Assembly (NCBI GenBank): GCA_026388185.1
Contig: JAPLKG010000017.1
Coordinates: 186,001-250,000, forward strand
DNA from: Candidatus Eisenbacteria bacterium
Lineage (GTDB): Bacteria > Eisenbacteria > RBG-16-71-46 > JAFGJU01
Length of the DNA stretch: 64,000 bases
Direction: 5' to 3'
The position numbers and the translations under genes were made by a program. Under the pieces are notes generated by a model. The model was given only the letters and a program-made list of their open reading frames with translations, did no database searches and had not been told where the DNA came from. Shown piece after piece: positions 1-64,000 of the stretch (its first letter is position 1; each line of letters opens with the position of its first letter).

Positions 1-872
1 CCAAAGTCCTTGGCAAGACCAAGCGCCTTTTCGTAGTCCTTGATGGCCGCATCGAAGTTCCTCTCAGAACCGTAGGAATCTCCAGTCTTTATCAGCGCAT
101 CCAACACCTGTTCGTCGTCGGGACTGTTCGCAGCGACGGTCGAAAAGCTGACCCTGGCGCTGTCATACTTCGCCATTTCAAAGTAGCATTCTCCGGCTCT
201 GGACAGACTCTTGAAGTACGACTTCGACTTCCTATTCGCGGCGACAAGTCTGTAGTAAGGAAGGGCGCCTGCGTACTGCCTCCTGTCAAATGAAGCATCA
301 CCCAGGGCAGATAGGGCGGCCTCCCTGTCTTCGGAATGAGGATATTGCGTGATGAATTTTTCCAGGACTTGGGAAGATTGATCGTACTCCTTCCTCCCGA
401 AAAAGCACATCCCTGTGAGAAACTGGGCTCTGGGAATGAGTGGGCTCTTGGGGTAGTACATGGTGAGTTCATTGAATTTCCGCATTGCCTTGTCGTAATC
501 GTGCTTCTGATAGTAACACTCTCCGAGCATGAGAATTGCGTCGTCCACCCACTTGCTCTTCGGATAGACCGATATCACCTTTGCGCATTTCTCGATGGCT
601 CTGTCCAGAAGGGCCGACACCTGGCCCGACACGCCCGCCGTCGGCGTGCCCCCCGCCGGCGTGGTTTTTGATCTGGCCGGCTGCTGGGCGGCCCGCATCG
701 CTTGCTGATAGTATTTCCGTGCAGAGTAAAACGTGTTGTAGTAGGCGCAAGAGACAACGTGTGCGGCGAGAAGAGCGGAGAGAAGCACAATGACCAACAA
801 ACCCGGTCGTCGTGGATTCTGCAGCTTCAGGAAATCACGAAACCGAGAGCATGTTTCTTTTTGTGTCATCAT
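1..872 (-). CDS. Partial TPR outer-membrane lipoprotein (BamD/YbgF-like)
   Basis: The gene runs leftward off the window edge, so only about 290 codons are present. The start is a double ATG at 872-867. The N-terminus is a lipoprotein signal: a hydrophobic run (LLVIVLLSALLAAHVVS) ending at a lipobox Cys near residue 42. A Gly/Pro/Thr-rich linker follows, then tandem TPR units recognisable by repeats such as YPKSKWVDDAILMLGECYY and YPHSEDREAALSALGD. This is the pattern of BamD/YfiO- or YbgF-type periplasmic TPR proteins, which act in outer-membrane protein assembly or cell-envelope maintenance. It lies 59 nt downstream of pyrC on the same strand, so it may be read through from the pyr operon. 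The C-terminus is unseen and the exact family is not settled. Confidence 0.8.
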   Translation of the reverse strand, partial: MMTQKETCSRFRDFLKLQNPRRPGLLVIVLLSALLAAHVVSCAYYNTFYSARKYYQQAMRAAQQPARSKTTPAGGTPTAGVSGQVSALLDRAIEKCAKVISVYPKSKWVDDAILMLGECYYQKHDYDKAMRKFNELTMYYPKSPLIPRAQFLTGMCFFGRKEYDQSSQVLEKFITQYPHSEDREAALSALGDASFDRRQYAGALPYYRLVAANRKSKSYFKSLSRAGECYFEMAKYDSARVSFSTVAANSPDDEQVLDALIKTGDSYGSERNFDAAIKDYEKALGLAKDF

Positions 873-931
873 GCAACCCCCGAGCTTTCAAGCCCACGGA
901 GTGGTCACCACTTCATGCCTGGCCCACAATT

Positions 932-2221
932 CTAAGCCTGACGCACAATCTTACCGTCCACAACGGTAACAATCGCTTTACCCACGAGTGTCCATCCCTT
1001 GAAGGGAGTATTGCGGGAGCGGGATGCGAAAGAGCGGGGGTCGACTGTCCACTCCAGTTGCGGATCTATGACTGTGATATCCGCAGTCAGGCCGGAGGCC
1101 ATCTTTCCCGCCTTGATGCCCAGGACAGAAGCTGGAGCCAGAGTCAAGGCCGCGATTGCTTGCGACAAAGAGAGCAGCCCCTTGCTCACGAGGAAGGTCA
1201 TTACCACGCCCACGGTGGTTTCCAGTCCTATCACTCCGAAAGCCGCTTCGTCAAATTCCACGTCCTTTTCCTCTTCGCAGTGCGGGGCGTGGTCCGAGGC
1301 AATCACGTCTATGGTGCCGTCTCTCAGTCCTTCCACAACGGCCTCGCGGTCCTCCTCGCTTCTCAGCGGCGGGTTCATTTTTGTGCTTGTATCGTACCCC
1401 GATACGGCCTTGTCGGAAAGAACCAAGTGGTGCGGCGTGGCCTCAGCCGTGACGGAAAGCCCCCTCTTCTTTGCCTGCCTTATGAGGTCCACCGCGGCCC
1501 TCGTGCTGACGTGCGCAATGTGGACGCGTGCCAGGGTGAGCTCCGCGAGGACGATTTCTCTTGCGACGGCAGCCGCCTCGGAGGCCGCGGGAATGCCCTT
1601 GAGGCCGAGGGTCGTCGACCAGTAGCCCTCGTTCATAACGCCTCCCTTACCGAGATAAGGATCTTCGCAGTGAGAAATGAAAGGCAATCCCGCCATGCGT
1701 GTGTATTCCATTACCCTGCGTGCCACCTCGGAGTTCCCCACGAAATTACCGTCGTCGGAGACTGCAACTGCGCCCGCATCACGCAGGTCCATGATTTCCG
1801 CCATCCGTTCGCCCCCAAGACCCACGGTTGCCGCCGCTACGGAGAACACCTTGACCGGGCTCGTTCTCGCGGCAGTCTCGAGCACGTACCTGACCATCCC
1901 GGAGGTGTCGATTGGAGGTTGCGTGTTGGCCATGCAGGCAATCGAAGTGAACCCCCCGCGGGCCGCGGCAGCGCCGCCACTACCTATTGTCTCCTCGTCT
2001 TCCCTGCCAGGCTCCCTGAGGTGAACGTGCATGTCGACCAATCCCGGAACGACCAGTTTCCCCTCCAGCTCCAGCACTCGCATGCCGGCGTTGACCTCTA
2101 TTCGTTCGGCGAGAAGTTCTATCTTGTCTCCGGAGATGAGAACGTCCATTCTGGCGTCAAGGCCGCTTGACGGATCGATGACTCTTCCGCTTCTCAGAAG
2201 AAGCTTCCCATCCTCGCTCAT
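932..2221 (-). CDS. pyrC: Dihydroorotase, class I (pyrimidine biosynthesis)
   Basis: This enzyme interconverts carbamoyl-aspartate and dihydroorotate, the third step of UMP synthesis, in the cytoplasm. At 429 aa it has the size of class I (Bacillus/Aquifex-type) enzymes. Visible metal-site motifs are DMHVHLREPG (about residues 61-70), the FISHCED histidine, HIAHVSTR, and the catalytic aspartate in DVIASDHAPH near residue 305. The N-terminal LLLRSGRVIDPSSG strand and the C-terminal GKIVRQ strand form the small composite beta-sandwich of amidohydrolases. ATG start preceded by GAGGCGAGG. It is the last gene of pyrR-pyrB-pyrC, 25 nt after pyrB. Confidence 0.97.
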   Translation of the reverse strand: MSEDGKLLLRSGRVIDPSSGLDARMDVLISGDKIELLAERIEVNAGMRVLELEGKLVVPGLVDMHVHLREPGREDEETIGSGGAAAARGGFTSIACMANTQPPIDTSGMVRYVLETAARTSPVKVFSVAAATVGLGGERMAEIMDLRDAGAVAVSDDGNFVGNSEVARRVMEYTRMAGLPFISHCEDPYLGKGGVMNEGYWSTTLGLKGIPAASEAAAVAREIVLAELTLARVHIAHVSTRAAVDLIRQAKKRGLSVTAEATPHHLVLSDKAVSGYDTSTKMNPPLRSEEDREAVVEGLRDGTIDVIASDHAPHCEEEKDVEFDEAAFGVIGLETTVGVVMTFLVSKGLLSLSQAIAALTLAPASVLGIKAGKMASGLTADITVIDPQLEWTVDPRSFASRSRNTPFKGWTLVGKAIVTVVDGKIVRQA

Positions 2222-2246
2222 CGGATTTTCAGCCTCGCCTCGCTAC

Positions 2247-3182
2247 TCACTCGAGCTTGTCGCCCGCTTCGAGACCACTGAGGAGGTACAGAACTGCCAT
2301 CCTCACCGCCACCCCGTTTGAGACCTGCTCCAATATCACCGAGAACGGGCCGTCTGCCACGTCCTGAGCGATCTCCACTCCTCTGTTCATGGGCCCTGGA
2401 TGCATCACAAGAACGTCGTCTTTCGCGACAGAAAGCCGCTCGCGCGTGATGCCGAAGCACCTGGCGTACTCCCTCAAGGTCGGAAAAAGCGAACCTTCTT
2501 GTCTCTCCAACTGGATTCTGAGCACGTTTACCACGTCGGCGCCCTTGAGAGCGTCTTCAATACTGCTCGTCACCTCCACGCCGAGTCTTTCCACCTCGAG
2601 AGGCATGAGGGTCCACGGCCCGCAGACTACGACCTTCGCCCCGAGCTTGGAAAGACCCCATATGTTCGATCTCGCAACCCTGCTGTGAGCAATGTCACCC
2701 ACGATGACCACCCTGAGTCCTTCTACTCTCTTCTTGTACTCGCGAATCGTGAAGATGTCCAGTAGCCCCTGGGTGGGATGCTCGTGCATTCCGTCCCCGG
2801 CATTGATGACCGAACAGTTCAAGGAACGAGCAAGGAAATGAGGAGCACCGGAGGCTTGGTGCCGTATCACAATCATATCAATCTGCATGGCCTCTATGTT
2901 CCTGGCCGTGTCCTTCAGGCTCTCGCCCTTTGAAACGCTGCTGCCCGAAGCAGAAAAGCTCACCGTGTCGGCGCTCAGCCTCTTCTCCGCGAGCTCAAAC
3001 GATATCCTTGTCCTGGTGCTGGGCTCGAAGAAGAGATTCGCGACGGTTTTTCCCCTCAGCGTGGGCACCTTGGGAATGGGCCTCTCCAACACTTCCTTGA
3101 AGGAACGTGCAGTATCGAGAATGGACTCGATGTCCTTCGCCGTCAGTTCTTCGAGACCCAGAAGGTGTTTCCTGCCTGTCAA
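2247..3182 (-). CDS. pyrB: Aspartate carbamoyltransferase catalytic subunit
   Basis: Condenses carbamoyl phosphate with aspartate, the committed step of pyrimidine synthesis. The 311 aa length is normal. The carbamoyl-phosphate loop STRTRISFE lies near residue 55, [10 protein letters not shown] near residue 135, and [12 protein letters not shown] near residue 163. The start is TTG at 3182, overlapping the pyrR stop (TTGA); the ribosome site GGAGGTG is inside the end of pyrR, so the two are probably translationally coupled. No pyrI regulatory subunit is in the window, consistent with control at the RNA level through PyrR. Confidence 0.97.
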
Positions 3183-3730
3183 CCCTGAGCCACCTCCCCT
3201 ATTGAGACGCCGTCGAACCCGTCCTCTTCTTCTACGTTCACGGCGACCACTTCCCTCTTGGACGTGGGAAGATTCTTGCCGACAAAGTCGGCCCTCACCG
3301 GCAACTCCCTGTGTCCTCTGTCAACAAGAACCGCAAGCTGGATGGCCGTGGGTCTGCCGAAATCTATTATTTGGTCAAGCGCAGCTCTCACGGTTCGTCC
3401 CGTAAAAAGAACGTCGTCCACGAGCACGACGACCTTCCCGGTTATGTCGGAGGGTATCTCGGTCGATCGTATCACCGGGGTCGCGCCCGTCTGTTGAAGG
3501 TCGTCCCTGTAAAGTGTGATGTCGAGTATTCCGAGAGGGACGTCGGCTCCTTCGAATTCCTTGAGTTTCCTCTGAATTCGCTGTGCCAGTGCCACTCCCC
3601 GCTTCCTTATGCCAATGAGCACTATTCCTTCCGTGCCTTGATTTCGCTCGACTATCTCGTGTGCAATTCTTGCAACGGCCCTGTCCATGGCCTTGGCGTC
3701 CATTATCTGGGCCTTCTCTATGAAGCTCAC
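3179..3730 (-). CDS. pyrR: PyrR, pyrimidine operon attenuation protein / uracil phosphoribosyltransferase
   Basis: PyrR binds UMP/UTP and then a hairpin in pyr leader RNA, which favours transcription termination; it usually also has uracil phosphoribosyltransferase activity. At 183 aa it is full length. The PRPP-binding signature [19 protein letters not shown] lies near residues 100-118. The family-typical REVVAVNV is near the C-terminus. Start is GTG at 3730 with GGAGGG six bases upstream. First gene of pyrR-pyrB-pyrC, directly behind a leader with a terminator and a PyrR-box-like hairpin, which is the arrangement expected for autogenous attenuation. Confidence 0.96.
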
Positions 3731-3751
3731 GGCCGTCCCTCCGGGAAGCTC

Positions 3752-3786
3752 GGAAAAAAGAAGCCTTCTCGCTTGAGCAAGAAGGC
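3752..3786 (-). terminator. Intrinsic attenuator of the pyr operon leader
   Basis: Read on the minus strand, the arm GCCTTCT (3786-3780) pairs with AGAAGGC (3769-3763), with GCT/AGC closing further inside. The hairpin is followed by TTCTTTTTT (to 3752). It ends about 20 nt before the pyrR start and just before its ribosome site, so termination here would silence the whole operon. Confidence 0.85.
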
Positions 3787-3825
3787 ACAGGTGGACTCGA
3801 TGTCGGACATCATCCGTTTCCCCTT

Positions 3826-3845
3826 GCTAGCCTCTCGGAGCTAGC
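3826..3845 (-). promoter_or_regulatory. PyrR-binding hairpin (anti-antiterminator)
   Basis: In the transcript this is GCTAGCTCCGAGAGGCTAGC: a six-base-pair stem around the loop UCCGAGAG. AGCUCCGAGAGGCU matches the published PyrR-binding consensus (ARUCCNGNGAGGYU) at 12 of 14 positions by eye. Its 3' arm continues AGCAAG, complementary to CTTGCT in the 5' arm of the downstream terminator. An alternative antiterminator pairing is therefore possible when PyrR is not bound. Confidence 0.75.
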
Positions 3846-3851
3846 TTAAAA

Positions 3852-3879
3852 GGTCTGACCCACGCAGGAAGCGTAGACC
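3852..3879 (-). promoter_or_regulatory. Additional 5' leader hairpin of the pyr operon
   Basis: Outer arms GGTCT/AGACC and inner arms ACGC/GCGT form a stem-loop just upstream of the PyrR-binding hairpin. It may be a leader-stabilising element. No function can be assigned from sequence alone. Confidence 0.4.
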
Positions 3880-3927
3880 ATGGATTGAAATTACCACGTC
3901 ACGAGCGAAGGCACAAGAGTTTTCTAA

Positions 3928-5013
3928 TCAGGTACCTCGCTTCCGGCTCGAGGATTGCGACCTGCGGTTCGTCCGCTCCAGGTCCAACAAGTATTGTTTT
4001 CTCCACAGCCCGCCGCCGTAGCCACCCAGACGACCGTCTTTGTTGACTACCCGGTGGCAGGGGATCAGGATCGCCACACGGTTCAAACCGTTGCAGCGGG
4101 CCACGGCGCGGTGCGCACCTACCGCACCCATCGCGCGTGATACGGCTTCGTAGGAGCGCGTCTCACCGTAGGGTATGCGCAACAATTCCTCCCAGACTCT
4201 GCACTGAAAGGGAGTACCCGGAAACACGAGCGGAACCGTAAAACGCCTCCTGGAGCCCGCGAAGTACTCGGCCATTTCGTCCTTCAGGCGGACGAGGTGC
4301 TCGTTCTTCCCGGGTATCACAGTACAAGAAAACAGTCTGCGAAGCGTTTTGAATTGAGCCTCCAGCATCCGGCGGTCCGTGAACTCAAGAAGACAGACGC
4401 CTTCCGAGGTAGCACTCGCGACCAGCGGTCCGAGAGGACTTTCCAGCAACGAAGTCACGATGCAATCCAGCTTGCGGCTGCGGCCGGGAGGCCGCCCGAA
4501 CGTCCGCGCGAAGGCTTCTCGAAATCCGCTGTGCGACTCGTACCCGTGTCCGAGGATGACCTCGTCCAAGTCGGTCCCCTGTCGGATCTGCAACAGTGCC
4601 CTTCCCAAGCGTCGCGCTCGCGAATAGTCCTGAAACGTCATTCCGTAGTGCTTGCGAAAATAACGCCTCGCCGCGGCGGGATCTATGCCGCGTTCACGAA
4701 GGTCTCCGTCTCTCAGTCGAAGGATCGGATCCCGCTCGATCTCGGCGAGCAGTGACGTGACCCAGGGGGGCGGACTCCCGGGTAGCTCCATCGGGTTACA
4801 GCGCCTGCAAGGGCGGTAGCCGGCAAACAGGGCTTCTCGGGCCGTCGCGAAGTACACCACGTTGCGAGGCAACGGCTTGCGCGCCGGACACGATGGCCGG
4901 CAGAAGATACCCGTAGTGCGCACCCCGAGGAAAAAAATCCCATCGTAGGTAGCATCACTCTTCTGATAGGCACGCTGCATCTCGGCGATTGAAGGTCGCG
5001 TCTTCATGCTCAC
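3928..5013 (-). CDS. ada: Bifunctional Ada: DNA methylphosphotriester/O6-methylguanine repair protein and regulator
   Basis: Self-inactivating DNA repair protein that takes methyl groups from phosphotriesters and O6-methylguanine and, once methylated, activates transcription. I place the start at GTG 5013 because AAGGAGG lies eight bases upstream; this gives 361 aa. The N-terminal Cys4 zinc/acceptor site then falls at residues 38, 42, 69 and 72 (CRPSC, PCRRC), the same numbers as E. coli Ada (354 aa). An AraC-type HTH follows (DYSRARRLGRALLQI, then GFREAFARTFGRPPG). The methyltransferase active site IPCHRVV has its Cys near residue 319. The frame is open upstream to 5238, but that part lacks Ada similarity. 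It sits upstream of pyrR on the same strand. Confidence 0.95.
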   Translation of the reverse strand: MSMKTRPSIAEMQRAYQKSDATYDGIFFLGVRTTGIFCRPSCPARKPLPRNVVYFATAREALFAGYRPCRRCNPMELPGSPPPWVTSLLAEIERDPILRLRDGDLRERGIDPAAARRYFRKHYGMTFQDYSRARRLGRALLQIRQGTDLDEVILGHGYESHSGFREAFARTFGRPPGRSRKLDCIVTSLLESPLGPLVASATSEGVCLLEFTDRRMLEAQFKTLRRLFSCTVIPGKNEHLVRLKDEMAEYFAGSRRRFTVPLVFPGTPFQCRVWEELLRIPYGETRSYEAVSRAMGAVGAHRAVARCNGLNRVAILIPCHRVVNKDGRLGGYGGGLWRKQYLLDLERTNRRSQSSSRKRGT

Positions 5014-5456
5014 GATTTCACCCTCCTTGAGGTAGACGGTGCGCAAATCGGGGGCCGCGATAGAAGGCCCCATGTCCGTGCGCCCAATTCTGCCTGCGGC
5101 AGGGATAATCGTCCACCGATTCTTGAACACCAATGTCTGGTGTCGCAGGCGGTATCGCGTCCCGTGCTCGTCAGAGACGCTCTCCGACAATGACGACGCT
5201 CGATGCCGGCACGAAATGGCGACGCGGGGCGCGGGCACTGCCGCTCGCGATCGGCGACCGCACGCGACGAAAACAGGGACTGCGCTACGATCGTGCGTGT
5301 CTAACTCATATCTGCCATCATACTGGAGCTCTCGGGTCAGAGCAAGTCCACTCTGAGCGCTTTTGGTGTTGCGTTGAGCAACCCGGGCATATAGTATTTA
5401 CGTGTTTGCCCACATGGACGGGGACAACATGGATGGGCCGCACAGATAGGGACAAC
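5014..5456. other. Intergenic region between divergent ada and exporter operon
   Basis: About 440 bp with no convincing gene, although the plus frame of the downstream adaptor is open through much of it. It should hold both promoters. A TATAGT at 5390-5395 could be a -10 for the exporter, but the spacing to the nearest -35-like TTGCGT is only 15. From about 5412 the sequence carries short imperfect repeats of GGACRGGGACAACATGG that run into the next gene. Confidence 0.5.
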
Positions 5457-6752
5457 ATGGAAGAGACTGCCCAACGGGGACGGACCCATACCGACGGGAA
5501 CCAGCTGGACAGAGATCTAACGGATAGAGGCCGTATGGACAGAGACCTCATAGACAAGGACCTTTCAGAACTGAGTATCGACCCGTCTGCGCGGGAAGGC
5601 CACAAGGCCGACCGTCGGCTGATTGTGTCGTTCGTCATAGTCGGCGTGGCGACGCTGGCGGCCCTTCTCTGGTTCCTTGGCAGAGGGCACGCGGTCGAGG
5701 TCCGTGTCGCGACGGTGCGAGAAGCCAGTGCGGCTCAGGCCGCCGTATTGAATGCGAGCGGGTACGTGACTCCCAGGCGCCGTGCGACCGTCTCAGCCAA
5801 GGTCACGGGGAAGATTGCTGAGGTTCTCATCGACGAAGGAATGCACGTCAAGACAGGACAGGTCCTCGCCCGGCTCGACGACGTGGATGCAGTCGCCGCT
5901 CTCCGCGCGGCCCAAGCGGAGAAGGCCGTGGCGGTCGCGGCACTTACTGACCTCGACATGAGGCTCGCAAACGCCGGCCGAACCCTCAAGCGCATGAAGG
6001 AACTCCGAACTCGGGAGCTCGTGAGTGAGGAAGAGCTCGACAACGCCGAGACGGCCGTGGCGAGCTACGAGGCGCAGATCTCTCTCGCGAAAGAAGAGGT
6101 GAAGGCCTCGGAGCGGTCCGTCGAGATCACCCGGCAGAATCGCGAGAACTGCATCGTTCGAGCCCCATTCGCCGGCATCGTGGTCTCTAAAGACGCTCAA
6201 CCCGGGGAGATGGTCTCCCCCATTTCGGCCGGTGGCGGTTATACCCGCACCGGCATCGCCACAATCGTGGACATGGCCTCGCTCGAGATCGAGGTCGACG
6301 TGAATGAATCGTACATCGCGCGTGTGACGCCGGGCCAGCGCGTGGAAGCGGTGCTCGATGCGTACCCGGACTGGCGGATTCCTTCCGCGGTCCGAACCGT
6401 CATCCCGACGGCCGACAGACAGAAGGCGACGGTCAAGGTCCGCATCGCCTTCGATGAGCTCGATCCCCGCATTCTCCCTGACATGGGAGTGAAAGTCTCT
6501 TTCCTGGAGGGAGCAGTCGATTCGACCGATGCCTCCCTCACGCTCGTACCACGCGACGCCGTGCGACTTGAGAAGGATAGGCCCTACGCCTTCGTCGTGA
6601 AGGACAGTCGCATCGAACGTCGGGCAGTCCGAACAGGCCGCGAAGGCGGCTCCGACATCGAGATTCTCGCCGGGCTCCGGCGCGGCGAACAGGTTGTAAC
6701 ATCATCAAGCGGTGAGCTCCATGATGGCGCCCGCGTCTCTGTTGCGAAATAG
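5457..6752 (+). CDS. Periplasmic adaptor (membrane fusion) subunit of a MacAB-like exporter
   Basis: HlyD/MacA-type adaptor that would link an inner-membrane ABC pump to an outer-membrane channel. Start taken at ATG 5457 (431 aa); ATG 5433 is possible. The order is a highly charged, Arg/Asp-rich cytoplasmic tail with repeated DRDL-like units, one membrane anchor (LIVSFVIVGVATLAALLWFL), a split lipoyl/barrel domain (ASGYVTPRRRATVSAKVTG and IVRAPFAGIVVSKDA), a helical hairpin (about 130-200), and a beta-barrel and membrane-proximal domain to the end. The downstream genes are the ATPase and two permeases. No TolC-like gene is in the window. Substrate unknown. Confidence 0.85.
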   Translation: MEETAQRGRTHTDGNQLDRDLTDRGRMDRDLIDKDLSELSIDPSAREGHKADRRLIVSFVIVGVATLAALLWFLGRGHAVEVRVATVREASAAQAAVLNASGYVTPRRRATVSAKVTGKIAEVLIDEGMHVKTGQVLARLDDVDAVAALRAAQAEKAVAVAALTDLDMRLANAGRTLKRMKELRTRELVSEEELDNAETAVASYEAQISLAKEEVKASERSVEITRQNRENCIVRAPFAGIVVSKDAQPGEMVSPISAGGGYTRTGIATIVDMASLEIEVDVNESYIARVTPGQRVEAVLDAYPDWRIPSAVRTVIPTADRQKATVKVRIAFDELDPRILPDMGVKVSFLEGAVDSTDASLTLVPRDAVRLEKDRPYAFVVKDSRIERRAVRTGREGGSDIEILAGLRRGEQVVTSSSGELHDGARVSVAK

Positions 6753-6776
6753 TCAAGCTTACACAAGGAGATTGCC

Positions 6777-7520
6777 ATGGTCCGGGTCGATGGTAAGGGA
6801 AGCGGATCGCTCGTCGAAATCAGAAGCCTTGATAAGAAATACCACCGCGGTGAGGAAGAGATCGACGTTCTGCGCGGCCTCAACCTTGACGTCGACCAAG
6901 GCGAGTTCATCGCGTTCATGGGCCCCTCGGGCTCCGGAAAAACGACGCTCCTCAACCTCATAGGAGGCCTCGACGTCCCGACGGCGGGCTCGGTGCGCAT
7001 TGCCGGGGACGAGATCAGCGCCCTCTCGGGTCGCAAACTTGCCGCGTGGCGCGCGCGTCACATCGGATTCATCTTCCAAATGTACAATCTCATCCCGGTG
7101 CTTACGGCCTACCAGAACGTGCAGCTTCCGCTCCTTCTCACCGGCCTCTCGAGGGTCGACCGTCGCAAACACGTGGAGGCCGCGCTCGACCTGGTCGGTC
7201 TCGGCGATCGCATGCACCACTACCCGCGCCAACTCTCGGGCGGCCAAGAGCAGCGTGCGGCGATCGCTCGCGCGATCGTGGCGGACCCCACGATTCTCCT
7301 GTGCGACGAACCTACCGGAGACCTCGACCGGGCCTCCGGCGACGAAATTCTCGGCATCATCAGCCGCCTGGCGAAAGAGCACGGGAAGACCATATTTCTT
7401 GTGACCCACGACTCGCTTGCCGCGAAGCGCGCGGGGACGGTGCTGCATCTGGACAAGGGGACGCTCCTCGAGTGCGGCGCAGACGGACCGCCCGTCTGTA
7501 GGCCGGAGGAGAAGGCATGA
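6777..7520 (+). CDS. ABC transporter ATPase (MacB/LolD family)
   Basis: Energises the adjacent permeases. Walker A GPSGSGKT is at residues 49-56, the signature LSGGQ near 148, Walker B TILLCDEPTGDLD near 165-177, and the switch histidine in VTHD near 204. All catalytic residues are present, and 247 aa is normal for the LolD/MacB ATPase group. Strong ribosome site AAGGAG seven bases before the ATG. The stop region overlaps the next gene start by four bases, so this is clearly one operon. The signature reads LSGGQEQRAAIARA, with Glu where Gln is usual in this subfamily; likely harmless. Confidence 0.93.
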   Translation: MVRVDGKGSGSLVEIRSLDKKYHRGEEEIDVLRGLNLDVDQGEFIAFMGPSGSGKTTLLNLIGGLDVPTAGSVRIAGDEISALSGRKLAAWRARHIGFIFQMYNLIPVLTAYQNVQLPLLLTGLSRVDRRKHVEAALDLVGLGDRMHHYPRQLSGGQEQRAAIARAIVADPTILLCDEPTGDLDRASGDEILGIISRLAKEHGKTIFLVTHDSLAAKRAGTVLHLDKGTLLECGADGPPVCRPEEKA

Positions 7521-8659
7521 TGAAATACCTTCACCTCGTCTTGGTCAATCTCAAGCGCAAGAAACTCCGTACGGCACTCACGGCCGGGTCCTTTCTGGTG
7601 GCGCTATTTCTTTTCGGACTACTGATGACGATAAAGGTTGCCCTGAGTTCGGGTGTCGACGTGGCCGGAGCCGACCGGCTCGTCGTCCGCAACAAGGTGT
7701 CCCTCATCATGCCCCTGCCGTTCGCCTACCGGGACCAGATGCGGGCGATACCGCACATCGCGGACGTGACCTTCGCGACCTGGTTCGGCGGATACTATCA
7801 AGACATGAGAAACTTCTTCCCAAACTATGCGATTGACGTGGAAGCCTACCGCCGGGTCTATCCCGAATACACTATCTCGGACGAAGAGTGGAACGCCTTC
7901 ATGAACGACCGACAGGGTTGCATCATCAGCCCAGTACTCGCGGATCGTTTCGGATTCAAGCTCGGAGACCGGATACCCATGGAAGGAACGGTTTGGCAAG
8001 GGACTTGGGAGTTCAACGTGCGTGGAATCTACGAGGTCCGGCGCAAAGAGCTTCTCACTTCCGAGCTCTGGTTTCAGTACCCCTACCTCGACGAGCGGAG
8101 GCCCTTTATGAAGGGCACCGTCGGGTGGTACGTCGTGAAAGTCGACGATCCTGCGAACGCCGTCCAAGCGGCCAAGGCAATAGATGAGCGTTTCGCAAAC
8201 TCCCCCTTCGAGACGAAGACCGAGACCGAAAAGGCCTTCGCCGCAGGCTTCGCCAATCAAATGGGAAACATCAAGCTCCTTATCCTCTCCATCGGGAGCG
8301 TCGTCTTCTTCACACTGCTCCTGGTCACAGGAAACTCGATGGCCAGCGCTATCCGCGAACGTACGGGAGAGCTTGCCGTCATGAAGACAATAGGTTTCAG
8401 CGACGTCTCAATCCTATCGCTGGTCATGTCCGAATCGCTCATCGTGGCCGCTACGGGCGGGGCAGCCGGACTAGCTCTCGCAAAACTCTTCACTCTGAGA
8501 GGTGACCCGACGCACGGAATGCTCCCGTTCTTCTACCTGTCCGGGAAGACTCTGGCCATCGGTTTCTGTTTGACACTCGTCGCCGGCGCGGTCTCGGGAA
8601 TCATCCCCGCCGTCGGAGCGATGCGCCTCAAGATAGTGGACGCCCTTAGAAAGGTGTGA
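7517..8659 (+). CDS. FtsX-like ABC transporter permease 1
   Basis: Inner-membrane permease of the MacB/FtsX superfamily, 380 aa. There is one N-terminal membrane segment (about 17-38), a large extracytoplasmic MacB-PCD-like domain (about 40-250), and three C-terminal segments (about 256-280, 305-330, 345-370) carrying the FtsX signature RERTGELAVMKTIGFSD. It overlaps the ATPase gene by ATGA and the second permease by GTGA. Paired with permease 2 it would form a heterodimer, unlike homodimeric MacB, in which ATPase and permease are fused. Confidence 0.88.
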   Translation: MMKYLHLVLVNLKRKKLRTALTAGSFLVALFLFGLLMTIKVALSSGVDVAGADRLVVRNKVSLIMPLPFAYRDQMRAIPHIADVTFATWFGGYYQDMRNFFPNYAIDVEAYRRVYPEYTISDEEWNAFMNDRQGCIISPVLADRFGFKLGDRIPMEGTVWQGTWEFNVRGIYEVRRKELLTSELWFQYPYLDERRPFMKGTVGWYVVKVDDPANAVQAAKAIDERFANSPFETKTETEKAFAAGFANQMGNIKLLILSIGSVVFFTLLLVTGNSMASAIRERTGELAVMKTIGFSDVSILSLVMSESLIVAATGGAAGLALAKLFTLRGDPTHGMLPFFYLSGKTLAIGFCLTLVAGAVSGIIPAVGAMRLKIVDALRKV

Positions 8660-9834
8660 GCATGGCTATACCAATCGAATACAATCTCCGCAGCGTCGTC
8701 AACCGCTGGGTCTCCACACTTGTCGCAGTGCTGAGCATTGCCGGCACCGTGGCCGTGTTTATAGTCATGCTGGCCATGGCCCAGGGGTTTCGTGCGACCC
8801 TCACGTCATCCGGCTCGCCACAGAACGCAATCATACTGCGCGGTGGAGCGAACGCAGAGATGATGAGCGCGGTCATGCTCGATCAAGTCAAGGTCATCGC
8901 AGACGCGCCAGGCGTGGGCCGCTCGTCAGCGGGAGAACCTCTCGTGAGCGCAGAGGTCGTCGTGATAGGAGCCTTTCCCCTCCTCTCTTCCGGGTCGGAC
9001 GCAAACGTACAGATTCGTGGCACCTCCCCGCTCGCACTCCAGGTGCGCCCGGAAGTCCGCATGGCGCAGGGGCGCTTCTTCCAGAGTGGTCTCGCAGAGT
9101 TGATCGTCGGCAAGAACGTTACCGGAATCTACAAGGGCTTCGATCTCGGCTCTACGGTAGACTTCGGCGGCGGACGGTGGACGATCGTCGGAGTGTTCGA
9201 CGCCGGGGGAAGCTCCTTCGACTCGGAGGTGTGGTGCGACGCGAGCGTGCTGAATCAGATCTACAAGCGTCCCGAGAATGTGTTCCAGTCGGTCACGGTG
9301 AGACTGGCTTCCGTCGGGAGCTTCAAGGAGTTGAAGGACGCTCTCACCACCGACCCGCGTCTCACGGTCGACGTCTTCCGTGAGACGTCGTGGTATTCGG
9401 AGCAGTCACGCACGGTGGCAACGATCATAAGAGTGCTCGGCTTTCTCGTGGCAATAGTCATGGCCGTGGGAGCGATATTTGCGGCTCTCAACACGATGTA
9501 TTCGGCAGTCGCGGCCCGCTCCTCAGAGATCGGCACCCTGAAGGCTCTCGGCTTCGGCCCGGCAAGCATCGTCGCGTCTTTCCTGGCCGAATCGATGATA
9601 ATAGCCCTCGCAGGCGGTGCGATCGGCTGCCTTGCAGCCCTTCCTTTCAACGGCTTTACGGCTGGGACGATGAACTGGGCGAGCTTTTCCTACCTGGCGT
9701 TCTCCTTCCGCGTGACACCGGCCATCGTCGGAACCGGCATCATCTTCGCCCTTCTCATGGGCGCGATCGGCGGGATTCCGCCCGCAGTGCGCGCGGCACG
9801 CCTACCGATAGTCGTGGCGCTCCGGGAGCTGTAG
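8656..9834 (+). CDS. FtsX-like ABC transporter permease 2
   Basis: Second permease of the exporter, 392 aa from GTG 8656 (ATG 8662 is equally possible). Same topology as its neighbour: one N-terminal membrane segment, an extracytoplasmic domain with the MacB-PCD strand VVVIGAFPLLSSG and the MAQGRFF motif, and three C-terminal segments around ARSSEIGTLKALGFGPASI. The domain suggests a mechanotransmission-type exporter of lipoproteins, peptides or small hydrophobics rather than an importer. It converges tail to tail with the ZIP gene, with only 22 bp between the stops. Confidence 0.88.
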   Translation: MSMAIPIEYNLRSVVNRWVSTLVAVLSIAGTVAVFIVMLAMAQGFRATLTSSGSPQNAIILRGGANAEMMSAVMLDQVKVIADAPGVGRSSAGEPLVSAEVVVIGAFPLLSSGSDANVQIRGTSPLALQVRPEVRMAQGRFFQSGLAELIVGKNVTGIYKGFDLGSTVDFGGGRWTIVGVFDAGGSSFDSEVWCDASVLNQIYKRPENVFQSVTVRLASVGSFKELKDALTTDPRLTVDVFRETSWYSEQSRTVATIIRVLGFLVAIVMAVGAIFAALNTMYSAVAARSSEIGTLKALGFGPASIVASFLAESMIIALAGGAIGCLAALPFNGFTAGTMNWASFSYLAFSFRVTPAIVGTGIIFALLMGAIGGIPPAVRAARLPIVVALREL

Positions 9835-9856
9835 GAGGCGGCGGCTACAAGGACCC

Positions 9857-10594
9857 CTATCCGGCCAAACGAACTACAACGAAGATAAAGGCCGCTCCCA
9901 GGCACGTGAGCCCTATGAGGCCGATGGCAGTCGTAGGGTCCTTCTGAGAGTGGGCCTCGGGCAAAATGTCAGAGACGCCGATATACAGAAGGAATCCGGC
10001 GAAAAATCCCAAGTAGAGCGTCAGGAATGAAGGGGGAACCCTAATAATCAAGGTAGAAGCCGCGCCCAAAACGGGAGCGAGCGCGTCCAGCAGAAGCATC
10101 ACAATCGAACGGCGAGTAGTGTTGTGATGAACCAGCATCAAGCTGACCGTGTTGAGACCATCACAAAAGTCGTGTGCAATCACGGCAATGGCCACAATGG
10201 TGCCGACGGATTCCGAGACGTGAAATGCCAGACCGATCCCGACGCCGTCCATGAAGCTGTGCCCAACCAGGGAAAAGGCGGAGAGGACACCTACCTGCGG
10301 GTGATGGTGCGCAGCATAGTCGGCCTCGTGGACGTGATGGATCAATACGAATTTCTCAAGACTGTGAAAGAGGAGGAACCCGACGACAAGCGCAACCATT
10401 GCCCCCGTGACACCGGCTCCCCGCTCGTGGGCCTGTCGGAAGATCTCGGGCAGAATGTCAAAACTCACGACGCCTAAGAGCACACCGGCAGTGAAACTGA
10501 GAACAAGGTGCAACCGGTCACGGAACCTGAGCGCGAACAATCCGCCGATCGAGGTCGAGAAAAAGGTAGCAATTGACAGCAATACTGCGTTCAT
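9857..10594 (-). CDS. ZIP-family divalent metal transporter
   Basis: Inner-membrane carrier for zinc or a related divalent metal. About 245 aa from ATG 10594, chosen because the membrane domain begins there (MNAVLLSIATFF); no strong ribosome site is seen, and the open frame continues to 10732 without family similarity. About eight membrane segments. The two metal-binding helices are clear: HSFMDGVGIGLAF (TM4) and HDFCDGLNTVSLM (TM5). A His-rich stretch HHVHEADYAAHHH lies in the loop before TM4, as in many ZIPs. Direction of transport and metal cannot be told from sequence. Confidence 0.9.
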   Translation of the reverse strand: MNAVLLSIATFFSTSIGGLFALRFRDRLHLVLSFTAGVLLGVVSFDILPEIFRQAHERGAGVTGAMVALVVGFLLFHSLEKFVLIHHVHEADYAAHHHPQVGVLSAFSLVGHSFMDGVGIGLAFHVSESVGTIVAIAVIAHDFCDGLNTVSLMLVHHNTTRRSIVMLLLDALAPVLGAASTLIIRVPPSFLTLYLGFFAGFLLYIGVSDILPEAHSQKDPTTAIGLIGLTCLGAAFIFVVVRLAG

Positions 10595-10742
10595 GGATCG
10601 ACTGCGTAACGGGTTTAGTGCCGCTTCAATGCCGCGGTACTTCTGATTGACGTCCAAAGCCGCGGGCGAGCAACGGGTTCTGTCGGTCCGCTCCGGCAGC
10701 CGCTGCCGGTCCGGGCTCCCAGAACATGTCAAAGCGTCTCAC

Positions 10743-11294
10743 TTACCGAGTTGCCGCTTGAACTGCCAACAATTCCACTTCAAACGTGAGAACCGAATTG
10801 GGTGGGATGCTCCCCCCTGCGCCTCTCTCGCCGTAGGCCATCTCGGATGGAATAACCAGCTTGCGCTTTCCGCCAACCTTCATGCCCACAACCCCCTGGT
10901 CCCAGCCTTTAATGACTTGCCCCTGTCCCAAGACGAACTCGAAGGGTAGATTTCTGTCGAGTGACGAATCGAATTTCGTGCCGTCCGCCAACCAACCGGT
11001 GTAGTGAACGCTTGTTCGATCGCCTACTTTTGCTTCCGCCCCCGTACCGACGATCAAGTCTTCAATTACCAATTGAGAATCTCCTTGAGAAGTGCTCTGC
11101 GCAACCGGCACGCTCTGCGAAGTTGACACATTCTGCCCAACACCTGAAGAAGTGTTCTTGGAAGCAGCACAAGACATCATCGCCGCAACGGCGATGACCA
11201 TCGCTATTCCCGTCACAATCGCCGCGCATTGACCCCTTCGGCGCCTGGCTTCCCGCTCGACACGCTTGATTGCTCGAACCGAGTGCTTGATCAC
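10743..11294 (-). CDS. FKBP-type peptidyl-prolyl isomerase, lipoprotein
   Basis: Proline isomerase and chaperone probably anchored in the periplasm. Start chosen at GTG 11294 because AGGAGG lies five bases upstream, giving 183 aa. After a basic N-terminus ([11 protein letters not shown]) comes a hydrophobic stretch ending in the lipobox MMSC, then a Ser/Gln-rich linker, then a full FKBP domain: [29 protein letters not shown], and [19 protein letters not shown]. These include the active-site aromatic and Asp residues. A promoter lies at 11375-11402, so it is likely a single-gene unit. Confidence 0.92.
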
Positions 11295-11374
11295 GTTGAC
11301 CTCCTGGGACAATCCCCTGTTGAACGAAAGCTCCGACGATTTGCCGACGTTGCACGATGGCAAGCGTAACCCTT

Positions 11375-11402
11375 AGTATATCTGAAGCGCGCGCAGTATC
11401 AA
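11375..11402 (-). promoter_or_regulatory. Sigma70-type promoter of the FKBP gene
   Basis: On the minus strand TTGATA, 16 bp, TATACT (five of six consensus bases in each box). The predicted start point is about 75 nt before the GTG start of the FKBP gene. Confidence 0.65.
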
Positions 11403-11477
11403 ATCATGTAATTTGTCACATGAAACCCACTTATGCAGGCGACGTGAAGACGGAGGCCGTCGGTTCAGGAGGCAAGG

Positions 11478-11507
11478 CCGACCGTCAGGTCCATGGGCAG
11501 GTTGTGG
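11478..11507 (-). repeat. Half attC-like site at the left end of the cassette array
   Basis: Positions 11481-11507 match 13253-13279 (the mazF attC) at 24 of 27 bases, including CATGGGCAGGTT. The minus strand has a CCACAAC core and CTGC arm but no matching right half, so this looks like a truncated attC. It lies 10 nt after the brnA stop. Confidence 0.45.
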
Positions 11508-11516
11508 GCCACTACC

Positions 11517-11735
11517 CTAAGCCACGGATTTCCAGCTCAAAGAGAGCTTCTTCCCGCTAGCCGCACACTCCCGCAGATACAGATTGATCAACGTCTGATA
11601 GCCAATCCCCGTGTCTTGCGCCAACTGCTTGAAATACTGGATCGTGTGACCATCCAAGCGAATCGTAACCTGCCTCTTCAGGCGAGACGCATACGGATTA
11701 CGCTTGCCCTTCGAGAAATCATATTCCTTTCTCAT
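11517..11735 (-). CDS. BrnA-like ribbon-helix-helix antitoxin, orphan
   Basis: Antitoxin/repressor of the BrnA/CopG type, 72 aa from ATG 11735 (GAAGGTGG upstream). The family pattern is plain: MRKEYDFSKGKRNPYASRL, then the beta-strand KRQVTIRLD that contacts DNA, then two helices (YFKQLAQDTGIGYQTLINLYL). BrnA normally follows a brnT toxin gene and neutralises this RNase. Here the segment immediately upstream does not encode a BrnT-like protein, so the antitoxin appears to stand alone. It has its own promoter (11750-11779). Confidence 0.85.
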   Translation of the reverse strand: MRKEYDFSKGKRNPYASRLKRQVTIRLDGHTIQYFKQLAQDTGIGYQTLINLYLRECAASGKKLSLSWKSVA

Positions 11736-11749
11736 GTGAACCACCTTCG

Positions 11750-11779
11750 ATTGTACTGGCTTCGCTCTCGTCGGGTCAA
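11750..11779 (-). promoter_or_regulatory. Sigma70-type promoter of the orphan brnA
   Basis: Minus strand TTGACC, 18 bp, TACAAT. The -10 ends only about 14 nt before the ATG, so the transcript would have a leader of a few bases. Confidence 0.6.
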
Positions 11780-11797
11780 TACCGAGCACCTTAATGA

Positions 11798-11956
11798 CTA
11801 TTTCTTTGTGAGCCTTACCCGCGCAAAGGATTGGAGCTTCCCGCCCTCTTCACCATCCATGAGCCACTGCCAAGTGTCGGTACCTTTGCTGTACGCGAAT
11901 GTTGTGTGGAAGAAGCTGCCGTCTTTGCCCTTGAACAAGAACGCGATGCCTCGCAC
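11798..11956 (-). CDS. Short hypothetical protein or C-terminal fragment next to attC
   Basis: A 52-aa frame opening with GTG exactly at the edge of the attC site (11957-12014) and ending SFARVRLTKK. The Trp- and Gly-rich text (DGSFFHTTFAYSKGTDTWQW) resembles the last strands of a small beta-rich secreted or lipocalin-like protein rather than a toxin, but I do not recognise the family. The frame is open further upstream through the attC site, which suggests a fragment truncated at cassette capture. It occupies the place where brnT would be expected. Confidence 0.35.
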   Translation of the reverse strand: MRGIAFLFKGKDGSFFHTTFAYSKGTDTWQWLMDGEEGGKLQSFARVRLTKK

Positions 11957-12014
11957 GCATAACGGCGCGGATGAGCGGTGGGACAAGGCGGCGCGGCGCT
12001 TGCGCCGGTTAGAT
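11957..12014 (-). repeat. attC-like recombination site 1 (after HAD remnant)
   Basis: Minus strand: left core ATCTAAC, then CGGCGC; right arm GCGCCG, then core GTTATGC. The inner arms pair perfectly with one extra C beside the left core, as in integron attC sites; length 58 bp with a GC-rich centre. The HAD remnant stop codon (TAA) is inside the left core, as often seen in gene cassettes. Confidence 0.7.
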
Positions 12015-12355
12015 GCAGCCCAGTTCCCGCAACCTGCGTTCACATTGCAGTGGATTCTCAAACTTCATCGTCTGGATGCCGAATTGTGCCGCAGCTTGTA
12101 GATTGACCTCCGTGTCGTCGATAAAGACGATGTCAGGCCCCTCAAATCGGTGCGTGCCGCCGTCCGTCGAGCGAACTCTTCGGGAGATACGGTGCCTCGA
12201 TCGAGCTCCAGCCAGTCCCGATGAAGCAGGACCTCGGCAAGTACCTTGGCACGGACCTCGGGTTCTCTGAACACTCTGGCGATTAAGCTGTCTGGGTCCC
12301 ACGTGAAGACGATCCCACCGAGGTCGAACACAATGTTCAACCCGAACCTTCCCAC
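12009..12355 (-). pseudogene. HAD-superfamily hydrolase remnant with internal deletion and frame change
   Basis: The frame starting at GTG 12355 gives HAD motif I (NIVFDLGGIVFTWDPDSL) and about 60 more residues up to AARTDLRG. The C-terminal motif FIDDTEVNLQAAAQFGIQT, ending LRELGCI, is in another frame and runs to 12009. Together they span about 115 codons where an HAD-IA phosphatase has about 200, so most of the cap and core between motifs I and IV is missing. The stop codon falls in the attC left core, marking this as the decayed cargo of a cassette. Confidence 0.7.
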
Positions 12356-12577
12356 ATGCAGTTAACGAAACAGGTTTCACCTAGAATGCTCTGTACCGCC
12401 CGGCACTCATCATCAAATATCCCAGGCCTTCAAGTGCGATGAAGATCCCATGAGGACTATATTGTGAAAAGAGAGAGCCCCTCCGTTTCTCCTTTGTGTT
12501 TGTTCGTGGAACGTCTTACGTCACAGCCATAACGGACGCGTTTCCGGTCGCCTTGGACATTTCGTCATACCGCATCT

Positions 12578-12978
12578 TCATTGAATAACCCACTCCCGAC
12601 CATCCACCGTAATTTTCCTATTCTCTTTCTTCTCTGATTCAATATCTGTGAATTGACCATGTCCTGGATAGACCATTGTTGAATCCGGGAATAATTCGTA
12701 CAGTTTTCTAACTGATCTTATCTGATCTTCCCCGGAACCATTCTGGGTATCAGTTCTACCAACCATTCTGTAACATAGAACATCGCCGGAAAATGGACTA
12801 TTCCCAGTGCAGTAACATATCCCCCTGAAGAATGGCCTGGGCAATCGATTGCCCTTGTTTCCATACGTCCTAACCTGAATACTTGATTATCCTCAACAAA
12901 TATATCCGGTTTACCAACTGATTCCATATCGAAATCTAATGATCTCGCAATTTCTGGATCGCTCTCCACTTCAGCCAA
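12578..12978 (-). pseudogene. Metallo-beta-lactamase-fold hydrolase, frameshifted and truncated
   Basis: Two overlapping frames carry consecutive pieces of one glyoxalase-II-like protein. The first (12978 down) has FRLGRMETRAIDCPGHSSGG, with the PGHS metal ligand. The second, after a shift near 12800, has FSGDVLCYRMVGRTD (Asp ligand) and MVYPGHGQFTDIESEK (last His ligand). The N-terminal HxHxDH site is not found upstream. The coding text is intact on both sides, so one indel (or a sequencing error) plus a 5' truncation explains it. The base composition is AT-richer than the neighbours. Confidence 0.65.
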
Positions 12979-12998
12979 CCAACCGCGACCGCAATGTT

Positions 12999-13196
12999 CT
13001 ATTGCCCACTCCTTTCTGCCGAAGGAATCTTCTGATAAGTTCTAACGAGCCGTGTCATACCGTGAAGGCAGCGCACTGATTCATCATGAAGAATATAGCC
13101 GGCCTGCTCCAGGACTTTGCATGAGGCGACATTGTCGCTTGCCACAATGCCCAAGACCAGCGGCAAATCGAATCTCCGAATCCCCCATTCCGACAT
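12999..13196 (-). pseudogene. C-terminal fragment of a GNAT acetyltransferase
   Basis: An open frame of 65 codons contains the GNAT-type segment GIVASDNVASCKVLEQAGYI, normally found in the last third of such enzymes (acetyl-CoA-side helix). The N-terminal acceptor domain and the pyrophosphate-binding loop are absent: the frame begins only about 20 bp after the attC-like site at 13216-13279. It is probably a remnant at a cassette junction. Confidence 0.55.
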
Positions 13197-13215
13197 TGCC
13201 GTGACGGCTGCGGCC

Positions 13216-13279
13216 GAACAACGCTGCGATTGACCTGCGGGCTGCGGAGCGCACCGGCAGGTGCATGGGCAGGTTATGG
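13216..13279 (-). repeat. attC-like recombination site 2 (after mazF)
   Basis: Minus strand: left core CCATAAC, arm CTGC, then ACCTGC; right side GCAGGT, then GCAG, C, and right core GTTGTTC. Both arm pairs are complementary; total 64 bp. The mazF stop (TAA) is inside the left core. The right core departs from GTTRRRY. Confidence 0.55.
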
Positions 13280-13603
13280 TGCAAACATCTCAGCCAGAAC
13301 AGACAGAATGGCGCCGGCAGCCCTGCGGTCAACAGATCCGAGCTTTCTCACCAGGCGCGACTTGTCAACTGTGCGGAGTTGGTCAAGAACAATCTGGCTC
13401 GTCCTGCCCTTGAAGCGGCAGGGAACCCGGCTGGGGTAAGACCGTGGCTTGGTCGTCAGTGGTGCAACAATAACAGTCCGTATGTAGAAATTCATCTCGT
13501 TGGGAGACACAATGACACACGGACGAGTCTTCCTGATCTCGCTTCCAACGCTAGGATCGAGATTCACAAGATGGACCTCGAACCGCCTCACTTCCACTCC
13601 CAC
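13274..13603 (-). CDS. mazF: MazF/PemK-type endoribonuclease toxin
   Basis: mRNA interferase of a type II toxin-antitoxin pair, 109 aa, full length. Family marks: the N-terminal FEVHLVNLDPSVGSEIRKTRPCVIVSP (split here as EVHLVNLDPSVGSE and KTRPCVIVSP) with the catalytic Arg, the strand VIVAPLTTK with the catalytic Thr, and SQIVLDQLRTVDKSRL. It overlaps mazE by 16 bases, so translation is coupled. Its stop codon lies in an attC-like site. A toxin-antitoxin pair inside a cassette array often acts as a stabiliser of the array; that role is inferred here. Confidence 0.92.
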   Translation of the reverse strand: MGVEVRRFEVHLVNLDPSVGSEIRKTRPCVIVSPNEMNFYIRTVIVAPLTTKPRSYPSRVPCRFKGRTSQIVLDQLRTVDKSRLVRKLGSVDRRAAGAILSVLAEMFAP

Positions 13604-13845
13604 CCCTCCTCATCCCAACTGCTGCCACTGACAAGCTCACTATCCAAGAGAATATCATCCCTCAACCTCGCCATGCTACGAAACGCCTCGGCCCAGTTTG
13701 CACGAGGTCGCTCTGCAGGGCTGATAACCAGACGATTTTCTCTAACGCTGATGTCCACCTCACCCTTCAGCCCGGTTTGAGCGATAAGGGGTTTCGGGAT
13801 ACGTATGCCTTGGGAGTTGCCGATCCTGACAATTCGTGCTTTCAC
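13588..13845 (-). CDS. mazE: MazE/AbrB-type antitoxin
   Basis: 85 aa. The swapped-hairpin DNA-binding domain is clear: RIVRIGNSQGIRIPKPLIAQ and VDISVRENRLVISP. The acidic C-terminal tail (SSWDEEGWEW) would wrap the toxin. Start is GTG 13845, preceded by GGTGGTGAT. A strong promoter lies just upstream (13868-13896), and TGTAATTACG near the start point is a possible palindromic self-operator. Overlaps mazF. Confidence 0.9.
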   Translation of the reverse strand: MKARIVRIGNSQGIRIPKPLIAQTGLKGEVDISVRENRLVISPAERPRANWAEAFRSMARLRDDILLDSELVSGSSWDEEGWEWK

Positions 13846-13867
13846 ATTGCATCACCACCGTAATTAC

Positions 13868-13896
13868 ATTGTAGCCACATCAACTCAGTTTGTCAA
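13868..13896 (-). promoter_or_regulatory. Sigma70 promoter of mazEF
   Basis: Minus strand TTGACA, 17 bp, TACAAT: a perfect -35 and five of six at -10. The distance to the mazE GTG is about 20 nt, so this toxin-antitoxin pair carries its own promoter inside the array. Confidence 0.8.
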
Positions 13897-13994
13897 GGTT
13901 TTTCTACGATCTCAGAAGAAGTCAGCCGAGCAACTCCTGCACCATAACGATGCCGCTCAGCCGCAAGCCGTGAGTCAGCGCCGCCCAACTTGCC

Positions 13995-14273
13995 TCAGGG
14001 TGTGCCCTCGACAATTGACGGCTGCAGCGGCCAGATGGGCTCATGTTCTGCGAGAGCCTCTGATGACATCAACCACGACGTTCCGAACGCGTTCTTCATC
14101 TTCACCATACCAACCCCGGGTGTAAAGTCGAGTGTGAGAAACAAGCCACCCCCTTCCGGGTACACCCGGTACGTGCAGGTCATGTATTCGCCAGACGGAG
14201 TGGAGACGACTTCCTTGTTCATCCTTACCAGCATCTCCGGCTGACTCACCTTCGGCGACCTCGTGGCAATCAC
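13995..14273 (-). CDS. Hypothetical protein, 92 aa
   Basis: No family recognised. From GTG 14273 it encodes a small soluble protein with a beta-rich core (EYMTCTYRVYPEGGGLFLTL and VKMKNAFGTSWLMSS). Internal ATGs at codons 14 and 18 are alternative starts. It begins just after the stop of the PLD-type gene. No signal peptide or membrane segment. Confidence that it is coding rests on the codon pattern and its position in a same-strand series. Confidence 0.5.
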   Translation of the reverse strand: MIATRSPKVSQPEMLVRMNKEVVSTPSGEYMTCTYRVYPEGGGLFLTLDFTPGVGMVKMKNAFGTSWLMSSEALAEHEPIWPLQPSIVEGTP

Positions 14274-14277
14274 CTGC

Positions 14278-14289
14278 CGTCTAATCGCC
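14278..14289. repeat. Core-like 12-mer CGTCTAATCGCC, copy 1
   Basis: Identical to 18951-18962 beside the array promoter. On the minus strand it reads GGCGATTAGACG and contains the stop codon of the PLD-type gene; ATTAGAC is one base from the attC core GTTAGAC. Confidence 0.5.
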
Positions 14290-15951
14290 CATCCAGAAAT
14301 TGATCTCCCGCAGGGCCGTGCTGCCAGCTTTCAGATAGCCCTTCTGCCAGCTATCGCCGTCTTCGAGACCCTTCCACTGTTTCGTCTTGGGCTGGGTTTG
14401 CCGGCGGAAACGCCAGCGGTATTGGTTATAGATCGCCATGATGTTCGTGGCGTAGGCGGCGGCCAGGCCCGGGGTGTCGCGGATGATCAGAAGGTTTTCG
14501 TCGTTCGTGCCGCTCGCCTTCGGACCGAGGTTGTGCGAGCCCGTCAACAGAACCGGGTGGGCGCCGAACGGGTCGACAACCACCGCTTTGCTATGAACCA
14601 TCGCGAACGTGCCCGGTAGCTTCTTCATCTCGCGGCGGAACCACTCTGTCGACTCGTCGATCGCCGCGGGCAGGACCACCTCGAAGTCAGCCTTCTCGGA
14701 ATTGTCCGACTCAAACAGTTCCACCGGGTTGGCCTTCGTGCCCGGGTCCTGATTGATGGCGCCGCGGATGTACAATCGCCTCTCCACACTTCCGACCCGG
14801 GCCGTGTCGATGATCTCGTTGAGCAGCGTGTCTTTCGGACCCGGATTGAACATCAAGAACAGAATCGCCTGTTTCGCGCCGCCGATGATCTTGCGTGCCT
14901 CCGTCAGATCGACCTGCTCCACCGTGGGCGTGAACCACAATCGCACCGGCGTCTGGCCGACATCCGCTTTACGCGGCCGGCTGTTGCTCTTCTTTAGGTC
15001 GGCCGGAGTCTCGTCGCCCGCGTCCTTCAGTAGGTCCCATTGCTTGCGATACTCCTTGGCCAGGTCGAAATCATCGATCAGCACGGAGTTGTTCGCCTGA
15101 GTGCAGAGGCCGGTTTTCGTCCAATTTTGACTGCCCGTCCATACCCAGCGCGGCTTCTGGTGAGCGTCGCACATGACTAGAAACTTGTTGTGTCCCAGTG
15201 CTCGCGGGGAAATCATCCGGTCGTGCAGGTCGATCTTGCTCTTGAGTCGCTTGCGGGCGTCGTGGTTCTGATCGCCGTCCTTCTTTTTCACACTGCCGTT
15301 GGCCAGGACTACATGGGCGCGCTTGCCCAATTTCTCGAGCGCGGTTTCCAGTTGCTCATCGTCCAATTCGTAAAGCGCGCCGTAGATGTCGCGCTTCTCC
15401 TTTGCGGCGGCATCTAGCAGTTCGAAAAGCCGCGCGCCCAGCGGCCCGAACAGGTAGTTGCGGAACGGATTGTCAGGCGTCTCGATGACCGTGCGCAGGT
15501 TCTTGGTCTTCAGATCGTCGTCCGTCACTCCGAGCCGTCGCGACACCCACTGGGCGGCCACGATGCCGCGATTGAAGTAGGCCTCGATTTTCGGCGCGAA
15601 CTCGTGGGTGAGGATGATCTCCTCGGTCCATTCGCTGGCCGTGTCCGAGTCGGGGCGCAGATTGTCCTTGTCCGGGCCGACCATCGGCAGCACGCGGTAC
15701 TGCACCTTGTCGCCAGGCTTGGCCATGTAGTCGATCCACTGGTATTTCTGAATCGGCCAGTTGGTCGAAGCCCGTCGTTCGCCGTCTTCGTGCGACTGGT
15801 CTGCGAACCCAACCCAGGTGCTGACGACTTCTTCGACTCCGTTGCGCCGCCGCATCAGTGCGAACCCGCGACACCCGGGGATGAATCCGTCTGGCTTCCA
15901 AGCAATGAAGACGTCATCCCCGTTGTGGTAGACCTTGATTCTCATGTTCAT
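14281..15951 (-). CDS. Phospholipase-D-superfamily protein with two HKD motifs
   Basis: 556 aa, cytoplasmic by sequence (no signal peptide). The first 100 residues look like a beta-sandwich recognition domain. Two HKD half-sites follow: HNKFLVMCD near residue 254, backed by GSQNWT, and HSKAVVVD near residue 453, backed by GSHNL. Each has the His, Lys and downstream Asp, so one complete active site can form. The family includes nucleases, phospholipases and some phage-defence effectors. Starts at ATG 15951 (GAAGGGAGGG upstream). Unusually large cargo for an integron cassette. Substrate unknown; nuclease is my first guess. Confidence 0.75.
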   Translation of the reverse strand: MNMRIKVYHNGDDVFIAWKPDGFIPGCRGFALMRRRNGVEEVVSTWVGFADQSHEDGERRASTNWPIQKYQWIDYMAKPGDKVQYRVLPMVGPDKDNLRPDSDTASEWTEEIILTHEFAPKIEAYFNRGIVAAQWVSRRLGVTDDDLKTKNLRTVIETPDNPFRNYLFGPLGARLFELLDAAAKEKRDIYGALYELDDEQLETALEKLGKRAHVVLANGSVKKKDGDQNHDARKRLKSKIDLHDRMISPRALGHNKFLVMCDAHQKPRWVWTGSQNWTKTGLCTQANNSVLIDDFDLAKEYRKQWDLLKDAGDETPADLKKSNSRPRKADVGQTPVRLWFTPTVEQVDLTEARKIIGGAKQAILFLMFNPGPKDTLLNEIIDTARVGSVERRLYIRGAINQDPGTKANPVELFESDNSEKADFEVVLPAAIDESTEWFRREMKKLPGTFAMVHSKAVVVDPFGAHPVLLTGSHNLGPKASGTNDENLLIIRDTPGLAAAYATNIMAIYNQYRWRFRRQTQPKTKQWKGLEDGDSWQKGYLKAGSTALREINFWMGD

Positions 15952-16020
15952 GGGCCCTCCCTTCGATAACGGTTAAAGGACTGACGATGAGGAATTGTTG
16001 AAACGAAACCACTCCGCGTC

Positions 16021-16083
16021 GTCGAACGCTCGTGCTCAGCGGCGCGGGCGCAGCCCGCGTCCGTCTGCATGCGCTTGTTAGAC
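16021..16083 (-). repeat. attC-like recombination site 3 (after isochorismatase gene)
   Basis: Minus strand: left core GTCTAAC, arm AGCGCATGC; centre GCGGGC/GCCCGC forms a perfect six-pair stem; right arm GCACGAGC, core GTTCGAC. Outer arms pair with two mismatches. Length 63 bp, 34 nt after the isochorismatase stop. Confidence 0.65.
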
Positions 16084-16116
16084 GGCAGTCCATCTGGTCC
16101 GTGACGCTGCGGACTT

Positions 16117-16719
16117 CTACCACATGCTGAGCACGACGTCGTACCTTCCATAGACATCCTTTTTCAGCTCTTCCGCTTTCGGATTAGCCCAGTCGTGCAT
16201 CCACTCAGAAACAAGTGGCATCCACGTCATCGGCACAACTCCCGCCTGTAACATGCGCTGGATCCCATAGGTGTGAGCCTCCGGCGAGGCGTCACCGCCA
16301 GCATCGAACAGGCCGTACACATCAAAGCCTTCACGCAATCCATGAATGGCCGTGTACGCAAAACACATGCTGGTCCACAGGCCCGAGACGACAAGCTTTC
16401 TGCGACCGGTCTTCTTCACGGCCTGCAAGACGCGCTCGTCCTCGAAAGCATCGAAGCCGGGCACCTTGCGCGCAATCACCTCCTGGCCGGGGAAAAGGTC
16501 CGTGATTTCCTTGATAAACTCTCCGTTCCCCTCGGGCCATATGGAGGTCAGGACCGTCGGTACCTCCAGAATCTTCGCGGCCTTAGCCGCAGCGACAGCG
16601 CTGTTGCTGATGGCGTTCCTATCGCCGGACGCCGCCCCCTTGAACATCGTAGGCTGGTAATCCACCAAGAGCAGCACACTGTTCTGAGCCGTTAACATCT
16701 CCAATTTGGGATCTCCCAT
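16117..16719 (-). CDS. Isochorismatase-fold cysteine hydrolase
   Basis: 200 aa. Cysteine-hydrolase superfamily (nicotinamidase, isochorismatase, YcaC). Catalytic Asp in LLLVDYQ (about residue 21), Lys in EVIARKVPGFDAF (about residue 86), and nucleophile Cys in SGLWTSMCFAYTA (about residue 119). The WTSMC context and the C-terminal region resemble the YcaC-like branch, whose substrate is not known. ATG 16719 with AGAGGAGG upstream. It lies between two attC-like sites (16021-16083 and 16774-16861), making a textbook single-gene cassette. Confidence 0.88.
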   Translation of the reverse strand: MGDPKLEMLTAQNSVLLLVDYQPTMFKGAASGDRNAISNSAVAAAKAAKILEVPTVLTSIWPEGNGEFIKEITDLFPGQEVIARKVPGFDAFEDERVLQAVKKTGRRKLVVSGLWTSMCFAYTAIHGLREGFDVYGLFDAGGDASPEAHTYGIQRMLQAGVVPMTWMPLVSEWMHDWANPKAEELKKDVYGRYDVVLSMW

Positions 16720-16773
16720 GTTTATCTACCTCCTCTTTGATTCTTTGTGACTCCACACGCTTGTCTGCTCGCT

Positions 16774-16861
16774 GTCTAACGGCTCGGCTAAGCTGCGGCG
16801 CGCGAACGCTTTGTGTTAGCCGCGAGCGGGCCGCGCCGTCAGCTTGAGCCGGTAGTTAAGC
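16774..16861 (-). repeat. attC-like recombination site 4, best preserved
   Basis: Minus strand: left core GCTTAAC fits RYYYAAC and right core GTTAGAC fits GTTRRRY. Inner arms GGCTC/GAGCC and AAGC/GCTT pair, and the centre has GGCGCG/CGCGCC. At 88 bp it falls in the normal attC range and folds into an imperfect palindrome. It lies 61 nt after the stop of the 115-aa membrane protein gene. Confidence 0.8.
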
Positions 16862-16922
16862 GGCCCGAAGGAATGCTGACACAACTGTGCGTCTGCCACC
16901 GACGCGTGGCCGTCTACGGTCA

Positions 16923-17270
16923 TCACTTGCTTGTCGGTGACGGCGCAAGAAGTCCAGCCAAGGCGCCGATGGCGGCAGCACCCAGCGCCGTTAGCACATC
17001 AGGGATATTCGGCGAACTGCCGGTCGAAGCAATGGCGCTAAGGTAAATGGCCCCGAATGTCGCCGCGATGCAGACGCCGCCAAGGGCAAGCACTACGATG
17101 CGGTACGTCCAGCGATCAGAAACGAATGCAGGGGGCGGCAGATCGCGCGTGACTTGCTTGGCCACCTCGCGAAGAGTGTCTTCTGGTTTCAGCTTTACCT
17201 GATCGAGGAGGCCAGGCGTGCTGAGCAGGTGATCGACGAGAATGTCCGCGGAACGCCGTGGTTCTGGCAT
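16923..17270 (-). CDS. Small membrane protein, unknown function
   Basis: 115 aa from ATG 17270 (TTGGAGG six bases upstream). An amphipathic, charged N-terminal half (LLDQVKLKPEDTLREVAKQV) is followed by two membrane segments (about 62-84 and 95-109; ALGAAAIGALAGLLAPS). No known domain recognised. Immediately followed by the best attC-like site, so it is probably the cargo of one cassette. Confidence 0.6.
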   Translation of the reverse strand: MPEPRRSADILVDHLLSTPGLLDQVKLKPEDTLREVAKQVTRDLPPPAFVSDRWTYRIVVLALGGVCIAATFGAIYLSAIASTGSSPNIPDVLTALGAAAIGALAGLLAPSPTSK

Positions 17271-17461
17271 AGAGTCCTCCAATGGCTACTGGGTACCGGA
17301 AACGAGCATGCCCAAGAAACTGACCGTAATACGCGGAAATGAGTGGCGCACAAACCGCGCCTGTGAATCTTGGTCGAAACTAGGAGGCTACCCCGCAGTT
17401 TGGGTGTCCGACTCGATTTCATGGTTAGCGTTCTTGTCACCTATCTCCCCAACCGGTCACG

Positions 17462-18334
17462 CTAGAAAGCTAGTGCAAGACCTGTCGAGAATTGATCGCC
17501 CTTGCTAAAGTTGGGCGCACCGCTGCCGTTCTCATAGCGAAAGTCGAGCGAATACTTGTCTTTAGTTATCGCTACGCGGATTAAGCACTCGAGCCGGTAG
17601 TATTCCTTACTATTCTTTATGTCGTACCAACCCGTCATAGTAGGCAGCAAGCGAATGCTCTCGGCCAAATCGAAACCATAAACCAACTCCGCTTTGACAC
17701 GTGCAATTGCTTGATCTGGCTTCTCGTCACTCTGGTCTGTATTGCCCCCTTCCGTAGAAGACGTGTTACTTGTAATGCTTATGTTCTCTTGGTCGCTGAA
17801 TTTGTAGCCGCCCTGAATGAAGAGGCCGAAGGCCCGATCCGGATCTAACCCGAATCGCGTTGAGTGAGCCAATTCGGCTTGGTTGATTGGCTCACGCGGG
17901 CCGAGCGGTGTCCATCCAAACTCCGCCAAAGCCACCGGGTTGTTAAAATCACGATCTGATTCAATTCCAACAGAAAAGGGTAGGACGTGTACCCACCCGA
18001 GATTGTCGGGCTCCCCATCTTGATCCAGTGGACGAGGCATTAGTATGAAGCCGCGAAGTTTAGCAAGCACGCTCTCAAAGGAATCATTGCCGCCAGTGCG
18101 TACTTCAACGGTGGGGCCAAGATAGCCAGCAATGCTATTTGTCGCGAAGTACCGACTCTCACTTAGCTTTGGACTGACCTTTGCTACGAACCCCAGCGCG
18201 TCCTTCTCTATCTCAGTGCGAATCACAGACCAACTGATTTCCCCTCCTAAACTGGCCGAACTATCTTCGGCGAGCGTGATGGCTGGGAAGGCAACCAGTG
18301 TTACAGCGAGCAAGAACCCTATACTTTTATTCAT
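17462..18334 (-). CDS. Exported outer-membrane beta-barrel-like protein, unknown function
   Basis: 290 aa with a clean signal peptide (MNKSIGFLLAVTLVAFP, cleavage after TLA). The mature part has alternating beta-strands with aromatic girdles and ends SKGDQFSTGLALAF, a typical barrel-closing strand with terminal Phe. A low-complexity loop (SNTSSTEGGNTDQSDEK) lies near residue 195. Start overlaps the stop of the upstream 120-aa gene (ATGA), so the pair is translationally coupled. Family not recognised; outer-membrane location is inferred from the C-terminal strand. Confidence 0.7.
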   Translation of the reverse strand: MNKSIGFLLAVTLVAFPAITLAEDSSASLGGEISWSVIRTEIEKDALGFVAKVSPKLSESRYFATNSIAGYLGPTVEVRTGGNDSFESVLAKLRGFILMPRPLDQDGEPDNLGWVHVLPFSVGIESDRDFNNPVALAEFGWTPLGPREPINQAELAHSTRFGLDPDRAFGLFIQGGYKFSDQENISITSNTSSTEGGNTDQSDEKPDQAIARVKAELVYGFDLAESIRLLPTMTGWYDIKNSKEYYRLECLIRVAITKDKYSLDFRYENGSGAPNFSKGDQFSTGLALAF

Positions 18335-18693
18335 GGCATAACCTTTTGTGAGAGTGTCGCGATCGTTTCACCTTTGAGGGGGCTGGGCCAGCCAGTCTTT
18401 TTCAATTTGATACCGCTTTTGTGACACGACTGGATAACGGAGGCGCAAAACAATTGTTCCGACGAATCGCCACTTATCGTGGCTCCTTCAAGCGCGGCGC
18501 CTAAATCAGTTGCGGTAAGAATTGCAGCAACATTGGGATAGCGTGCTGCAGCACTTGAGGCAATAATTTCATTGATAGCTGTTATTTCGGCGGGCTTGAG
18601 CTTCTTCGGATTGCACCAAGCGGCAAGCTGTTTACGCATAATGCGTTGCACTTCGCCGAGTTGGTATGCTTTGAGGTTAGTTGTGTCTGGCAT
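18331..18693 (-). CDS. Hypothetical protein coupled to the barrel gene
   Basis: 120 aa from ATG 18693 (AAGGGAG upstream). Mostly helical and soluble: AYQLGEVQRIMRKQLAAWC and NEIIASSAAARYPNVAAILTA. No signal peptide. I do not recognise the family. It overlaps the exported barrel gene by four bases, which implies a joint function. The open frame extends to 18834 but lacks a ribosome site there. First gene after the array promoter at 18965-18993. Confidence 0.6.
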   Translation of the reverse strand: MPDTTNLKAYQLGEVQRIMRKQLAAWCNPKKLKPAEITAINEIIASSAAARYPNVAAILTATDLGAALEGATISGDSSEQLFCASVIQSCHKSGIKLKKTGWPSPLKGETIATLSQKVMP

Positions 18694-18950
18694 AACGCTC
18701 TCCCTTCGTTGAATAGTGAACTCAATACGCTTCGCCCCACCTTTCCAAGCCAACCACGGCTTACGCCGTTTCCAGATAAGCGCCTTCAGAACGTCTTCCG
18801 TTCCGGATAACAGTCTTTGCCTGCCGATCTCCAATTGTCCTTCATCGAGACTCTGAGGGACAATCTTCGATCTGCATTTGGTCTTACAAAGAATGTCTAT
18901 TGTGTCTGAGCGCGTAGCTGTTGGTTATGCAAGAGGTGATGTGCCTGTCG

Positions 18951-18962
18951 CGTCTAATCGCC
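18951..18962. repeat. Core-like 12-mer CGTCTAATCGCC, copy 2 (possible attI remnant)
   Basis: Identical to 14278-14289. On the minus strand GATTAGACG lies directly after the -10 box of the array promoter, where an attI or first cassette junction would be expected. One base differs from the core GTTAGAC. Confidence 0.4.
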
Positions 18963-18964
18963 AC

Positions 18965-18993
18965 AAGATATCACATAAGCGGCATCATGTCAA
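18965..18993 (-). promoter_or_regulatory. Pc-like sigma70 promoter facing the cassette array
   Basis: Minus strand TTGACA, 17 bp, TATCTT: perfect -35 and good -10. It points away from glyS into the array; transcription would begin near 18958, at the core-like 12-mer, about 265 nt before the first gene. Confidence 0.7.
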
Positions 18994-19101
18994 GAACGAA
19001 CTACCGGCAATTTGTGAGGTATCTTGGGAGGATTGAGTGGCCGAAGGGCAAATCAGGCGTCGGGTTGGTGCGCGAGCGGCCGGCCTGAGCGGCGCCAGCC
19101 T

Positions 19102-21225
19102 CTACCTCCCCCGCCCCTGCTCCGCCTGCTCGGAGAGGCGAGAGAAGTCTGCGAGCTTCAGGAACTCGGACCGTACGAAGGCCAGAAGGCCGAGTCTAAT
19201 GTCCCGCACCTTCGCGTCCTGATCCATCACCAAGACGCCGTCGAAGAAGGCGTCTATCGGGGCTTTGAGGTTAAGTAGGTGCCCAATCGCGTCTCCGTAG
19301 TTTTCGCTCTTGACGGCACTCGAGATCAACCCGGAGGCCTCCCGCAGACCCTGGAAGAGATTGCGCTCAACCTCTTCGCGCAAGTCCTGGAGAACCGGGG
19401 TCGGGTACTCGTGGGTCTTCAATATGTTCGAGACTCGCTTGAAGGAGATAACGACTCCCGAGAACTGTTCATTTGATTTCCAGCGCGCGACCGCCTCTGC
19501 TTTGAGCCAGCTTCTGAAGGGGTCATCGCTGTCGACTGAAAGCACTGCGTCCACGACGTCCTGCTCTATGCCCATCTCGGACAAGATGAATGCGAGCCTC
19601 TGCGCCAGGAAAGAGGCGATCCCACCACTGAGGCCTGTCTCCCAACCCGAACCACCCTCGCCCCCGAACTTCCTCGACAGAAGCTGGATGGCCTTCTCGA
19701 CACAAGACGAGAGAGAGAAGTGTAGCTTCTTCTCGATCAAAATCCTCATAATGCCGTTGGCCTGGCGTCGCACGCCGTACGGGTCCTCGGACCCGGAGGG
19801 GATTCTGTCCGTCGCGAAACTCCCGACGATTTCGTCCAACCTGTCGGCGATGCTGACCGCGCACCCTTCGAGGCTCGATGGCAGAGTGTCTCCTGCGAAC
19901 CCCGGCAGGTAATGCTCCTTGATCGCCTGCGACACGCTCGCGTCCTCGCCCGCCCTGGCAGCGTATTCACCGCCCATTATGCCCTGGAGAGTCGTGAATT
20001 CTTTCCCGTCCCTAACCATCTCGCTCACGAGGTCAACCTTGCAGAGTAAGCCCGCTCTCTTCGCACTGGCCGCCCTGGACTTGTCCCAGCTTTCCATGAC
20101 GAATTGAGAAAGTTCCGCGAGCCGCTCGCTTTTGTCGAACACGGACCCCAGCGATTCTTGCCAGACGACGTCTTTGAGTAGCTCGAGCTGCCTGGCGATG
20201 CCGATTGACACGTCTTTTTCCCAGTAGAAGCGCGCGTCGTCAAGTCTCGCCCTGAGTACTCTCTCGTTTCCAACGCGCACGTTGTCCTCGCCCTCTTTCC
20301 CGCCGTTACGGAGCGTTATGAAGAAGGGCATGAGATTTCCGTGATCGTCCTGAACGGCGAAGTAGCGCTGATGCTCTCGCATTGCGGTCACGACGACGTC
20401 CCTGGGTAGCGCGAGAAAGTTCTTGTCGAACGAGCCCGCAACAGGGACGGGGAATTCCACCAGGTTGGCCACAATCCCGACGAGCTCGGGATCTTCCACC
20501 ACCGCTCCACCCTTCTTTCTTGCCTCCTCCCTCACGATTTTGTCGACCGCTCGCCGCCGCTCTTCTGCGTCAGCGATCACCCAGGCCTTCTCGAGTTTTC
20601 CCAAGTACTCGGAGGCGTTCTTGAGTTTGATCGGTTCGGGAGCGAGGAATCTGTTCCCGAAGGTGAGTCTGTCGGAATTGACGCCCGCAACTTCGAGCGG
20701 GACCACCTCGTCTCCGAGAAGGGCAACTATCCACCTTACGGGACGTCCGAATCTCACGGATGGCTCGGCCCAAGTCATGGTCTTGGGGAAGGAAAGCGAA
20801 AGGACTAGCGAGGGCAAGAACTCCGAGAGGACCTCCTTCGTAGGCTTACCGTGCTCCTTCACTATCGCGCAGACGTAGTCCCCCCGGCCAGTCTTTTTGA
20901 TCGCGAGACACTCCACGCCCACGCCCTGGCTTCGCGCGAATCCTTTCGCGGCCTGGGTCGGCGCACCCTTGTCGTCATACGCCACCCTCGACGCGGGTCC
21001 CACGACCTCTTTCTCCAGATCCTCCTGTCTCTCTGCGAGTCCCTTCACGTGTATCGTGAGACGCCTCGGCGTCGAATAGACGTCGATGGACGAACACTTT
21101 AGGCGTCGCGAATCCAGCTCCGACGCAGTCTTGTGACGCAGCTCCTGCACGGCCGGTTCGATGTAGCTTGCGGGAAGCTCTTCCACGCCGATTTCCAGCA
21201 AGAAATCCAAGGTCGATTGTTTCAT
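19102..21225 (-). CDS. glyS: Glycyl-tRNA synthetase beta subunit
   Basis: Large subunit of the alpha2beta2 bacterial GlyRS, involved in tRNA recognition. Start set at ATG 21225, overlapping the glyQ stop (ATGA), giving 707 aa; the open frame beyond that lacks similarity. Recognisable: [19 protein letters not shown] at the N-terminus, [20 protein letters not shown] near 150, [20 protein letters not shown] near 400, [16 protein letters not shown] near 500, and a C-terminal DALR-type anticodon-binding region ending before the Arg/Gly-rich tail. Last gene of its cluster. Confidence 0.96.
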
Positions 21226-22130
21226 GCTCCGCTCCCCTTTTCTTGCGCGGCTTCTGCGGCTCCCGGTGCGAGAAGCGGATAGCCCAGTTCTTCTCTTTGA
21301 GCCAGGTACGACAGAGCGGCTTTTCTGGCCAAACGGCGGACTCTCGCGATGTAGCCCACCCGTTCTGTGATGCTTATCGCCCCCCTGGCCTCCAGGACGT
21401 TGAACAGATGAGAGCACTTTATCACGTAGTCGTAACCAGGAAGGACGAGCCCCTTCTCGAGAAGCCTCGCCGCTTCCTTTTCAAAACGATTGAAGAGATC
21501 CTTGTGGAGTTCAGTGTCGCTTTCTTCAAAATTGAACTTGGAAAATTCGTATTCGCTTCTCTTGCAGAGCTCTCCCCACTTGACGTCTTTCGACCACAGG
21601 AGGTCCGAGAAACTCTCCACGCCCTGAATCGAGGTGGCGATGCGCTCTAGGCCGTACGTGATCTCGGCAGACACCGGATTCAGGTCGAGGCCGCCGGCCT
21701 GCTGGAAATACGTGAACTGCGTAATCTCGAGGCCGTCCAACCACACCTGCCAGCCCAGGCCCCAGGCTCCGAGCGTGGGCGACTCCCAGTCGTCTTCGAT
21801 GAGTCTTACGTCGTGCAGCTTCGGGTTGATTCCGATGACCTCGAGGCTCTTGAAGTAGACGTCCAGGACGTCAGACGGAGCCGGTTTCAGAATCACCTGG
21901 TATTGATAGAATCTCTGCACCCTGAACGGGTTGTCACCGTAGCGGCCGTCCTTGGGCCTCCTCGACGGTTCCACGTACGCGACCTTCCAGCGCTCCGGCC
22001 CGAGCACTCTGAGAAACGTCTCCGGGTTGAAGGTCCCGGCGCCCACCTCGGAGCTGTAAGGTTGGGTGAGCACGCAACCGTAATCAGACCAGAATTTCTC
22101 GAGCCGAATAAGCATCTCCTGAAAAATCAT
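21222..22130 (-). CDS. glyQ: Glycyl-tRNA synthetase alpha subunit
   Basis: Catalytic subunit of two-subunit GlyRS, 302 aa, a class II aminoacyl-tRNA synthetase. Motifs: [20 protein letters not shown] at the N-terminus, [19 protein letters not shown] near residue 50, FQVILKPAP-type strand ([14 protein letters not shown]), and [14 protein letters not shown] near 140. The C-terminal [17 protein letters not shown] helix is typical. Overlaps glyS by four bases and lies 57 nt after recO. Confidence 0.97.
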
Positions 22131-22187
22131 CGCTCACTCCGTTCATGTCACAGTTCTCAATCACGTCCTCTGTTGCAACGTCCTCGT

Positions 22188-22955
22188 CTATTTCAAGCTC
22201 TTCAGAAGCCTCAACGATTTTAGCCCGGGAAGTCTGTCCACGTGAAACTGTAGAAAGACTTCGATGATCCGGTCTACTTCGCTTTCGAGTCTGGACGTAG
22301 TTTTCTCCCCGGCAGCGACCGAGAGAGGCTCCTTCTGCAGTTTTCTCAAGAGCCCTTTCGCCTCCGGCGTGATCTGGAAGGAATCCGGCTCTTTCGAGCC
22401 GCAGACCCTGCAGATCAGGCCGCCCTTGAGAGGAGCGAATCTCGAGAGCCCCTCTCGCCCCTCTTCTTCCTTCCCGCAACGAGAGCACCGAAAAAGCTCA
22501 GGCTTGTAGCCCAGCAGTTCGGCGGCTTTGAGCTCGAAGGCCCAGAACACGTTCTTGAGCCCCTCTCTGGGACACTTCTCCAACGTGTCGAGCGCGTCCA
22601 GCACGAGTTGAAACAGCGCCGGGTTGGGTTCTTCGCCCATCACCATGCTGTCCAGAAGCTCTATGCACGCACTCGCAAACGCGAAGCGCGCCACGTCCTT
22701 CTCGAGACCGGGGAAGTGGCGCAGAGCATCGCTCTGTGAGAGAAGCTGAAGATCTCTCCGATCCTTGCGATAGAAGACCACCGCAGAGTGGGTGAAGAGC
22801 TCGAGGCTCGAGCCGAACTTGCTCTTGGAGCTTCTTGCTCCCTTGGCCACCACCTTGACTTTTCCGTAGTCCTTGGTGTAGAGCCAGGCAATCTTGCTCG
22901 TCTCGCCCAACCTCAGGCTTCTCGTCACCACTGCGTCGGTCTTACTGATCGCCAA
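22188..22955 (-). CDS. recO: DNA repair protein RecO
   Basis: Recombination mediator that with RecR loads RecA on SSB-coated DNA. 255 aa. N-terminal OB fold: VVTRSLRLGETSKIAWLYTKDYGKV (seen in two parts, LRLGETSKIAWLYT and KVKVVAKGARSSKSKFGSSL). The Cys4 zinc finger is CSRC near residue 150 and CRVC near residue 178. Start is TTG 22955 with AAAGGA seven bases upstream. Located between the CorC-like genes and glyQ, a common context in several phyla. Confidence 0.94.
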   Translation of the reverse strand: MAISKTDAVVTRSLRLGETSKIAWLYTKDYGKVKVVAKGARSSKSKFGSSLELFTHSAVVFYRKDRRDLQLLSQSDALRHFPGLEKDVARFAFASACIELLDSMVMGEEPNPALFQLVLDALDTLEKCPREGLKNVFWAFELKAAELLGYKPELFRCSRCGKEEEGREGLSRFAPLKGGLICRVCGSKEPDSFQITPEAKGLLRKLQKEPLSVAAGEKTTSRLESEVDRIIEVFLQFHVDRLPGLKSLRLLKSLK

Positions 22956-23009
22956 CCGAGTTCCTTTCCAAACGCACGTCTTCCCTACGTCAACGGCGAC
23001 GCCGACGCG

Positions 23010-24224
23010 TCAAGCAGACCCGGTCTTGCCGGACAACGCGTCGACCTCCGCCCTCACCTTCACGAGCTTGATCTTACGGACGTCCGCCTCCACCACCTCG
23101 TACAGCACTCCTCCCCTTCGGACGCTCGCCCCCACTTCGGGAATCCGTCCGAATTCCTGAAGAAGATAGCCCGCCAGGGTCTCGTAGTCGCCCCTGGGAA
23201 GCCTCATGCCGGTGGCAGATTCAAACTTGTCTATTTCAATCTGCGCGGGGGCAAGGAAAGTGCCGTCCGCCGCGCGATGAACCGCTCGCCTCGGCGAGAC
23301 CGGCTCGTGTCCCATCTCGCCGACAAGCTCTTCGAGCACGTCCTCGACGGTGACCAGTCCAGCGATGCCTCCGTATTCGTCGAGGACTATCGCCATGTAG
23401 CCGTGGCTTTTTTGAAATTCCTTCAGCAGTTCGCCGCAGTTCTTTGATTCCGGAACCATCGGCACGGGCCTCACAATCTGTGAAACAGTTTTTGTGAGGT
23501 CGTTCTCCTTGAGAAGATCCATCACGCGCACGATGCCTATTATCGACTCAACGTCGCCCTCGTACACCGGTAACCTTGAGAACCTCTTGGTCGCGAAAAC
23601 GTCCACGCATTCGGCGAGTGTACTGGAGCTTGCCACTGCGACCATCGCGCTCCTCGGCACCATTATGTCTTCGACCGTCGTCCTGGTGAACTCCTTCACG
23701 ACCGAGGCGAGCGGCTCACTACGCAAAGCATCCGACGGGTCCCGCGAGAAGACTGCACAAAGCTCCCGTGCATAACCTTCTTCGAGACGAGAGGTTGCGG
23801 GACCGGCAGCATTTCTTGCTATTCTAGCCGCCGCCCTGCCGATGGGCAACACGAAAAAGCGAGTCGCGCCGCTCGCGAGCGCCCTCGCAGGTCCTTCTGC
23901 GCCGAGGGCTCGAGCGAGCCGAAGAGGTAACGCAATGGCGCAGGCCAGTACCAAGAGCAACCACACAAGGCCACCGAGTAGCGCCCACGCGAGCGGGTGA
24001 CCGACCCCTTGGGCCGGCGGTGACGCCGAGAACAGAGACGAGGAAAAGAAGGATAACGACGCCAGCGATGAAGCGACCGCGACCGACAAGCTCAGAGCAA
24101 CTCTCAGTTCGAGATGGACGCGTCGTCCGACAAGTCCGCTCCTGGTGCCGCGCGCAAGAAACACGTTAGAGAGCGCCGTAAGATAGACCGCGAGCGCCCC
24201 CGTTATCCAGAACCACACCCACAT
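23010..24224 (-). CDS. CorC/HlyC-like CBS-pair membrane protein, second copy
   Basis: 404 aa. The N-terminal membrane part has three to four hydrophobic segments (about 1-22, 42-65, 83-105) and only weakly resembles the CNNM/DUF21 domain. The TVEDIMVPRSAMVAV motif near residue 195 introduces a CBS pair (to VTVEDVLEELVGEMG near 310), followed by a CorC_HlyC transporter-associated domain (LPRGDYETLAGYLLQEFGRIP). Such proteins take part in Mg/Co homeostasis. The start ATG shares one base with the preceding stop (TGATG). It is in tandem with a diverged paralogue. Confidence 0.88.
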   Translation of the reverse strand: MWVWFWITGALAVYLTALSNVFLARGTRSGLVGRRVHLELRVALSLSVAVASSLASLSFFSSSLFSASPPAQGVGHPLAWALLGGLVWLLLVLACAIALPLRLARALGAEGPARALASGATRFFVLPIGRAAARIARNAAGPATSRLEEGYARELCAVFSRDPSDALRSEPLASVVKEFTRTTVEDIMVPRSAMVAVASSSTLAECVDVFATKRFSRLPVYEGDVESIIGIVRVMDLLKENDLTKTVSQIVRPVPMVPESKNCGELLKEFQKSHGYMAIVLDEYGGIAGLVTVEDVLEELVGEMGHEPVSPRRAVHRAADGTFLAPAQIEIDKFESATGMRLPRGDYETLAGYLLQEFGRIPEVGASVRRGGVLYEVVEADVRKIKLVKVRAEVDALSGKTGSA

Positions 24225-25495
24225 CAGTTTCTCTTCTCCACCTTAAGACTCCAGATCGCCTTGCCTGTTGTTTTGGCCACGGAATACGAGAAGACTTCGT
24301 CGGAAACTCGCTCTCCCTTGAACGGTTCGGCGCCCAATTGCTTCCTGACGTAATCGCCCAGTGTCTGACTCAAGTTCCCGGAAGGCACGACTCCAAAAAT
24401 CTCCTTCAGATCTCCCAGTGCTACGTTGGCCTTCACGATGGCGGTTCTATCATCGATGACCTGGTACGCAGGCTCTTCAGGTTCGTAATTCTCATAAAAG
24501 TCGCCCACCACCTCTTCCAAGATGTCCTCGCCGGTCACGAGTCCCATTGTCGGGCCTGCTGTTTGTCCTGTCGTCCTCGCCACCCTCTGCCCCGTCACTT
24601 TTCCCGAAGGACCGGTCACTATGGCAAGGGTGGCCCGCGCCTTCTGCATTTGTTCGAGCGCGTGTTCTATGGTCGCGTCGCTCCCAACGAACACCGGCTT
24701 TCTGGCGATCGAACTCACGGCGTCAGCGCCGCCGCCCTGATGCAGCCGAATCACGACGTCCTTTGCGGTCACGTAGCCGGTGATCGAGTCTATGGTTCCA
24801 GAGAAGATAGGAATTCTGGTGTAGGAGGCTTCCCTCACCAAATCAGCGACTTCGGAAACGCTCGAAGAGTCTTCGGCACAAACCATGTCGGTCCTGGGAA
24901 CCATGACCTCGGAGATCCTGCGTTCCCTGAGCCTGAGAAGGAGTCTCAAGACCTCTTTCCCGTGGCCGGACCCGCCATTCACCGCCTTGCCCCTGGCATC
25001 GCCGGTCCGCCCGGGCGCGCCGATCAGGATTCTTCGCAGCCGCTCTGCAATCGCAAGAACGGCTTCGGAAAGAAAGAGTGATTTCGTATGGGCTGCAGCA
25101 CCCTGGCCGCGCCCCGCTTGCATCCCCTGCCCCGCTTTCGCCTCCCGCCCCGCTCTCCTCAGAAGAAACGGAGCAAGCACAAGAGTTGCAAGAAAAGCGG
25201 TGCCAGGAGATAGAATCCACACACCCACTTTCGTCAAACCGAGAGCATGCAGGGACAGACTGAGCAGATAGCAGGCGGCGGTCAGCGCAGAGATTTCTAG
25301 TAGATAGAGTCCCCCCGAAGCCAGGTTTCTCTTCTCGATTTTCTCGTCGTCGAATTGAAGACTTCCGTCACCTGAATCAAGCCACAGCAACGTTCTCGCG
25401 CGATGGGCGAGAAGAAAGAAAAAGAATGCAGCCAGGGTGAGCACGGAGAGGAGGGTCGCTACGACTTTCATCTCAAAGAGTCCGGTCTCCTTCAC
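24224..25495 (-). CDS. CorC/HlyC-like CBS-pair membrane protein, first copy, with TG-rich insert
   Basis: 423 aa. Hydrophobic segments near 12-30, 62-85 and 92-112, an Ala/Gly/Gln-rich linker, then the signature ISEVMVPRTDMVCAEDSSS near 195 and a CBS pair. The second CBS domain carries an unusual Thr/Gly-rich insert of about 25 residues (GKVTGQRVARTTGQTAGPTM) before GLVTGEDILEEVVGDF. A CorC_HlyC domain follows (GDYVRKQLGAEPFKGERV). Starts within the ybeY stop (ATGA at 25492-25495). Confidence 0.87.
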   Translation of the reverse strand: MKETGLFEMKVVATLLSVLTLAAFFFFLLAHRARTLLWLDSGDGSLQFDDEKIEKRNLASGGLYLLEISALTAACYLLSLSLHALGLTKVGVWILSPGTAFLATLVLAPFLLRRAGREAKAGQGMQAGRGQGAAAHTKSLFLSEAVLAIAERLRRILIGAPGRTGDARGKAVNGGSGHGKEVLRLLLRLRERRISEVMVPRTDMVCAEDSSSVSEVADLVREASYTRIPIFSGTIDSITGYVTAKDVVIRLHQGGGADAVSSIARKPVFVGSDATIEHALEQMQKARATLAIVTGPSGKVTGQRVARTTGQTAGPTMGLVTGEDILEEVVGDFYENYEPEEPAYQVIDDRTAIVKANVALGDLKEIFGVVPSGNLSQTLGDYVRKQLGAEPFKGERVSDEVFSYSVAKTTGKAIWSLKVEKRN

Positions 25496-26016
25496 GCACC
25501 TCGCCCCTTCAGGCTTCTTGACGACGAGTTTCTACGTTTCGAAGCGATCAGGGAAGATATCGGCCGGTCAAGCGAAGCGATGTGAAGATTCTCGCGCTTG
25601 TGCATCCTGGCTCGGTCGTTGCTCGTGCCGTCGTCGAGGCCGCACAGATGGAGCAGCCCGTGGATCAAGAGTCTTGCCACTTCGTTACCCAGGCTCACGC
25701 GGTATCTCTTGCTCTGGAGTATCGCTCTATCCACGCAGACTATGACTTCCCCGAGCCTGATTCCGGGAACAGGCCTTCCCTTTCCCATTTCGGGTGTCAA
25801 TTCGAACGCGAGGGTGTCCGTGGGTACGTCGCGGCCCGTGAACATCCGATTGAGTCTCTGCGTCGCCCTGTCGCCGAGAAAGACGATCGAAATTTCGTCG
25901 AAACGAATCCCCTCGGAACAAGCAGACTCGCGTTCCAACACAGAAGAAGCAATCATCCTCGCGCACCTAGAACGAATGCCAATCCTTCTCTGTCTGTTCG
26001 CTATTGATATCTCCAT
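25492..26016 (-). CDS. ybeY: Endoribonuclease YbeY (rRNA maturation)
   Basis: Zinc-dependent RNase for 16S rRNA 3'-end maturation and ribosome quality control; 174 aa. N-terminal SIANRQRRIGI, central FLGDRATQRLNRMFTGRDVPTD-like strand (RDVPTDTLAFEL), and the metal motif region LLIHGLLHLCGLDD. The usual motif is HGxLHLxGYDH, so the third ligand position is Asp here instead of His. The N-terminal 17 codons overlap the 3' end of the HD phosphodiesterase gene by 50 bases, but they match the family and are kept. Confidence 0.9.
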   Translation of the reverse strand: MEISIANRQRRIGIRSRCARMIASSVLERESACSEGIRFDEISIVFLGDRATQRLNRMFTGRDVPTDTLAFELTPEMGKGRPVPGIRLGEVIVCVDRAILQSKRYRVSLGNEVARLLIHGLLHLCGLDDGTSNDRARMHKRENLHIASLDRPISSLIASKRRNSSSRSLKGRGA

Positions 26017-28240
26017 CTTCCTTTTTCTTCACGTCTTCAGGGTACGACGGACGCCCGTGGAAAATACTCGTGAGGATAGGGATGAAGCTCCCCCGAATCT
26101 TTGCAAGCTCGGCCAAGGTGAGGCCGCATTCGTCGAGTTCGCCCTCCGTGGCCCTGTTCTCGATGATCCGCTTTACGATGCCGTGTATTCTGCTGGATGT
26201 AGGAGTCGAGAGCGACCGGGAAGCTGCTTCCACGGAATCAGCCAGCATGATGATGGCGGCTTCCTTCGAAGAAGGCTTGGGCCCGGGGTAGCGATACTCG
26301 TCGATGGGTGCATCGCTGTCGATCTCGAGAGCCTTCTGGTAGAAAAACGCCATTAGCGTTGTTCCATGATGCTCCATTATTAACTGCCTTATGATTCTGG
26401 GTAGCTTCTCCCGCTCCGCGATCTCAACCCCCTCCCTCACGTGCGACTCCAGGATAAGGCAGCTCATCGAGGGTGTCAGTCTGTCGTGCCTGCTTCGCGC
26501 GTCTTTCTGATTCTCGATGTAGTACTCGGGCTTTGTAATCTTGCCTATGTCGTGATAATACGAGGCCACTCTTGCAAGCAGAGAGTTGGCGCCTATGGCC
26601 TCCGCGGCCCCTTCGGCAAGGCTTCCGACAACCATGCTGTGATGGTAGGTCCCCGGGGCCTCAATCATCATCTTCCGCAATATGGGCCTATTAAGATCGG
26701 ATAGCTCGAGAAGCGTGATGTTTGTAGTGAGTCCGAACGTGCTCTCGAGCACCGGGAGAAGAGCAATCGCGATCAGGGTGGATGCAAACGAATTGAGGAT
26801 GCCGAAGGCCGCACTCTTGACAACGACGGAGCCGGCCATGCCGGAGCTGAACCCTCCCACAAGAATCGACACCACGTAGGCCATGGACACGAACAGCATG
26901 GCCGTGTAGAACTGCCTTCTGTGCGTCACGCCGATCACGGCAAAGACACCCGTGACGGCGGCAATCAGGGAGACTATCAGAAACGTCAGGTCGAGTCCCG
27001 CGAGGGCTCCGACGAGCACACTTGTGATGATGCTCACAAGGAGTGCGAGCTCATCGCCGAGCAAAAGGGTTATCAGGAAGGGCACGATGGCGATGGGTAC
27101 GAGGTACGGCGATTGCTTCAATACGTTCAGAACTATCGCGGCAAGCGCCACGACCAATATCGCCACGATGGCAATCAAGAGCAGCATGGGAGCGTCGGAG
27201 AGAATCTTGGGCCGCCTCACGCGCAGGTACCAGGCAAAAACAAGAACAAAAAGCGCTACCACGGCCATCCTGCTTGCGTAAGGCAGCAACCGGCCCAACC
27301 CTCGCACTCCCTGGTCAAGCCCGCGCCTGTAATACTCGAGAGAACGCAGCTTCCTAAGATGCTCCGCCGTGATCCTCTCGTGACTCTCGATTATCTTCTC
27401 GCCCTGCAGGACGACGCCTTCATACGGCGAAACGGAATTCCGGGCTTCGGTTCTCTCGGATTCTGTTCTGACGGCGTCGTACTCTGCGTTAGGATCTACG
27501 AGCTGGCTCACGAGTTCGACGAACGCTGACGAGGCGACGGAGTTCTTGGAAAACTCTCTTCTTGCGTCGGTTCGAGCCAGCTCAAGAACGCTGTTCTTGT
27601 CCCGAAGCGACGAGACGGGGATTTCAGTCTCGCCCTTGGCGCCTCTGATCATGACTCTGCCGTGCCCCCCAATTTCTACGCCCCTTTTCGACTTCACGAC
27701 ACCTGCTTCGAGAGTGCGCACGGCAAAGGCCTCCACTTTCGCCACGACATCCAGGCCGAGGGCTCTTCTCGCAAGCAAAGACTGTGTCTCGGGTGAAAGA
27801 CGGACGTCTCCGAGCACGGAAATGTCGAGGGGCGCGTCTTGTCCGGCTTCGTGAGCCTGTACGGCCTGCCTCAAGGCCGCCAGTCTGGCCATGCATATGC
27901 TGGTTTGCTGAGCGTCGACGGCGAAGACCGGCAGGACCGTCTTCGCCGCTTCTTCCTTTTCGGCCTGATACTGTGCGTCCGGCTTCAATATGCTGAACTG
28001 AAAAGGAGCTATGATCTGCTTGTCAGAAACGGCGCCTTCTCTGTACTCGCTTTTTGGCGCGATGGAAGGCGGCGGGAAGAGCAACACGGCGACGATCACA
28101 AAGCCCAGGCCCACGGCGAGCTTCTGAGAGAGGAGGAGTCTTTTCTTCAGGCCTTCGTCTTGCGAAACGGAGAGAGGCAACCTTGGTTTTTGCTCTTTGG
28201 CGGAGCCTCTGCGAAACAGATTTCTCTTCGGAACTTTCAC
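25967..28240 (-). CDS. 7TM-HD phosphodiesterase (PgpH/YqfF family)
   Basis: 757 aa. One N-terminal membrane anchor (about 42-57), a large extracytoplasmic 7TMR-HDED domain (about 60-330), seven membrane segments (about 330-515), and a cytoplasmic HD domain (about 530-710) with YHDIGK near residue 563 and IMEHHGT, the metal-binding residues. In Listeria the homologue PgpH hydrolyses cyclic di-AMP; other members are uncharacterised, so the substrate here is inferred. Starts within the phoH stop by four bases; order phoH, pgpH, ybeY is widely conserved. Confidence 0.93.
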   Translation of the reverse strand: MKVPKRNLFRRGSAKEQKPRLPLSVSQDEGLKKRLLLSQKLAVGLGFVIVAVLLFPPPSIAPKSEYREGAVSDKQIIAPFQFSILKPDAQYQAEKEEAAKTVLPVFAVDAQQTSICMARLAALRQAVQAHEAGQDAPLDISVLGDVRLSPETQSLLARRALGLDVVAKVEAFAVRTLEAGVVKSKRGVEIGGHGRVMIRGAKGETEIPVSSLRDKNSVLELARTDARREFSKNSVASSAFVELVSQLVDPNAEYDAVRTESERTEARNSVSPYEGVVLQGEKIIESHERITAEHLRKLRSLEYYRRGLDQGVRGLGRLLPYASRMAVVALFVLVFAWYLRVRRPKILSDAPMLLLIAIVAILVVALAAIVLNVLKQSPYLVPIAIVPFLITLLLGDELALLVSIITSVLVGALAGLDLTFLIVSLIAAVTGVFAVIGVTHRRQFYTAMLFVSMAYVVSILVGGFSSGMAGSVVVKSAAFGILNSFASTLIAIALLPVLESTFGLTTNITLLELSDLNRPILRKMMIEAPGTYHHSMVVGSLAEGAAEAIGANSLLARVASYYHDIGKITKPEYYIENQKDARSRHDRLTPSMSCLILESHVREGVEIAEREKLPRIIRQLIMEHHGTTLMAFFYQKALEIDSDAPIDEYRYPGPKPSSKEAAIIMLADSVEAASRSLSTPTSSRIHGIVKRIIENRATEGELDECGLTLAELAKIRGSFIPILTSIFHGRPSYPEDVKKKEDGDINSEQTEKDWHSF

Positions 28241-29196
28241 TTTCGCTTCCTCTCTTCAGCCTCGAACGCCATGATGATGTCTTTGACCAGCTTGTGCCTC
28301 ACGACGTCGCGCTCAGTGAGATAGATGAACTTTATGCCCTCAACGCGCCCGAGGATGGATTGGACCTGGATGAGACCGGACTGACTGCTGTCGGCCAGGT
28401 CAACCTGCGTTATGTCGCCCGTGACGACGGCCCTGGAGTGGGCACCGAGACGCGTGAGAAACATCTTCATCTGGCCTAAGGTCGTGTTCTGGCCCTCGTC
28501 GAGTATCACAAAACTATTGCTGAGGGTCCTGCCCCTCATGTAGGCAAGAGGCGCGATCTCGATTACTCCTAGCTCTATGAATCTTTTCATCCGATCGAAG
28601 CTCAGCATCTCGTGAAGGGCGTCGTAGAGAGGCCGCATGTAGGGATTGACCTTGTCCTCAAAACCTCCCGGAAGAAATCCCAGGCTCTCCCCGGCCTCGA
28701 CGGCCGGTCTCACAAGGAGTATTCTGTCCACTATCTTGACCTTCAAGGCATTCACCGCCGCCGCCACGGCCAGATATGTCTTCCCCGTTCCTGCCGGACC
28801 GATTGAGAAAACAACGTCGAATTCTTCTATTGCCTTCAAGTATTTTGCCTGGCCGACGGTTCTCGGAGAGACAGAAAGGTGCTCGAGGTGGTAAACGGTT
28901 CTCTGCGCATTGTCCAGAGTCTGAGAGGTCTGTTCCTCGACCGAGTCGATGGCGTAGCTTACGTCGTGTTCCTCGAGCACACGGCCCTCCTTCACCAGGG
29001 CTATCAGTCCCTCCAGGACTCTGACAAGCGGTCTGACCTCATTCTCGGGCCCGCTCACGGCAATGACGTCGTTGCGCACAACCACTCTTGCCTTGAATCT
29101 CGCCTCGATTATTCGGAGGTTGCAGTCCTCTCTGCCCAAGAGGCGAAGCGGCTCTATGTTTTCGATGGACAGCTTTTCGGTGATTTCCTGTTCCAA
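28237..29196 (-). CDS. phoH: PhoH-family ATPase
   Basis: 319 aa. An N-terminal KH-like region is followed by a P-loop ATPase: Walker A GPAGTGKTYLA near residue 134 and Walker B FVILDEGQNTT near 225, with the typical TGDITQVDLADSSQSGL. Role linked to RNA metabolism and ribosome maturation with YbeY. Start is TTG 29196, preceded by GAGGTGAGGAA. First gene of the phoH-pgpH-ybeY-corC-corC-recO-glyQ-glyS series, which runs with overlaps or short gaps to 19102. Confidence 0.95.
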   Translation of the reverse strand: MEQEITEKLSIENIEPLRLLGREDCNLRIIEARFKARVVVRNDVIAVSGPENEVRPLVRVLEGLIALVKEGRVLEEHDVSYAIDSVEEQTSQTLDNAQRTVYHLEHLSVSPRTVGQAKYLKAIEEFDVVFSIGPAGTGKTYLAVAAAVNALKVKIVDRILLVRPAVEAGESLGFLPGGFEDKVNPYMRPLYDALHEMLSFDRMKRFIELGVIEIAPLAYMRGRTLSNSFVILDEGQNTTLGQMKMFLTRLGAHSRAVVTGDITQVDLADSSQSGLIQVQSILGRVEGIKFIYLTERDVVRHKLVKDIIMAFEAEERKRK

Positions 29197-29241
29197 TTCC
29201 TCACCTCAACGGCAGGCGAAAGAGTTACACGCTGCCCCGAG

Positions 29242-29288
29242 AAAAAGGGGAACTCTTGGCCTCTAGGAGGGCAAGAGTTCCCCTTTGT
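29242..29288 (-). terminator. Intrinsic terminator after the lipoprotein genes
   Basis: Thirteen-base arms AGGGGAACTCTTG and CAAGAGTTCCCCT around a 13-base loop; on the minus strand the hairpin is followed by TTTTTCTC. It ends the lipoprotein unit before phoH. The loop also contains CCTCCTAGAGG-like pairing. Confidence 0.9.
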
Positions 29289-29337
29289 AAGTATTTGTAA
29301 TACGTTATCCCGATTGGAGTTAGCCTTAAGGCTGGCC

Positions 29338-30033
29338 CTATCTCGGGATCTTCAAGACCTGTTTCGGATAGACGAGGTCCGGATCCTTAATCTGATCCTT
29401 GTTGGCCTCATAAATCTTTGGCCACTCGCGGCCGCTCCCGTAGACTTCCTCGTAGCCCGCTATCTTGAACAGGAACTCTCCCGTGTACACCACCCACTCC
29501 GAAGGAAGACCTCGCGGTACAACCAGCACCCAGTCAGGGTAGATCAAGCTAGGATCTTTTATCTGGTCCCTGTTGGCTCTGTACAGCACGGGCCACTTCA
29601 GGGAGTTGTTATAGATCGTCTCGTAGCCAGAGATCTTGTACAGGCAATCGCCTTTGACCACAGTGTAAGTCTCGGGCTCAGCCGACTTAGCTCCGGGCTT
29701 GGGCTCAAGTTTGTCTATCTCGCTCTGAAGCTCGGCAATCCGTGCGTCAAGGGTTGCCACTTCGCTCTCGAGATCTGCGGCTCTCTTGTTGCCATCTGCG
29801 ACCTTCTGATCTGCGGCTTCTGCGTTCTTGGCCTGTTTGTCCAGCTCGCTCGCAAGCTGGTCACAGTAAGAGTTCCTCTGCTCTTTGGAGAGCTTCGTGA
29901 ACTCCTCAGCGGTGTAGTAATCGCCCCTCGAAACGTCAGGAGTGCGAAGCACTTTGTTCGAGCAACCCGCTAGAAGGCACAAGGCCAGAAGGGCCACAGC
30001 TATGAGCACAAAGTATGCTTTTCTGCTCCTCAT
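29338..30033 (-). CDS. LysM-type lipoprotein with coiled coil
   Basis: 231 aa from ATG 30033 (GAGGAG upstream). Lipoprotein signal with lipobox LLAGC near residue 23. A coiled coil (about 60-115: KVADGNKRAADLESEVATL) precedes two LysM-like repeats of about 50 residues, each with the same frame: Y-V/TVxxGxxLYKIxGYExIY, WPxxYxANxDQIKDPxLxYPxxVLxxPR. These probably bind peptidoglycan or another envelope glycan. The longer repeat spacing differs from classical LysM. Terminator follows at 29242-29288. Confidence 0.82.
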   Translation of the reverse strand: MRSRKAYFVLIAVALLALCLLAGCSNKVLRTPDVSRGDYYTAEEFTKLSKEQRNSYCDQLASELDKQAKNAEAADQKVADGNKRAADLESEVATLDARIAELQSEIDKLEPKPGAKSAEPETYTVVKGDCLYKISGYETIYNNSLKWPVLYRANRDQIKDPSLIYPDWVLVVPRGLPSEWVVYTGEFLFKIAGYEEVYGSGREWPKIYEANKDQIKDPDLVYPKQVLKIPR

Positions 30034-30156
30034 AGCTTTCTCCTCTATTCTTTTACAGTCAATCACATTACTATTACCTAACGATTCCACTGTTTACCTT
30101 TGCGTCCGAGCGCCAGGATCGTCTCCTGGTCGCCCAGGCCGTCAACACGACCACCC

Positions 30157-30423
30157 CTACTGCGCCGCCTTCTCAAGCTCGGCCTTCCTAGCCTGTAGCT
30201 CTTCGATAGTCGCCTGTTTGCTCTGAACCTGAGCCTCAAGGTCAGCCACCCTCTGGCTGCCCTGCTGCAGCTGCTGATCAACCGCACCGGCCTTGGCTCT
30301 CGCTTGTTCTACTTGATCTTCACTGACGGTGCAAGGAAGATTGGCGGCACAACCCGCCATAAAACCCACCACAAACAAGATGGCTCCAATAAACAATAAC
30401 GACTTGACTAGCCTAGTAGACAT
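30157..30423 (-). CDS. Lpp-like small lipoprotein with coiled coil
   Basis: 88 aa. Lipobox GFMAGC ends at Cys25, followed by an N-terminal CxxxxxC pair (CAANLPC) and an uninterrupted heptad helix rich in Gln/Glu/Ala (QQGSQRVADLEAQVQSKQAT). It resembles Braun-type or Pal-associated coiled-coil lipoproteins and shares wording with the coiled coil of the next gene, so the two may be related by duplication. Very strong ribosome site GGAGGTG. The 123 bp to the next gene contains no hairpin terminator. Confidence 0.82.
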   Translation of the reverse strand: MSTRLVKSLLFIGAILFVVGFMAGCAANLPCTVSEDQVEQARAKAGAVDQQLQQGSQRVADLEAQVQSKQATIEELQARKAELEKAAQ

Positions 30424-30524
30424 TCAATGCACCTCCTTTCCTGCGTGAAAATAAAATTGTTTGACACAACTTATGCCATGGCAAGAAGTTAGCCATGCCA
30501 CGCCACGCTTCCACACGTGGCGCC

Positions 30525-30553
30525 ATGTTACATATCCAGCCAAGAGCTGTCAA
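30525..30553 (-). promoter_or_regulatory. Sigma70 promoter of the lipoprotein pair
   Basis: Minus strand TTGACA, 17 bp, TAACAT. It gives a leader of about 95 nt before the small lipoprotein. The palindrome TGCCATGGCA at 30474-30483 lies in that leader. Confidence 0.75.
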
Positions 30554-30616
30554 GCAAATTCAGCAGAGACGCCGGAATCGGACTTGCTTCGCCCCCGGAG
30601 TCTCAACTCGCATATT

Positions 30617-32380
30617 CTATACCAGTTTGATGCCCAGATCGGCGATGTCTTTCCCCTCGACTTCGCAGGGAGACGCGTCCATGAGGGAGCTCGCGCTCGT
30701 GGTCTTAGGGAATGCGATGGTGTCTCTAATCGTATGTCTTCCAGCCATTAACATGACTATTCTGTCGACACCCAGGGCGATGCCTCCGTGCGGAGGCGCA
30801 CCGAATTTCATGGCGTCGAGGAGGAAGCCGAACCTCTTTCCGGCCTCATCGGGAGTCAGTCCTACGATCTTCATGACCCTGAGCTGAAGCTCAGGAGAAT
30901 GGATTCTTGTGCTGCCCGAACCAAGCTCCACGCCGTTGCACACCAGGTCATAGATGTGGCCTCTTACCTTGCCCGGGTCGGTCTCGAGGGAATCAATGCA
31001 TTCATCGTACGGCATACTGAAAATGTGGTGCGTCGCCTCCCAATGCTTTCCTTCTTCGTTCCAGGTGAAAAGTGGGAAATCCAGCACCCATGCAAACCTG
31101 AAATTAGACATTGCAGAATCCGTCCTGTTTCCCAAGACGGTCCTCACCGCGCCCATGGCCTCGAAAGCGTGCCGCCCCGTTGCCGCCGCGACGAAGGCGG
31201 TGCCGGCGACCGGCGCTCCTTCGAGCAACTTCCCAGCGAACTCTTCGCTGATCGACTTGCTGAAGCCTCCTTCGAGTGCCCCGTTCGCCACTCTTGCCCA
31301 GAGGAGCGGCTTCACACCCGTCTGGCCGATGAGTGATTCGAGATCGGAGATCTCTTTTCTCGACAACTGAAATGGAACGACGAGACCCGCAACGCGGCCT
31401 CCCGCACTCACGGCGTCGGCAACAAGAGAAAGGCCGCACGAAGCTGCCACGCCGGTCAATTCGATCATGTCAAAGGGAATTCGCAAGTCCGGCTTGTCGG
31501 TGCCGAACCTTCGCATCGCCTCTTCGTAGGAAAATCTCGGAAAAGGAGTCTCGAGCTTGATTCCCAGGTTTTCTTCGAACGTGTCTGCGAACATCCGCTC
31601 CATTGTGCCGAAGATGTCTTCCTCGCTGCCAAAACTCATCTCCACGTCTATCTGGGTGTGCTCCGGTTGCCTGTCTGCTCTCAGGTCCTCGTCCCTCAGG
31701 CACTTTGCGAGCTGAAAGTACCTGTCAAAGCCCGAAACCATGAGAAGCTGCTTGTAGAGCTGCGGCGATTGAGGCAGTGCGAAGAACTTGCCCCTGTGCA
31801 CCCTGCTGGGAACAAGAAAATCCCTCGCGCCTTCGGGCGTAGGCCGAACAAGTATGGGGGTCTCTATCTCGAGAAAGCCTTCCTTACTGAGGCACTTTCG
31901 CACGCTCTGGCACACGCCGTGCCTCAACGCGAATACTGCTTGAAGCGACTCTCTTCTAAGGTCCATGTAGCGATACTTGAGTCGCAATTCCTCGCTCGCC
32001 AACGCCTCATCCGACGGGAGAAACGGGGGAGGCGTCGCTTCGTTGAGAATCTTCAACTCCGCAGGGAGTATTTCGATCTCACCCGTCGGCATCTCCGGGT
32101 TCCGTGCGCTTTGAGGTCTTTCCTGCACTGCCCCCTTCACGGCAATGACGTATTCCAGCCCGATTCGCTTCGTCTTCTCCATCTGTTCGGGCGAAAGCAA
32201 CTCGGGTCTAAACACGACTTGGGTCACGCCGTACCTGTCCCGCAGGCCGACAAAGATCACGCCACCAAGATCTCTCACGCTCTTCACCCATCCCATGAGA
32301 GTCTCTGTGCGACCCGCGTGCGTGGCTCTGAGTTCGCCGCACGTGACCGTTCTTTTCCAATCGCCAAGAAGCTCCATCAT
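30617..32380 (-). CDS. aspS: Aspartyl-tRNA synthetase
   Basis: 587 aa, bacterial type with GAD insertion. N-terminal OB-fold anticodon domain (GWVKSVRDLGGVIFVGLRD), motif 2 CLRDEDLRADRQPEHTQID near residue 220, and motif 3 GGIALGVDRIVMLMAGR near 530. The residue after RD in the OB fold is Leu (RDLGG), as in E. coli-type tRNAAsp-specific enzymes, rather than the His associated with non-discriminating forms; this is suggestive only. Overlaps the hisS stop by four bases. Confidence 0.96.
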   Translation of the reverse strand: MMELLGDWKRTVTCGELRATHAGRTETLMGWVKSVRDLGGVIFVGLRDRYGVTQVVFRPELLSPEQMEKTKRIGLEYVIAVKGAVQERPQSARNPEMPTGEIEILPAELKILNEATPPPFLPSDEALASEELRLKYRYMDLRRESLQAVFALRHGVCQSVRKCLSKEGFLEIETPILVRPTPEGARDFLVPSRVHRGKFFALPQSPQLYKQLLMVSGFDRYFQLAKCLRDEDLRADRQPEHTQIDVEMSFGSEEDIFGTMERMFADTFEENLGIKLETPFPRFSYEEAMRRFGTDKPDLRIPFDMIELTGVAASCGLSLVADAVSAGGRVAGLVVPFQLSRKEISDLESLIGQTGVKPLLWARVANGALEGGFSKSISEEFAGKLLEGAPVAGTAFVAAATGRHAFEAMGAVRTVLGNRTDSAMSNFRFAWVLDFPLFTWNEEGKHWEATHHIFSMPYDECIDSLETDPGKVRGHIYDLVCNGVELGSGSTRIHSPELQLRVMKIVGLTPDEAGKRFGFLLDAMKFGAPPHGGIALGVDRIVMLMAGRHTIRDTIAFPKTTSASSLMDASPCEVEGKDIADLGIKLV

Positions 32381-33660
32381 TGTTCGAGCCCTTTTCCCAA
32401 GTAGCCTTCAAGTTCCGCCTCGGCCACTTTCGTCTGTTCGCCACTCATCATGCTCTTGACCGTGAATACTCCGCTGCACAGTTCGTCCTCGCCTATTATT
32501 ACACTGAAACGGGCGCCCAGAGAGTTTGCTGTTTTCATTTGTGACTGAAGACTTCTCTGAGCCAGGTCCAGCTCCACGCGGAGAGTTCCTCTCAACGTGG
32601 CGGCGACCGCGAAGCATTTTTCTCGCGTCTTTTCAGAGACCGAGACCACGTACACGTCCGTTCCGGCAGGCACGGGGACGTCGAGATTCTCTTTCTCGAC
32701 GGCGAGCATAATCCTGTCCAGGCCCGCTGCAAAGCCCACGGCAGGCGTCGGAGATCCTCCGTAGAGCTCGATCAAACCGTCGTATCTGCCCCCGCCCCCA
32801 AGCGCGCTCTGCGCGCCGAGCATGTGGTGGTGGATTTCGAAGGCGGTCTTTGTGTAGTAGTCGAGGCCGCGCACGAGTCCGGGATCCACTTGAAAATCCA
32901 AGCCCACCGCCGCCAGCCTTTCCTTCAGCGCGTTGAAGTGATGCGAACACTCTTCGCACAAACATTCGAGTATGGATGGGACCTTCTCGACCGTTTTCTT
33001 GCAGTCGTCCACCTTGCAGTCAAGAATTCTGAGCGGATTTCTGTCGAAGCGCACTTTACAATCGTCACACAGGCCGTCAAGACTGTCTTTGAGTCGCTCC
33101 TGTATCAGCCGGGAGTAATAAGGTCTGCACTTGGTGCAGCCCACGGAGTTGACCTTCACGGTGAAGGCCTGGAGGCCGAGCTCTCTAAGTAGCATCACGT
33201 GCAAGAGGATGCTCTCGGCGTCCCCTTCTACACTCACGTCCCCCACCAGCTCGGCGCCTACCTGGTCGAATTGCCTAAGCCTGCCGGCCTGCGGCCTTCC
33301 GTAGCGAAACATGGGACCAAAATAGTAGAGCTTGAGCACCTTCGAACGCTGAAGCAACCCGTGCTCTATCACTGCTCTCGCCACCGAAGGCGTGCCTTCC
33401 GGTCTCAGGGTCAGGCTCCTGCCTCCCCTGTCCACGAATGTGTACATCTCCTTGAGAACGATGTCGGTGCTGTCACCGGTGCCCTTGTGAAAGAGCTCCG
33501 TGTGCTCAAAGATGGGTGTTCTTATCTCCGAGTACCCGAAGCGAGAGAGTACGCCTCGGAATTTCTCCTCCAGCCACAGCCACTTTGCGCTTTCGGGAGG
33601 AAGGATGTCCCTCGTGCCCCTTATCGACTGGAATTTTCTTCGTTCTTCTTCCTTCTCCAC
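32377..33660 (-). CDS. hisS: Histidyl-tRNA synthetase
   Basis: 427 aa class II synthetase. N-terminal SIRGTRDILPPESAKW, motif 2 LTLRPEGTPSVARAV near residue 80, HisA motif LVRGLDYYTKTAFEIHH near 265, motif 3 AVGFAAGLDRIML near 315, and a C-terminal anticodon domain. It also carries a Cys-rich insert around 185-225 (CDDCKVRF, CKVDDCKKTV, CLCEECSHHF), seen in many bacterial HisRS. GTG start at 33660 with GGAGAG upstream; overlaps the vanZ-like gene by 40 bases. Confidence 0.95.
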   Translation of the reverse strand: MEKEEERRKFQSIRGTRDILPPESAKWLWLEEKFRGVLSRFGYSEIRTPIFEHTELFHKGTGDSTDIVLKEMYTFVDRGGRSLTLRPEGTPSVARAVIEHGLLQRSKVLKLYYFGPMFRYGRPQAGRLRQFDQVGAELVGDVSVEGDAESILLHVMLLRELGLQAFTVKVNSVGCTKCRPYYSRLIQERLKDSLDGLCDDCKVRFDRNPLRILDCKVDDCKKTVEKVPSILECLCEECSHHFNALKERLAAVGLDFQVDPGLVRGLDYYTKTAFEIHHHMLGAQSALGGGGRYDGLIELYGGSPTPAVGFAAGLDRIMLAVEKENLDVPVPAGTDVYVVSVSEKTREKCFAVAATLRGTLRVELDLAQRSLQSQMKTANSLGARFSVIIGEDELCSGVFTVKSMMSGEQTKVAEAELEGYLGKGLEQ

Positions 33661-34067
33661 TTGCTCTCCACACCGAACAGGGCGAATTGACCGAACGTGG
33701 CGCCTGCAACGTCCGCAAGAAAGTCAAAAACGCTTCTCGACCTCCCCGGAACCGTGCTCTGATACCATTCATCACAAAATCCTACTGTCACTGCGGCGAT
33801 TATGGCGAAGCCGAACCAAAATCTCCTCAAGAATCCGGGGCCCGAGTGGCGAAAGGTTCTGCCGACAAGAAAACCCAGAAGCCCGTATTCGGCAAAATGG
33901 GCGAATTTGTCCAGGTAGCGGATATGCGTGGGGCCCGGCAGGTCAGAGATTGAGGAGACGCCGAATATCAGGGCTATGTAGCCCAAGACCGGCAGCCAGA
34001 ACCTCAAGAAGATGGAAAGAAATCTGACGTCGGAGCCTTCAAGTTCTCTCACGCGGTACTCTCCCAC
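33621..34067 (-). CDS. VanZ-like membrane protein
   Basis: 148 aa, four membrane segments (about 22-42, 60-72, 82-98, 113-133). Family pattern: LDKFAHFAEYGLLGFL, and FCDEWYQSTVPGRSRSVFDFLAD, the VanZ/teicoplanin-resistance-associated core with conserved Asp, His and Glu. Function of most members is unknown. Probably GTG start. It precedes hisS with a 40-base overlap in a different frame. Confidence 0.85.
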   Translation of the reverse strand: MGEYRVRELEGSDVRFLSIFLRFWLPVLGYIALIFGVSSISDLPGPTHIRYLDKFAHFAEYGLLGFLVGRTFRHSGPGFLRRFWFGFAIIAAVTVGFCDEWYQSTVPGRSRSVFDFLADVAGATFGQFALFGVESKWRRKKNEENSSR

Positions 34068-34121
34068 CTAGAAAGGATGGAAAAAGAAAGCCAGGGATCA
34101 TAGAATCGGTGGGCTCTCGGC

Positions 34122-35579
34122 TTAACCACCAAGCCACAGTCTAACAGAATTGCGGGCGATTTCAATAAGTGGAACGGGATAGAGACCAAGTAAGAAGGTG
34201 AAGAACGACATCAGAATGAGCCCGACCCTCATACCGGGGCTAATCGCTACGGGCGCGTATTCCGGCTCCTGGTCCTTCGCGAAGTACATCACCTTGAGAA
34301 TCTTGCAGTAGTAGAAAAGGCTCACCACGCTGGTGAGCACGCCAACGACGGCGAGCGTGTAGAACTTTTCTTCGATCGCGGCGGCAAAGATAAAGAACTT
34401 CCCCAAGAATCCCGCCAGAGGCGGAATCCCCGCGAGCGAAAGAAGAAAAACTGCCATCGCCGCAGCGAGCGCCGGCGATTTCCTGTTGAGTCCCACGAAG
34501 TTCGAAAGCTCTTCCCCTCCCGACGCACGCGATACGACCGTGACGACAGAGAATGCTCCGATGCTCATGAAGAGGTAGGCGAACAGGTAGATGACGATGC
34601 TCTCCGTACCGGCCTTGGTGCCGACGCAAACGCCGATCAGAAGATATCCTGCGTGGGCGATGCTGGAATAGGCGAGAAGCCTCTTCACGTTGGTTTGCAC
34701 GACTCCCACGACGGTGCCCACGATCATCGTGAGGACGGAGAGAACCGAAAGAACGTACGTCCAGTCGATGTCGAGAGAAGCGAAGCCTCCTCTGAAATAC
34801 GCGAGCACACGGATCAAGACCACGAACCCCGCGGTCTTCGACACCACGGAGAAGAACGCCGCCACCGGGGTCGGACTGCCCTCATACGTGTCGGGCACCC
34901 ACATGTGGAACGGGACGATGGTCATCTTGAAGGTGAGGCCCGCGAGAAAAACGCCGAACCCGCCCATGATCAGAAGCCTCTGCGTGCTCTTCGTAAAAGC
35001 GAGACCGATGTCCTCTAGAAGCGTCGAGCCACAGACTCCGTACAGGAATGACATTCCGTAAAGGAGAATCGCCGAGGAGAAAGCGCCCAGAAGAAAATAC
35101 TTGATGCCGCTTTCGTTTGACTTCGCGTCTCGGTAAGCGTAGCCGGCAAGTATGTAACAAGGGATGCTTGCCATCTCGAGCCCCACGAAGATCATGATCA
35201 GGTCGCCCGCCGAGGCAAGCACCATGAAGCCGAAAGTGGCGAAGAGCAAGAGAGAGTAATACTCCCCGAGGCTCAGTCTTCTCACCAGGCGACAGTCGAG
35301 AGTCGTCAGGACGACAAGAAACGCTGCGATTAGAAAGACGAATTTGACTGTCGTCGTGAAGGGATCCGAGACAAACGCGCCGTTCAGGGTCGTGGCTTTG
35401 AGAAACCATCCCCTTTCTGCCACAATCAGCGCGACCGCGATCCCGCAGAGCGTGAGCCACCAGAGGACCTTCTTCCTTTCTTCTGAAATGAGAAGGTCCG
35501 CGACGAGCACTACGAGAGCGGCGATTACGACGACGAGCTCCGGTGCAATGAGCCTGAAGTTCACGTTGACAAAGCTCAA
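34122..35579 (-). CDS. nuoN: Complex I subunit NuoN
   Basis: Antiporter-like proton-pumping membrane subunit, 485 aa and about 14 membrane segments. Family marks: VGLEMASIPCYILAGYAYRDAKSNESG (seen as GLEMASIPCYILAGY), the conserved Lys in KMTIVPFHMWVPDTYEG near residue 220, and AYSSIAHAGYLLIG near 305. TTG start 35579 with GGAGGAAG upstream. Last gene of the nuo operon; no clear terminator follows before the vanZ-like gene. Confidence 0.96.
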   Translation of the reverse strand: MSFVNVNFRLIAPELVVVIAALVVLVADLLISEERKKVLWWLTLCGIAVALIVAERGWFLKATTLNGAFVSDPFTTTVKFVFLIAAFLVVLTTLDCRLVRRLSLGEYYSLLLFATFGFMVLASAGDLIMIFVGLEMASIPCYILAGYAYRDAKSNESGIKYFLLGAFSSAILLYGMSFLYGVCGSTLLEDIGLAFTKSTQRLLIMGGFGVFLAGLTFKMTIVPFHMWVPDTYEGSPTPVAAFFSVVSKTAGFVVLIRVLAYFRGGFASLDIDWTYVLSVLSVLTMIVGTVVGVVQTNVKRLLAYSSIAHAGYLLIGVCVGTKAGTESIVIYLFAYLFMSIGAFSVVTVVSRASGGEELSNFVGLNRKSPALAAAMAVFLLSLAGIPPLAGFLGKFFIFAAAIEEKFYTLAVVGVLTSVVSLFYYCKILKVMYFAKDQEPEYAPVAISPGMRVGLILMSFFTFLLGLYPVPLIEIARNSVRLWLGG

Positions 35580-35689
35580 ACTAGCTTCCTCCCTCTTTGT
35601 TCAAATGCCTTATCCAGGCTCAGGTTCTACACTCCAAACTCAGGTCTCGCCAAACCAGGATCGGATTCCTCTGATCCTCCCAGCCGGGC

Positions 35690-37159
35690 TCAGATTCCTC
35701 TCATCAGATGTGAGAGAGCCTCCATGGAGGAGTTCATAAGAGCGATAATGGGCCACGGGTAGACGCCGATGGCCACAGTAAGAATCTGAAGCGGAACGAG
35801 CGAGACAAGCTCCCTCGCACTCAGGTCCGGGAAACCGGCGTGTTTTTCCTGAGCCTTGCCCAGGAACATGCGCTGGAGCATCCAGAGGAAATATCCCGCC
35901 GTTATTACGATGCCGACTGCCGAGATGATCACTATCGGCTTGAAAATCGCGAACGCTCCCACAAACACCATGAACTCCGCTATGAAACCAGCAAGGCCCG
36001 GCAGGCCCAGAGAGGCGAACACGGCTAGACTCATGATGCCCGTAAATATGGGGAGTTGAATCGCCAGGCCGCCGAAAGCATCTATGTCCCTGGTGTGGGC
36101 GCGGTCATATATGACGCCCACGAGAAGAAAGAGAGACCCCGTGATGATGCCGTGTGCGAACATCTGCATCACGGCACCGTTCATCCCCGTGGTGGTCATG
36201 GAAGCGATCCCGAGCAGCACGTAGCCCATGTGACTCACGCTCGAATACGCCACAAGTTTCTTCAAGTCTTTTTGCGCCATGGCGACGAGGGCGCCGTAGA
36301 TGATGTTTATTACGGCAAGGATGGCGAGCGGAACCGCGAAACTCCGGGCCGCGTCCGGTAGAATCGGATAGCTTATCCTCAAGATTCCGTACGCTCCCAT
36401 CTTCAGCAGAACGCCGGCAAGAATCACGCTTATCGCAGTGGGTGCTTCGACGTGTGCGTCGGGAAGCCAGGTGTGAAACGGAAACACCGGGACCTTGATC
36501 GCAAATCCGAGAAAGAGGGCGAGAAATACTATCATCTGGAATCTGGGGGCAAATGGGTGCGCCGCGGATAGCTGCACGATGTCGAAAGTGTGCGGCATGC
36601 TCGTGAAATACATCGCCAGTATTGCCAGAAGCATCGCGACGCTTCCCAGGAGCGTGTACAGGAAAAACTTGATGGCGGCGTATTCTCTGTTCGGCCCGCC
36701 CCAGATTCCTATCAAGAAATACATGGGGACGAGCATCGCTTCCCAGAAGACGTAAAAGAGAAAGAAGTCGAGGGAGACAAAGACTCCCGTCATTGCAGTC
36801 TGAAGCAAGAGGAACAGCGCGAAGTACTGCTTCACGCGATCCATTATTCCGTAGCTCGCGATCACGGCCACGAAAGAAAGCAGGGCGGTCAGGAAGACCA
36901 TGGTAATGCTGAGACCGTCGACACCCAGGTAGTACGAGACGTTGATGGGGGGGATCCAGGGAGCCTTCTCGATGAATTGGAAGCCGGCCATGCTCCTGTC
37001 GAACTTCACAAGCAAGAGCACGGAGAAGATGAGCGAGATCCCGCTGAAAACGGTGGAGACGGTCTTTATGCCCTTCTCGCTGTTGTTACTCATCAAGAGG
37101 ACGACGATCATTCCGAGCATCGGCACAAAGGTGACAAGTGTTAGAATCGGAAGCTCCAT
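35690..37159 (-). CDS. nuoM: Complex I subunit NuoM
   Basis: 489 aa, about 14 membrane segments. Marks: FYVFWEAMLVPMYFLIGIWG with the conserved Glu near residue 145, FPFHTWLPDAHVEAPTAISV near 226, and VAYSSVSHMGYVLLG near 312. Follows nuoL by 75 nt and precedes nuoN by 110 nt; that gap holds only short imperfect CTCAGGTT repeats. Confidence 0.97.
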   Translation of the reverse strand: MELPILTLVTFVPMLGMIVVLLMSNNSEKGIKTVSTVFSGISLIFSVLLLVKFDRSMAGFQFIEKAPWIPPINVSYYLGVDGLSITMVFLTALLSFVAVIASYGIMDRVKQYFALFLLLQTAMTGVFVSLDFFLFYVFWEAMLVPMYFLIGIWGGPNREYAAIKFFLYTLLGSVAMLLAILAMYFTSMPHTFDIVQLSAAHPFAPRFQMIVFLALFLGFAIKVPVFPFHTWLPDAHVEAPTAISVILAGVLLKMGAYGILRISYPILPDAARSFAVPLAILAVINIIYGALVAMAQKDLKKLVAYSSVSHMGYVLLGIASMTTTGMNGAVMQMFAHGIITGSLFLLVGVIYDRAHTRDIDAFGGLAIQLPIFTGIMSLAVFASLGLPGLAGFIAEFMVFVGAFAIFKPIVIISAVGIVITAGYFLWMLQRMFLGKAQEKHAGFPDLSARELVSLVPLQILTVAIGVYPWPIIALMNSSMEALSHLMRGI

Positions 37160-37234
37160 TCAGTTTTCCTCCGTCTCAGTGCAAGAATCTCACGATCTCA
37201 GCAGAAGTCCGCTGTCGAAGCAGGAACTTCCTCG

Positions 37235-39148
37235 TCAAGACAAGAACTTCACTATCAGAATCGTTGCGAGCCCCACTATTATCATCAGAGCATACTGCTG
37301 CAAGTAGCCGGTTTGTGCCCGCCTCGCGATGGAACCGGCGAATTGTGTCACAAAAGCAACTCCGTTGACGGCGCCGTCGACTACGTAAACGTCAAACCAT
37401 CGCTTTATCCTGCTCCAGACCACGGTGACCGTGGCGACCCCGTTGACCGCACCGTCTATGACTCCGAGATCGAACGCGAACAAACCTCTTGTCAGCAGGA
37501 CGAGCGGCCTCACTATCAACGCAAGATAGATTTCGTCCACGTAGTACTTGTTGTAGAGAAGCCTGTAAATCGGGGCGAATCTCTTGGAGAACGCGTCTCT
37601 CGAAATCCAGCCCTTGACGTACGTGCCGTAGGAGAGAAGTATTCCCGTACCCGCAACCAGGAGAGAAGTCCCCATCACCCCGTAGTCGGGACCGTGGTGA
37701 CCGTGCACCTCGCCGCCCGACAGAAAGCTCCCTATTCCCTGCTTGAACCACGGCAAGCCCACCCAGCCTGCGCACACGGAAAGCACACCCAGAACCGCCA
37801 GAGGAATCGCCATCACAGAAGGAGACTCGTGCGCCTTGACCTTTTCCTGTCCAAGGAAGACCACAAAGTAAAGCCTGAACATGTAGAAAGCAGTGAGCAG
37901 TGCACCCGCGACTGCGACGAGATAAAGACCGGGATTGCCGGATCGATGCACGGCAACGAGTATTTCGTCCTTGCTCCAGAACCCGCTGAACGGCGGGACA
38001 CCCGCGATGGCCAGGCATGCGATCAAGAAAGTGGTCGACGTAATCTTCATGTAATTCCTCAGACCGCCCATCTCTCGTATGTCCTGTTTCTGGGTGGCGT
38101 GGATGACGCTCCCGGCACACAGAAACAGAAGCGCCTTGAAGAAGGCGTGCGTCATCAGATGAAACATTCCTGCAACGTATCCACCGCATCCGAGTCCAAG
38201 CATCATGTAGCCAAGCTGGCTGAGCGTCGAGTAGGCAAGCACCCTCTTTATGTCGAACTGCGTGCACGCGATGGTGGCCGCGAAAATCGCTGTGATTCCT
38301 CCTATCGTGGCCACCGTCAAGGAGGCCTCGGCGCTGGACGAGAAAAGCGGGAAGCAGCGGGCGACCATGTAAACACCGGCGGCCACCATCGTGGCCGCAT
38401 GGATCAGGGCGCTTATCGGGGTCGGACCTTCCATGGCATCGGGTAGCCACACGTGGAGCGGAAATTGCGCACTCTTCCCCACCGCGCCCGCGAACAGACA
38501 GACGGTGGCAATGGTCAGAAATCTTGGAGCGAACTGGCCGCCCTGGGCCATCGAGAAAATCTCTGAGAACTGGAACGTGCCGGCCGCGGTGGCGAGCAAG
38601 AGAATGCCGACGAGAAAGCCGAAGTCCCCGACCCTGTTTGTTATGAAGGCCTTCTTGCCGGCGTCAGAGGCACTCTTCTTCTCGAACCAGAACCCGATCA
38701 AGAGATAAGAACAAATGCCGACGAGTTCCCAGAACATGTAGAGCAGGAAGAAACTGTTGGAGAGGACGAGGCCGTACATGGAGAAGATGAAAAGCGAGAT
38801 GTATGCGAAATACCTGGAAAATCTCGGGTCTCCATGCATGTAGCCGACGGAGTATATCTCCACCAGCAGACCCACCACCGACACCACGACGAGCATGAGG
38901 GCACCGAGCGGGTCCACGGCGGCCCCTATGGAGAACACGTATTTCCCGGCCTGGAACCACGGGTAGCTGACGTCCACCCTGCCGCCTGAAAGCACGTAGA
39001 ACAGGAAGGCAAACGAGAGGCAGGTTGAGGCAGCGGCGGCGCCTATGGCGGGGAAGGACCCTTTGCCGGGCAGCCTCTTACCAAAGAAAATCGTGACCGC
39101 AAAAGCAAGCAGCGGAAGAAGAGGTATCAGGAATGCTGCAACAATCAA
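37235..39148 (-). CDS. nuoL: Complex I subunit NuoL
   Basis: 637 aa. N-terminal antiporter core with FWELVGICSYLLIGFWFE near residue 142, FPLHVWLPDAMEGPTPISAL near 228, and AYSTLSQLGYMMLG near 312, then the C-terminal lateral helix region typical of NuoL. TTG start 39148 with GGAGGA seven bases upstream. It is separated from nuoK by the inserted TPR gene. Confidence 0.97.
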   Translation of the reverse strand: MIVAAFLIPLLPLLAFAVTIFFGKRLPGKGSFPAIGAAAASTCLSFAFLFYVLSGGRVDVSYPWFQAGKYVFSIGAAVDPLGALMLVVVSVVGLLVEIYSVGYMHGDPRFSRYFAYISLFIFSMYGLVLSNSFFLLYMFWELVGICSYLLIGFWFEKKSASDAGKKAFITNRVGDFGFLVGILLLATAAGTFQFSEIFSMAQGGQFAPRFLTIATVCLFAGAVGKSAQFPLHVWLPDAMEGPTPISALIHAATMVAAGVYMVARCFPLFSSSAEASLTVATIGGITAIFAATIACTQFDIKRVLAYSTLSQLGYMMLGLGCGGYVAGMFHLMTHAFFKALLFLCAGSVIHATQKQDIREMGGLRNYMKITSTTFLIACLAIAGVPPFSGFWSKDEILVAVHRSGNPGLYLVAVAGALLTAFYMFRLYFVVFLGQEKVKAHESPSVMAIPLAVLGVLSVCAGWVGLPWFKQGIGSFLSGGEVHGHHGPDYGVMGTSLLVAGTGILLSYGTYVKGWISRDAFSKRFAPIYRLLYNKYYVDEIYLALIVRPLVLLTRGLFAFDLGVIDGAVNGVATVTVVWSRIKRWFDVYVVDGAVNGVAFVTQFAGSIARRAQTGYLQQYALMIIVGLATILIVKFLS

Positions 39149-39169
39149 CTGAGTTCCTCCAGATATGTC

Positions 39170-40156
39170 TCAAGTGTTGAAATGCGTCTTGTCATAAAGG
39201 AGCTCCCCCAGAATCAACCTCGCCGAAGGATCGGTCGGATCGAGCTCCAGCGCCTTCTTCATCTCCGCGATGGCCTCGTCGATCGCGCCCTTCTCCACGT
39301 AGAGCAACAACCCAATCTGATAGTGCGCCTCGGCGAATGCCGCGTTCAAGCCGAGAGCGCGCTTGAACATTCCGATTGCAGCGTCCACGTCGTGCAGATC
39401 GCTGAGCATGACGCCGAGCTGAAAGGTGGAGTCCGTGTCGGTCTTGTCAAGCTCGATGACCTTCCCGTAGTGCCGGGCGGCCCTCTCTTTGTTCCCAAGC
39501 TTACGGTATGCTTCGGCGAGCTTCCTGTGAGCCGCGGTGAAGTCACCGAGTAGTCCGATTGCCTTCTCCAGCATGGAGACCGCGGAGGAAAAATCGCCTT
39601 CCTCGAGCGCCAGCACGCCGGACATGTAACGAGCCGCCGCCGAGTCCGGCTTCTTGTCGAGCAGTCTCTCCACGATGGGCTTTGCCCTCGAGAATTTTCT
39701 TTCTTCGATGAGCAGGGAACCGGCCCACTGTAGAGAGAGCGCAAACTCGGGGTTGAGCTCGTAGCATTGTGACAGGTGGTCACAGGCCTTGAGTCGTTCT
39801 TCCTGAAGCGCTTCGAGAAACCCCATCAGAAAACTCGCTCCCTGAAGTCTAGGATTAAGCTCCATGGCTTTCTTCGCGGCCTCCCTTGCAGGGCCGATCT
39901 CTCCAAGCGCAAGGTTGCAGGCCGCAATGTAGAGGTGCGAGAGTTCGTGGACGGGATCCAGGGCCGCACCGGTCTTGAACTCCTCGAGAGCGCTCAGAAA
40001 GCTCCCTTCATTGAACAACGCGATGCCCCTTGTCATGAGGTCCCGCACGCTACCCTTCGCACGCGTACGCCTCTGCCTTTCACCGAGTCTCGTCCCGCAC
40101 TCAAAGCAATACCTGTGATTGTCAGGATTGGTGGTCTGACACTTCGGACAAATCAT
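39170..40156 (-). CDS. Zinc-ribbon TPR protein inserted in the nuo operon
   Basis: 328 aa, soluble. N-terminal zinc ribbon (CPKC at residues 3-6, CFEC at about 17-20), a basic linker, then about seven TPR units covering residues 35-320, e.g. AEAYRKLGNKERAARHYGKV and FQLGVMLSDLHDVDAAIGMF. It lies 19 nt after nuoK and 21 nt before nuoL on the same strand, with GGGGAG before its ATG, so it is co-transcribed with complex I. Such a gene is not a standard nuo member; an assembly or regulatory role is my inference. Confidence 0.85.
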   Translation of the reverse strand: MICPKCQTTNPDNHRYCFECGTRLGERQRRTRAKGSVRDLMTRGIALFNEGSFLSALEEFKTGAALDPVHELSHLYIAACNLALGEIGPAREAAKKAMELNPRLQGASFLMGFLEALQEERLKACDHLSQCYELNPEFALSLQWAGSLLIEERKFSRAKPIVERLLDKKPDSAAARYMSGVLALEEGDFSSAVSMLEKAIGLLGDFTAAHRKLAEAYRKLGNKERAARHYGKVIELDKTDTDSTFQLGVMLSDLHDVDAAIGMFKRALGLNAAFAEAHYQIGLLLYVEKGAIDEAIAEMKKALELDPTDPSARLILGELLYDKTHFNT

Positions 40157-40175
40157 TGCGTCTCCCCGCCAATTC

Positions 40176-40484
40176 CTACCACTTCAGGATGTTGAATCTG
40201 TCGGCAAAAACCGCTCGCACACTCCTGTAAAGCGCCAGAATCAGCGCCAATCCAACGGCCGCTTCGCCTGCGGCAACGGTCATTACGAACACCGCAAAAA
40301 CCTGTCCGTTGAGGGTCGACGTTTCCACAAAACGGGAGAACGCTACGAGGTTCAGGTTTACGGCGCCGAGCATTATTTCTATGGAAATGAGAATACCGAT
40401 GGCGTTGCGTCTCGTGAGCACGCCGAACATGCCGACGACGAAAAGAATCGCTCCAAGAATGAGATAGTGCGATATCGGTGTCAC
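40176..40484 (-). CDS. nuoK: Complex I subunit NuoK
   Basis: 102 aa, three membrane segments. Conserved Glu in ISIEIMLGAVNLN near residue 36 and the second Glu in TVAAGEAAVGLALIL near 72, both needed for proton transfer. GTG start; overlaps nuoJ by four bases. Confidence 0.97.
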   Translation of the reverse strand: MTPISHYLILGAILFVVGMFGVLTRRNAIGILISIEIMLGAVNLNLVAFSRFVETSTLNGQVFAVFVMTVAAGEAAVGLALILALYRSVRAVFADRFNILKW

Positions 40485-40996
40485 TTCTTTGTGATTTCCT
40501 TTCCCAAGAAAACGGCGCCCACCAGGGCCGCGAGAAGAAGCACTGACGCTACCTCAAAGGCCTCCAAGTAGGTTGACAGAAGTTGCCTTCCGATGATCAT
40601 TACGCTCCCTTTCTGAACAGGCGGCACCTCTACGGACCAACCGGCGCCGCCGATTATGTAGACAAAGGCGCCGAGTAGTGCCGCACAGAGTATGAGGCCG
40701 GGAATCAAAAGGTGGTTGGTTTGCCTTATTGCATCGGAAGTGATCCTCTCCGTCAGAACGATTGCGAATATCATCAGTATTACGATTGCCCCGACGTAAA
40801 TCAGTATCTGCACAACGGCCAGGAAATCCGCCTCGAGAAGAACGAAGACGCCGGAGAGCGCGAAGAACATCACGGCCAGCGAAAGCGCGCAGTGAAAGAT
40901 GTTCTTCAGCGTGACTGCCATGATCGCGAAGACAACCGCAGCAAGGCCAAGCAGCTTGAAGGCCAACGGAGCGCTGAAGAGTTCAGCCCAGCTCAA
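40481..40996 (-). CDS. nuoJ: Complex I subunit NuoJ
   Basis: 171 aa, five membrane segments. Typical HCALSLAVMFFALSGVFVLL and LIYVGAIVILMIFAIVLTE, where the pi-bulge helix of TM3 lies. TTG start (GGAGGTC upstream). Between nuoI (2-nt gap) and nuoK (overlap). Confidence 0.95.
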   Translation of the reverse strand: MSWAELFSAPLAFKLLGLAAVVFAIMAVTLKNIFHCALSLAVMFFALSGVFVLLEADFLAVVQILIYVGAIVILMIFAIVLTERITSDAIRQTNHLLIPGLILCAALLGAFVYIIGGAGWSVEVPPVQKGSVMIIGRQLLSTYLEAFEVASVLLLAALVGAVFLGKEITKK

Positions 40997-40998
40997 AT

Positions 40999-41475
40999 TC
41001 AGACCTCCGGTCTCTCAACAAGATCCTCTTTGTGATAGATCAAGCCGTCCCTCGTCTCGGTAGCAAGCTCATACTTGGAGGAAAGTCCGATGGCGTCATG
41101 AGGACAGGCTTCGGCACAGAGATTGCAGAACATGCACCTGGAAATATCGACGTCAAAGACGTCCACCTTTCGCTTCTTTTCTTCGCCGGGGGAGGTCTCT
41201 ATGTTTATCAGGTGATCGGGGCACGCTCTCGCACACAGCATGCAACCGATGCACTTCATCTCGTGGGTGCCGGGGTCAACCTTGAGAACGTGAAGCCCCC
41301 TGTAACCGGCCGGCAGCTCCCGCCTTTCGTAGGGATATCTTATGGTAATCGGGCGCGAGAACAGGTATCGCAGCGTCACCTTCAATCCGTCTACGAGGGT
41401 GCGTAGTCCATAAAGAACAAGAGCCACGGGACCCGGACCACTCTTTGTTCTACCTGTTTTCGCAGCGTCTGCCAT
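40999..41475 (-). CDS. nuoI: Complex I subunit NuoI, 2x[4Fe-4S] ferredoxin-like
   Basis: 158 aa. Two cluster motifs CIGCMLCARACP (about residue 77) and CMFCNLCAEACP (about 114), holding clusters N6a and N6b that pass electrons towards NuoB. The N-terminal amphipathic helix LRTLVDGLKVTLRYL suits membrane contact. Overlaps neither neighbour; 15 nt after nuoH. Confidence 0.97.
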   Translation of the reverse strand: MADAAKTGRTKSGPGPVALVLYGLRTLVDGLKVTLRYLFSRPITIRYPYERRELPAGYRGLHVLKVDPGTHEMKCIGCMLCARACPDHLINIETSPGEEKKRKVDVFDVDISRCMFCNLCAEACPHDAIGLSSKYELATETRDGLIYHKEDLVERPEV

Positions 41476-41490
41476 AACCTCTTCTTCGTC

Positions 41491-42504
41491 CTAATTCAGA
41501 ACCGCCATCACAAGTCCGGTCACCAGAAGATTCAAGAACGCAAGGGGCAAGAGCACCTTCCAACAGAAGGACATCATTTGATCCACTCTCAGCCTGGGGA
41601 ACGTGCCTCGCAGCCAAACCATAAAGAACATGAAGAAAAACGCTTTTCCCACGAACCAGAAGAACCCCGGAAGTATTGGCCCGTGCCAGCCGCCAAGAAA
41701 CAGTACGGTCGCCATGGCGGAAATGACGAACATGTTTGCGTACTCCGACAGGAAGAAAAACGCGAACCTCAGACCACTGTATTCCGTGTGGAAACCGGCG
41801 ACCAGCTCGGACTCCGCCTCCGGTATGTCGAACGGAAGCCGATTGACCTCACCGATGCCGGCTATGACGTAGATTGCGAAACCCAGAGGCTGGAGAAACA
41901 CGTACCAGACGTGCTTCTGAGCCTCGACTATCCCATGAAGGCTCAGGGTCTGAGCCAGCATAAGGACGCCGAGCACGGAAAGAAGAAGCGGCACTTCGTA
42001 ACTCACGATTTGGGCGGCCGCCCTCATCGCGCCGAGAAGCGAGTACTTGTTGTTCGAGCCCCAGCCCGCCATGAAAATGCCGATGGTCGCCACCGACCCT
42101 ATCGCGAACACGAACAGAATGCCCATGTTGATGTCTCTGGCAACGAGCTTGTCCGAGAAAGGAATCACCACGTACACAACGACGGTGCTCACGAAAACGA
42201 CAAGCGGGGCCAGGATGTAAACGGGTCTGTCCACGCCGCGAGGGATGATGTCCTCTTTTAGGAAAAGCTTGATCGTATCGGCAATCGACTGTGCCCAGCC
42301 GTGCCGGCCGGTATGGAGCGGCCCCCTCCTCACCTGAATGTGCCCGATGACCTTTCTCTCAAACCAGACCATGAAGAGAACCATCAAGACCATGAAGACC
42401 ATGACGCCCAGAAAGGCCACGGCCATCACGCCGAGCTCATAGATTGGCCGAGGGAGAAGCTGCGGCAGGAAAATCCAGACGAATTTCAGGAGTTCAACGT
42501 TCAT
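41491..42504 (-). CDS. nuoH: Complex I subunit NuoH
   Basis: 337 aa, eight membrane segments, forms part of the quinone channel. Marks: WFERKVIGHIQVRRGP near residue 48, GWGSNNKYSLLGAMRAAAQ near 147, and DIPEAESELVAGFHTEYSG near 225, which holds the conserved acidic loop. A 113-nt gap before it (from nuoD) shows no gene or clear hairpin. Confidence 0.97.
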   Translation of the reverse strand: MNVELLKFVWIFLPQLLPRPIYELGVMAVAFLGVMVFMVLMVLFMVWFERKVIGHIQVRRGPLHTGRHGWAQSIADTIKLFLKEDIIPRGVDRPVYILAPLVVFVSTVVVYVVIPFSDKLVARDINMGILFVFAIGSVATIGIFMAGWGSNNKYSLLGAMRAAAQIVSYEVPLLLSVLGVLMLAQTLSLHGIVEAQKHVWYVFLQPLGFAIYVIAGIGEVNRLPFDIPEAESELVAGFHTEYSGLRFAFFFLSEYANMFVISAMATVLFLGGWHGPILPGFFWFVGKAFFFMFFMVWLRGTFPRLRVDQMMSFCWKVLLPLAFLNLLVTGLVMAVLN

Positions 42505-42617
42505 TTTCTACCAGTGTTTCCGTTCCTATTATGTTTCCGTTTCCCGGGGTTCGCCGGTGTGCGACTGCACAACCACGCGAGCAGGCTGCGGACAAGCACG
42601 TCCGCACGTTCACAATC

Positions 42618-43721
42618 CTATCGGTCAACCTCTCCAAGCACGATGTCAATGCTGCCCAGAATGGCAACAATATCGGCGATCAGAGCGCCCTCAGTCATCG
42701 CGGAAATGGCCGCAAGGTTGATGAACGAAGGAGCTCTTATTTTCACGCGATAAGGATTCGTGGTGCCGTCGCTTATCACATAGAAGCCGAGCTCTCCCTT
42801 GGGGCCTTCTATTCTCGAATAGGCCTCGCCCTTCGCCGGCTTGAGCACTCTCGGCAGCTTGGCCCTGGAATCGCCTTCGGGAAGCCCGTCCAGCGCCTGC
42901 CTTATGATCCGTGCGGCCTGGCGCATTTCCGTGATTCTGACGGTGTATCTGTCCCAGACGTCTCCCACCGTACCGGTGGGAATGACGAAGTCCATCTCGG
43001 GATAAACGAGGTACGGCGCGTCCTTTCGCAGGTCCCACTTGATGGCGGAGCCTCTCAACATGGGCCCGCTCGCCGCGTAGGAGATCGCGTCTTCGCGACT
43101 GAGGACGCCTACGCCCTTCGTTCTGTTCACGAATATGATGTTGTTCGTGAGAAGCTCCTCGTATTCGTCCACCCTCTTGTCGAACGTGCCGAGGAGTGCC
43201 CTGCATTTCCCCACGAACTCAGGAGTGGCGTCCCTCGCCACTCCCCCGAAGCGCACGTAATTGAAGGTCATCCTTGCCCCGCAAAGCACCTCGAAAGCGT
43301 CGAGTATGTCTTCCCTCTCTCTGAAGCAATAGAGCAAGGGAGTGGCCGCCCCCAGGTCGTTTGCAAAAGAACCGAGCCACACGAGGTGGCTTGCCAGCCT
43401 GCTCAGCTCCGCTACGATCACCCTTATGTAGCTCGCTCTTCGGGGGATCTCGACTTCGAGCAGAGATTCCACGGCCAGAACGAAGGCAAGGTTGTTCGAC
43501 ATTCCCGCGAGGTAGTCAAGCCTGTCCGTCAATGGAATGAACTGAACGTAGGTCCTCTTCTCGGCAAGCTTCTCTATGCCTCTGTGGAGAAAACCCACGT
43601 CCGGGAGAACTTCGACTACTCTCTCTCCCTCGATGGTAAGGCCGAGCCTCAGCACTCCGTGAGTGCTTGGGTGCTGTGGACCCATGTTGATGAAAAGACG
43701 CTCTGTCTCAAGCTCCGCCAT
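42618..43721 (-). CDS. nuoD: Complex I subunit NuoD (49 kDa)
   Basis: 367 aa. NMGPQHPSTHGVLRL at the N-terminus carries the quinone-site His; FLHRGIEKLAE near residue 45, RLASHLVWLGSFANDLGA near 107, and the C-terminal DIVLGEVDR. Directly abuts nuoC (stop and start adjacent), and the two are separate genes, not a nuoCD fusion. Confidence 0.97.
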   Translation of the reverse strand: MAELETERLFINMGPQHPSTHGVLRLGLTIEGERVVEVLPDVGFLHRGIEKLAEKRTYVQFIPLTDRLDYLAGMSNNLAFVLAVESLLEVEIPRRASYIRVIVAELSRLASHLVWLGSFANDLGAATPLLYCFREREDILDAFEVLCGARMTFNYVRFGGVARDATPEFVGKCRALLGTFDKRVDEYEELLTNNIIFVNRTKGVGVLSREDAISYAASGPMLRGSAIKWDLRKDAPYLVYPEMDFVIPTGTVGDVWDRYTVRITEMRQAARIIRQALDGLPEGDSRAKLPRVLKPAKGEAYSRIEGPKGELGFYVISDGTTNPYRVKIRAPSFINLAAISAMTEGALIADIVAILGSIDIVLGEVDR

Positions 43722-44240
43722 CTAGTCTCCCGGAAATTTGTCTTCTTCTGCAAGCACGTAGTCTTTCCTGAAGGGGTGCCCTTTCCACTGGTCGGGAAGG
43801 AGTATTCTTCGCAGGTCAGGATGCCCGCTGAACTGGATTCCCAGAAGATCGAACGCTTCCCTTTCGTGCCAGTTGGCGCTCTTCCAGACGGCCGCTACGG
43901 AGGGAGCCGCGTCCTTCTCGCCGACCCCGACCTTGAGCACCAGGACGTGCTTGTGTTCGAGTGAAACAAGATGATAGACGAGGTCGAATCTAGGAGCACG
44001 TTCCGGATAGTCGACTCCGGATATGCAGGTGAGATAGTCGAAACCCAGGCCGGGCTCTTTCCTGAGAAATCTGGCCACGTTTTCGAATGCCTCGAGCTTG
44101 ACCCGAACCGAAGGCCAGTTCGTCCGCTCTTCGACAACGGAAATCGAATCTGGAAATTTCTTCAACAGCAGGTCGACAACGGGGCTGGGCCGAACGGAGT
44201 CTTCCTTCTGCCCTGCGTTTTCGCTTTCGGAATCTCCCAC
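43722..44240 (-). CDS. nuoC: Complex I subunit NuoC (30 kDa)
   Basis: 172 aa from GTG 44240, chosen because GGAGGG lies five bases upstream; the frame is open to 44318. Family marks: DYLTCISGVDYPER, NWHEREAFDLLGIQFSGHPD and LLPDQWKGHPFRKDY, the 30-kDa signature. Lies 91 nt after nuoB and abuts nuoD. Confidence 0.95.
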   Translation of the reverse strand: MGDSESENAGQKEDSVRPSPVVDLLLKKFPDSISVVEERTNWPSVRVKLEAFENVARFLRKEPGLGFDYLTCISGVDYPERAPRFDLVYHLVSLEHKHVLVLKVGVGEKDAAPSVAAVWKSANWHEREAFDLLGIQFSGHPDLRRILLPDQWKGHPFRKDYVLAEEDKFPGD

Positions 44241-44331
44241 CTGTTCCCTCCGACTATTTCCGCTCTTCTCTCCGGGTCGGCAGATCGCCTGGGTCCCGGC
44301 ACACAATTCGCTACTCAACTCGTGGCACTAA

Positions 44332-44820
44332 TCAGCTCGTCTTCCTGGCCAGAGTCTCCCTGTCAATCTTCTCCCTCAACTTCAGTAACCCGTGCAGCAG
44401 AGCTTCGGGCCGGGGAGGACAGCCGGGAATATAAACGTCGACAGGTAAGAGCAGGTCCACGCGCTTGACGACCGAGTAAGAGTCGTAGAACGGCCCGCCG
44501 GCGATCGCGCAACCGCCCATCGCAACCACGTATTTCTTCTCAGGCATCTGCTCATAGAGAAGTCTGAGTCGTGGCGCCATTTTCTTGGTGACGGTTCCAG
44601 ATATTATCATGAGGTCCGCTTGTCTCGGCGAGGCTCGAAAAACCTCCATTCCGAAACGTGCAAGATCGTACCTGGAAGCTGCCGTGGCCATCATTTCGAT
44701 GGCGCAGCAAGCCAGGCCGAATCCGAAGGGCCAGAGCGAGCATTTTCTTCCCCAGTTTATGGCCTTATCGAGAGTCGTGATGATTATGTTAGGCCCGAAG
44801 CGATTCTCTATAATGCCCAC
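44332..44820 (-). CDS. nuoB: Complex I subunit NuoB
   Basis: 162 aa from GTG 44820 (GGGAG upstream; GTG 44841 also in frame). Coordinates cluster N2: adjacent cysteines in [11 protein letters not shown] near residue 40, plus Cys in MGGCAIAGG and in [13 protein letters not shown]. Overlaps the nuoA end by about 13 bases. Confidence 0.96.
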
Positions 44821-45167
44821 TTCAAGGCTCCCTTTCTCCACGCGTAGGCAAGCCCAATCAAGAGCACGCCCACAAAAACCGCCATGTCCACGAAGGCCAC
44901 GGGGCCGATGCTCTTGAACACGAGCGCCCAGGGCACGAGAAAAATCGTCTCAATGTCAAAAATTACAAAGCAGAGGGCAAACACGTAGAAGCGAATATTG
45001 AACTGCGACCAGGATTGGCCGACGGGAATCTCGCCACACTCGTACGTGGTGAGTTTCCTTCCGGAGGGATCTTTCGGCTGGATGAGGGAACCTACGAAAA
45101 TAGCAAGAAGCAGAAAAGCAAATCCGGCTGCCGCAAAACCGGCGACGTATGCGTAATCAAGAAGCAT
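44808..45167 (-). CDS. nuoA: Complex I subunit NuoA
   Basis: 119 aa from ATG 45167 (an in-frame TTG at 45185 is the alternative). Three membrane segments. Conserved [16 protein letters not shown] loop near residue 40 and [13 protein letters not shown] near 70. First subunit gene of the operon; the 83 nt up to the IIA gene contain no recognisable promoter, so the operon may begin at the IIA gene. Confidence 0.94.
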
Positions 45168-45250
45168 AGTTTGTAAATTATCCAAACCGGCCCTTGAACC
45201 CGAAGTCGCCCCGAAGCGACCTGAAGCGACAACGGCCCCTCAGCCGGTTT

Positions 45251-45715
45251 TCAAAGGTACTTGGCCTCGGCCTGCTTGAGAACCTCGAGGAACTCTTGCG
45301 CACCGGCGCACTTTTTCAAGTGCTCTCGGACACTCTCTTCTTTCAGCAGGCGCGAAATGTTGGCAAGCGCCCGGACGTGAGGCCCCCTGAGCGCCTCCGG
45401 AGACACGAGAAGTATGAACAGCCTCACGGCCTCCCCATCCACGGACTGGAACTCTATGCCCTTGGGCGAGAGACCGCACGAAGCCACCAATGAATCTATC
45501 GATTTCGCCTTGCCGTGTGGGATGGCCACCCCGAAGCCGATGCCGGTCGACATCATGGCCTCCCGCTCCGTAACCTGCTTGAGAATCTCTCCTCCGCTCT
45601 TCAGTCCGTGGGCCTTCTCGAGAAGGCTCACCAATTCCTCTATCACCTCGTCCTTGGTGGTGGACTTGAGCGAAGTAGAGATGGCTTTCTCGTTGAGGAG
45701 TTCCGATAATTTCAT
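45251..45715 (-). CDS. PTS IIA component, PtsN (IIANtr)-like
   Basis: 154 aa. PTS EIIA type-2 fold; phosphorylatable His in GVAIPHGKA near residue 66, preceded by EREAMMSTGIGFG. Stand-alone IIA domains of this type are regulatory (nitrogen/potassium/envelope signalling) rather than sugar transporters. It lies directly upstream of nuoA on the same strand, suggesting co-expression with complex I. No EI or HPr gene is in the window. Confidence 0.88.
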   Translation of the reverse strand: MKLSELLNEKAISTSLKSTTKDEVIEELVSLLEKAHGLKSGGEILKQVTEREAMMSTGIGFGVAIPHGKAKSIDSLVASCGLSPKGIEFQSVDGEAVRLFILLVSPEALRGPHVRALANISRLLKEESVREHLKKCAGAQEFLEVLKQAEAKYL

Positions 45716-45767
45716 TTGCTACAACAAGTTCCGCGCTACGAAAGAGACGTTCACAAAGAGACCTGTC

Positions 45768-45790
45768 AAAAAAAAGGACCTTTATGGTCG
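45768..45790 (-). terminator. Weak terminator after the GWxTD gene
   Basis: Minus strand GACC-ATAAA-GGTC followed by C and eight T. The stem is only four pairs, so termination may be partial. The following TTGACA (45770-45765) might be a -35 for the IIA/nuo unit, but no good -10 is seen. Confidence 0.35.
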
Positions 45791-45824
45791 AGGCTCAAGA
45801 AATATACTATTCCTGCAAGCTATG

Positions 45825-47948
45825 TCAATCGGAAAATGGGGCGCCGGGGATAGAGACCTTGTCGAACGCGCGTTCAGTCGTGACGCGTTGCCTGCTGACC
45901 GAATCTTCCACTTCGAGGACAAGATTGTAGCTGCCGTCTCTCAGTGCGGAGATGTCTATTGACAGCCGCTCCGCGCTCGAAGATCGCTCCACCTCTCTGT
46001 CGAAGCTACTCACAATGTAGTGCTCTCCGGATCCGAATAGGGAAACAAGAAACCCCCACAGTGAGGCGTTCCTTCTGCTGGATGGTAGTATGGAGTATTT
46101 CGTGGTGAAGCGGTATCGCCCATCCCGCCCCTGGGCAAGATTATACACTTCGTAGTAGAGCCTGAGCGGCGCCGGCGAGACGTAAGTTCCGGAGGGATTG
46201 GGGAGCACGTCCTTGTCCTTGCCGATACCGGTCTCGACGCGCCTCTCTGGAAGCAGGTAGGCCAGCTCTATGTCGCTGACGCCGAGATCGTGTGACGAGA
46301 AAGACGGCACGACGACCTTCTCTTTTGTGAGCCCGAGCGTTCCGGACACGGAGTCCTTCACTGCGACGGCCACGGTGTATTCGCCCGGTGCAAGCTTGAA
46401 GTCAAGCTCGCGGATGAGCACCGCCGCCGCACCGCGCTCCGCGTACGTGCGCGCACCCTCCAGAGTCGTGCCGACGCGGGCAAGTTCCTTCCACAGGCTA
46501 TCGAAGACTACCGCGTCAAACGACACCAGTCTCCAGTTTCCTTTTGTGACATTCTCGAGCGGAATTCCGACGTAAAGCTCTTCCCGGACACACGAGTCTC
46601 CGAGGAAGCCGGCGCTGGCAAAGAGATTCTGAAAGACGTGCGCGTGGTAGTTGTGGTCGTAGTAGCTGGGGCTATAATAGGCCCTCGCGTCAATGGCGGA
46701 AGGAACAGGCACGGCGGGAAACTCAAAATACTGGAACTCGCCGCTCAGAGCGTAATCCACGAAGGCCACCGCAAACGGACCGTTGTCATCAAAGTAATAC
46801 CATATCAATGTCGGCAGAGACGCGCCCGCTCCCGTTCCACTCGACGTGAAGGTGTATTCTCTGCTCTTCGGAAAGCCGTACCTTATGAGCGCCTCGCCGG
46901 GCCCGGTCTGCCAGCCCGGAGTACCTGTTTTCTCTATCGTGAACAGGGCCTTGCTGAGTCCCACGCGTCGCCAGTGCTCGAGAACTCGTTCGTTCAGTTC
47001 GGTGGTCGGGGTCGGGTCCAACCCCTTCCAGAAAGTGCGAACGAACTGCTCTTTCTGCGTTCGAGTGAAGTGCTTAAGCTTGATTCTCTGCTTGGGAGTT
47101 ATGAGCAGACTGATATCATCGAAAGTCTCTTTGGTCGGACTATCACAAACCGAAAAGAACTTCTTCCAATCTTCGATCGATCTCTCGTATTCACCCTTTT
47201 CGTGGTGTGCGATGGCGCTGAGCATGATTGCGTCCGGATCAGTCGGAAAACCCCTGAGCAGCCGCTCCAGAACAAACTGCATACTGTCGGGTCTTTCTCT
47301 CTCCAGATATGCAAGAACGAGATGAGAGAGCGCCTCTTTGTTGGTGGTGTCCGTCTGCGCTGAACTCGTGAACTCGGCGATCATGCGAGAGAGATCTCTT
47401 TGGTTGCGGTACCTCTTCCAGTCCCTTTGTACGATGAGGCCCAGCATGTAATGAGATTGACCATCTTCGTCGTCTGACTTGATCAGGGTTTCGTATTGAG
47501 ATTTGGAGTGACTGAAGAACCCCTGCTCGAAATAGAGGGAAGCGAGTTCATGCCTGATGTCTCGTCGCTCCGGATAGTTCGAGACAAGTTTCACCAGTAT
47601 CTGCGAAGCCTGCCTGCGGCCTTCGATGGTCTCCGTTGCCCGTGCGGCCCTCGCGTACAGGAGCGATCCTTCGATCCACACCGGAAAATGAATCAGCACG
47701 GGCTTTAGTTCCGTGAGCGCCGACTCGTACTTCTTCTCTTGATAGAACCTCGACGCTCTTTGGTAGCGTGCCATGTAGTCGTGGCCCGGCGCGGTTGATG
47801 CACAACCGGAGATCGATAGGCAAACCGGAGCCAGCAGGGAAAGGGAAACGAGCAGACGAAGGAGGCGCCCCGGGGTAAGATTCGCAAGACGCGGAATCCG
47901 GCGCGTGCCGAGGCGGGCGTCGCTGCCGGGAGCTGATTCGTTTCTCAT
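45825..47948 (-). CDS. GWxTD-domain lipoprotein with TPRs
   Basis: 707 aa. Arg-rich N-terminus, signal helix and lipobox SISGC near residue 49, TPR-like helices (about 60-280), then the GWxTD domain: FWKGLDPTPTTELNERVLEHW and the name-giving GWQTGPGEALIRYGFPKSR near 346. A beta-rich C-terminal half follows. GWxTD proteins are found mainly in Acidobacteria, Gemmatimonadetes and FCB candidate phyla and have no settled function; an envelope or secretion role is likely. Overlaps the tonB stop by ATGA. Confidence 0.88.
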   Translation of the reverse strand: MRNESAPGSDARLGTRRIPRLANLTPGRLLRLLVSLSLLAPVCLSISGCASTAPGHDYMARYQRASRFYQEKKYESALTELKPVLIHFPVWIEGSLLYARAARATETIEGRRQASQILVKLVSNYPERRDIRHELASLYFEQGFFSHSKSQYETLIKSDDEDGQSHYMLGLIVQRDWKRYRNQRDLSRMIAEFTSSAQTDTTNKEALSHLVLAYLERERPDSMQFVLERLLRGFPTDPDAIMLSAIAHHEKGEYERSIEDWKKFFSVCDSPTKETFDDISLLITPKQRIKLKHFTRTQKEQFVRTFWKGLDPTPTTELNERVLEHWRRVGLSKALFTIEKTGTPGWQTGPGEALIRYGFPKSREYTFTSSGTGAGASLPTLIWYYFDDNGPFAVAFVDYALSGEFQYFEFPAVPVPSAIDARAYYSPSYYDHNYHAHVFQNLFASAGFLGDSCVREELYVGIPLENVTKGNWRLVSFDAVVFDSLWKELARVGTTLEGARTYAERGAAAVLIRELDFKLAPGEYTVAVAVKDSVSGTLGLTKEKVVVPSFSSHDLGVSDIELAYLLPERRVETGIGKDKDVLPNPSGTYVSPAPLRLYYEVYNLAQGRDGRYRFTTKYSILPSSRRNASLWGFLVSLFGSGEHYIVSSFDREVERSSSAERLSIDISALRDGSYNLVLEVEDSVSRQRVTTERAFDKVSIPGAPFSD

Positions 47949-48754
47949 CTCTTCTTACCAAACTCCACAAGACAGGCGAACCACGCATCCACGGGCTTGT
48001 CGTCAAGAAGTGCGGGCATAAACCTGAACTTCATCACTGCCTCGGTTGCGGCGGCGCGGCAGGCCTGATCTTCCAGTCCCGAGACTATTTCGGCTCTGTC
48101 CACGGTACCGTCGGCACAAACGTGAACTCTCACAGTGACCGTGCCCCTTATCCCCCTTCTCTGCGCGGCAGGCGGGTAACTGGGCCACGTCATTACTATG
48201 GGCGTGGGAGGACTGTACTTACCCGGCGTGGCTGTACCACCCTTGCCGCTGCCTCCTCCCCGACCCGTCCCACCACCACCGCCAAAACCCATTCCGCCGC
48301 TTCCCCCTGCGCCACGGCCCAAATCGGGTGTCAGCGCCGGCGTGGGCACGATGTTTTGGGTGATCTCCAGATCGGCATCGGGTTCCCCCTCGGGAGGAAG
48401 GTCAGGTTTTCCCTTGCCTTCGGACTTGTACTCACCACCGCCAAATGATCCGGGAGTGGCTTCATCTCCGCTCAACATCGGGGGCGGTCCCAGGTTCGAC
48501 GGATCGAGATACACCACGCGAGTGGGCAACGGTTCCGCCAGGTTCGCGAGATAATCAGCGACGTAGTAAGCGCTGATCGCGACAACATGAACCACTATGG
48601 ATATGGCCAATCCTATCATCGTGAATCTCGGGATGAGACGCCGCACGGCGAGAGCGCCCAGATGGCCATCGTCGGGCATCGCTTTCGTCAAGAGGGCGGG
48701 GGACAGACCGGCGACGCACACCACGCCCGGCCTCAAACGTGCAGCGGACTTCAA
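47945..48754 (-). CDS. TonB-family energy transducer
   Basis: 269 aa from TTG 48754; ATG 48679 is an alternative, as no strong ribosome site is seen. One membrane anchor (about 45-68: MIGLAISIVVHVVAISAYYV), a Pro/Gly linker with an almost pure Gly stretch (GGMGFGGGGGTGRGGGSGKG) instead of the usual Pro-Lys repeats, and a C-terminal TonB domain (YPPAAQRRGIRGTVTVRVHV). No ExbB/ExbD are nearby. Co-transcribed with the GWxTD gene, suggesting a joint envelope function. Confidence 0.85.
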   Translation of the reverse strand: MKSAARLRPGVVCVAGLSPALLTKAMPDDGHLGALAVRRLIPRFTMIGLAISIVVHVVAISAYYVADYLANLAEPLPTRVVYLDPSNLGPPPMLSGDEATPGSFGGGEYKSEGKGKPDLPPEGEPDADLEITQNIVPTPALTPDLGRGAGGSGGMGFGGGGGTGRGGGSGKGGTATPGKYSPPTPIVMTWPSYPPAAQRRGIRGTVTVRVHVCADGTVDRAEIVSGLEDQACRAAATEAVMKFRFMPALLDDKPVDAWFACLVEFGKKR

Positions 48755-48779
48755 GTGGAAAACCCCCGTGTAGCGTCAC

Positions 48780-48813
48780 AAAAACGCCCTGCCCCCGAGT
48801 GCGGGAACAGGGC
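48780..48813 (-). terminator. Intrinsic terminator after the sigma54 activator
   Basis: Minus strand GCCCTG and CAGGGC arms with an inner CCCG/CGGG pair, followed by GTTTTTG. It separates the activator gene from tonB, whose start is only about 25 nt further on. Confidence 0.85.
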
Positions 48814-48831
48814 CTGTGCGCACGTCTTCAA

Positions 48832-51800
48832 CTACACCCTCGTTTTGCCACGTGTGCGCCTATCCAGGTTGTATCTTCGGATCTTGTTCTTGAGCCCCTT
48901 CCTGCTCAAGCCGAGGTAGAGAGCGGTCTTGCTTTTGTTCCAGGAGAATCTATCGAGGGCGCTGACTATCGTTCTCTTCTCAAAGCCCTCCACCGCGTCC
49001 TTCAATTCGGCGTCGCCGCTCGCGGAAGGAGCCTCACTACCGACCATAAGATCGGACGGCAAGAGCTCCGGGGTAATCGACTCCCCTTCGTCAGCGAGAA
49101 TCACTGCACGCTTTATCACTTTCTCAAGCTCTCGTACGTTGCCCGGCCAGTCATAGTCCATGAGCCGTATCATTGCGGCCTTGGATATGCCCTTTATTTC
49201 CCTTTTCATCTCCCGGCTGAAGACGTCGAGGAAATGATCGCACAGAAGCGTAATGTCTTCCCTTCTCTCCCGAAGCGGCGGAATCGATATGCAAATATCA
49301 TTGAGGCGATAGTAGAGGTCTTCAAGAAATTTCCCTTCCCTCACGTCTCGCCTCAGGTCAATGCTCGTCGTGGCGCAGATTATCTTTACGTCAAGGGGCA
49401 TGTAGCTTGTCGAACCAACCGGTCGTATTTCTCCGGAATCGAGCAAATGCAGCAGCCGACGTTGGAGCGAGAGCCCCGCTCTCCTGACTTCGTCGAGGAA
49501 AATGGTCCCGCCGTTCGCTTCCTGGAGAAGTCCCTTTCTGTCCTTGTCGGCTCCGGTAAAAGCGCCTCTCAAGTAGCCGAAAAGCTCGCTTTCCAGGAGG
49601 CTATCAGGTAGCGCGGCGCAGTCAACCGTTACAAATGGCTGATCGCGGCGCCCGCTACTGCGGTGGATTGCTCTGGCGACAAGCTTCTTTCCGGTTCCAG
49701 TCTCCCCTTGCAGGAGAACCGTCGAGAGGTTGTCTGTAACTTTTCCGATGAGCCTCACTATCTCGAGCATTTCGCTGTTTTGCGTGATGATGTCCGGGAA
49801 CACGATGCGTTCTTCGAGCTTCTTTCTGAGCTTCAGATTCTCGTCGGCCTTGTCCTTCAACTTCATCTCAACCACAAGTCCACCCAGCTTTATGGAAAGG
49901 CCCACGCACGTGTTGAGGTCGGTCTGCAGAAATGCGCCGCTCGAGTTGCCCTTGACTCTGTCGACGTAGAGCACCGCCCTGTTGCCTTCCATCCACCTGA
50001 AAGGAACGGCAACGAGGCAGGATACCTGTCTGCCGATGTCCACTTCGGAGTCGATTCCGATCGAGGAAGGCAAGTGAAGCGATATGAATGGTTCGTGGCG
50101 GTCGAGTATTCCCTCACCGGAGGAAAGTATCGAAATTATCTTGGAGGCAACGGCAAGGGGAATCCTTCGCGCACAGACAAGCTCGTACGAAGCCTTCTCT
50201 CCGCTCGGCGCGGCTATCAACGCACCGTCCGCTCCGACGGCCTGCGAGATGACTCCAAGCATTTCGCAAACCTTCTGGTCGAAATCAAGCGACAGCTCGG
50301 CTGTTTCCTCGAGTTTTTCACTCAACTGGAATTGGCTGAGCTGAGACATCGAGGTCTTTACAAGCCGCTCCTCGATCTCCTTCTGAAGAGTCTTGGCGGC
50401 GGCGAGCGCTTCTTCTTCGTTGTCGCGGGAGAAGATGTCACGGGCGCGAGAGAGATAACCCTGTGCGGTATCAATCATGCCGCGTGTCAGATCAACCCTG
50501 GCGAACTCCAGATAGCACATGCCTACCCAGTAATCTACTCCAACCGAAAGGAAAAGATCTCTTGCCGTCTCAAGAAGCGAAACTGCCCTGGTAACGTCCG
50601 AGCCCCCTCCCGAAGAGAGCAGGAAGCGGGCGTTCCCAAGAAGCAGCCGCCCGAGGTTGAACCTCTCTCCGATGTCTCTGAGCTGCTCAATACCGGCGCC
50701 AAGAGCGGAGGCGGCTTCCTCGTTAGCCTGAAGGGTCAGATTGGCAAGCGCAGCCACTCTCCACGAAAGGGCCTCCTCGAACCTGTCACCGACGTTTCGC
50801 GCTATTTGTCTTGCATTCTTTATGAGCGAGAGCGCCTTCTCGGCTTCTCCTTTCGCCAAGAAAAGTTCGGCCCTCAGGCGCAGTAGTTCACAGCCGAGGT
50901 CCTCGCCGGCCTCGCACCGATTCGACATGCTCCACGCGTTCTCATAGTGCTGCTCGGCAGAGACAAGGTCGCCCTGATCAAAAGCGAGCTCGCCGGCGGA
51001 CTTCTCAAACAGCACTCCCTCTCTGGCGAAAGTGTGCTCTGCAAGAATCTGGCGAGCCTGCTCGAAATCATTGCGTGCAAGAGCCCACTTGCGCGTCAAT
51101 CTATGAACGTTTCCAAGACCTATGAGTGCACGAAGCACTCTCAATGGATCGTTTACTTCGCGGCCGATGTGCAGACACTGCTCGAAGTCCTCGGTGGCGA
51201 GCTTCCAGTTGCCCATCTTCGCGTGAATGACGCCGAGGTTCTGAAGCTGCTGAGCCCTGCCATGATATTCACCCTCAACGGCCTGCAGGTTGAGAGCTAC
51301 TTGCAGGTACTCGAGCGCGCGAGGCCAATCGCAGGAGTTCTTGAAAACCAGCCCGAGGTTGTTGTAGGCAAGAGCCAGGTTCCTGATGTCACCGGCTTTC
51401 TTGAAGTAATCGAGGGACTTTATGAAGCAACGTTTGCCGTTCTCGGTTTTCCCCATCCTCAGCCAAACATTGCCAAGGAGGTTCTCAACGAATCCCTTTT
51501 CCTTGTTCTCGGACGAATCTGCAAGCAGCTCTCTTGCGCTCTCGGCGCACGCAAGACCGGTGTCGAGACGGCCCCGCACGACAGCAAGCTTGCCTTTTTC
51601 CACAAGGATGCGGGCCCGTTCAACCGAGCCGCAAGATTCCTTGGCAATCTCTTCGGCCTGCGCAAGATAGTGCTCGGCCTCATCGTTTCGGCCTAGCTTA
51701 CCAAGACAGTAGCACACCTTTCTGAGAACAGAGGCCCTCTCGTCGAGCAGAGCTTCCGAAGGCAGAAGCTCCAAAGCCCGCAAGAAGTACTCTACCGCAG

Positions 51801-51936
51801 ACTCATAGCTCGCCGCGCCGACGCAGACGTCTCCGAGGCGCGCCAGTTCCTGCGCTCCGTACTTGGTCCTATCGACACGATTTTCCGAGGGCTTCCTCTG
51901 ATCTCCCTGTACGCCGCCGAGATCGCCTCTCATCAT
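48832..51936 (-). CDS. Sigma54-dependent activator with TPR and GAF sensor domains
   Basis: 1034 aa. Residues about 20-520: a long array of TPR-like repeats (ALAYNNLGLVFKNSCDWPRA, EGEYHGRAQQLQNLGVIHAK). About 540-700: GAF domain. AAA+ core: Walker A GETGTGKK near 745, sigma54-contact loop GAFTGA near 790 (intact), Walker B GGTIFLDE, and arginine region ending in DWPGNVRELEKVIKRAV. C-terminal Fis-type HTH (NKSKTALYLGLSRKGLKNKI). All residues for sigma54 activation are present. ATG 51936 with GGGGAG upstream. A sigma54-type promoter lies upstream (52452-52467). Signal sensed unknown. Confidence 0.92.
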   Translation of the reverse strand: MMRGDLGGVQGDQRKPSENRVDRTKYGAQELARLGDVCVGAASYESAVEYFLRALELLPSEALLDERASVLRKVCYCLGKLGRNDEAEHYLAQAEEIAKESCGSVERARILVEKGKLAVVRGRLDTGLACAESARELLADSSENKEKGFVENLLGNVWLRMGKTENGKRCFIKSLDYFKKAGDIRNLALAYNNLGLVFKNSCDWPRALEYLQVALNLQAVEGEYHGRAQQLQNLGVIHAKMGNWKLATEDFEQCLHIGREVNDPLRVLRALIGLGNVHRLTRKWALARNDFEQARQILAEHTFAREGVLFEKSAGELAFDQGDLVSAEQHYENAWSMSNRCEAGEDLGCELLRLRAELFLAKGEAEKALSLIKNARQIARNVGDRFEEALSWRVAALANLTLQANEEAASALGAGIEQLRDIGERFNLGRLLLGNARFLLSSGGGSDVTRAVSLLETARDLFLSVGVDYWVGMCYLEFARVDLTRGMIDTAQGYLSRARDIFSRDNEEEALAAAKTLQKEIEERLVKTSMSQLSQFQLSEKLEETAELSLDFDQKVCEMLGVISQAVGADGALIAAPSGEKASYELVCARRIPLAVASKIISILSSGEGILDRHEPFISLHLPSSIGIDSEVDIGRQVSCLVAVPFRWMEGNRAVLYVDRVKGNSSGAFLQTDLNTCVGLSIKLGGLVVEMKLKDKADENLKLRKKLEERIVFPDIITQNSEMLEIVRLIGKVTDNLSTVLLQGETGTGKKLVARAIHRSSGRRDQPFVTVDCAALPDSLLESELFGYLRGAFTGADKDRKGLLQEANGGTIFLDEVRRAGLSLQRRLLHLLDSGEIRPVGSTSYMPLDVKIICATTSIDLRRDVREGKFLEDLYYRLNDICISIPPLRERREDITLLCDHFLDVFSREMKREIKGISKAAMIRLMDYDWPGNVRELEKVIKRAVILADEGESITPELLPSDLMVGSEAPSASGDAELKDAVEGFEKRTIVSALDRFSWNKSKTALYLGLSRKGLKNKIRRYNLDRRTRGKTRV

Positions 51937-51974
51937 TCGTACTCCCCGCGAACGTTGCTAGAAGCTCAATGCAG

Positions 51975-52340
51975 CTATCTTGCCAAAATCCAGACAAGCA
52001 GCAGCGACCAGCGAGTGCCGTTCAGGCCTAGACTCGCCTCTGGCGCTTCCGTGAAAGGCGTACTCTGTTCTGTGCTCGTCAACTCCCCGCTTATGACGAC
52101 GCATGCCTCGTTCCCAAATCCGAAACCTCCAGGCAGCTCCTCACCGATTCCTCGTGCAGTGTTGACGGCAATGTCGTCGGGATCCGCGGCTGGCGGAGGA
52201 GGTAGACCCTTGTCAGCTCTACCGCCACCGGGTGAAGTCCACCTGGACTCAGCGGGAGGAACACAGAACGGAAGAACCAGAGTAAGGAAGCACATCAAGC
52301 TGACCAGCAGCACACAGGTCCTGAGGTCAAATCGAGTCAT
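51975..52340 (-). CDS. Small exported or membrane protein, unknown
   Basis: 121 aa. Signal-like N-terminus (LRTCVLLVSLMCFLTLVLP), a Pro/Gly/Asp-rich middle (GGRADKGLPPPPAADPDD), and a hydrophobic end (RWSLLLVWILAR). No known domain. The proline/glycine region resembles linkers of envelope proteins. ATG with GGAGGATGAGG upstream. It ends 38 nt before the activator gene and lies about 100 nt behind a sigma54-type promoter, so it may be the first gene of an autoregulated unit. Confidence 0.6.
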   Translation of the reverse strand: MTRFDLRTCVLLVSLMCFLTLVLPFCVPPAESRWTSPGGGRADKGLPPPPAADPDDIAVNTARGIGEELPGGFGFGNEACVVISGELTSTEQSTPFTEAPEASLGLNGTRWSLLLVWILAR

Positions 52341-52451
52341 GTCCTCATCCTCCTTACCTCTTTCCTTCCAACCCCTCTGCCGCTAAGAAGCAATCGACAG
52401 GATATTCTGTCGGGGGTATCCGCGACACACTTAAACCCCTTCGTCTTATCG

Positions 52452-52467
52452 AGCATCAAGTGTGCCA
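52452..52467 (-). promoter_or_regulatory. Sigma54-type -24/-12 promoter
   Basis: Minus strand TGGCACACTTGATGCT: perfect TGGCAC at -24, GC with flanking T at -12, and exactly the required spacing between GG and GC. It lies about 100 nt before the 121-aa gene, which precedes a sigma54 activator gene. Confidence 0.7.
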
Positions 52468-52829
52468 TCACGACTAGTCGCCATCTCTGTAATTGTCGTT
52501 ATTTCAATGCGTTATAAACGCAAAATCTGCACCCGACACCACGAGAAGCCTCAATCCCACCCCTTCAAGGCAACAGGGTTCCATCGAACCAGAGGGCGTT
52601 TCCAACTTGTTTGTCGCAAAGCAATTCAGCTGGATACTAAGTAACCGCCTTGGGCCGCCTGGTAACCATCCGTGCCCTGCTTCCGAGACACGCTCTCCAT
52701 CACTACAATATCTCCGATTCGGTTTGGTGTCAAGGCGTTTCTGCGTTGCCTGAGCCCCCGTGCCTGGTGAGGAGACCGGTGCCGCCGGTGTCGGTATCAG
52801 AGGTAATCGGCCCACCTACATCAATTCAT

Positions 52830-52859
52830 TTGAAGCAGGGCGGCTCGCCGTGTTATAAT
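52830..52859 (+). promoter_or_regulatory. Sigma70 promoter of the diguanylate cyclase gene
   Basis: TTGAAG, 18 bp, TATAAT (perfect -10). The leader is about 110 nt and contains a stem CCGCAG (52874-52879) / CTGCGG (52902-52907) followed shortly by CTTTTTG. Confidence 0.7.
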
Positions 52860-52975
52860 TATGTGTAAGAGTGCCGCAGGCAGTATCGCAATTGTAGAGC
52901 GCTGCGGGTAGTGCACCTTTTTGTCAACATAGTGATACAACCGGGCTTATTGGAGGGTGCCTCGCGGCGAGGGCG

Positions 52976-54340
52976 ATGAAGAAGAATTTAACTTTCCGGA
53001 CTCTACTGGAAGATGTCATCCCGGTCGACAGGCTCACCATGGCCGAGCGGGGTGAAATTGCGCGCGCGCTGGCCCGCGACGACAAGTCAGAGCTTGAGGA
53101 CCTTGCGCTCAGGGCGATTGACAGACTTCAGCAACTGGGTTTTCTCAAGTACCTGGGTGAATCGCGTGAGGCACAAGAGAAAGTCATCCGTTACAGAAAC
53201 CTCCTCACTTCCGAATGCATAGCGATCAGAGTCCTCTCGACGACAATGGCGGACGGGGTGCTCAAGCTGAAACTGCCGCTCCCCGGGGCCAGAATCAGGG
53301 CGACGTTCGAGCAAGTGAGAGGGATTTTGTCGCTGGACGACAAGATCCTTACTGAAAAGGATAGGCTGCTTACTGGGACAAATGACATACTCGCCTTCGT
53401 TCTGGACTCTGCAAGAGAACTGACGGGTTGTGACCACACCACGTTCAGTCTTTCAAAGTCATCCAAGGAGAGGCTCAGGTATCTGGAGCCGATTGCACAG
53501 GAGCTTCAGACGGCGCACGAATACGTTGAGGAATGGGTCATCGACAAGGGTTTCATGCTCTACGCGGCGGACGTGTCCAGGACCCGTGAGATGGCGCAGA
53601 TAGTGCCTCCTCAATGCCAATCTGCGGCGATAGTGCGAGTGGGCGGCAATGGGCATCCTCTCTGCGGAGCGCTTCAGGTTTGCAGCACGAGGAAGGATTT
53701 TTTCAACGAGCAGAAGTTGATGCTCTTGAGTCTGCTGGCCGACAACTGCACTTCTCTTCTGACAAAAACCGAACGGCTCGGGAAGCTCGTGTTTGTCGAT
53801 TCCCTGACGCAAGTCTACAACCGTTCCTACTTTGACGTGCAGCTCAGTAACGAGATCGCCCGAGCCATGAGAGAAAAGAAGTCGATGGCGCTCTGCATCA
53901 TGGACATAGACGGCTTCAAGAGTTTTAATTCTCGCTTTGGATACGAAGGCGGCAATGAGGTCCTGCGCCAGGTGGCCATGATGCTCAAGACGGGCATCAG
54001 GCCTTTCGACTCGGCGGCGAGATGGGGAGGCGAAGAGTTTGCGGTGCTCTTGACGGCACCTGTCTCCGAGACTCAGGCGCGGGCCATTTGCGAGCGCTTG
54101 AGAACGGCGATAGAAAACGCGCAACTGCGAACGACCGATCTTTCCGGCAGTGTCGTCAATGCGACGGTGACCGTCAGCATAGGGGGGGCGCTTTATCCTG
54201 AAGACGCCCCCAACGCAAAAGAGCTCTGGAGGAAGGCGAACGAATCGCTACTCGAAGCAAAACGCCCTCCGAAGAACAAGACTCTATTCTGGGCCGAATT
54301 GGGACTGAACGACGATGGCCTTCCCGAGGCGGAAAAGTAG
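52976..54340 (+). CDS. Diguanylate cyclase with GAF-like sensor
   Basis: 454 aa. A helical N-terminus, a GAF-like region (about 125-280), and a GGDEF domain. The active site is GGEEF near residue 350, preceded five residues earlier by RPFD, fitting the RxxD inhibitory I-site. DSLTQVYNRSYFD and the metal-binding MDIDGFKSFNSRFGYEGGNEV are also present. It should make cyclic di-GMP under product inhibition. No cognate EAL or PilZ gene is in the window. ATG with GAGG six bases upstream. Confidence 0.93.
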   Translation: MKKNLTFRTLLEDVIPVDRLTMAERGEIARALARDDKSELEDLALRAIDRLQQLGFLKYLGESREAQEKVIRYRNLLTSECIAIRVLSTTMADGVLKLKLPLPGARIRATFEQVRGILSLDDKILTEKDRLLTGTNDILAFVLDSARELTGCDHTTFSLSKSSKERLRYLEPIAQELQTAHEYVEEWVIDKGFMLYAADVSRTREMAQIVPPQCQSAAIVRVGGNGHPLCGALQVCSTRKDFFNEQKLMLLSLLADNCTSLLTKTERLGKLVFVDSLTQVYNRSYFDVQLSNEIARAMREKKSMALCIMDIDGFKSFNSRFGYEGGNEVLRQVAMMLKTGIRPFDSAARWGGEEFAVLLTAPVSETQARAICERLRTAIENAQLRTTDLSGSVVNATVTVSIGGALYPEDAPNAKELWRKANESLLEAKRPPKNKTLFWAELGLNDDGLPEAEK

Positions 54341-54386
54341 TCAAGGCCTGGTCGCGAAGCTTTCGGCGGGAGCGGCTTACCTGTGG

Positions 54387-56387
54387 CTACCGGTCACCAA
54401 GTGTTATCTCGAGGATCTTGTCGCCTCTTTCAATGCGGTCCACTACGTCCATGCCGCTTACCACTTCACCGAATATGGTGTATCTTCCATCAAGGTGAGG
54501 CTGGGGCGAATGCGTAATGAAGAATTGACTACCGCCGGTGTCCTTGCCGGCCAGGGCCATCCCGACAATACCCGTGAGATAGTGTTTCCCATTGATTTCG
54601 CACCTGATCGTGTATCCCGGCCACCCCCAACCGTCTCCTCTCGGACAACCGCTCTGAATCACGAAATTGGGAACTACGCGATGGAAAGTGAGTCCGTTGT
54701 AAAAACCTTGCTCCGCGAGCTTCACGAAATTCTGGACCGTATTTGGCGCGTCCTCACCGAAAAGTCTAATCACAATATTACCGTTTTCTGTTCTGATTAC
54801 CGCCCGCCCGGTGTAGGACCGAGTCGAGACCCTGTAGCCCTGCGGTATTTCTGTGGGCGCGGGAAACGCCAGAAGGCTCAAAGCACGAAGACTGTCGGCG
54901 GGCGAAGCACCCCAGAGCTCCTTGAGCGCGCCGTAGGCTGCGTCCCTCACCCTGTAGTCGTCGTCAAACAATGACTCCCGGTATATCGAGAACGCCGCAA
55001 CAGCTCCGAGTTTCTTGAGAGTCTCGATTGCAGCAAGCCTCACGTCGGGCTCGGGACAGTCCTTCCACTTCTCGTAGACTTCCCTCACTGCCCCCACGGC
55101 CCTTGGGTCCCCGAGTTCCGCCCAGGCTTCACACACACTGGCTACGACAACCATGTCTGTGTCGGCGGCGGCGCTTCTGAGAAAACCGAGGTCCGTCTCA
55201 CCCTTTACCTTTCCCATACCGGCTATGCACGAGGCCCTGACGCGCCGGTCTGTCTCACGTGTGTAAACGCCGCGAAGCATGCCCGCGGAGCCCGAAATCC
55301 CCGCCTCGCCCAGAGCCTCATACGCAGAGGCCCTGACAAACCATACCGTGTCCTGGAAGATCGATTCTGTGAATCTCAATGCGGAAACCTTCCCGCAGAG
55401 AAGAATGGCCCTCGCGGCCTCCGCTCTCACGGAGGGGGAAGGGTCGGCTAAGAGGGCCGACAGGAAATCGGTGGCCGTCTCCGAGCCGATCATACCTAGA
55501 GAAGCGCACGCAGAAGCCCTCACGTGAAAAGATTCGTCTCCCAGTGCCGACACGAGTGAGGAGACGCTCTCCTGCTTCTTGAAAGAACCAAGGCTTTTCG
55601 CCGCGTTGACCCTGACGTGCCAATCTTTGTCGCTAAGAAGCGTTTTCAAGATGGGCACCGAGTCATCGTCACCGGTCTTTCCCAGCGCTCTGGCAGCGAA
55701 GCTCCTCACGAGCCAGCTCTTGTCACCTGCGAGCCTAGAAAGAACCTTGACAGATTTACCATGCGGTATGTTTTCCAGAGCATAGGCAACGCGCCACCGT
55801 AGCTCCTCATCCCTGGAGTCGGCAGCCTTCCAGAGAGCCGTTAGTGCCGTGCTGTCACGAAAGAAGGCCAAAGATAACGCCGCTTGCCGGGCCAGCAGCA
55901 CGTTGCTTGCTCCGAGAAGCCGCGAAAGCGGGCGCACCGCCCCGCGGCTCTTCGTTTTGCCGAGGGCCTCAATGGCAGCGAGTTTCACGTCCGGCGAAGA
56001 GTCGGAGAGAAGCTTGACAAGGGTTTTCGAAACAGAATCGACGCCGGAGTAGGCGAGAAAGGCAGGAGATGAGCCGATTTGTCCAAGGGCAAACGCGGCG
56101 AAGACGCGCACTTCCGGGGAGACGTCCCCGGCAGAACGCAAGACGTCGCCGATCGAACTCGTGTCCTGGATTCTGCCCAGGGCAAGAGCAGCTCTCGACC
56201 GAACAACAGGATCTTCATCGCCGAGAAAGCTGGCAACGACCGAGCTTGCGGCGCGGAGATCCTCAAGCGAAGCGATCTCTTCCAGCTTCTCGGGAGCAGT
56301 GAGAGCGAAGAGGAGGCACGGGTCCAAGACAAGGAGGGAACCGAGAAGAGCGAAGGCACCGATCCAGAATCGATGTTGACGTATCAT
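54387..56387 (-). CDS. HEAT-repeat protein fused to a cyclophilin-type prolyl isomerase
   Basis: 666 aa. Signal peptide ([19 protein letters not shown]), then about a dozen HEAT repeats (residues 50-500; [35 protein letters not shown]), and a C-terminal cyclophilin domain (about 525-666) with [19 protein letters not shown] and [20 protein letters not shown], including the catalytic Arg and the Gln/Phe pocket. Exported by its signal. It starts three bases after the C25 protease stop and so shares its promoter at 60542-60571. The combination suggests an extracytoplasmic folding factor docking onto its client. Confidence 0.9.
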
Positions 56388-56390
56388 CTC

Positions 56391-59300
56391 TCACTCCACC
56401 TTTACGACTTTGCCCAAGAAGGAATCTCTCTTTCCCTGGACGTCCGTGACCGTAAGTCTGTACAGATACAGGCCATTCGCTATGCGGTTTCCTTCGGCGT
56501 CTCGGCCGTCCCAGATAACGCTGTTGTAGCCAACCCTGGCGTCTCCTTGCAAATCTAGGATCTTCCGACCCGAGACCGTGAAGATCTCTATCGAAACCTT
56601 CTGTAGTACCCCGGTGAGCTCATAGTTGAACGAAGTGACTTCCGCAAAGGGACTCGGGTAGCAGAACACGTTCATCAAGTTGAATTCCGCGGTCACGTTC
56701 ACTGTTACCCGACGCTCGATCCCGCCCACCTTCACAGTCAGAGTGTCCCCTCCCTCAGGCAGGAAAAGCTCGGCTTCAAGCCGCCAGGTTCTTCCAACCC
56801 CGTCAATCTGCTGCTTGCTCGTGACCACGGCCGCACTGTTGACGAAGAACTCCATCTCGTCCTGAGACAGAACAATCGGGCTTGAGACCAGAGCGCTGGC
56901 TGCGATGTTCGATGGAACCCAGTCTCCCTCGCGTATGGTCCTCCCGCCGACGCTGAAAGTCGTCGTCAATTCCACCTTGAGGACAAACTCGGTCTCGCGG
57001 CCGTTGACGTCCGTGGCGTGAAGCGTGATGTCGTAGGTGGCAGGACGCAGGACAGTGGGCCAGTAGAGATAAAATTTCCTGCTGGCGCCGGCGATTGTGT
57101 CGGCAAGCGCCGTGACCGCGTACTCGCTGCGCGGAATGATTCCCCTCCCCTCCGTTCCTGATTCCTCAATCCATACCGAAGTTTCATCTACCGCGACTTC
57201 ATCACTTACGTAGGCGCCGATACGGGCCGAATCGTCGGACGATTCGACATATACGCTCGATCCATCGACAAGCAGAGAATCATTCAGGCTGACGACGAAC
57301 TGAGGCGGTAACGCGTCCATGCGCAGGCCGGGATCCCCCAGCAGTGCGTATGTTCTCACAGACTGTTTGTTCAGATAGTCGCCCGACAGAAATCTTATCT
57401 TCCCCGACGTTATTATCTCTCCAAGTATCCACCGTGCGCCCCTCTTTCCTCTCAAGTCAGCGGTAGGTGGAGAGCCAAAGAACGCATCAAACAGGACGAC
57501 GTTCATGTCTGCCCGGATATTTGAGGGCAGATTTTCATATGCATCGCTCGAGAAAGTTGCAATCGCTCCTCTGGTTGGAAGAAGCAAGAGCTTCTCGGCA
57601 AGACAGTCACCTTGGCTTTTCTCTGTCTCACGATCGAAATCTCCGATGTGACAGGAAAACGCCGTGAAGACCCACGGCTTGTTGTAGTTGAGTACCGAGG
57701 GGACGTCATCGTCGTACACCCAGGAATAAAACAGTCTCTCGTGGGCCAACACGATCTGGCTCCCGTGGCCCTGATAGTTCACAAAAAGCCCACCCGTCGA
57801 AAGGCTTGACAAGAACTTTGGTTTCACTTCAGTCCTAACGTACTCTATCATGTCAGCCAGGGGAACGCTCTGCGGCTTGGGATAGGAAGGGACGGAATCC
57901 AGAAAGGTTCCCAGGTAGAAAGTATCCGCAGCGAAGCTGGGGGCGGCTGGGCTCGCGTTGACTATACGTCTTGCCTCATCCGATATAGACTTGAAGATGC
58001 GCTCACTGGTGCTTAAACGATCGTTCGCCATGTCGGCGCTGGAATACGAGTCATCCGCAACGAACAAACCTCTGCCTCGGAAATCCTCCGTGGTCGAGAA
58101 AGCCTCATAATTGATTATCTTCTGCACCAGGGCTGTGGCTTCCTCGCTGCTGCCGACTGTCAAGCGACCGACGTACATGTCAGGATAGTCGTCCTCCACC
58201 CCGTCCAGCGCTGTCACGAACCACTGTTCGTTTCCCACCAGTTCCTTTCCCGACGGGCCGGCTACGGGGCTGAACATGAGATAGGTAGGTACGAAGTCGG
58301 TGTCGCTTCGCGAAGCCACACCTTTGTAGTCTTCACTCGCGTCTCCGACCAGAAGAAGAAACAGGGGTGTTCCCCAGGAGCTGAACGCATATCTCATGTA
58401 GCGACGGATGGCTATTGGGGAGCGTCTCCCGCCGTTGAATTCATCGAAGACGTCGGTCAACTTCGCAAGTTCGACGTTGTGACCTTGCGATTCTCTGTGC
58501 GAGGCAAGAGGTGCCGTGAGAGGAGCAAAAGCGTCGTAGGCCACGATGAAGTAGTCTTTAGAGGCTCCCGAAGTCGCGAGGGAAGAAGGAGTGTCCGGCG
58601 CAATACTCGGCACATTGGGAAGGGCCCCCGTCGTTATCGCCGCGTATCGCTTGGGATAAACGCCTATCGAATCCCTGAACACGAGACTATACCCCGAAGC
58701 TTCAGAGGTTATCTGCGAGTCGTGGACGGTCAGAAGCACTGGATTAAGGGAATCAGTAACGTCATACAGCAGTATCCCCGGGGAAGGGAAACCGGTCAGG
58801 GTGAACTCGAGTTCGCCGGACAGAGTGCCACTGTTAAAGACAAGTACGCCGCCGGAAGCCGCAAACGTCTTGTAGTAGCTCACTTCAAACCAATCGAAGT
58901 AAGCACCGCTCCCAGTTACTTTCACACCGGAATCCAGCCTCTCACCGATGTAACGGAAAGTGTTATTCCCGCTCGCGAGCATGGTGTCCGGGATACTGAA
59001 TCCCGTGTCCAACGTTGCTTCGGCCTTGAATAGAGCGGTAGAAGGACCGAATTGCGCTTCGTTGAAAAGCGTGTCCGCCTTACCCCTGCTGTTTTCCAGA
59101 ATCATTGTGACGTAATGAAGGGACGGGATGAACCCCTGATACCTGGCTCTTATTCGCCAGGCCTTTGTCGTGTCGGGAGAATAAACAGAGAATGGAATTC
59201 TTATGTCGTGTGCGGTGGGCTGCTTCCAGAAATAGTAGTCCATGTTTTCTCTGGGAGGCACGTTCATGTAAAGTGAGTCTTTCTCGAATTGCTGGACGTG

Positions 59301-60440
59301 GAGAAAGGACGAGGGTTGCTGGGGGCTGCTTGACGAGCGCCAGGAATCCCTCTCGCTCACGAAGGACCCCGGCGAGTCCCCGACGGTCAGCCAGTAGACG
59401 TTGTCGTAAGAATAACGTGCCTCGAAGACATCGGTGGGAAAGCGATCACGAAAAGAGAGGCCGTAGAACACAAAATAGTCGTCGCCGTCGAAGTACCCAT
59501 TCGAATCAGCGTCTACGATGTGGATCGGAACATTCACCTGCTTGAAAGGAGAAGGGTCGTCCTCCTCGTAGAACTTCTCAAATAGGCGCACCTGGTCAAG
59601 CGGATACGCAGTGGACAGGCCTTGTATGCTCGAATAGGAGACCTTGTACACGCTTGACGAGTCTATGGCGATCTTGTATTCCTGCACGGCCTGAGACACA
59701 GGAAAAACGGTCTCGCCCTGCCGCGACTGTGGCTTCATGCGCCAGGGCCTGGCATCTTCGTAGTTGAGAAGAAGTCCCTGATAGAGCCCCTCGGAATAGA
59801 GCTCGAAAGACGGAGCCGGCTCCAGATTGACCCTTCTTGGCTCAGAAGAAGACCCGAAGTCGACCCTGACGACAAGTCTCCTTGAGTAGACCAGCAGACC
59901 GGAGGCTGGATAGTACTGAAAAGGAAAGAGACGCACAGGAACCACTCTCTGATGCCTCAAAGTCGCCGGTTCCCCAAGTCTTGCAACTTCGGACGGGAAT
60001 GGAGCAGTACCATGGTAGAAACTCTCGTCAATCGCAAACTCACGCACCGGGGTCGGAAACTCTCCGCCGCGTATGAAAGCCCTCGAGACCGGGACGGGAA
60101 CGACACCCGACCTCGTGGCAGTCTCGTTCGTCAGAACGTTCAGGCGCGGGGTGCTCGCGAAAGGTATTGCAATGAGACAGGAAGTAAATGGAAGCTGAGG
60201 AAGACCCTCGTCTTCCGTGGTGAGAAAGTCGGCGAGTTCGACCAAATGGAAGGTGCGCCCGTCCAGGGTTATGGAGGTTACCTCGAAAGTGTCAACCACG
60301 ACCTCAAGAGTGACTCCAGATTCGTCGCTCTTGAGAATCTGGATACCGGCCGCCAACTTGGCAAAGGCGGAGCCTTCCGGGAAGGCTGCTCCGAGCACGA
60401 ACAAGCCGAGTGTGACGACGAGTCTCAAATGGGTTTTCAA
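56391..60440 (-). CDS. Exported C25 (gingipain/PorU-like) protease with C-terminal FlgD-type Ig domain
   Basis: 1349 aa. Signal peptide (LRLVVTLGLFVLGAAFPEG), a propeptide-like N-terminal region with EGLPQLPFTSCLIAIP, then the C25 catalytic domain (about 630-1010): DYFIVAYDAFAPL, LLLVGDASEDY, VGRLTVGSSEEA, catalytic His in NYQGHGS near residue 890 and Cys in FTAFSCHIGDF near 930. Beta-sandwich domains follow. The last 95 residues form a FlgD/T9SS-type Ig module (VCYPSPF-like FCYPSPFAEVTSF, GRKILDLQG, NGLYLYRLTVTD). TTG start at 60440, forced by an in-frame TGA six bases earlier. Sorting by a type IX-like system is inferred. Confidence 0.9.
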   Translation of the reverse strand: MKTHLRLVVTLGLFVLGAAFPEGSAFAKLAAGIQILKSDESGVTLEVVVDTFEVTSITLDGRTFHLVELADFLTTEDEGLPQLPFTSCLIAIPFASTPRLNVLTNETATRSGVVPVPVSRAFIRGGEFPTPVREFAIDESFYHGTAPFPSEVARLGEPATLRHQRVVPVRLFPFQYYPASGLLVYSRRLVVRVDFGSSSEPRRVNLEPAPSFELYSEGLYQGLLLNYEDARPWRMKPQSRQGETVFPVSQAVQEYKIAIDSSSVYKVSYSSIQGLSTAYPLDQVRLFEKFYEEDDPSPFKQVNVPIHIVDADSNGYFDGDDYFVFYGLSFRDRFPTDVFEARYSYDNVYWLTVGDSPGSFVSERDSWRSSSSPQQPSSFLHVQQFEKDSLYMNVPPRENMDYYFWKQPTAHDIRIPFSVYSPDTTKAWRIRARYQGFIPSLHYVTMILENSRGKADTLFNEAQFGPSTALFKAEATLDTGFSIPDTMLASGNNTFRYIGERLDSGVKVTGSGAYFDWFEVSYYKTFAASGGVLVFNSGTLSGELEFTLTGFPSPGILLYDVTDSLNPVLLTVHDSQITSEASGYSLVFRDSIGVYPKRYAAITTGALPNVPSIAPDTPSSLATSGASKDYFIVAYDAFAPLTAPLASHRESQGHNVELAKLTDVFDEFNGGRRSPIAIRRYMRYAFSSWGTPLFLLLVGDASEDYKGVASRSDTDFVPTYLMFSPVAGPSGKELVGNEQWFVTALDGVEDDYPDMYVGRLTVGSSEEATALVQKIINYEAFSTTEDFRGRGLFVADDSYSSADMANDRLSTSERIFKSISDEARRIVNASPAAPSFAADTFYLGTFLDSVPSYPKPQSVPLADMIEYVRTEVKPKFLSSLSTGGLFVNYQGHGSQIVLAHERLFYSWVYDDDVPSVLNYNKPWVFTAFSCHIGDFDRETEKSQGDCLAEKLLLLPTRGAIATFSSDAYENLPSNIRADMNVVLFDAFFGSPPTADLRGKRGARWILGEIITSGKIRFLSGDYLNKQSVRTYALLGDPGLRMDALPPQFVVSLNDSLLVDGSSVYVESSDDSARIGAYVSDEVAVDETSVWIEESGTEGRGIIPRSEYAVTALADTIAGASRKFYLYWPTVLRPATYDITLHATDVNGRETEFVLKVELTTTFSVGGRTIREGDWVPSNIAASALVSSPIVLSQDEMEFFVNSAAVVTSKQQIDGVGRTWRLEAELFLPEGGDTLTVKVGGIERRVTVNVTAEFNLMNVFCYPSPFAEVTSFNYELTGVLQKVSIEIFTVSGRKILDLQGDARVGYNSVIWDGRDAEGNRIANGLYLYRLTVTDVQGKRDSFLGKVVKVE

Positions 60441-60749
60441 GGTTCAGTAGCTCCTGTTGCGTCAAAAAAGCTGCACTGGCGAACAAGAAGAACAAAAGGG
60501 AGTCCGATTAAGCTTACCCTTGTCCTCTCGCTGAAGTTCCTAGTATAGACAACCGGCGCTACGAGGGTCAACTTGAAAGCGTTCTTTGAGGCACGGCTCT
60601 CTCTTGCGGTGAGGAAGGGTTGCCACGAAAAGAAGCGTGGATGTCAAGTGTCGCCGGCCTCCCCTTTCGAGAAAACAACGTGGGCACCGGGGACACACGA
60701 GCGCCGTCCCGTCGGCGCAGGCAATATGCCGCGGAACGTAGTGAGGCAA
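60441..60749. other. Upstream region of the C25 protease operon
   Basis: 309 bp. Holds the promoter at 60542-60571 and a leader of about 95 nt. From 60572 to 60749 I find nothing beyond GC-rich inverted-repeat fragments; no terminator of the upstream parvulin gene is apparent. Confidence 0.5.
60542..60571 (-). promoter_or_regulatory. Sigma70 promoter of the C25 protease operon
   Basis: Minus strand TTGACC, 18 bp, TATACT (five of six bases in each box). Confidence 0.75.
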
Positions 60750-62072
60750 CTATTGAGGAAGCTGTAGTGCCTCGAGTGCTTCCTCATTCACTACTATCTT
60801 CGTCTTCGCCCTGAGTCCTTCAATTAGCCGCACAAGCGCATCATCGGCCTTGGCTAATCTCAGTTTTTGTACTATGGTCGGAGCACTTTCCTCGACCGTG
60901 AGAAGTCTAGGCCCCTGTCTTTCCAGTAGCTTGCCCAGATACCAGAGGCCGTCATTGGAAACCGGACCCGCGATCGCTCCGATTGGCTTGTCCCAAAGCG
61001 CGTCATAGAGCGCAAGGTTTCCTCCCCTGTCAATGAGCTCAGTGGTATCACAAGCAGCTTCCTGTGCCGAGTAGACGGACAAATCTATCGCCACGAATTC
61101 GAAGTCCTCGCCCTCAGCGAGCCTTCTTGCAGCCTTGTCTCCTACGTCTTCGGATTCAAAGCACATCGTTGCCAGTCTTATCAGGTTCGGGGTCACGTAG
61201 TAATCCTTCTTTTCATCGTAGTACTTCCTGACTTCCTCGTCTGTAACACTGCAAGTGTCCCGCAGTTGCATGAACATCCGGCTAAAAATGATTTCTTCCC
61301 TCTTGTTGGCTATTCTCTCCTTGAACCATGGATGCCCACGCAGCTCTCGCTTGTTGAATTCGTGTTCGAAAATGAGTTCTCGACCGAACTGTTTTGCAGC
61401 AAGATTGATCTCGTCGGAGTTACCTCCGGTCGGCCTAGCGAAGCCCGGCATGTTCTCAATGTACTCCACAAACTCGCCTATCGTGAGCTTGGCACCGACA
61501 ATGGAGGCGACAGGAATCCGTCCTTCTTCGTCGGTGAAAAGCTGGTGCCATACCACGCCGGATTGCGTTTCGGCGTCACCTGTGTCCATCCGCCGCACTC
61601 CACTCCTCTCCACCACCAGGGCAACCGCCTTCTCATCAACTTTGAGCTCGTAAGCGTTCTGGAGGCTGTCCACGAATTGATTGGCGATCTCCATCAGTTT
61701 GTTTGCCGGCACTTGTGATGAGGGCGTTCTGACCTCAGGGATTGCATCGAGATAGAGCGCTTGAATATACTGGCCTCTCGCGTACTCTGCAATCAGATCG
61801 TCCCAGGCAGAGAGAGTGTCCCACCCCAGGGCGTGAAAGTACTGACTCAAGAGGCGCTTGGCAATGAGCCTGTCAAGAAACTCTCTTTTGCCTTCGGGAG
61901 TTTTCGCAGGAGCGTCCTTGGCTGGCCCGACGCGCGCGAGGACAACAAGATATTCATCGGAAGCAATTGAGTAATCTCCCACTCTTGCAAGCTCAACTGC
62001 CTGAGAAGCCGAAAAAACGAAGGCAAGGAGCAACAGAGTACAAGTCGTCACCAGACAGGCTTTTGATTTCAT
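60750..62072 (-). CDS. SurA/PrsA-like parvulin-type periplasmic chaperone
   Basis: 440 aa from ATG 62072 (AAGGTGG about eight bases upstream; in-frame GTG 62084 also open). Signal peptide (CTLLLLAFVFSASQA). The N-terminal ARVGDYSIASDEYLV and GKREFLDRLIAKRLLSQY are typical SurA N-domain opening helices. The C-terminal third (LIRLATMCFESEDVGDKAARRL, GGNLALYDALWDKPIGAIAGPV) looks like a rotamase/parvulin domain but is diverged. Probable extracytoplasmic folding helper for the exported proteins encoded around it. Confidence 0.75.
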   Translation of the reverse strand: MKSKACLVTTCTLLLLAFVFSASQAVELARVGDYSIASDEYLVVLARVGPAKDAPAKTPEGKREFLDRLIAKRLLSQYFHALGWDTLSAWDDLIAEYARGQYIQALYLDAIPEVRTPSSQVPANKLMEIANQFVDSLQNAYELKVDEKAVALVVERSGVRRMDTGDAETQSGVVWHQLFTDEEGRIPVASIVGAKLTIGEFVEYIENMPGFARPTGGNSDEINLAAKQFGRELIFEHEFNKRELRGHPWFKERIANKREEIIFSRMFMQLRDTCSVTDEEVRKYYDEKKDYYVTPNLIRLATMCFESEDVGDKAARRLAEGEDFEFVAIDLSVYSAQEAACDTTELIDRGGNLALYDALWDKPIGAIAGPVSNDGLWYLGKLLERQGPRLLTVEESAPTIVQKLRLAKADDALVRLIEGLRAKTKIVVNEEALEALQLPQ

Positions 62073-62216
62073 CAGAGAACCCACCTTATCAACGTCGACG
62101 AGAAGCTCACGAGTTCCGCTAAGTCAGCTCGGGCCCAGCAAAGGCGACGGCAAGACGCTAGCGGCAGCCTTCAATCTCCTACCGCTTGAAACAAGCGAGC
62201 GTGAGCCGCACGCTCC

Positions 62217-62238
62217 GTTCGGATTCGACAATCCGAAC
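62217..62238 (-). promoter_or_regulatory. Perfect nine-pair hairpin in the parvulin leader
   Basis: GTTCGGATT and AATCCGAAC around a four-base loop. It lies just after a possible -10 (CTATAGT near 62245-62251 on the minus strand) and about 145 nt before the gene. No T-run follows, so it is not a terminator; operator or RNA-stability element possible. Confidence 0.4.
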
Positions 62239-62272
62239 ACTACAACTATAGCAGAGGCGGCTCAAGAGGGAC

Positions 62273-62310
62273 ACAAAAAAAGAGTGGAAGCCACGGCCGT
62301 GGCTTCCACT
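62273..62310 (-). terminator. Intrinsic terminator after the secreted 233-aa gene
   Basis: A perfect palindrome (62283-62310, arms AGTGGAAGCCACGG/CCGTGGCTTCCACT) followed on the minus strand by C and seven T. One of the strongest terminators in the window. Confidence 0.95.
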
Positions 62311-62331
62311 CCAGAGACTTTCTGCAACAGA

Positions 62332-63033
62332 TTACCTGTAGAGTCCCTTTATCTTGCCCCAAGTAGTGTTCTCAACGCTTGTCGGCTCATTGCCCGCACA
62401 CGTCAACTCAGTGCCACCGTACCTGGCGCCACCGCCAACGGTCGTGCCCTCGTCATACGTGCTGGAACAGTTGATAACCCACGGGCCGCCCTCGGGTGTG
62501 TCCAAACTCTTAACGATTGTAAGGTCAGCCACTTGCGTGTCATCAATGTTACGATAGTACAGATATCCGATGTGATCCATCCAGTCGTGGCACAGTTCCG
62601 ACGAAGAGGCCAAGCAAGCCAGCGGCTCACCAGCCAGCGATGGGCCCTTCCCGAAGCCGTTGCAAGCATTCCAGTTCATGAATGTGAGTGCAATGTCGCT
62701 GACTTCGTTAATTCCGAAAGGAAGCCCGAGGAAACCACCAAAGGCATCGCACTGACTAGTGCCAGGCTGGTTCGGGCAAATGTTCACGAGCCCGCCGATG
62801 TGAACGGCCACATAAATGTGGGAGAGCACGTCGGGTTCCCAGCACGCAAGGGTCCCAGAGAGCGGCCGGCCAGGGTGAGTGCAGATGTAGGCAGGGGTAG
62901 TCGGGAGCAGGGTCTGCTTCGCCGAAAAGCTCCAGATTTCAAGATAGAGCTTAGGATTCGGATTTCCTGCCAAGGCAATCGCGGGCAACAAGCAGATGCA
63001 AGCTGCACAGAATAGTACCAATAACTTCTTCAT
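62332..63033 (-). CDS. Secreted protein, unknown function
   Basis: 233 aa from ATG 63033 (AAGGAG eight bases upstream). Signal peptide KKLLVLFCAACICLLPAIALA. The mature protein is Cys-rich for an exported protein (about nine Cys, likely paired) and Gly/Trp-rich, e.g. DIALTFMNWNACNGFGKGPS. No family recognised. A strong terminator follows; the upstream dockerin gene is 129 bp away on the same strand. Probably an extracellular or surface protein. Confidence 0.7.
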   Translation of the reverse strand: MKKLLVLFCAACICLLPAIALAGNPNPKLYLEIWSFSAKQTLLPTTPAYICTHPGRPLSGTLACWEPDVLSHIYVAVHIGGLVNICPNQPGTSQCDAFGGFLGLPFGINEVSDIALTFMNWNACNGFGKGPSLAGEPLACLASSSELCHDWMDHIGYLYYRNIDDTQVADLTIVKSLDTPEGGPWVINCSSTYDEGTTVGGGARYGGTELTCAGNEPTSVENTTWGKIKGLYR

Positions 63034-63162
63034 GTTGTTACTCCTTGAATCAAACAAAACCCCGATCAAGTAAGTGACTGAGGGCCGAAACATACCGACT
63101 TGTTTTCAACCGGGTGATCAACATCACCTCCTTGCATCGCACTGATTCTAGTCAAGAACTCC

Positions 63163-63756
63163 CTACGGATACGTGTGTCCATAATGGAGCTGGAACTTGG
63201 AATAGTCCAGAGCGTTAACCGTGCCATCCCGGTTGTAATCAGACCTGTATCCCGGCGGTACGGCCATGCTCTTCAGCCAGTCCAACTGGAAAACCGAGTA
63301 ATCGAGAGGACCCACCGTACTCGCACCGTCCAGATCAGGGCTCACGCAATACATCGTCGCATCGTAAAACTCGTAATTGACACTCGCGTACGAACCGGTG
63401 ACGGTCACCTGAGTGCTGAGCGCGGCGTTGGCGTCGTTGGCGTCCGTACCCGCGTAGAGCGTGAAGCTCGCGTAACCGTTGACATCCGTTGTCGCAACAA
63501 GCGCAGCCGTATTGAGAACGACAACGAGAGGATTAGCTATTGCAACAGTAACCACCACATTCTGCAAGGGCTGGTTGTTCTGATCGTTCACGTACACTTC
63601 AAGGCCGCTAGCGTCGCCATCAGGACACACCCAGAAGCAGGTTGAGCTTAGTGGGTTCACCCAAGACACCGTCGTATTGCCGGGGTCCGGTACGAAAGCA
63701 AAAGCTGGTGCCGCCACAGCTAGCACCAAGATCACAACGCACAAGAATCTAGTCAT
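63163..63756 (-). CDS. Secreted Ig-like protein with C-terminal dockerin repeats
   Basis: 197 aa. Signal peptide (VVILVLAVAAPAFA). An Ig-like beta-sandwich (about 45-130: NVVVTVAIANPLVVVLNTAA, DVNGYASFTLYAG) resembling bacterial Ig-like group 1 folds. The C-terminus has two dockerin-type calcium loops: SPDLDGASTVGPLDYSVFQLD and SDYNRDGTVNALDYSKFQLH, cited here only by first and last residues 141-161 and 170-189. The first loop is degenerate. No cohesin is in the window. Ribosome site GAGGAGG. Confidence 0.8.
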   Translation of the reverse strand: MTRFLCVVILVLAVAAPAFAFVPDPGNTTVSWVNPLSSTCFWVCPDGDASGLEVYVNDQNNQPLQNVVVTVAIANPLVVVLNTAALVATTDVNGYASFTLYAGTDANDANAALSTQVTVTGSYASVNYEFYDATMYCVSPDLDGASTVGPLDYSVFQLDWLKSMAVPPGYRSDYNRDGTVNALDYSKFQLHYGHTYP

Positions 63757-63844
63757 TGTCCGACCTCCTCATAGCGCACTGCATTATGCCGAAGCTAAGA
63801 TCATAAGAAAGCAGTACCAAAGCAAGATAGCTACTCCGCCGCAA
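63749..63844 (-). CDS. Possible coupled leader peptide upstream of the dockerin gene
   Basis: 31-aa frame from TTG 63844, with AAAGGAGG four to five bases upstream, the best ribosome site in this leader. Product: RRSSYLALVLLSYDLSFG, then MQCAMRRSDND. It stops eight bases into the dockerin gene, and the second ribosome site (GAGGAGG) lies within it. Translational coupling is therefore possible. No homology recognised; it could also be chance. Confidence 0.4.
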   Translation of the reverse strand: MRRSSYLALVLLSYDLSFGIMQCAMRRSDND

Positions 63845-63894
63845 CACACCTCCTTTCGACTTCACTCTGCATGATGTTCACTCGAACACAAGTT

Positions 63895-63924
63895 AGTATA
63901 ACACAAGCCGGTAATGGATGTCAA
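63895..63924 (-). promoter_or_regulatory. Sigma70 promoter of the dockerin protein gene
   Basis: Minus strand TTGACA, 18 bp, TATACT: perfect -35 and five of six at -10. The leader to the dockerin ATG is about 130 nt. Nothing recognised from 63925 to the window end. Confidence 0.8.
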
Positions 63925-64000
63925 GTAAAAAACCCCCACGTTCCCGAGCCGCCTTTCTACCCTGTAAACCTGCCTTCTGCCATAAAGTTCCACATATTGT

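Follow-up and report, generated by a model that had tools for sequence, protein, structure and literature searches.

In Rhs/CDI orphan arrays, variable payloads alternate with pieces of a conserved gene that are truncated but keep a fixed 3' edge. Gene-less integron cassettes that bear promoters have been described in Vibrio (PMC11014356) and in oral Treponema (PMC6557892), and CALIN in IntegronFinder 2 denotes two or more attC sites (PMC9024848). The locus analysed here lies beside glyS in the window, by which we mean the whole 64-kb stretch of DNA analysed (C17:186001-250000 of the draft genome G000, which is 98% complete and holds 2.62 Mb in 20 contigs).

As in the Pc-attI platform of IntI integrons, a probable promoter points into a row of small, unrelated genes on its own strand; a GTT-edged site stands before the genes, one attC lies downstream and divergent tyrosine recombinases are encoded elsewhere in the genome. 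Unlike IntI integrons, the locus has no IntI, its site is a conserved non-palindromic sequence, its promoter occurs at about 30 places rather than one, and each gene has a terminator and a promoter of its own. The window resembles a CALIN (PMC9024848) in having an attC without an integrase, but it is not one, because it has one attC only and two are required. The likeness to the Vibrio and Treponema cassettes (PMC11014356, PMC6557892) is that promoters within the array would drive the next gene, although those cassettes are flanked by attC and recruited by IntI, whereas attC is absent from most junctions here. Like Rhs/CDI orphan arrays (PMC3967940 is one example), the arrays of G000 have variable payloads between truncated fragments of a head gene with a fixed 3' edge; the payloads here are separate genes with their own promoter, and not toxin tips.

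We consider it probable (roughly 68%) that the locus holds a genuine sigma-70 promoter at the head of a module of roughly 250 nt (18993-18749) made up of promoter and leader, one of a lineage-specific family that would express imported accessory genes. The features of the window that bear on this reading, all on the minus strand, are as follows.

19102..21225, minus strand: glyS (glycyl-tRNA synthetase beta), 70% identity to G002, start ATG placed by eye
18965..18993, minus strand: predicted promoter TTGACA-17-TATCTT with extended -10 (TGTGATATCTT), based on the sequence, paralogous copies and GTGATAYNNT counts
18951..18964, minus strand: putative transcription-start region GTGGCGATTAGACG, matching GTGGCTGATTAAGC directly after the array -10, no GTT core
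18911..18954, minus strand: leader module A, GACGCGACAGGCACATCACCTCTTGCATAACCAACAGCTACGCG, based on own-genome repeats
18750..18819, minus strand: leader module C, a dispersed repeat of about 70 nt with many copies
18749..18783, minus strand: 35-nt leader core GCGCTTATCTGGAAACGGCGTAAGCCGTGGTTGGC, sequence conserved, no covariation, no codon pattern
18748..18754, minus strand: GTTGGCT, right conservation edge, att-like (consensus GTTNGGC), with GTT at 18754-18752
18331..18693, minus strand: first ORF after the leader, 120 aa, ATG at 18693, no Pfam match
17462..18334, minus strand: 290-aa ORF, weak beta-barrel outer-membrane similarity, below cut-off
16923..17282, minus strand: 119-aa ORF, no Pfam match
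16774..16861, minus strand: attC, 88 nt, R'' GCTTAAC, L'' CGGCTCAAGCTG, L' CAGCTTAGCCG, R' GTTAGAC
16117..16719, minus strand: isochorismatase-family gene after the attC (PF00857, E=6e-25)

The original prediction, of a TTGACA-17-TATCTT promoter facing the array from the glyS side, holds exactly for the motif at 18993-18965. The -35 box TTGACA occupies 18993-18988 and the -10 box TATCTT 18970-18965, and the 17-nt spacer between them ends in TGTGA at its 3' end, giving an extended -10. The promoter is directed away from glyS (stop 19102), whose end lies 109 nt from it, and into the minus-strand gene run. The motif alone is not beyond chance, because the minus strand of the 64 kb holds 12 -35/-10 pairs of equal quality and because shuffles of the stretch 16000-19400, in which this promoter is the sole sigma-70-like site, contained a mean of 1.6. 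Its significance comes from the recurrence of copies elsewhere in its own genome, where a query of 18850-19060 matched three further places. The promoter itself is kept at C8:517 kb (TTGACATGATG...TGTGATATCTT), TTGACA...TTGTGATATGTT and TGTGATATGTT are kept at C8:219 kb, and at C14:107 kb the leader is kept and the promoter is not. Only these C8 and C14:107 kb copies are strongly similar to the window copy, while with the array promoters it shares short stretches only (-35, -10 and GTGGC.GATTA). The array promoters read TTGACAGGCAAGC-17-TATGCT followed by GTGGCTGATTAAGC, with a 17-nt spacer in every copy that has an intact array-type TTGACA. A near-consensus promoter was found upstream in 12 of 32 leader copies versus 1% of shuffles, and the second common promoter type, GTGATAYNNT, in 7 of 14 dispersed leader copies versus 2 of 700 shuffles. 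On this comparison of copies, the site at 18993-18965 is very probably a real, working sigma-70 promoter. Conservation of the promoter in relatives without an array, named at the outset as the refuting case, was not seen: the promoter region had no match in 58 relatives, none of them close, and in G002, of the same family, glyS is followed directly by a gene reading as pyrR and then by pyrB.

The core-like GATTAGACG had also been proposed as a possible attI remnant. It does lie at the expected start point (18959-18951), but as a recombination core it reads ATTAGAC and not GTTRRRY, lacking the obligatory GTT. We read it as the putative conserved start region of the promoter family, because the array promoters carry GTGGCTGATTAAGC at the same position; TATCTT-GTGGCGATTAGACG in the window matches TATGCT plus GTGGCTGATTAAGC in the arrays. 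The attI remnant reading is thus not supported by the sequence. One further occurrence of GATTAGACG is at 14286 in the window, where GGCGATTAGACG (14289-14278, minus strand) repeats 12 nt identical to 18962-18951 at the stop codon of a PLD-domain gene. No attI with a GTTRRRY core adjoins the promoter, and the GTTGGCT edge is about 200 nt farther downstream. The GTT at 18754-18752 is a better att-like edge than GATTAGACG, and such an edge is expected of an integron core.

RNA polymerase would start at about 18958 and transcribe the leader and then the minus-strand ORFs. The leader ends at a sharp core (...CCGTRGTT, then NGGC) with what appears to be gene-specific sequence directly after it. Repeats of leader module A were found at C8:218992 (E=2e-8), C8:517426 (9e-7) and C14:107237 (4e-5), and copies of module C are 79-83% identical, with a best E of 7e-14. 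A sequence model of the 35-nt core detected 30 copies in G000; in 58 further genomes it gave no match at E<=0.01. Nearly all scanned leader copies have a same-strand ORF starting 11-75 nt downstream, and these ORFs are mutually unrelated. Information per column was 1.3-1.6 bits at TT, weak over NGGC and about 0.1 bit beyond. GTT was kept in 24 of the 30 core copies, and 10 of these 24 had GTTRRRY against a random expectation of 1 in 16, the leader copies being of common ancestry and the column counts not independent.

Two other identities for the leader were rejected. As a coding remnant ('...VLSGEEDVLKALIWKRHKP' and a stop) it did not have more variable third codon positions, and in the short forms the frame is lost; as a palindromic attC, the core had an upstream partner arm no better than shuffles in almost all copies. 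A GTDB-wide pattern scan returned two chance matches, both inside genes reading as lipoyl-domain, and relatives of the leader, head gene or recombinase were not found in viral contigs. One leader copy (L076 at about 7.5 kb, C8:217.5 kb) begins directly after an apparent tRNA-Leu 3' end. The promoter-leader family appears to be undescribed in the sources searched, and it is more interesting than the single window site.

Arrays of unrelated genes with repeats between them were observed on C1, C10, C11, C13, C18 and C19. Each repeat joins a 3' piece of the head gene to a terminator, followed by the promoter and then the leader, and the array unit, closed by the GTT, recurs between unrelated genes, so that each gene has its own promoter. 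The head gene encodes 175 aa, is lysine-rich and has no Pfam match (MAKKAKKGNGKAK...GNRLRAVMAGKK, L068:11057-11602); G000 has 23 whole or partial matches to it, many of them truncated, and the 46 further genomes of the class have none. Head genes that are complete or almost so, each preceded by upstream sequence of its own, occur at C1, C11, C13 and C19, while the fragments between genes have a variable 5' length and a fixed 3' edge. The C11 array spans about 13.6 kb (L074:13069 to L075:6700, C11:25068-38700) and contains about 12 unrelated same-strand genes, including DUF4062, a histidine phosphatase, a TPR protein, a SIR2-like protein and membrane proteins, with the promoter-leader repeat before each. 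No head-gene fragment was found in the window. A 31-nt repeat, perhaps an insertion-element end, directly follows the stop of the 290-aa gene (17461-17431, minus strand) and was also found at C19:4121 (97%) and C2:23500 (93%). Within the minus-strand gene run, 13863-13274 and 11950-11517 read by eye as MazE/MazF-like and BrnT/BrnA-like toxin-antitoxin pairs.

A copy of the module stands before unrelated accessory genes about 30 times, and because of this we regard the promoter as doing an integron promoter's job. The motif and its paralogs fit a Pc-like role in driving the same-strand run of unrelated genes. The part of the claim that implied an IntI integron was not borne out, since no IntI was found. 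The window copy would therefore work like an integron Pc, but not as the attI of an IntI integron. Genes may reach the position behind the GTT edge either by recombination at the core or by homologous exchange between long repeats.

The first alternative, tentative and in our view unlikely, is a new integron-like platform in which Xer-type recombinases beginning MKLST would insert cassettes at the GTT of the leader core and a divergent promoter would express them, the window having lost its recombinase. The genes concerned lie elsewhere in the genome.

L071:5616-6907, L072:12386-13195, L074:5540-6517 and L068:4320-5177: four Xer-type recombinases, each divergent from a leader or array

These four tyrosine recombinases form one Xer-type clade (MKLST...) and are 73-80% identical to the C14 query copy, while relatives in other genomes reach at most 37% identity and plasmids held distant Xer relatives only (at most 35% among the matches listed). 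All four are divergent from a leader or array that shares their contig, and none of them has the IntI-specific insert. The recombinase at C14:6044 (C14a, 288 aa) lies 382 nt from an oppositely directed leader core, that at C14:32401 (C14b) is 5'-truncated with its 5' end overlapping a leader core in antisense, and those on C11 and C1 occupy the minus strand, 6-7 kb from arrays that run on the plus strand. In C14a, C11 and C1b a divergent sigma-70-like promoter is found about 390 nt away from where the recombinase starts, the promoter stretches of C11 and C14b are related to dispersed ones at C14:39.5 kb and C11:340.8 kb, and inspection by eye finds the catalytic R-K-HxxR-H-Y in all three full copies. 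On C1, an IS91-like transposase gene (L068:2024-4071, by eye) lies beside the tyrosine recombinase gene.

The four loci have what may be called an integron-like layout with another recombinase, and an integron-like origin of another kind is possible because related promoters adjoin divergent Xer-type recombinase genes; the GTTNGGC edge and the frequency of GTTRRRY among the GTT copies also fit. The core, however, is non-palindromic, with neither an attC-like partner arm nor covariation, and the 5' ends of the head-gene fragments vary, unlike site-specific units. The window contains no recombinase gene, C11 and C1b have no core beside the promoter, and the C14b gene is truncated. The fuller proposal is doubtful when taken as a whole: a second kind of integron in which an Xer-type recombinase is combined with a divergent promoter and with a 35-nt site, non-palindromic and ending in GTT before NGGC, with the window as a recombinase-less outpost and with arrays that collected unrelated genes, each with its own promoter and terminator.

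Homologous exchange underlies the second alternative, a Rhs-like displacement, which we judge improbable. Recombination via long repeats, each running from head gene through terminator and promoter to leader, would replace the gene behind a leader and push the old ones downstream, and the displaced genes would carry truncated fragments. This process would leave the complete or almost complete head genes seen at C1, C11, C13 and C19, and also the inter-gene fragments, which differ in 5' length while their 3' edge is fixed. It does not explain the dispersed copies without head-gene pieces, the window copy among them, or the association with recombinases.

Much less probable is an ordinary IntI-integron remnant (a degenerate CALIN) in which Pc and attI persist and intI was lost. 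In its favor is the convincing attC at 16861-16774, which lies between two minus-strand genes and had a structural scan score of 11 with no core mismatch. Four class 1 integrons have attC sites in the same range, and none of ten shuffles was as good. The scan was validated on those four integrons, whose attC sites it recovered, although degenerate sites may escape it. The accessory genes are varied and the C11 array has a second attC-like site (L075:4973-5070), but the attC at 16861-16774 was the only one in the window to pass the strict scan, and no attC palindrome was found at the other gene junctions. No IntI over the cut-off was found in G000 (98% complete, draft), the best TIGR02249 score being 94 bits versus 265, and with IntI1 as the query the alignment breaks off at the IntI-specific insert, which is absent from 7 of 7 aligned recombinases. 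GATTAGACG lacks a GTT, and the many copies of promoter and leader form a family that does not go with attC sites. The original prediction of an integron surviving without its integrase stands as far as no integrase is nearby and one attC lies downstream, but an IntI-integron origin is unsupported because of the missing IntI in a genome 98% complete and a single attC below the CALIN threshold.

A structured, riboswitch-like RNA leader is highly unlikely, since the better folding of the window leader than of shuffles (z=-2.4) and its position in 5' UTRs are offset by the absence of covariation in the two alternative core hairpins counted, of pairs from RNAalifold and of any Rfam match in a scan of 8-22 kb, and by unrelated downstream genes.

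If the preferred reading of a lineage-specific promoter-leader family is true, a little-known bacterium expresses imported genes by means of a standard promoter-leader piece placed before each of them. If the stronger reading, with a recombinase of its own, is true, the capture of genes into expressed arrays would have arisen with a non-IntI recombinase and without hairpin attC sites. Integron function would then be separable from its textbook parts, in a system that can be tested.
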